Shown here piece by piece: positions 1 to 10,912 of a stretch of DNA of 10,912 nt. A program made the translations under genes and the position numbers. The DNA comes from an uncultured bacterium (lineage in GTDB: Bacteria; Patescibacteriota; Minisyncoccia; Phycocordibacterales; UBA9973): contig CAIJZW010000078.1 in assembly GCA_903825265.1 (NCBI GenBank), positions 1-10,912 on the forward strand. The letters are read 5' to 3'. The notes below the pieces were generated by a model. The model searched no databases and had not been told where the DNA came from. It saw nothing but the letters and a program-made list of their open reading frames with translations. Every line of letters starts with the position of its first letter. Within the stretch, counting starts at the first letter, position 1.

Positions 1-40
1 AAATACCCTTATAAATGCAATTGCATTTATAAGGGTATTT
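1..40. terminator. 40-nt perfect palindrome, probable bidirectional terminator
   Basis: Positions 1-20 are the exact reverse complement of 21-40, with no spacer. Each arm carries an A-rich outer end, ATACCC and TATAAATGCAA. As RNA the centre would open into a small loop and leave a stem of about 18 bp ending in a T-rich stretch on either strand. It lies 15 nt beyond the stop codon of the small membrane protein, so it most likely ends minus-strand transcription from eno and that gene. The window edge hides what lies on the other side. Confidence 0.6.
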
Positions 41-55
41 TAATTTGGGTAAATA

Positions 56-226
56 TTATATCCAATGAGCCAAATAAGCTATAAACAGAACAAGGGCGAT
101 AAGTCCCATTAAACTCTGGATTTTAGAAAGAATCGAAATCCCGACAATAGCAATAATAACCTTTAAAAACCCTAATGCAACGAGCGAAGCCCAGATAGTT
201 TGTATTAATGTTTGTATTGTATCCAT
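56..226 (-). CDS. Small two-helix membrane protein, 56 aa, unknown function
   Basis: I read this ORF by hand; it starts ATG at 226 and stops TAA at 58-56. The product begins MDTIQTLIQTIWASL and ends IAYLAHWI. Two hydrophobic segments, about residues 10-30 and 37-54, are separated by a short SKIQS turn, so it should be a hairpin in the membrane with almost no soluble part. It has no signal peptide, cysteine or recognisable motif. A TATAAT at 245-240 (minus) lies 13 nt before the ATG, so it may have its own promoter and a very short leader. It follows eno on the same strand and is followed at once by the palindrome at 1-40. I do not recognise the family. Coding status is inferred from clean hydrophobicity, the promoter and the terminator. 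Confidence 0.6.
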   Translation of the reverse strand: MDTIQTLIQTIWASLVALGFLKVIIAIVGISILSKIQSLMGLIALVLFIAYLAHWI

Positions 227-239
227 ATTTATATTCTAT

Positions 240-245
240 ATTATA
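240..245 (-). promoter_or_regulatory. -10 box TATAAT for the 56-aa membrane protein
   Basis: Perfect TATAAT on the minus strand, 13 nt before the ATG at 226. No convincing -35 box is visible at the normal distance. The leader would be only about 6-7 nt. Confidence 0.4.
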
Positions 246-283
246 ATTTTAAAGACGTCCAATATTAATACAAAACATACAAA

Positions 284-379
284 ACAATATTTCTCTCGGG
301 TCCGGATAAATTTCTGCTGAAATTTTCCTCATTGCTCGGGCCATCGCCCTTGCGCACGCCCCTCGAGAAAAGTTATTGT
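284..379 (-). repeat. Intergenic palindromic element, relative of the recG insert
   Basis: A 96-nt element with about 48% G+C by my count (46 of 96), set in very AT-rich flanks. Outer arms are ACAATA (284-289) and TATTGT (374-379), followed by TTTCTC pairing with GAGAAA. Inside, read on the minus strand, is a hairpin with arms GGAAAATTTC and GAAATTT-A-TCC around an AGCA loop, with one bulged A. The core, including GGCCCGAGCAATGAG, aligns with 7625-7666 in recG, including the AGCAGA..ATTTAT block. It lies 22 nt downstream of the eno stop codon and may also end eno transcription. Both it and the recG copy keep an open frame reading DGPS...N(F/L)SR(N/D)L. The repeat call rests on the two-copy comparison; the name is mine. 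Confidence 0.7.
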
Positions 380-401
380 ATATTTTATAGATATTAAACT
401 A

Positions 402-1694
402 TTACGCTTTCAATGACTTTTTGCCCAAGAACAAAGCTTTAGTCCCTAAAGATTCTTCAATGCGTAGAAGTTCGTTATACTTTGCAACTCTTTCACTACG
501 ACAGAGAGAACCTGTTTTGATCTGCCCTGTTCCAAGACCTACTACAAAATCAGCAATAGTTGAATCTTCTGTTTCTCCAGAACGATGAGATACTACAGAC
601 GTAAACAAAGCTTTCTTTGCCATATTTATAGCGTCGATAGTTTCTGACACTGTACCAATCTGATTTAATTTTATTAAGATAGAATTACCTGCTTTTTCAA
701 TTATTCCCTTTTCTAATCTTTTAATATTTGTAACAAAAAGATCATCACCAACTATTTGAATTTTCTTTCCAAGCTTCTTCGTCATTAAAGCCCAACCTGA
801 CCAATCATCTTCAGCAAGTCCATCTTCTATTGAAACGATAGGATATTTGTTTACCCAATTTTCATAGAAAGATACCATTTCTTCGCTTGTAAGACTTCTT
901 TTCTCTGTCGCTAAAACATATTTACCATCTTTATAAAATTCACTTGCAGCTGCATCAATAGCGATACTTATATCTTTCCCTGGTATATATCCTGCTCTTT
1001 TAACTGCTTCTAAGATTACTTCAATAGCTGCTTCATTTGTCGGTAATGATGGAGCATAACCTCCCTCATCTCCAACACTCGTATTTAAACCTTTTTCTTT
1101 CAATACTTTTTTTAATTCATGGAAAACTTCAGTCCCCCACTGCAAAGCTTGCTTGAAAGATTTTGCTCCAGTACACATAATCATAAATTCTTGTAAGTCT
1201 GTTGAATTCAAAGCATGGCTTCCTCCATTTAAAATATTCATCATTGGTAATGGAAGTTTCACTTCTTTAGTTTTAGATATATCTTTAAAATATTTCCAAA
1301 GAGGTTTATTCTGTGAGACTGCAGTAGCTTTTGCAAAAGCAAGAGATACTCCTAAAATAGCATTTGCTCCTAGTCTGCCTTTATCTTCTCTACCATCAAG
1401 TTCTATCATCGCCATGTCTAGAGTTTTCTGATTCCAAGATTTTCCTTTTAGTTTTTTGAAGATTTCAGTATTTACATTACTTACTGCCTTAAGAACTCCC
1501 TTGCCTCCATATCTTTTCTTATCTCCATCACGAAGTTCTACTGCTTCATGACTTCCTGTTGAAGCACCAGAAGGAACTCCTGCACGACCCATAGATCCAT
1601 CAGAAAGATAAACATCTACCTCTACAGTAGGATTACCTCTTGAATCTAATATCTCACGTCCAATAATTTTTGAAATTTTTATTTCTTTTATCAT
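402..1694 (-). CDS. eno: Enolase (phosphopyruvate hydratase)
   Basis: Catalyses 2-phosphoglycerate to phosphoenolpyruvate in glycolysis; cytosolic, Mg-dependent, usually dimeric or octameric. The product is 430 aa, the normal bacterial length. Visible motifs are the N-terminal [16 protein letters not shown], the mobile loop SGASTG (about 42-47), GGSHALN...LQEFM, the catalytic glutamate in GDEGGYAP (E210), the metal-binding [11 protein letters not shown], the catalytic lysine in [10 protein letters not shown] (K342) and SHRSGETED. All key residues are present, so it should be active. The start at 1694 gives the expected N-terminus. On the minus strand TGTTAAAAT, an extended -10 box, ends 6 nt before the ATG and no ribosome binding site is seen, so the mRNA is probably leaderless. 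Small variation from the common signature: NQIGTVSET in place of NQIGTLTET. Confidence 0.98.
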
Positions 1695-1700
1695 AATTTT

Positions 1701-1706
1701 ATTTTA
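1701..1706 (-). promoter_or_regulatory. Extended -10 (TGt-TAAAAT) of eno
   Basis: TAAAAT preceded by TG plus one base on the minus strand, with only 6 nt between the box and the ATG of eno. The implied start site is at or next to the ATG, so the mRNA would be leaderless. No good -35 box was found. Confidence 0.45.
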
Positions 1707-1754
1707 ACATAAACACCTAACTTATTAAAATAAAAAATAATTGTGAAATTTTAC

Positions 1755-1808
1755 ACATCTCACACACAAGCAAAGCAGTTGCTCACTCGCTCGCAAAAAA
1801 AGAAAAAG
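1755..1808. repeat. Repeat copy A, hairpin with AGCAG loop plus A-rich tail
   Basis: Reads ATC.CACAC..AA....AAGCAGTT, then a TCGC-CGCAAAAA block and GAAAAA. AGCAA and TTGCT pair around an AGCAG loop (about 1769-1783). The same order of blocks recurs at 3222-3273 with different but still pairing stem bases. Each copy sits directly beside a transcription terminator. Confidence 0.45.
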
Positions 1809-1837
1809 ATTCTTGCTTAAAAACAAGAATCTTTTTT
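1803..1837. terminator. Bidirectional terminator, 13-bp stem
   Basis: Arms 1803-1815 and 1824-1836 (AAAAAGATTCTTG and its complement) enclose an 8-nt loop CTTAAAAA, with T runs on both strands. On the minus strand it would end transcripts coming from the 313-aa gene before they reach the eno promoter. Confidence 0.75.
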
Positions 1838-2026
1838 ATTGCCCAAATTATCCTATTTTAGACACATGAGTCTACTGATACTTAATTTTTCCTGCGGGCC
1901 GTTTAGTACGCAGTTAGAACTGGGTTGTTGATAAATAAGGGTATTTAACTATTAAAGCTTACCCCAAGTTATTCTCATATCTCTCTGTTATAAGGGCAGG
2001 ATCTATTACTTAGTCCTAAGCTTGTT
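1838..2026. other. Structured intergenic stretch, no ORF
   Basis: No frame is open for more than about 21 codons. It holds several short hairpins: TAGAC/GTCTA (about 1859-1874), CTGCG/CGCAG around GGCCGTTTAGTA (about 1892-1913), and GGGTA-TTTAA pairing with TTAAA-gct-TACCC (about 1939-1964). It lies 3' of the 313-aa gene on the minus strand. It also has GGGCCG and AGTACG words like those in the recG palindromic element and may be a degraded relative. It is not a tRNA or rRNA that I recognise. Confidence 0.3.
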
Positions 2027-2968
2027 TTATTTTTTAGGATTATCATAATTCCAACCAGGATGTTTATAATCTTCTTTTTCATCTTTAGTTTTTGGTACAT
2101 CTGGGTTATGAAAGATACCTCTTTCCATAGATTTTGCTATAGGATTATACGTAAATGACTTTAACCCTTCTATCTTTGATAAAGATGCTTCTGATGTAGG
2201 AGTTACAGTTATTCCCCCATTTTGAACATTTCCTTCTTTTATTATATCTCCTACTAGTTCTCTATGTTCGTCTAATGGCTTTCCTATTGAAGCTTCTAAT
2301 GCTGATTGTTTTGCAAATAAATGCCTGCCTCCTGGTTGATCAAGCAAGGAGCGCTTTACCATTCCCTTATAAGGTTCTCCTTTTAGCCACCATGTTTCAT
2401 CTTTATTAAATCTATTATTTTTTATTTTTCCCATATCATTATGAATAATCCAATTATCTAAATTGTTCTCAGTTTCATTAAATTTATAAAACTGATGATC
2501 ATTTATTGGTGCACTAGTATCTGAAACATTATATTTTTTTTGATATTTTAATTTCCTTTTAGAAGGATAAAGTTCATCAGGATGAGGCATAAAATCATAA
2601 GTGTTGTCTACAAGATCAAACCCCCCAACAAAATTTCTTATATAATACATTCGTCCATCTTTTTGTAGATACTGTGAACCATGTATATTAATTAATTTAC
2701 TATCTTTTGGTAGCTCTGGCTCAATTCCTTTAAATGACACATTATGACTTATTAATTCTTCTTCTAATATACGATTAGCATATAGATTATCTGCTAAAGT
2801 TTTATTCATTTTACTATTATCTATTAATTTAGATAATATTGTAGTTTTAACATTAGGTATATCTTTTATTAGTGTTCTAATTTTAGCCAAACTTGTAACT
2901 TTAGATGCCTTATCTAAAATAGATTCTTTTTTTGGGTCTTCCTTTGTTGTTGGTTTAAAATTTTCCAT
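2027..2968 (-). CDS. Hypothetical protein, 313 aa, unrecognised
   Basis: I do not recognise this protein. It is soluble by eye: no signal peptide, no membrane segment, no cysteine pattern. It is lysine- and asparagine-rich with a hydrophilic N-terminal region (about 1-70), a middle part with aromatic strand-like runs (INIHGSQYLQKDGRMYYIRN, WWLKGEPYKGM), an acidic-basic linker, and a disordered-looking C-terminus ending KHPGWNYDNPKK. Start: a TTG six codons upstream (2986) keeps the frame open, but the ATG at 2968 is preferred because TATACA lies 8 nt before it, matching the short -10-to-ATG spacing of its neighbours. It stands alone between two structured non-coding stretches and ends upstream of the terminator at 1803-1837. 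Base composition looks like its neighbours. Alternatives include a mobile-element cargo gene or a lineage-specific protein; I assign no function. Confidence 0.75.
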   Translation of the reverse strand: MENFKPTTKEDPKKESILDKASKVTSLAKIRTLIKDIPNVKTTILSKLIDNSKMNKTLADNLYANRILEEELISHNVSFKGIEPELPKDSKLINIHGSQYLQKDGRMYYIRNFVGGFDLVDNTYDFMPHPDELYPSKRKLKYQKKYNVSDTSAPINDHQFYKFNETENNLDNWIIHNDMGKIKNNRFNKDETWWLKGEPYKGMVKRSLLDQPGGRHLFAKQSALEASIGKPLDEHRELVGDIIKEGNVQNGGITVTPTSEASLSKIEGLKSFTYNPIAKSMERGIFHNPDVPKTKDEKEDYKHPGWNYDNPKK

Positions 2969-3221
2969 GATTATATTGTATAACAATGCAAATAAATATG
3001 CATTATCTCAATCATTAATCGAGGATATGTTTTTATGATATAAGAATTTCTCTATAATTAGCTTATAAATTATCTGAAGAATTCACTACTACTGAGAGTT
3101 TCACTAGTAGAGGCAGTGAGAGAGCATAAGTACATTTTTCGGCTATTACATAGCCATGTACTTTTCTGGTTTTATAAAAAAACAGAAAAGTCTTTCGAAT
3201 CTTCCTCTCGGTTCGATTTAC

Positions 3222-3273
3222 TAATCGCACACGAAAAAGAAGCAGTTCTCTTTCTCGCCCGCAAAAAGAAAAA
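3222..3273. repeat. Repeat copy B, relative of 1755-1808
   Basis: GAAAAAGAA pairs with TTCTCTTTC around a GCAG loop with one mismatch (about 3232-3253). TCGCCCGCAAAAA and GAAAAA follow. In the first 24 aligned bases I count 18 identities to copy A, and the TCGC-CGCAAAAA block is shared. The stem bases differ but still pair, which points to a folded element. Confidence 0.45.
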
Positions 3274-3297
3274 CCCTATTCGGGCTTTCTTGTTTTG
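3258..3297 (-). terminator. Terminator of tRNA-Ser(ACU)
   Basis: Directly 3' of the tRNA on the minus strand: CGCAAAA pairs with TTTTGCG at the base, with AAAGCCC-GAATA-GGGTTTTT at the top and a broken T run. On the plus strand the arms are CCGCAAAA (about 3259-3266) and TTTTGCGG (3293-3300). Confidence 0.6.
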
Positions 3298-3384
3298 CGG
3301 AGGCGGTGAGATTCGAACTCACGGAACCGATTAAAGTTCGACGGTTTAGTAAACCGTTGATTTAAACCACTCATCCACGCCTCC
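3298..3384 (-). tRNA. tRNA-Ser, anticodon ACU (unusual)
   Basis: Complete 87-nt class II cloverleaf on the minus strand. Acceptor GGAGGCG/CGCCUCC with G73 (a serine identity base), D stem GAU/AUC with the GAGUGGUUUAA loop, anticodon stem ACGGU/ACCGU, loop UUACUAA, long variable arm GAAC/GUUC, T arm GUGAG-UUCGAAU-CUCAC. No CCA is encoded. The anticodon is ACU, where serine tRNAs for AGC/AGU codons carry GCU. Every stem is perfectly paired, so it looks intact and not decayed. A normal tRNA-Ser(GCU) sits 113 nt away on the other strand. The gene itself is near certain; how it decodes is unclear. Confidence 0.92.
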
Positions 3385-3426
3385 TTACTTCGTTCGTTAG
3401 TGTGTCTATACACCTTCGATTTTCTT

Positions 3427-3432
3427 ATCTTA
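3427..3432 (-). promoter_or_regulatory. Possible extended -10 (TGc-TAAGAT) for tRNA-Ser(ACU)
   Basis: TGCTAAGAT on the minus strand, about 42 nt before the tRNA 5' end. A second candidate, TATAGA at 3410-3405, lies closer. Neither has a strong -35 box. Confidence 0.3.
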
Positions 3433-3460
3433 GCATATTTATTTTAATAATAAAATATAA

Positions 3461-3489
3461 TTGAGAAATAAGTACAATTATGTTATTTT
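3461..3489 (+). promoter_or_regulatory. Promoter of tRNA-Ser(GCU)
   Basis: TTGAGA (3461-3466), 17-nt spacer, TATTTT (3484-3489). The expected start site falls one or two bases before the tRNA. Confidence 0.5.
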
Positions 3490-3497
3490 GATTACAT

Positions 3498-3584
3498 GGA
3501 GCCGTGTCAGAGTGGTCTAACGTACCTCTTTGCTAAAGAGGCAGGGTGTAAAAGCCCTCGCTGGTTCGAATCCAGCCGGCTCCG
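3498..3584 (+). tRNA. tRNA-Ser, anticodon GCU
   Basis: 87-nt class II tRNA reading AGC and AGU. Acceptor GGAGCCG/CGGCUCC with G73, anticodon stem CCUCU/AGAGG with loop UUGCUAA, variable arm AGGGU/GCCCU, T arm GCUGG-UUCGAAU-CCAGC. No CCA is encoded. The D stem (UCA against CGU) has at most one Watson-Crick pair in the standard register, which is weaker than in the ACU neighbour. D-loop landmarks (GAG, GG, AA) are normal. Confidence 0.95.
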
Positions 3585-3591
3585 CTAATCT

Positions 3592-3616
3592 AAAATGACC
3601 ATTAGGTCATTTTTTT
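3592..3616 (+). terminator. Intrinsic terminator after tRNA-Ser(GCU)
   Basis: AAAATGACC (3592-3600) pairs with GGTCATTTT (3605-3613), loop ATTA, followed by a T run. It begins 8 nt after the tRNA. Confidence 0.8.
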
Positions 3617-3627
3617 GTTTAAGCATA

Positions 3628-3650
3628 TTCACGATCCAACCAACTCCGCA
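3628..3650 (+). repeat. Degenerate copy of the tRNA-Ser 3' end
   Basis: ATCCAACCAACTCCGC matches the tRNA 3' end ATCCAGCCGGCTCCGC (3570-3585) except at three transition positions. It may be a leftover of a tRNA duplication or of integration at the tRNA. No integrase is present in the window. Confidence 0.3.
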
Positions 3651-3654
3651 GAAA

Positions 3655-3683
3655 TTGACAAATTTGATTATAAGTTGTAATAT
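3655..3683 (+). promoter_or_regulatory. Promoter TTGACA-17-TAATAT
   Basis: A perfect -35 TTGACA (3655-3660) with a 17-nt spacer and TAATAT (3678-3683, four of six consensus bases). It would start transcription near 3690, about 30 nt before the ATG at 3722. A TATAAA at 3704-3709 is an alternative -10 that fits the short spacing of neighbouring genes. Confidence 0.5.
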
Positions 3684-3721
3684 GAAACAAATTATTGTTC
3701 AACTATAAAAAACAAAGAAAA

Positions 3722-4321
3722 ATGGGAGAAGCAAAAAGTAAAATTTTAATTATTGCCATAATGCCTCATGAAGACATTACAGCTTATGAAGAAGAAAATG
3801 GCTATTTACCGAAAATAACAGAAGAACTAAGACTTCATATTAATAATGAAATTTCTGATAAAGAAATTCAAATTCTTGAAGTCTCATGTCGGCCAAACAT
3901 GAACTTAGTATTTAGTGATATCATTAAAGTAATTAAGGCTTTTAATCCTAGTTCCATTGTTATAATGGAATTAGATTCTAGTATTGAGCACATTCATATA
4001 AAAACAATATATGATAGTGTAATTAATAAGAATAATCATAATGGACCAGTCCATTACATAATGGCGAACATAGATGCCGCCAAATTTGCAAATTTGCTAG
4101 AAATAGCAAAAATAAAGGTCAAAAAAGAAGAGACCGGAAAAGTATTTTTGGGGAATTTTTTATGCTTTAAAATATCAGAGTATTTTAAAGAAAGAAAAAT
4201 AAAACTTATATGTTTCAACCACCCGTGGACAAATACATACCAAGGGTTTATAAATACAATGTTTTTTATAGATAAAATGGACCTATATAAGGCCACAGAG
4301 ATTTTTATAAAAAACATATAA
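3722..4321 (+). CDS. Diverged pyroglutamyl-peptidase-like protein, probably inactive
   Basis: Product of 199 aa from the ATG at 3722; a TTG at 3695 would add nine residues but has no support. The order of elements recalls the pyrrolidone-carboxylate peptidase family (C15): an opening strand KILIIAIMP like KVLVTGFEP, a helix-strand FSDIIKVIKAFNPSSIVIM like 'EEIKPDIAI', then GPVHYIMANIDAAKFANLL like 'GPTAYFSTLPIKKI', then TGKVFLGNFLCF like 'AGTYVCNHVFY', then FNHPW like 'FIHVPY'. Family members use a Glu-Cys-His triad. Here the cysteine position appears to be G144 and the glutamate position K94, and only H167 seems kept. I infer a cytosolic protein with the fold but without peptidase activity. 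The match is from memory and remote. It is a single-gene unit with its own promoter and strong terminator, with no SD sequence. Confidence 0.6.
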   Translation: MGEAKSKILIIAIMPHEDITAYEEENGYLPKITEELRLHINNEISDKEIQILEVSCRPNMNLVFSDIIKVIKAFNPSSIVIMELDSSIEHIHIKTIYDSVINKNNHNGPVHYIMANIDAAKFANLLEIAKIKVKKEETGKVFLGNFLCFKISEYFKERKIKLICFNHPWTNTYQGFINTMFFIDKMDLYKATEIFIKNI

Positions 4322-4324
4322 TAC

Positions 4325-4362
4325 AGAGCTATGTAGATTTATATCTACATAGCTCTTTTTTT
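4325..4362 (+). terminator. Intrinsic terminator, 14-bp stem
   Basis: Arms 4325-4338 and 4343-4356 (AGAGCTATGTAGAT and complement), loop TTAT, then a run of seven T. It lies 3 nt after the stop codon of the preceding gene and insulates it from mscL. Confidence 0.88.
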
Positions 4363-4390
4363 ATCACCTCCATAAAATAGATTTTTTTGC

Positions 4391-4396
4391 TATAAT
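4391..4396 (+). promoter_or_regulatory. Extended -10 (TGc-TATAAT) of mscL
   Basis: Perfect TATAAT preceded by TGC, only 6 nt before the ATG of mscL. The start site would fall at the ATG, giving a leaderless mRNA. No -35 box is visible. Confidence 0.6.
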
Positions 4397-4402
4397 ACAA
4401 AA

Positions 4403-4786
4403 ATGAAAAGATTAAAAAACATAAAAAGAATCAAGGGACTTAGTGGCTTCAGAGACTTCCTTAAGAATCAAGGTGTTGTGACTCTAGCTATTGGTTTCAT
4501 TCTTGGTACATCTATTTCCAAATTCGTATCATCCTTGGTGTCTGATATTATTAACCCCCTATTAAATGCAGGACTAGGTGGAGTAGAAGACTTAAACTCA
4601 AAAGTTATACATATAAGCAAATCAACCATCCATTACGGTGTATTTATAAACAATGGTATTGATTTCATTGTTATCGCTTTAGTTGTTTATGCTGGGGTAA
4701 GACTACTTGGCATGGATCAAGAACAAATAGGAAAAATGGATATAGGTAAAATCAACTCTCTAAACGCAATGCATCCTAAAAAATAG
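4403..4786 (+). CDS. mscL: Large-conductance mechanosensitive channel MscL
   Basis: Homopentameric inner-membrane channel that opens under high membrane tension and releases solutes after osmotic downshock. Product is 127 aa. After a basic N-terminal extension of about 12 residues come the amphipathic segment FRDFLKNQ, TM1 with VVTLAIGFILGTSISKFVSS (about 25-45) and SDIINPLL, a short extracytoplasmic loop ending IHYGVFINNGIDF, TM2 FIVIALVVYAGVRLL (about 88-103), and a cytoplasmic tail. The GxxxGxxxxK-like pore helix and the HYGVFINN motif are typical. The tail is short and lacks a clear second helix bundle. The kinase gene follows after 37 nt with no terminator between, so partial co-transcription with the two-component genes is possible. 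Confidence 0.95.
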   Translation: MKRLKNIKRIKGLSGFRDFLKNQGVVTLAIGFILGTSISKFVSSLVSDIINPLLNAGLGGVEDLNSKVIHISKSTIHYGVFINNGIDFIVIALVVYAGVRLLGMDQEQIGKMDIGKINSLNAMHPKK

Positions 4787-4807
4787 CTTTGGTATACCTA
4801 TTAATGA

Positions 4808-4813
4808 TATAAT
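4808..4813 (+). promoter_or_regulatory. Extended -10 (TGa-TATAAT) of the histidine kinase
   Basis: Perfect TATAAT preceded by TGA, 10 nt before the ATG at 4824. The spacing suggests a leader of 0-3 nt. Confidence 0.55.
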
Positions 4814-4823
4814 AAAAAAACAC

Positions 4824-5567
4824 ATGGATGACATACAGAAAATAAAAGACGAGAATGAAAAGCTTAAAATGATGAATGAAAATAAATCTAATCTGATTTT
4901 TATTTCTGCACATCAAATCAGAACTTCCCTATCTGCTCTCAAGTGGATACTTAAAATGTTTTCAAATAAAGAACTGGGAGATATAAATTCTGAACAGAAA
5001 GATTATATCGAGAAAGCTATAAGTAGCAATGAACGTATCATCTCTATTGTTAATAATCTTTTGAGTTTGAATCACTCAGATGAAACTTGTCTTACTCTTA
5101 ATCTAAAACAGGTAAATTTTCCTAATATATTAGAAAAAATCATTTTTGAATTTTCTGGTGAAACAAAAAATAAAAATATAAATATAGTTTACAACAAAGC
5201 AGAAACACTTACTCCAGAAATAAAATGTGATGAAGATATGATTATAGTTGTATTACAAAATCTAATTGAAAATGCTATTAAGTATAGCTTCAATGATACA
5301 ACAGTAACAATATCACTAACCAATAATTCTAATAGTGAATTAGAAATGTCAGTTCATAACCAAGGAATAGGAATAAAAGATGAGGATAAAATGAAAATAT
5401 TCGATAAATTCTATAGAGCAAAAAACGCAATAGAAAAAGACACAAACGGATCAGGATTCGGACTCTTCTCAACAAAAAGTATAATCGAGAAACATAATGG
5501 TAAAATATGGTTTGAAAGTTCAAAAGAAGCTGGAACAACATTTTTCATCACACTACCCATATCTTAA
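4824..5567 (+). CDS. Soluble sensor histidine kinase
   Basis: Product of 247 aa with only a transmitter core and no membrane segment or recognised sensor domain. Residues 4-22 are a charged, coiled-coil-like lead. The HisKA helix carries H30 in SAHQIRTSLSALKW; the usual proline after HExRT is serine here. The HATPase_c domain follows, with N box LQNLIENAIKYS (N150), a G1 box NQGIGI (residues 179-184, Asn where Asp is usual), F box IFDKFYRAKNA and G2 box GSGFGLFS (209-216). It should autophosphorylate at H30 and pass phosphate to the receiver encoded 23 nt downstream. The input may be a protein partner or a cytosolic signal. Being next to mscL hints at envelope or osmotic stress, but only by position. 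The N in G1 is tolerated in some kinases; activity is likely but not certain. Confidence 0.9.
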   Translation: MDDIQKIKDENEKLKMMNENKSNLIFISAHQIRTSLSALKWILKMFSNKELGDINSEQKDYIEKAISSNERIISIVNNLLSLNHSDETCLTLNLKQVNFPNILEKIIFEFSGETKNKNINIVYNKAETLTPEIKCDEDMIIVVLQNLIENAIKYSFNDTTVTISLTNNSNSELEMSVHNQGIGIKDEDKMKIFDKFYRAKNAIEKDTNGSGFGLFSTKSIIEKHNGKIWFESSKEAGTTFFITLPIS

Positions 5568-5576
5568 ACGTTATAG

Positions 5577-5582
5577 TATAAT
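5577..5582 (+). promoter_or_regulatory. -10 box TATAAT of the response regulator
   Basis: Perfect TATAAT 8 nt before the ATG at 5591, located between the kinase stop and the regulator start. It could give the regulator a second, leaderless transcript. Confidence 0.5.
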
Positions 5583-5590
5583 GTAAATAT

Positions 5591-5956
5591 ATGAAAAAAA
5601 TACTTATAATTGAAGACGACGACTTCTTATTAGGACTAGAATCTAAGAAAATAAACAGTAGTGGTTATGAAGTGATATTCGCACAAACAGGAGAAGATGC
5701 TATGAATAAAATCCTAGAGAAAGATATTAGTATAATACTTCTTGATCTATTACTTCCTAATTATGATGGATTTGAAATTCTAAAGAAAATAAGAGAAACA
5801 GAAGCAACAAAGTCTATTCCCGTAATAATATTCTCCAACCTAGCAGAAGTTAAAGACAGAGATAAGGCTCTCGCATTAGGAGCAACTGAGGTTTTAATTA
5901 AATCTAACTTCTCTCTTGAAGAAGTTATCGAACACATAAACAAACTAGTTAAATAA
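5591..5956 (+). CDS. Single-domain response regulator (CheY-like receiver)
   Basis: 121-aa receiver domain with no output domain. The acidic pocket is in IIEDDD (E8, D9, D10), the phospho-acceptor is D52 in ILLDLLLP, the switch Ser is S82 in VIIFSN, and the conserved lysine is K104 in VLIKSN. All catalytic positions are present. Without a DNA-binding or enzyme domain it must act by protein contact or pass phosphate on. The partner is most likely the kinase directly upstream (23-nt gap). It is followed by a strong terminator, so mscL, kinase and regulator form a block that ends here. Confidence 0.93.
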   Translation: MKKILIIEDDDFLLGLESKKINSSGYEVIFAQTGEDAMNKILEKDISIILLDLLLPNYDGFEILKKIRETEATKSIPVIIFSNLAEVKDRDKALALGATEVLIKSNFSLEEVIEHINKLVK

Positions 5957-5958
5957 TA

Positions 5959-6001
5959 AGCATACTAAAACAGCCCTATTATAGGGCTGTTTTAGTATGC
6001 T
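5959..6001. terminator. Bidirectional terminator, perfect 20-bp stem, touching the recG promoter
   Basis: Arms 5959-5978 and 5982-6001 are exact complements with a 3-nt loop TTA. The upper stem is GC-rich (CAGCCCTA/TAGGGCTG), followed by TTTT within the 3' arm. The last base of the 3' arm is the first base of the recG TATAAT box. Confidence 0.85.
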
Positions 6002-6006
6002 ATAAT
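5998..6006 (+). promoter_or_regulatory. Extended -10 (TGc-TATAAT) of recG
   Basis: TGCTATAAT, 9 nt before the ATG of recG. The TGC belongs to the terminator stem. No -35 box is recognisable because that position is inside the hairpin. Confidence 0.55.
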
Positions 6007-6015
6007 TCTTATATC

Positions 6016-8277
6016 ATGAAACTAAATGATGAGATTGAACTACATTTCCGTATTGATATAAAACAAAAAAAGGCTCTTAATAATCTTGGAATAAAAACAT
6101 TAAAAGATTTACTTTACCATTTCCCAGCACGTTATAGTGACATGAGTGAAGTTCGAAACATTAACACTCTTTCTGATGGGGAGAATGTTACTATTTTAGG
6201 AAAAATATCTAATCTAAAAACAAAGAAAGGATTCAAAAGTAAAATTCCAATGGGACAAGCTACCCTTTCTGACTTAACAGGATCCATAAATATTATATGG
6301 TTTCATCAACCATACCTAGCAAAAATGTTAAAAGATGGTAATACAGTTAGAGTAACTGGTAAAATAACAGATAGTAAAAGTTATGGACTCACTCTTGCTA
6401 ATCCAGAAATAAATAAAGAGGATGTTCTTCCTATTGATATACACGACTCTCTTTTTAACAACAAAGAGGTTCAAATACAATATGGATTTCCTATTTACAG
6501 AGAATCTTATGGTGTCACTTCAAAATGGATTTATCACGCCGTACAAAAAATACTAAAACATGATTGCGTAAAAGATATAATAGACTATATTCCAAATGAA
6601 ATTCTTAATAACTACAAATTACCAGCATTACATACTGCTCTTATTTGGATTCATATGCCACAGAAAAAAGAGCACGCAGAAATAGCTCGTAAGAGATTCG
6701 CATTTGAAGAAGTATTTTTTATACAACTCACCCGTCAACAAGAACGTAAAAAATATGAAGAAAACTTTTCATATAAATTAAAAATTCCAGAAAAAGATAT
6801 AGAAGATTTTATTTCACGATTTCCTTTTACTCCAACAAAAGCACAATCAGATACTATAGATACAATCCTAAAAGATTTCACAAAAGATAAACCAATGAGT
6901 AGGCTTATCGAAGGAGATGTGGGAAGTGGAAAAACTTTTGTCGCAGCAACAGTTGCTTATGCAGTTATCAAAAATAGACCTGAAGGTCAAAACTTTGGTA
7001 ATCTTCAAGTTGCCTATATGGCCCCAACTGAAGTATTAGCTACACAATTATTTGAGAATTTCATTCAATATTTTGAACACACAGGCATATCTGTAGCTCT
7101 TATTACAGGCTCTGGGTGCCGTAAATTCCCCAGCAAATCTGCACATTGGGAGAATGGCTCACAAGTGAAAACTTGGACTCCTATAGCTAAAAATCAGCTT
7201 TTAAAATGGATTAAAAATGGTGAAATACCTATAGTTATAGGTACTCATGCTTTAATATCAAAATCTGTAGAATTTGAAGACTTAGGACTGGTCATAATAG
7301 ATGAACAACATAGATTCGGAACAAATCAAAGAATGAAACTTGCTAAAAAAGAAGGCCATGTACCTCACTATTTATCCATGACTGCTACCCCTATTCCACG
7401 TACACTTGCTCTTACTATTTATGGAGATTTAGACTTAAGCATTATTGATCAAATGCCAAAGGGCCGTAAACAAGTTATAACAGAAATAATTCCTGAAAAT
7501 AAAAGAGAGGCTTCATATGAAAAAATTAAAAAAGAATTGGAATCTGGACGACAACTTTATGTTATTTGCCCGAAGATAGGTGAGGAGTTCGGACAAAGTG
7601 TTTTAGGAAGCCTTACGGAGGCCGACGGGCCGAGTACGAGCAAAAATCTCAGCAGAGATTTATTGCGTGCTGACGGAAATACTTTGTCAGAACTCAGAAC
7701 TGTAAATGATGAATCAAGGAGATTAAAAAAAGATATTTTTCCAGAATACAATATCGAAATAATGCACAGCAAGATGACCAAAGACAAGAAAGAAAAAGTG
7801 ATGCTTGATTTTACTAAAAAGAAAATAGATATATTAGTTTCCACTTCTGTTATAGAAGTCGGGGTGAATGTACCAAATGCTACTGTTATTATTATTGAAG
7901 GAGCAGAAAGATTTGGATTAGCACAATTACACCAACTTCGTGGACGAGTCATAAGATCAAATTATCAATCATATTGTTATTTATTTGCAGATGCAAAGAC
8001 AGACAAAACAATAGATAGACTAAAAGCTTTAACAAAAGCATCGAATGGATTTGAACTTGCAGAGTTAGACTTATCTCTTCGTGGAGCAGGACTTCTATCT
8101 GGAGATAAACAGTGGGGTATCACAGATCTTGGAATGGAAGCTATTAAAAATATTAAAATGGTGGAAGCTGCAAGAAAAGAAGCAATAAAAATGATAACCG
8201 AAGATGTTGAACTGAAATCATTCCCTCTTCTATATCAAACTCTTATATCTAAAAATTTAAAATTACATTTTGAATAA
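6016..8277 (+). CDS. recG: ATP-dependent DNA helicase RecG with an in-frame insert
   Basis: Remodels stalled replication forks and branched DNA in the cytosol. Product is 753 aa; typical RecG is about 680-700. An N-terminal wedge with OB fold (about residues 50-120, GENVTILGKISNLKT) is followed by the helicase: motif I GDVGSGKT (300-307), MAPTEVLATQ, DEQH (429-432), TATP (456-459), then domain 2 with YVICP, IMHSKM, and motif VI QLHQLRGR (637-644). The C-terminal LDLSLRGAGLL is typical. Residues about 524-560 are extra, encoded by the palindromic element at 7585-7695, in the loop after YVICP where family length varies, so the enzyme is probably still functional. It has its own leaderless-type promoter. 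A second segment, about 366-392 (CRKFPSKSAHWENGSQVKTW), also looks longer than in model RecG proteins. Confidence 0.96.
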   Translation: MKLNDEIELHFRIDIKQKKALNNLGIKTLKDLLYHFPARYSDMSEVRNINTLSDGENVTILGKISNLKTKKGFKSKIPMGQATLSDLTGSINIIWFHQPYLAKMLKDGNTVRVTGKITDSKSYGLTLANPEINKEDVLPIDIHDSLFNNKEVQIQYGFPIYRESYGVTSKWIYHAVQKILKHDCVKDIIDYIPNEILNNYKLPALHTALIWIHMPQKKEHAEIARKRFAFEEVFFIQLTRQQERKKYEENFSYKLKIPEKDIEDFISRFPFTPTKAQSDTIDTILKDFTKDKPMSRLIEGDVGSGKTFVAATVAYAVIKNRPEGQNFGNLQVAYMAPTEVLATQLFENFIQYFEHTGISVALITGSGCRKFPSKSAHWENGSQVKTWTPIAKNQLLKWIKNGEIPIVIGTHALISKSVEFEDLGLVIIDEQHRFGTNQRMKLAKKEGHVPHYLSMTATPIPRTLALTIYGDLDLSIIDQMPKGRKQVITEIIPENKREASYEKIKKELESGRQLYVICPKIGEEFGQSVLGSLTEADGPSTSKNLSRDLLRADGNTLSELRTVNDESRRLKKDIFPEYNIEIMHSKMTKDKKEKVMLDFTKKKIDILVSTSVIEVGVNVPNATVIIIEGAERFGLAQLHQLRGRVIRSNYQSYCYLFADAKTDKTIDRLKALTKASNGFELAELDLSLRGAGLLSGDKQWGITDLGMEAIKNIKMVEAARKEAIKMITEDVELKSFPLLYQTLISKNLKLHFE
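7585..7695 (+). repeat. Palindromic element inserted in frame in recG
   Basis: 111 nt, 54 of them G or C by my count, clearly richer than the flanking gene. Outer arms 7585-7604 and 7676-7695 pair over 20 positions with one mismatch (G7591 against A7689) and two G-T pairs. The centre is a hairpin GCAA-AAATCTC, loop AGCA, GAGATTT-A-TTGC, with one bulged A. A smaller hairpin GCCT/AGGC lies at about 7610-7622. The length is 37 codons with no stop in the reading frame. The 7-nt tandem CAGAACT repeats across the right edge (7688-7701). The core is related to 284-379. Confidence 0.8.
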
Positions 8278-8302
8278 TCTTAAATAAAAAATATATTTAA
8301 GA
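8278..8302. terminator. Weak AT-only hairpin after recG
   Basis: TCTTAAATA (8278-8286) pairs with TATTTAAGA (8294-8302), 7-nt loop. It has no GC core, so it may be a weak terminator between recG and the converging tRNA-Ile. Confidence 0.3.
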
Positions 8303-8328
8303 AAAAGAATCTATGAAACTATATATTG

Positions 8329-8402
8329 TCCGTCCTCTTGGATTTGAACCAAGGACCCCAGAGGTATAAGCTCTGTGCTCTAACCAACTGAGCTAAGGAC
8401 GG
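8329..8402 (-). tRNA. tRNA-Ile, anticodon UAU
   Basis: Complete 74-nt cloverleaf on the minus strand. Acceptor CCGUCCU/AGGACGG with A73, D arm GCUC-AGUUGGUUA-GAGC, anticodon arm CAGAG-CUUAUAC-CUCUG, variable GGGUC, T arm CUUGG-UUCAAAU-CCAAG. No CCA is encoded. The anticodon UAU reads AUA directly. Most bacteria read AUA with a CAU tRNA whose C34 is changed to lysidine by TilS. AUA is a very common codon in the genes of this window, so this tRNA should carry real load. Confidence 0.95.
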
Positions 8403-8458
8403 AAATTGGTTAAATAACTATAAACACTTACATATTACAGAAAAATTGATAAAGTTGC

Positions 8459-8493
8459 AAACAGCCCCGCCAACGAAGTTGGCGGGGCTGTTT
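8459..8493. terminator. GC-rich bidirectional terminator, 16-bp stem
   Basis: Arms 8459-8474 and 8478-8493 (AAACAGCCCCGCCAAC and complement) with a GAA loop. It is the strongest hairpin in the window, located 12 nt past the ftsH stop codon. It ends ftsH transcripts before the tRNA-Ile promoter region. Confidence 0.85.
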
Positions 8494-8505
8494 AATATCA
8501 ACTTT

Positions 8506-10389
8506 CTATTTTTCTATTTCGTTCTTTTTAGGAATTATTCCATTTGCAATCATAATGTCGTTATATTCAGCTTGTTCCAATGTTTCTACTTCTATAAGTT
8601 TATTAGCTATAGCATCTAGAACTTTACGATTATTAGATAAAACATCTCGAGCAACAGTAAACGCATTATTCATAATCTTCGAAACTTCTCCATCTATTAA
8701 AGCACTAACTCTTTCAGAATATTCACGATCATTCACTCCCTGACCAAACATAGTGTGACCACCATCACTTTCTAATGCAATAGGACCAATCTCGCTACTC
8801 ATACCCCAACGTGTAACCATAGCACGAGCCAAACTTGTCGCAACTTGAAGATCATTAGATGGTCCAGTTGTTATATCTCCAAAGACCATTTCTTCTGCAA
8901 CATATCCACCAAGAGACATCGCTATATCATCAAGAAACTCTTTCTTACTTTGTAATCTTCTTTCTTCAAGAGGAAGTTTAAGAGTGTAACCTCCAGCATT
9001 TCCACGAGAAACAATAGAAACTTTATGAACTGGATCTGCGTAAGGTAAACTTGAAGCGACAAGAGCATGACCTGCTTCATGATAAGCTGTAATCTCTTTC
9101 TCTTTCTTTGAAAGCAAGTGACTCTTTCTTTCAGGACCCATCATAACTTTCTCAATAGAACGAACAAGATCAAATTGAGCAATTTTCTTTCTATCTTCTC
9201 TTGCTGCTAAAATCGCACCTTCGTTCATAATTGAGTAAAGGTCAGCTCCAGAAAATCCTGGAGTACGCTCAGCAATAATTTTCAAGTTTACATCTTCTGC
9301 AAAAGGTTTTTTATTTGAGTGAATTTTAAGTATCTCTTCTCTATCAGAACGATCAGGAAGATCTAGAACAACCCTTCTGTCGAATCTTCCTGGACGTAGA
9401 AGAGCAGGATCAAGAACATCAGAACGATTTGTAGCAGCCATTACTATTACTTTCTCATTTGGTTCAAATCCGTCCATTTCTACTAGAATCTGGTTAAGTG
9501 TTTGTTCACGTTCGTCGTTCCCTCCCCCTACACCTGTTCCACGAACTCGTCCCACAGCATCTATTTCATCAATAAAAACTATTGAAGGGGCAGCCTTTTT
9601 TGCCATTTTAAATAAATCTCGAACACGTGATGCTCCAACTCCCACAAACATTTCCACGAATTCACTTCCTGATAAATGAAAGAAAGGAACTGCTGCTTCT
9701 CCTGCAACAGCACGAGCGAGTAATGTCTTACCTGTACCCGGAACACCCGTAAGAATAACACCTTTAGGAATTCTTGCTCCAATATCTAGAAACTTTTTAG
9801 GATTCTTTAAAAAATCTACAATTTCTTTTAATTCTTCTTTTGCTTCTTTTGCTCCAGCAACATCTTTAAATGTGACTTTATTATTTTTATCATCTGGATT
9901 TGTGATTCTAGCTTTTGATTGTCCGAAAGTAAAAGCCTGCATTCCTTGACCTTTTACTTGGCGAGTTAACATCCATATGAAAAAGATAATTACAAATACT
10001 GGTAATAAGAAAGGTAGTATATTTAAAATCCAGTAACCGAAACCTGACTCTGTTTTAATCTCTATTGGAGTAGAAGCTAATTGTGAACCTGTCACCCCGT
10101 AATTATATAAAGTCTCAGAAAGAGAGCTTTCTAGTTCTTTTTTAGCAATACCTTTTGTTTTATCTTTGAAGGTAACATCTACATCTCCACCTGAAACAAT
10201 AATTTTCTCTATTCTTCCATCTATAACATTCTGAGCAACATCAGAAATGGCCATTTTCTTTACATCATCAGTTTTTTTGGCAACTAAAGTATAAACAAGA
10301 GTAATACTAATAAATATAAATACCGCAATAAATATCTGATTAGCAATATTTGGAATTTTGGGCTGTTTTAGTTTTTTATTTTTATCCAT
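8506..10389 (-). CDS. ftsH: ATP-dependent zinc metalloprotease FtsH
   Basis: Hexameric membrane-anchored AAA protease that degrades misassembled membrane proteins and short-lived regulators. Product is 627 aa from the ATG at 10389. TM1 is about residues 14-36, an extracytoplasmic domain follows, and TM2 is [18 protein letters not shown] (about 118-140). The AAA domain has Walker A GVPGTGKT (215-222, with Val where Pro is usual), pore loop FVGVG, Walker B IVFIDEID, and the second region of homology [20 protein letters not shown]. The protease has HEAGH (437-441) and the third zinc ligand D513 in GPSNDLQ. In-frame starts at 10407 (GTG) and 10398 (ATG) exist. I prefer 10389 because TATACT ends 9 nt before it, the spacing seen at neighbouring genes. 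It diverges from smpB. Confidence 0.97.
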
Positions 10390-10398
10390 ATACTCCAT

Positions 10399-10404
10399 AG
10401 TATA
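10399..10404 (-). promoter_or_regulatory. -10 box TATACT of ftsH
   Basis: TATACT on the minus strand, directly abutting the upstream ATG (10398) and 9 nt before the ATG at 10389. If it is the -10 box, the upstream ATG and GTG could not be translated, which decides the start. Confidence 0.45.
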
Positions 10405-10451
10405 CACATAGAGATACTAAAAACAAAATCATAAATTTTGATATTATTCTT

Positions 10452-10457
10452 TATAAT
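10452..10457 (+). promoter_or_regulatory. -10 box TATAAT of smpB
   Basis: Perfect TATAAT 17 nt before the ATG at 10475. The leader would be about 10 nt with no SD sequence. TATAAA at 10466-10471 is a closer alternative. Confidence 0.45.
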
Positions 10458-10474
10458 TGCTACCATATAAAAAT

Positions 10475-10912
10475 ATGGCAACATACATAGACAACAGAAA
10501 AGCTCATTTCAATTACAGCGTTGAAGAAACTTTTGAAGCTGGAATAGAATTAGAAGGGTTTGAAGTGAAAGCTATAAAAAAAGGACTCGGAAATATAAAT
10601 TCCGCTTTTTGTATAGTTCGAGGAGGAGAAGCCTATATAACAAATATGCATATTCCACCATATCAAACAAATAATACAGATATCGGTTACAATCCAGACC
10701 GAACAAGAAAACTTTTATTATCTAAAAAAGAAATAAAGAAATTAGCAGACAAAGATGATACAAAAGGATTGACTCTAATTCCCCTTTCGTTATATAGTAA
10801 AGGACGTTATATTAAACTATCTATTGCTGTTGCTAGAGGGAAAAAGGTTTTTGACAAAAGAGAAACTATTAAAAAGCGTGAAAGTGATAGAGAAATAAGT
10901 AGAGAATATAAA
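10475..10912 (+). CDS. smpB: SsrA-binding protein SmpB, 3' end cut by the window
   Basis: Binds tmRNA and delivers it to ribosomes stalled on mRNA lacking a stop codon (trans-translation). 146 codons are present without a stop; the family is usually about 150-160 aa, so only a few residues of the C-terminal tail are missing. Motifs: NRKAHFNYSVEETFEAGIEL, GFEVKAIKKG (usually GTEVKSLR), ITNMHIPPY, DRTRKLLLSKKEI, KGLTLIPLSLY, and the basic tail AVARGKKVFDKRETIKKRE that enters the ribosomal mRNA channel. It begins MATYIDNRKAH with the ATG at 10475 and diverges from ftsH across about 85 nt that hold both promoters. No tmRNA gene is in the window. Confidence 0.96.
   Translation, partial: MATYIDNRKAHFNYSVEETFEAGIELEGFEVKAIKKGLGNINSAFCIVRGGEAYITNMHIPPYQTNNTDIGYNPDRTRKLLLSKKEIKKLADKDDTKGLTLIPLSLYSKGRYIKLSIAVARGKKVFDKRETIKKRESDREISREYK

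Follow-up and report, generated by a model that had tools for sequence, protein, structure and literature searches.

The window analyzed here, 10,912 nucleotides of contig CAIJZW010000078.1 from an uncultured bacterium of the Patescibacteriota, contains a recG gene that is interrupted, without loss of frame, by a palindromic element (Table 1). The element is 111 nt long and free of stops within a 753-codon frame and, as the preliminary description of this DNA had stated, its length is divisible by three and its edges form an inverted repeat with one mismatch and two G-T pairs, the other 17 of the 20 positions in the P1 arms being Watson-Crick pairs. The central hairpin with an AGCA loop noticed at that time is P3, and the G+C content, then put at about 49%, is 48.6%, compared with 32.0% in the remainder of recG. 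The predicted RNA fold of the element has an energy of −48 kcal/mol (z = −6.85), and none of 200 shuffles was equally stable; for positions 284 to 379, within the second copy in Table 1, the z value is −3.42 and 1 of 200 shuffles was as stable. Inverted repeats of equal quality (20-base arms, at most one mismatch and two G-T pairs, span of at most 150) occur at two places in the window, 7585 to 7695 and 5958 to 6002, and 1 of 30 dinucleotide shuffles of the window contained such a repeat. Perfect or near-perfect palindromes, almost loopless, lie at 1 to 40, 4325 to 4354, 5959 to 6001, and 8461 to 8493, some directly behind stop codons; these are probably terminators, or else they arose by the same process that generates palindromes here.

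Table 1. Features of the recG locus and of the palindromic element copies in the window
Feature	Position	Strand	Remarks
recG (host gene, 753 aa)	6016..8277	+	RecG domains; residues 523-559 form a low-confidence loop
Whole palindromic element	7585..7695	+	In frame inside recG, 37 codons; model match 7586-7699, E = 4.4e-31
Outer stem P1, left arm	7585..7604	+	Copy-specific; partner 7676-7695
Outer stem P1, right arm	7676..7695	+	Pairs with 7585-7604; co-change in 7 RecG orthologues
Hairpin P2	7614..7636	+	TAC/GTA and GGCC/GGCC pairs; GACG loop 7624-7627
Hairpin P3	7644..7661	+	AAATCTC/GAGATTT; AGCA loop 7651-7654
Second, divergent copy	271..384	-	Intergenic, 3' of a presumably enolase-like gene (402-1694, minus; our assignment from its sequence); E = 2.9e-18

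The element belongs to a dispersed family. By blastn, further copies were found in the host genome, which is incomplete (515 kb in 84 contigs), and matches were present in 18 of the 61 genomes in a sample of relatives, the host genome counted. A covariance-model search, which the preliminary description had recommended as a check, revealed many more: the model, built from 34 diverse aligned copies, gave 16 matches in the host genome, one of them the further copy already suspected at 284 to 379, and it matched at least 143 of the 147 genomes of the family and at least 42 of 379 genomes drawn across the phylum, including six of the host's own family.

All copies are organized around a core made of P2, with a GNCG-type loop, and P3, with an AGCA-type loop. 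Pairing in this core was assessed in copies found by blastn only, using the best matches at 27 of the 37 loci L001 to L037 (24 of the 27 rows distinct), with RecG orthologues L010, L011, L012, L015, and L018 and the short matches L006 to L009 and L026 left out. In these copies, 98.8% of the cells of the whole core pair and 10 of the 14 pairs have two-sided changes; the TAC/GTA and GGCC/GGCC parts of P2 pair in 98.6% and 96.9% of cells, and P3 pairs in 100%, with two-sided changes in 6 of its 7 pairs. Both sides had changed in 48 cells and one side in 3, counts that refer to sequences and not to events. The covariation score was reached by 0 of 500 shuffles and the number of pair types by 9 of 500. 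Changes from A-T to T-A are common, and the two core subtypes have a net length difference of 3 nt. In the 34-copy set, the pair count involves some circularity for P2 and P3, the hairpins by which those copies were picked, but not for P1, which was not preselected; there, 86.8% of the P1 cells are paired, with two-sided changes in 10 of 10 pairs.

The arms behave differently from the core. They are palindromic, as first described, but they are not a fixed repeat; instead, each copy has arms of its own around the conserved core, and little outer-arm sequence is common between copies. Among 91 copies, within-copy arm complementarity was 10.64 at 0 to 20 nt from the core versus 4.78 after permutation (0 of 2,000 permutations as high), 8.13 versus 4.51 at 8 to 28 nt, and 5.85 versus 4.57 at 16 to 36 nt, while at 24 to 44 nt it was not clearly above chance (P = 0.056). 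The copy specificity holds both for the 22 copies in long open frames (putative genes) and for the other 69. In the seven RecG orthologues, 116 of 126 arm pairs (92%) are Watson-Crick, compared with 80% across species.

RecG loci differ in whether they carry the insert. The closest named RecG relatives of the host come from Candidatus Nomurabacteria, and the model matches 11 of 80 named RecG loci in the loop that follows the YVICP strand, the position originally proposed for the insertion; in two further loci the match lies outside the gene. Loop lengths could be read by motif in 77 of the 80 loci (28 of 31 in an earlier RecG set). The loop is plain, with 44 to 48 residues and no element, in 59 of the 77; it has 72 to 83 residues in the 11 element-bearing loci and 52 to 77 residues without a model match in the remaining 7. 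Residues ~524 to 560 are thus absent from most homologues examined, the outcome that the preliminary description had predicted for a RecG alignment. Its estimate of about 37 added codons is right for the span of the element, but in the genus, occupied loops have 72 to 75 residues and empty ones 47 to 48, a gain of 25 to 28, so that some edge positions must replace native residues. One of the 59 short loops, that of L185, has residues resembling both element ends with the core missing and reads as a deletion remnant. At four loci (L196, L206, L218, and L245), the same loop holds a different long insertion, one to which the model has no match. Because the loop is also occupied in distant lineages, an old insertion followed by loss and repeated insertion are indistinguishable there. 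A structure model of the host RecG (20 sequences; mean pLDDT 71.6, pTM 0.55) has pLDDT values below 50 at residues 523 to 559, between a strand (513 to 517) and a helix (563 to 574), and likewise in five other short segments. Although few sequences cover the insert, the model fits a floppy, disordered loop, consistent with the earlier suggestion that the element is tolerated as a soluble surface loop.

The element also lies in frame inside unrelated genes, as had been anticipated. Among 95 copies, 26 are spanned in sense and 3 in antisense by long open frames (putative genes). A profile of 15 aligned insert peptides (mean column identity, 59%), a search that by design finds in-frame copies only, recovered further ones and gave matches in at least 70 of the 147 family genomes. 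These fall both within long open frames and in spacers, and some of those lying outside long frames include stop codons. Sense host genes, named by NCBIfam or Pfam, encode TsaD (two sites), a GlmM-type sugar phosphate mutase, a PcrA/UvrD-type helicase, Fmt, RsmA, TruB, RsmE, and DnaE, and antisense in-frame copies occur in Dus, PheT, and one TsaD; the PcrA, TruB, DusB, and PheT assignments fall below the curated cutoff. From their motifs, we take two further sense hosts to be Def and PrmC. The conserved peptide frame is unused in some in-frame copies, namely the antisense ones and that in RsmE, which is in sense but in a different frame.

Empty sites, named as support in the preliminary description, and remnant-like sites exist at RecG and elsewhere. 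In the tig-clpP spacer, 2 nt separate the matched flanks in G003 and G021, with no model match, while G000, G016, G012, and G001 have model matches with different arms, which indicates independent insertions in one spacer. Target-site duplication is not evident at tig-clpP, where the arms blur the boundaries. The same spacer of G004 and of G012 has another palindromic repeat in common, to which the model has no match (L298/L299). In tsaD, the model matches one loop in 9 of 30 fetched loci (29 parsed for the loop reading), the G015 copy being altered; by eye, this loop holds other palindromes in six more loci, the host genome included, and a remnant resembling L185 in G003. The same host loops take other palindromes too, in tsaD as well as in fmt. 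The palindrome in the tsaD of the host (L338, C50:2896-2972) is in frame and represents a second palindrome family with matches in 15 of 24 genus genomes, and in-frame palindromes without a match to the element model sit in the fmt loop of G141 and G096 (L365 and L368). Two other arrangements were seen: two copies close by in opposite orientation within one open frame (L107, tsaD of G160), and adjacent def-like and fmt genes that each carry an in-frame copy (L288, in G153).

The fmt gene shows where part of the arms may come from. The model matches inside fmt in 11 of 30 fetched loci and in L288; the flank on the right side codes for the strand that precedes A-Y-G-K, a strand common to unoccupied genes. 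In 8 of these 12 occupied genes, the left arm and the right flank are connected by an exact inverted run of 11 to 25 nt, which extends 3 to 14 nt into the native codons of that strand. The other four have a run of 6 nt or no run at all, and in unoccupied fmt it is 7 nt or less (14 genes, parsed from 19 without a match). A smaller first set gave a run in 5 of 8 occupied genes and at most 8 nt in 4 empty ones. Available parts of published accounts describe template switching as making and repairing stems (PMC8794818) and propose it for coding palindromes of nematomorph mitochondria (PMC6649704). The long runs in occupied genes, set against 7 nt or less in unoccupied ones, suggest a palindrome that template switching preserves and extends; which arm is original and which copied is our inference. 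We put the odds that stems are maintained and grow in this way at about even. Selection for structure would likewise give two-sided changes, and in four of the 12 occupied fmt genes, native codons are not repeated in inverted form (6 nt at most). A bolder version, to which we give somewhat less than even odds, is that palindromes grow from the element as from a seed, with template switching overwriting one flank with the inverted other, so that native codons in essential enzymes would be rewritten and new peptide would arise from the antisense of adjacent coding sequence. If true, a parasite would drive protein evolution across a bacterial lineage with reduced genomes.

Together, the copies throughout the genome and family, the empty sites, the in-frame host genes, and the copy-specific arms make it nearly certain that this is a mobile in-frame element family in Nomurabacteria, and the comparable selfish family postulated in the preliminary description is borne out in its dispersal, in-frame copies, and empty sites. 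For the recG locus itself, our main reading, with a probability of roughly 0.8, is that a non-autonomous selfish palindromic element sits in frame in RecG, within a permissive surface loop, and contributes about 37 disordered codons by read-through; as far as the sequence tells, the insert is apparently translated by the ribosome. The element would insert in frame into the permissive loop, moved by a transposase acting in trans, and the ribosome would read through it as some 37 extra disordered codons. During replication, template switching at the hairpin, as in quasipalindrome correction, may then keep the long outer stem near perfect and push it outward into host codons, and copies would persist only where the extra loop, or a spacer at a gene 3' end, is harmless.

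The source of mobility bears on the best-placed alternative, a REP-like element moved by a host RAYT-type Y1 transposase, which we nevertheless regard as unlikely. Y1 transposase frames of 208 to 296 aa occur in 15 of 20 genomes, neighboring element copies in the host genome are in inverted orientation, and the genomic location resembles that given for REPs in the accessible portion of PMC3733652. Against this, Y1 frames are absent from the other five genomes, G000 (78% complete) and G153, G104, G033, and G164 (each at least 94% complete), the last four having 11 to 25 matches each among the matches listed, and a copy was near just one of six fetched Y1 loci. The search for Y1 frames in the 20 genomes did not find a parent insertion sequence. 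A phage or plasmid origin was rejected, as blastn gave no match in a phage collection or a plasmid collection and the exact core pattern was not found in IMG/VR.

It is also rather improbable, if a little less so than the rivals that follow, that the element is a functional structured RNA that moves, for instance a regulator or a processing or termination signal, whose stem is under RNA selection in mRNAs and 3' untranslated regions. The strong covariation would be explained, and so would the placement of copies. Among 69 places (70 matches minus a duplicate, L038 = L001, with genes called as open frames and loci that are part of five genomes' copies), 12 are inside frames and 57 intergenic, the genes flanking the latter being convergent at 17, co-directional at 31, and divergent at 4, with 5 undecided; a gene 3' end lies within 20 nt in 32 of the 57 and a gene 5' end in 7. 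The excess of convergent over divergent settings and the nearness to 3' ends are as expected for transcribed 3' ends. However, few core cells are changed on one side, A-T to T-A changes are common, the outer arms are hardly alike between copies, and in-frame copies lie antisense in Dus, PheT, and one TsaD. Rfam had no element match at gathering scores in the window and four other loci (weak hits below gathering had E values of 3.8 to 6.6), and a known structured-RNA family was rejected on this ground.

The nearness to gene 3' ends, together with the perfect palindromes at gene ends in the window, would also suit a core that inserts at the apex of pre-existing palindromes or terminator hairpins, an idea that would explain copy-specific arms. 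We consider this improbable: the empty RecG and tig-clpP (G003 and G021) sites have no palindrome evident by eye, and for intergenic subtypes a and b, the arms are found again at separate loci. Very improbable is removal of the element before or during translation, by intron-like splicing or by ribosome bypassing over the hairpin, to leave a normal protein. The hairpin form and the presence in essential genes would suit it, but the spanning frames that were read stay open and keep phase, something that skipping would not demand (an argument weakened by the peptide search, which favors in-frame copies), and the stops in some matches outside long frames and the net 3-nt difference between core subtypes also speak against it. 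Finally, that the palindrome arose by chance in an ordinary, fast-evolving protein loop has next to no probability: the RecG loop is variable in general, but the same core recurs at many unrelated loci, and the dispersed copies, the folds of shuffled elements (0/200), and the shuffled windows (1/30) rule chance out.

These results matter because the element enters central enzymes of replication, translation, and tRNA modification while its palindromes are maintained. Since occupied sites are numerous and close relatives with empty sites exist, comparison can address two long-standing questions: the entry of selfish DNA into coding sequence without host death, and the origin and persistence of long perfect stems. 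Among the papers listed for such elements in Nomurabacteria, Parcubacteria, or Patescibacteria and for coding palindromes, judged by titles and the opening parts of abstracts and mostly from outside subscription journals, none describes the family.

Among known systems, short non-autonomous MITEs resemble the element in their inverted ends, their dispersal, and a length too short for a transposase gene, but here the Y1 search did not yield a parent insertion sequence, and at tig-clpP, with its boundaries blurred by the arms, a target duplication is not evident. REPs (GTAG/CGTC), according to the accessible portion of PMC3733652, are small palindromes of 20 to 40 bp found mostly between convergent or co-directional genes, some of them intragenic and some in inverted pairs. 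The element shares these habits, but it is about 110 to 150 bp with a junction of stems rather than a 20- to 40-bp hairpin, a comparison of size and junction; Y1 frames occur in 15 of 20 genomes, with a copy near one of six fetched Y1 loci. Nematomorph mitochondria have perfect inverted repeats in coding sequence whose arms evolve together (PMC6649704), and the likeness extends to both traits; unlike them, the present case is a bacterial family of in-frame inserts with a conserved mobile core, a feature that the available part of that source does not describe.

The closest parallel is with the Rickettsia palindromic elements (RPE), found in Wolbachia too, the two genera from which, in the accessible text of PMC10969869 and PMC3767692, protein-coding palindromes in bacteria are chiefly known. 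These are palindromes of 100 to 150 bp lying in frame in unrelated genes, with a conserved peptide and solvent-exposed inserts, and different groups may occupy nearly one site in orthologues. The Nomurabacteria element is likewise a dispersed palindrome of about 100 to 150 bp, in frame in unrelated protein genes with orthologues empty elsewhere, and encodes a conserved peptide; DnaE and PheT are targets in both, as far as those texts go. It thus appears to work like an RPE, a likeness of form and habit drawn from descriptions and not a claim of membership. The differences are that its host belongs to another phylum, that it has a conserved two-hairpin core, and that its arms are kept and lengthened, co-changing in the RecG orthologues, whereas RPE are said, in the part of PMC6649704 available, to lose repeat identity over time. 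In sum, this is apparently a separate palindrome system, near universal in one Patescibacteria family, and what sets it apart from the RPE is the combination of a conserved core with maintained, partly host-derived arms in another phylum.
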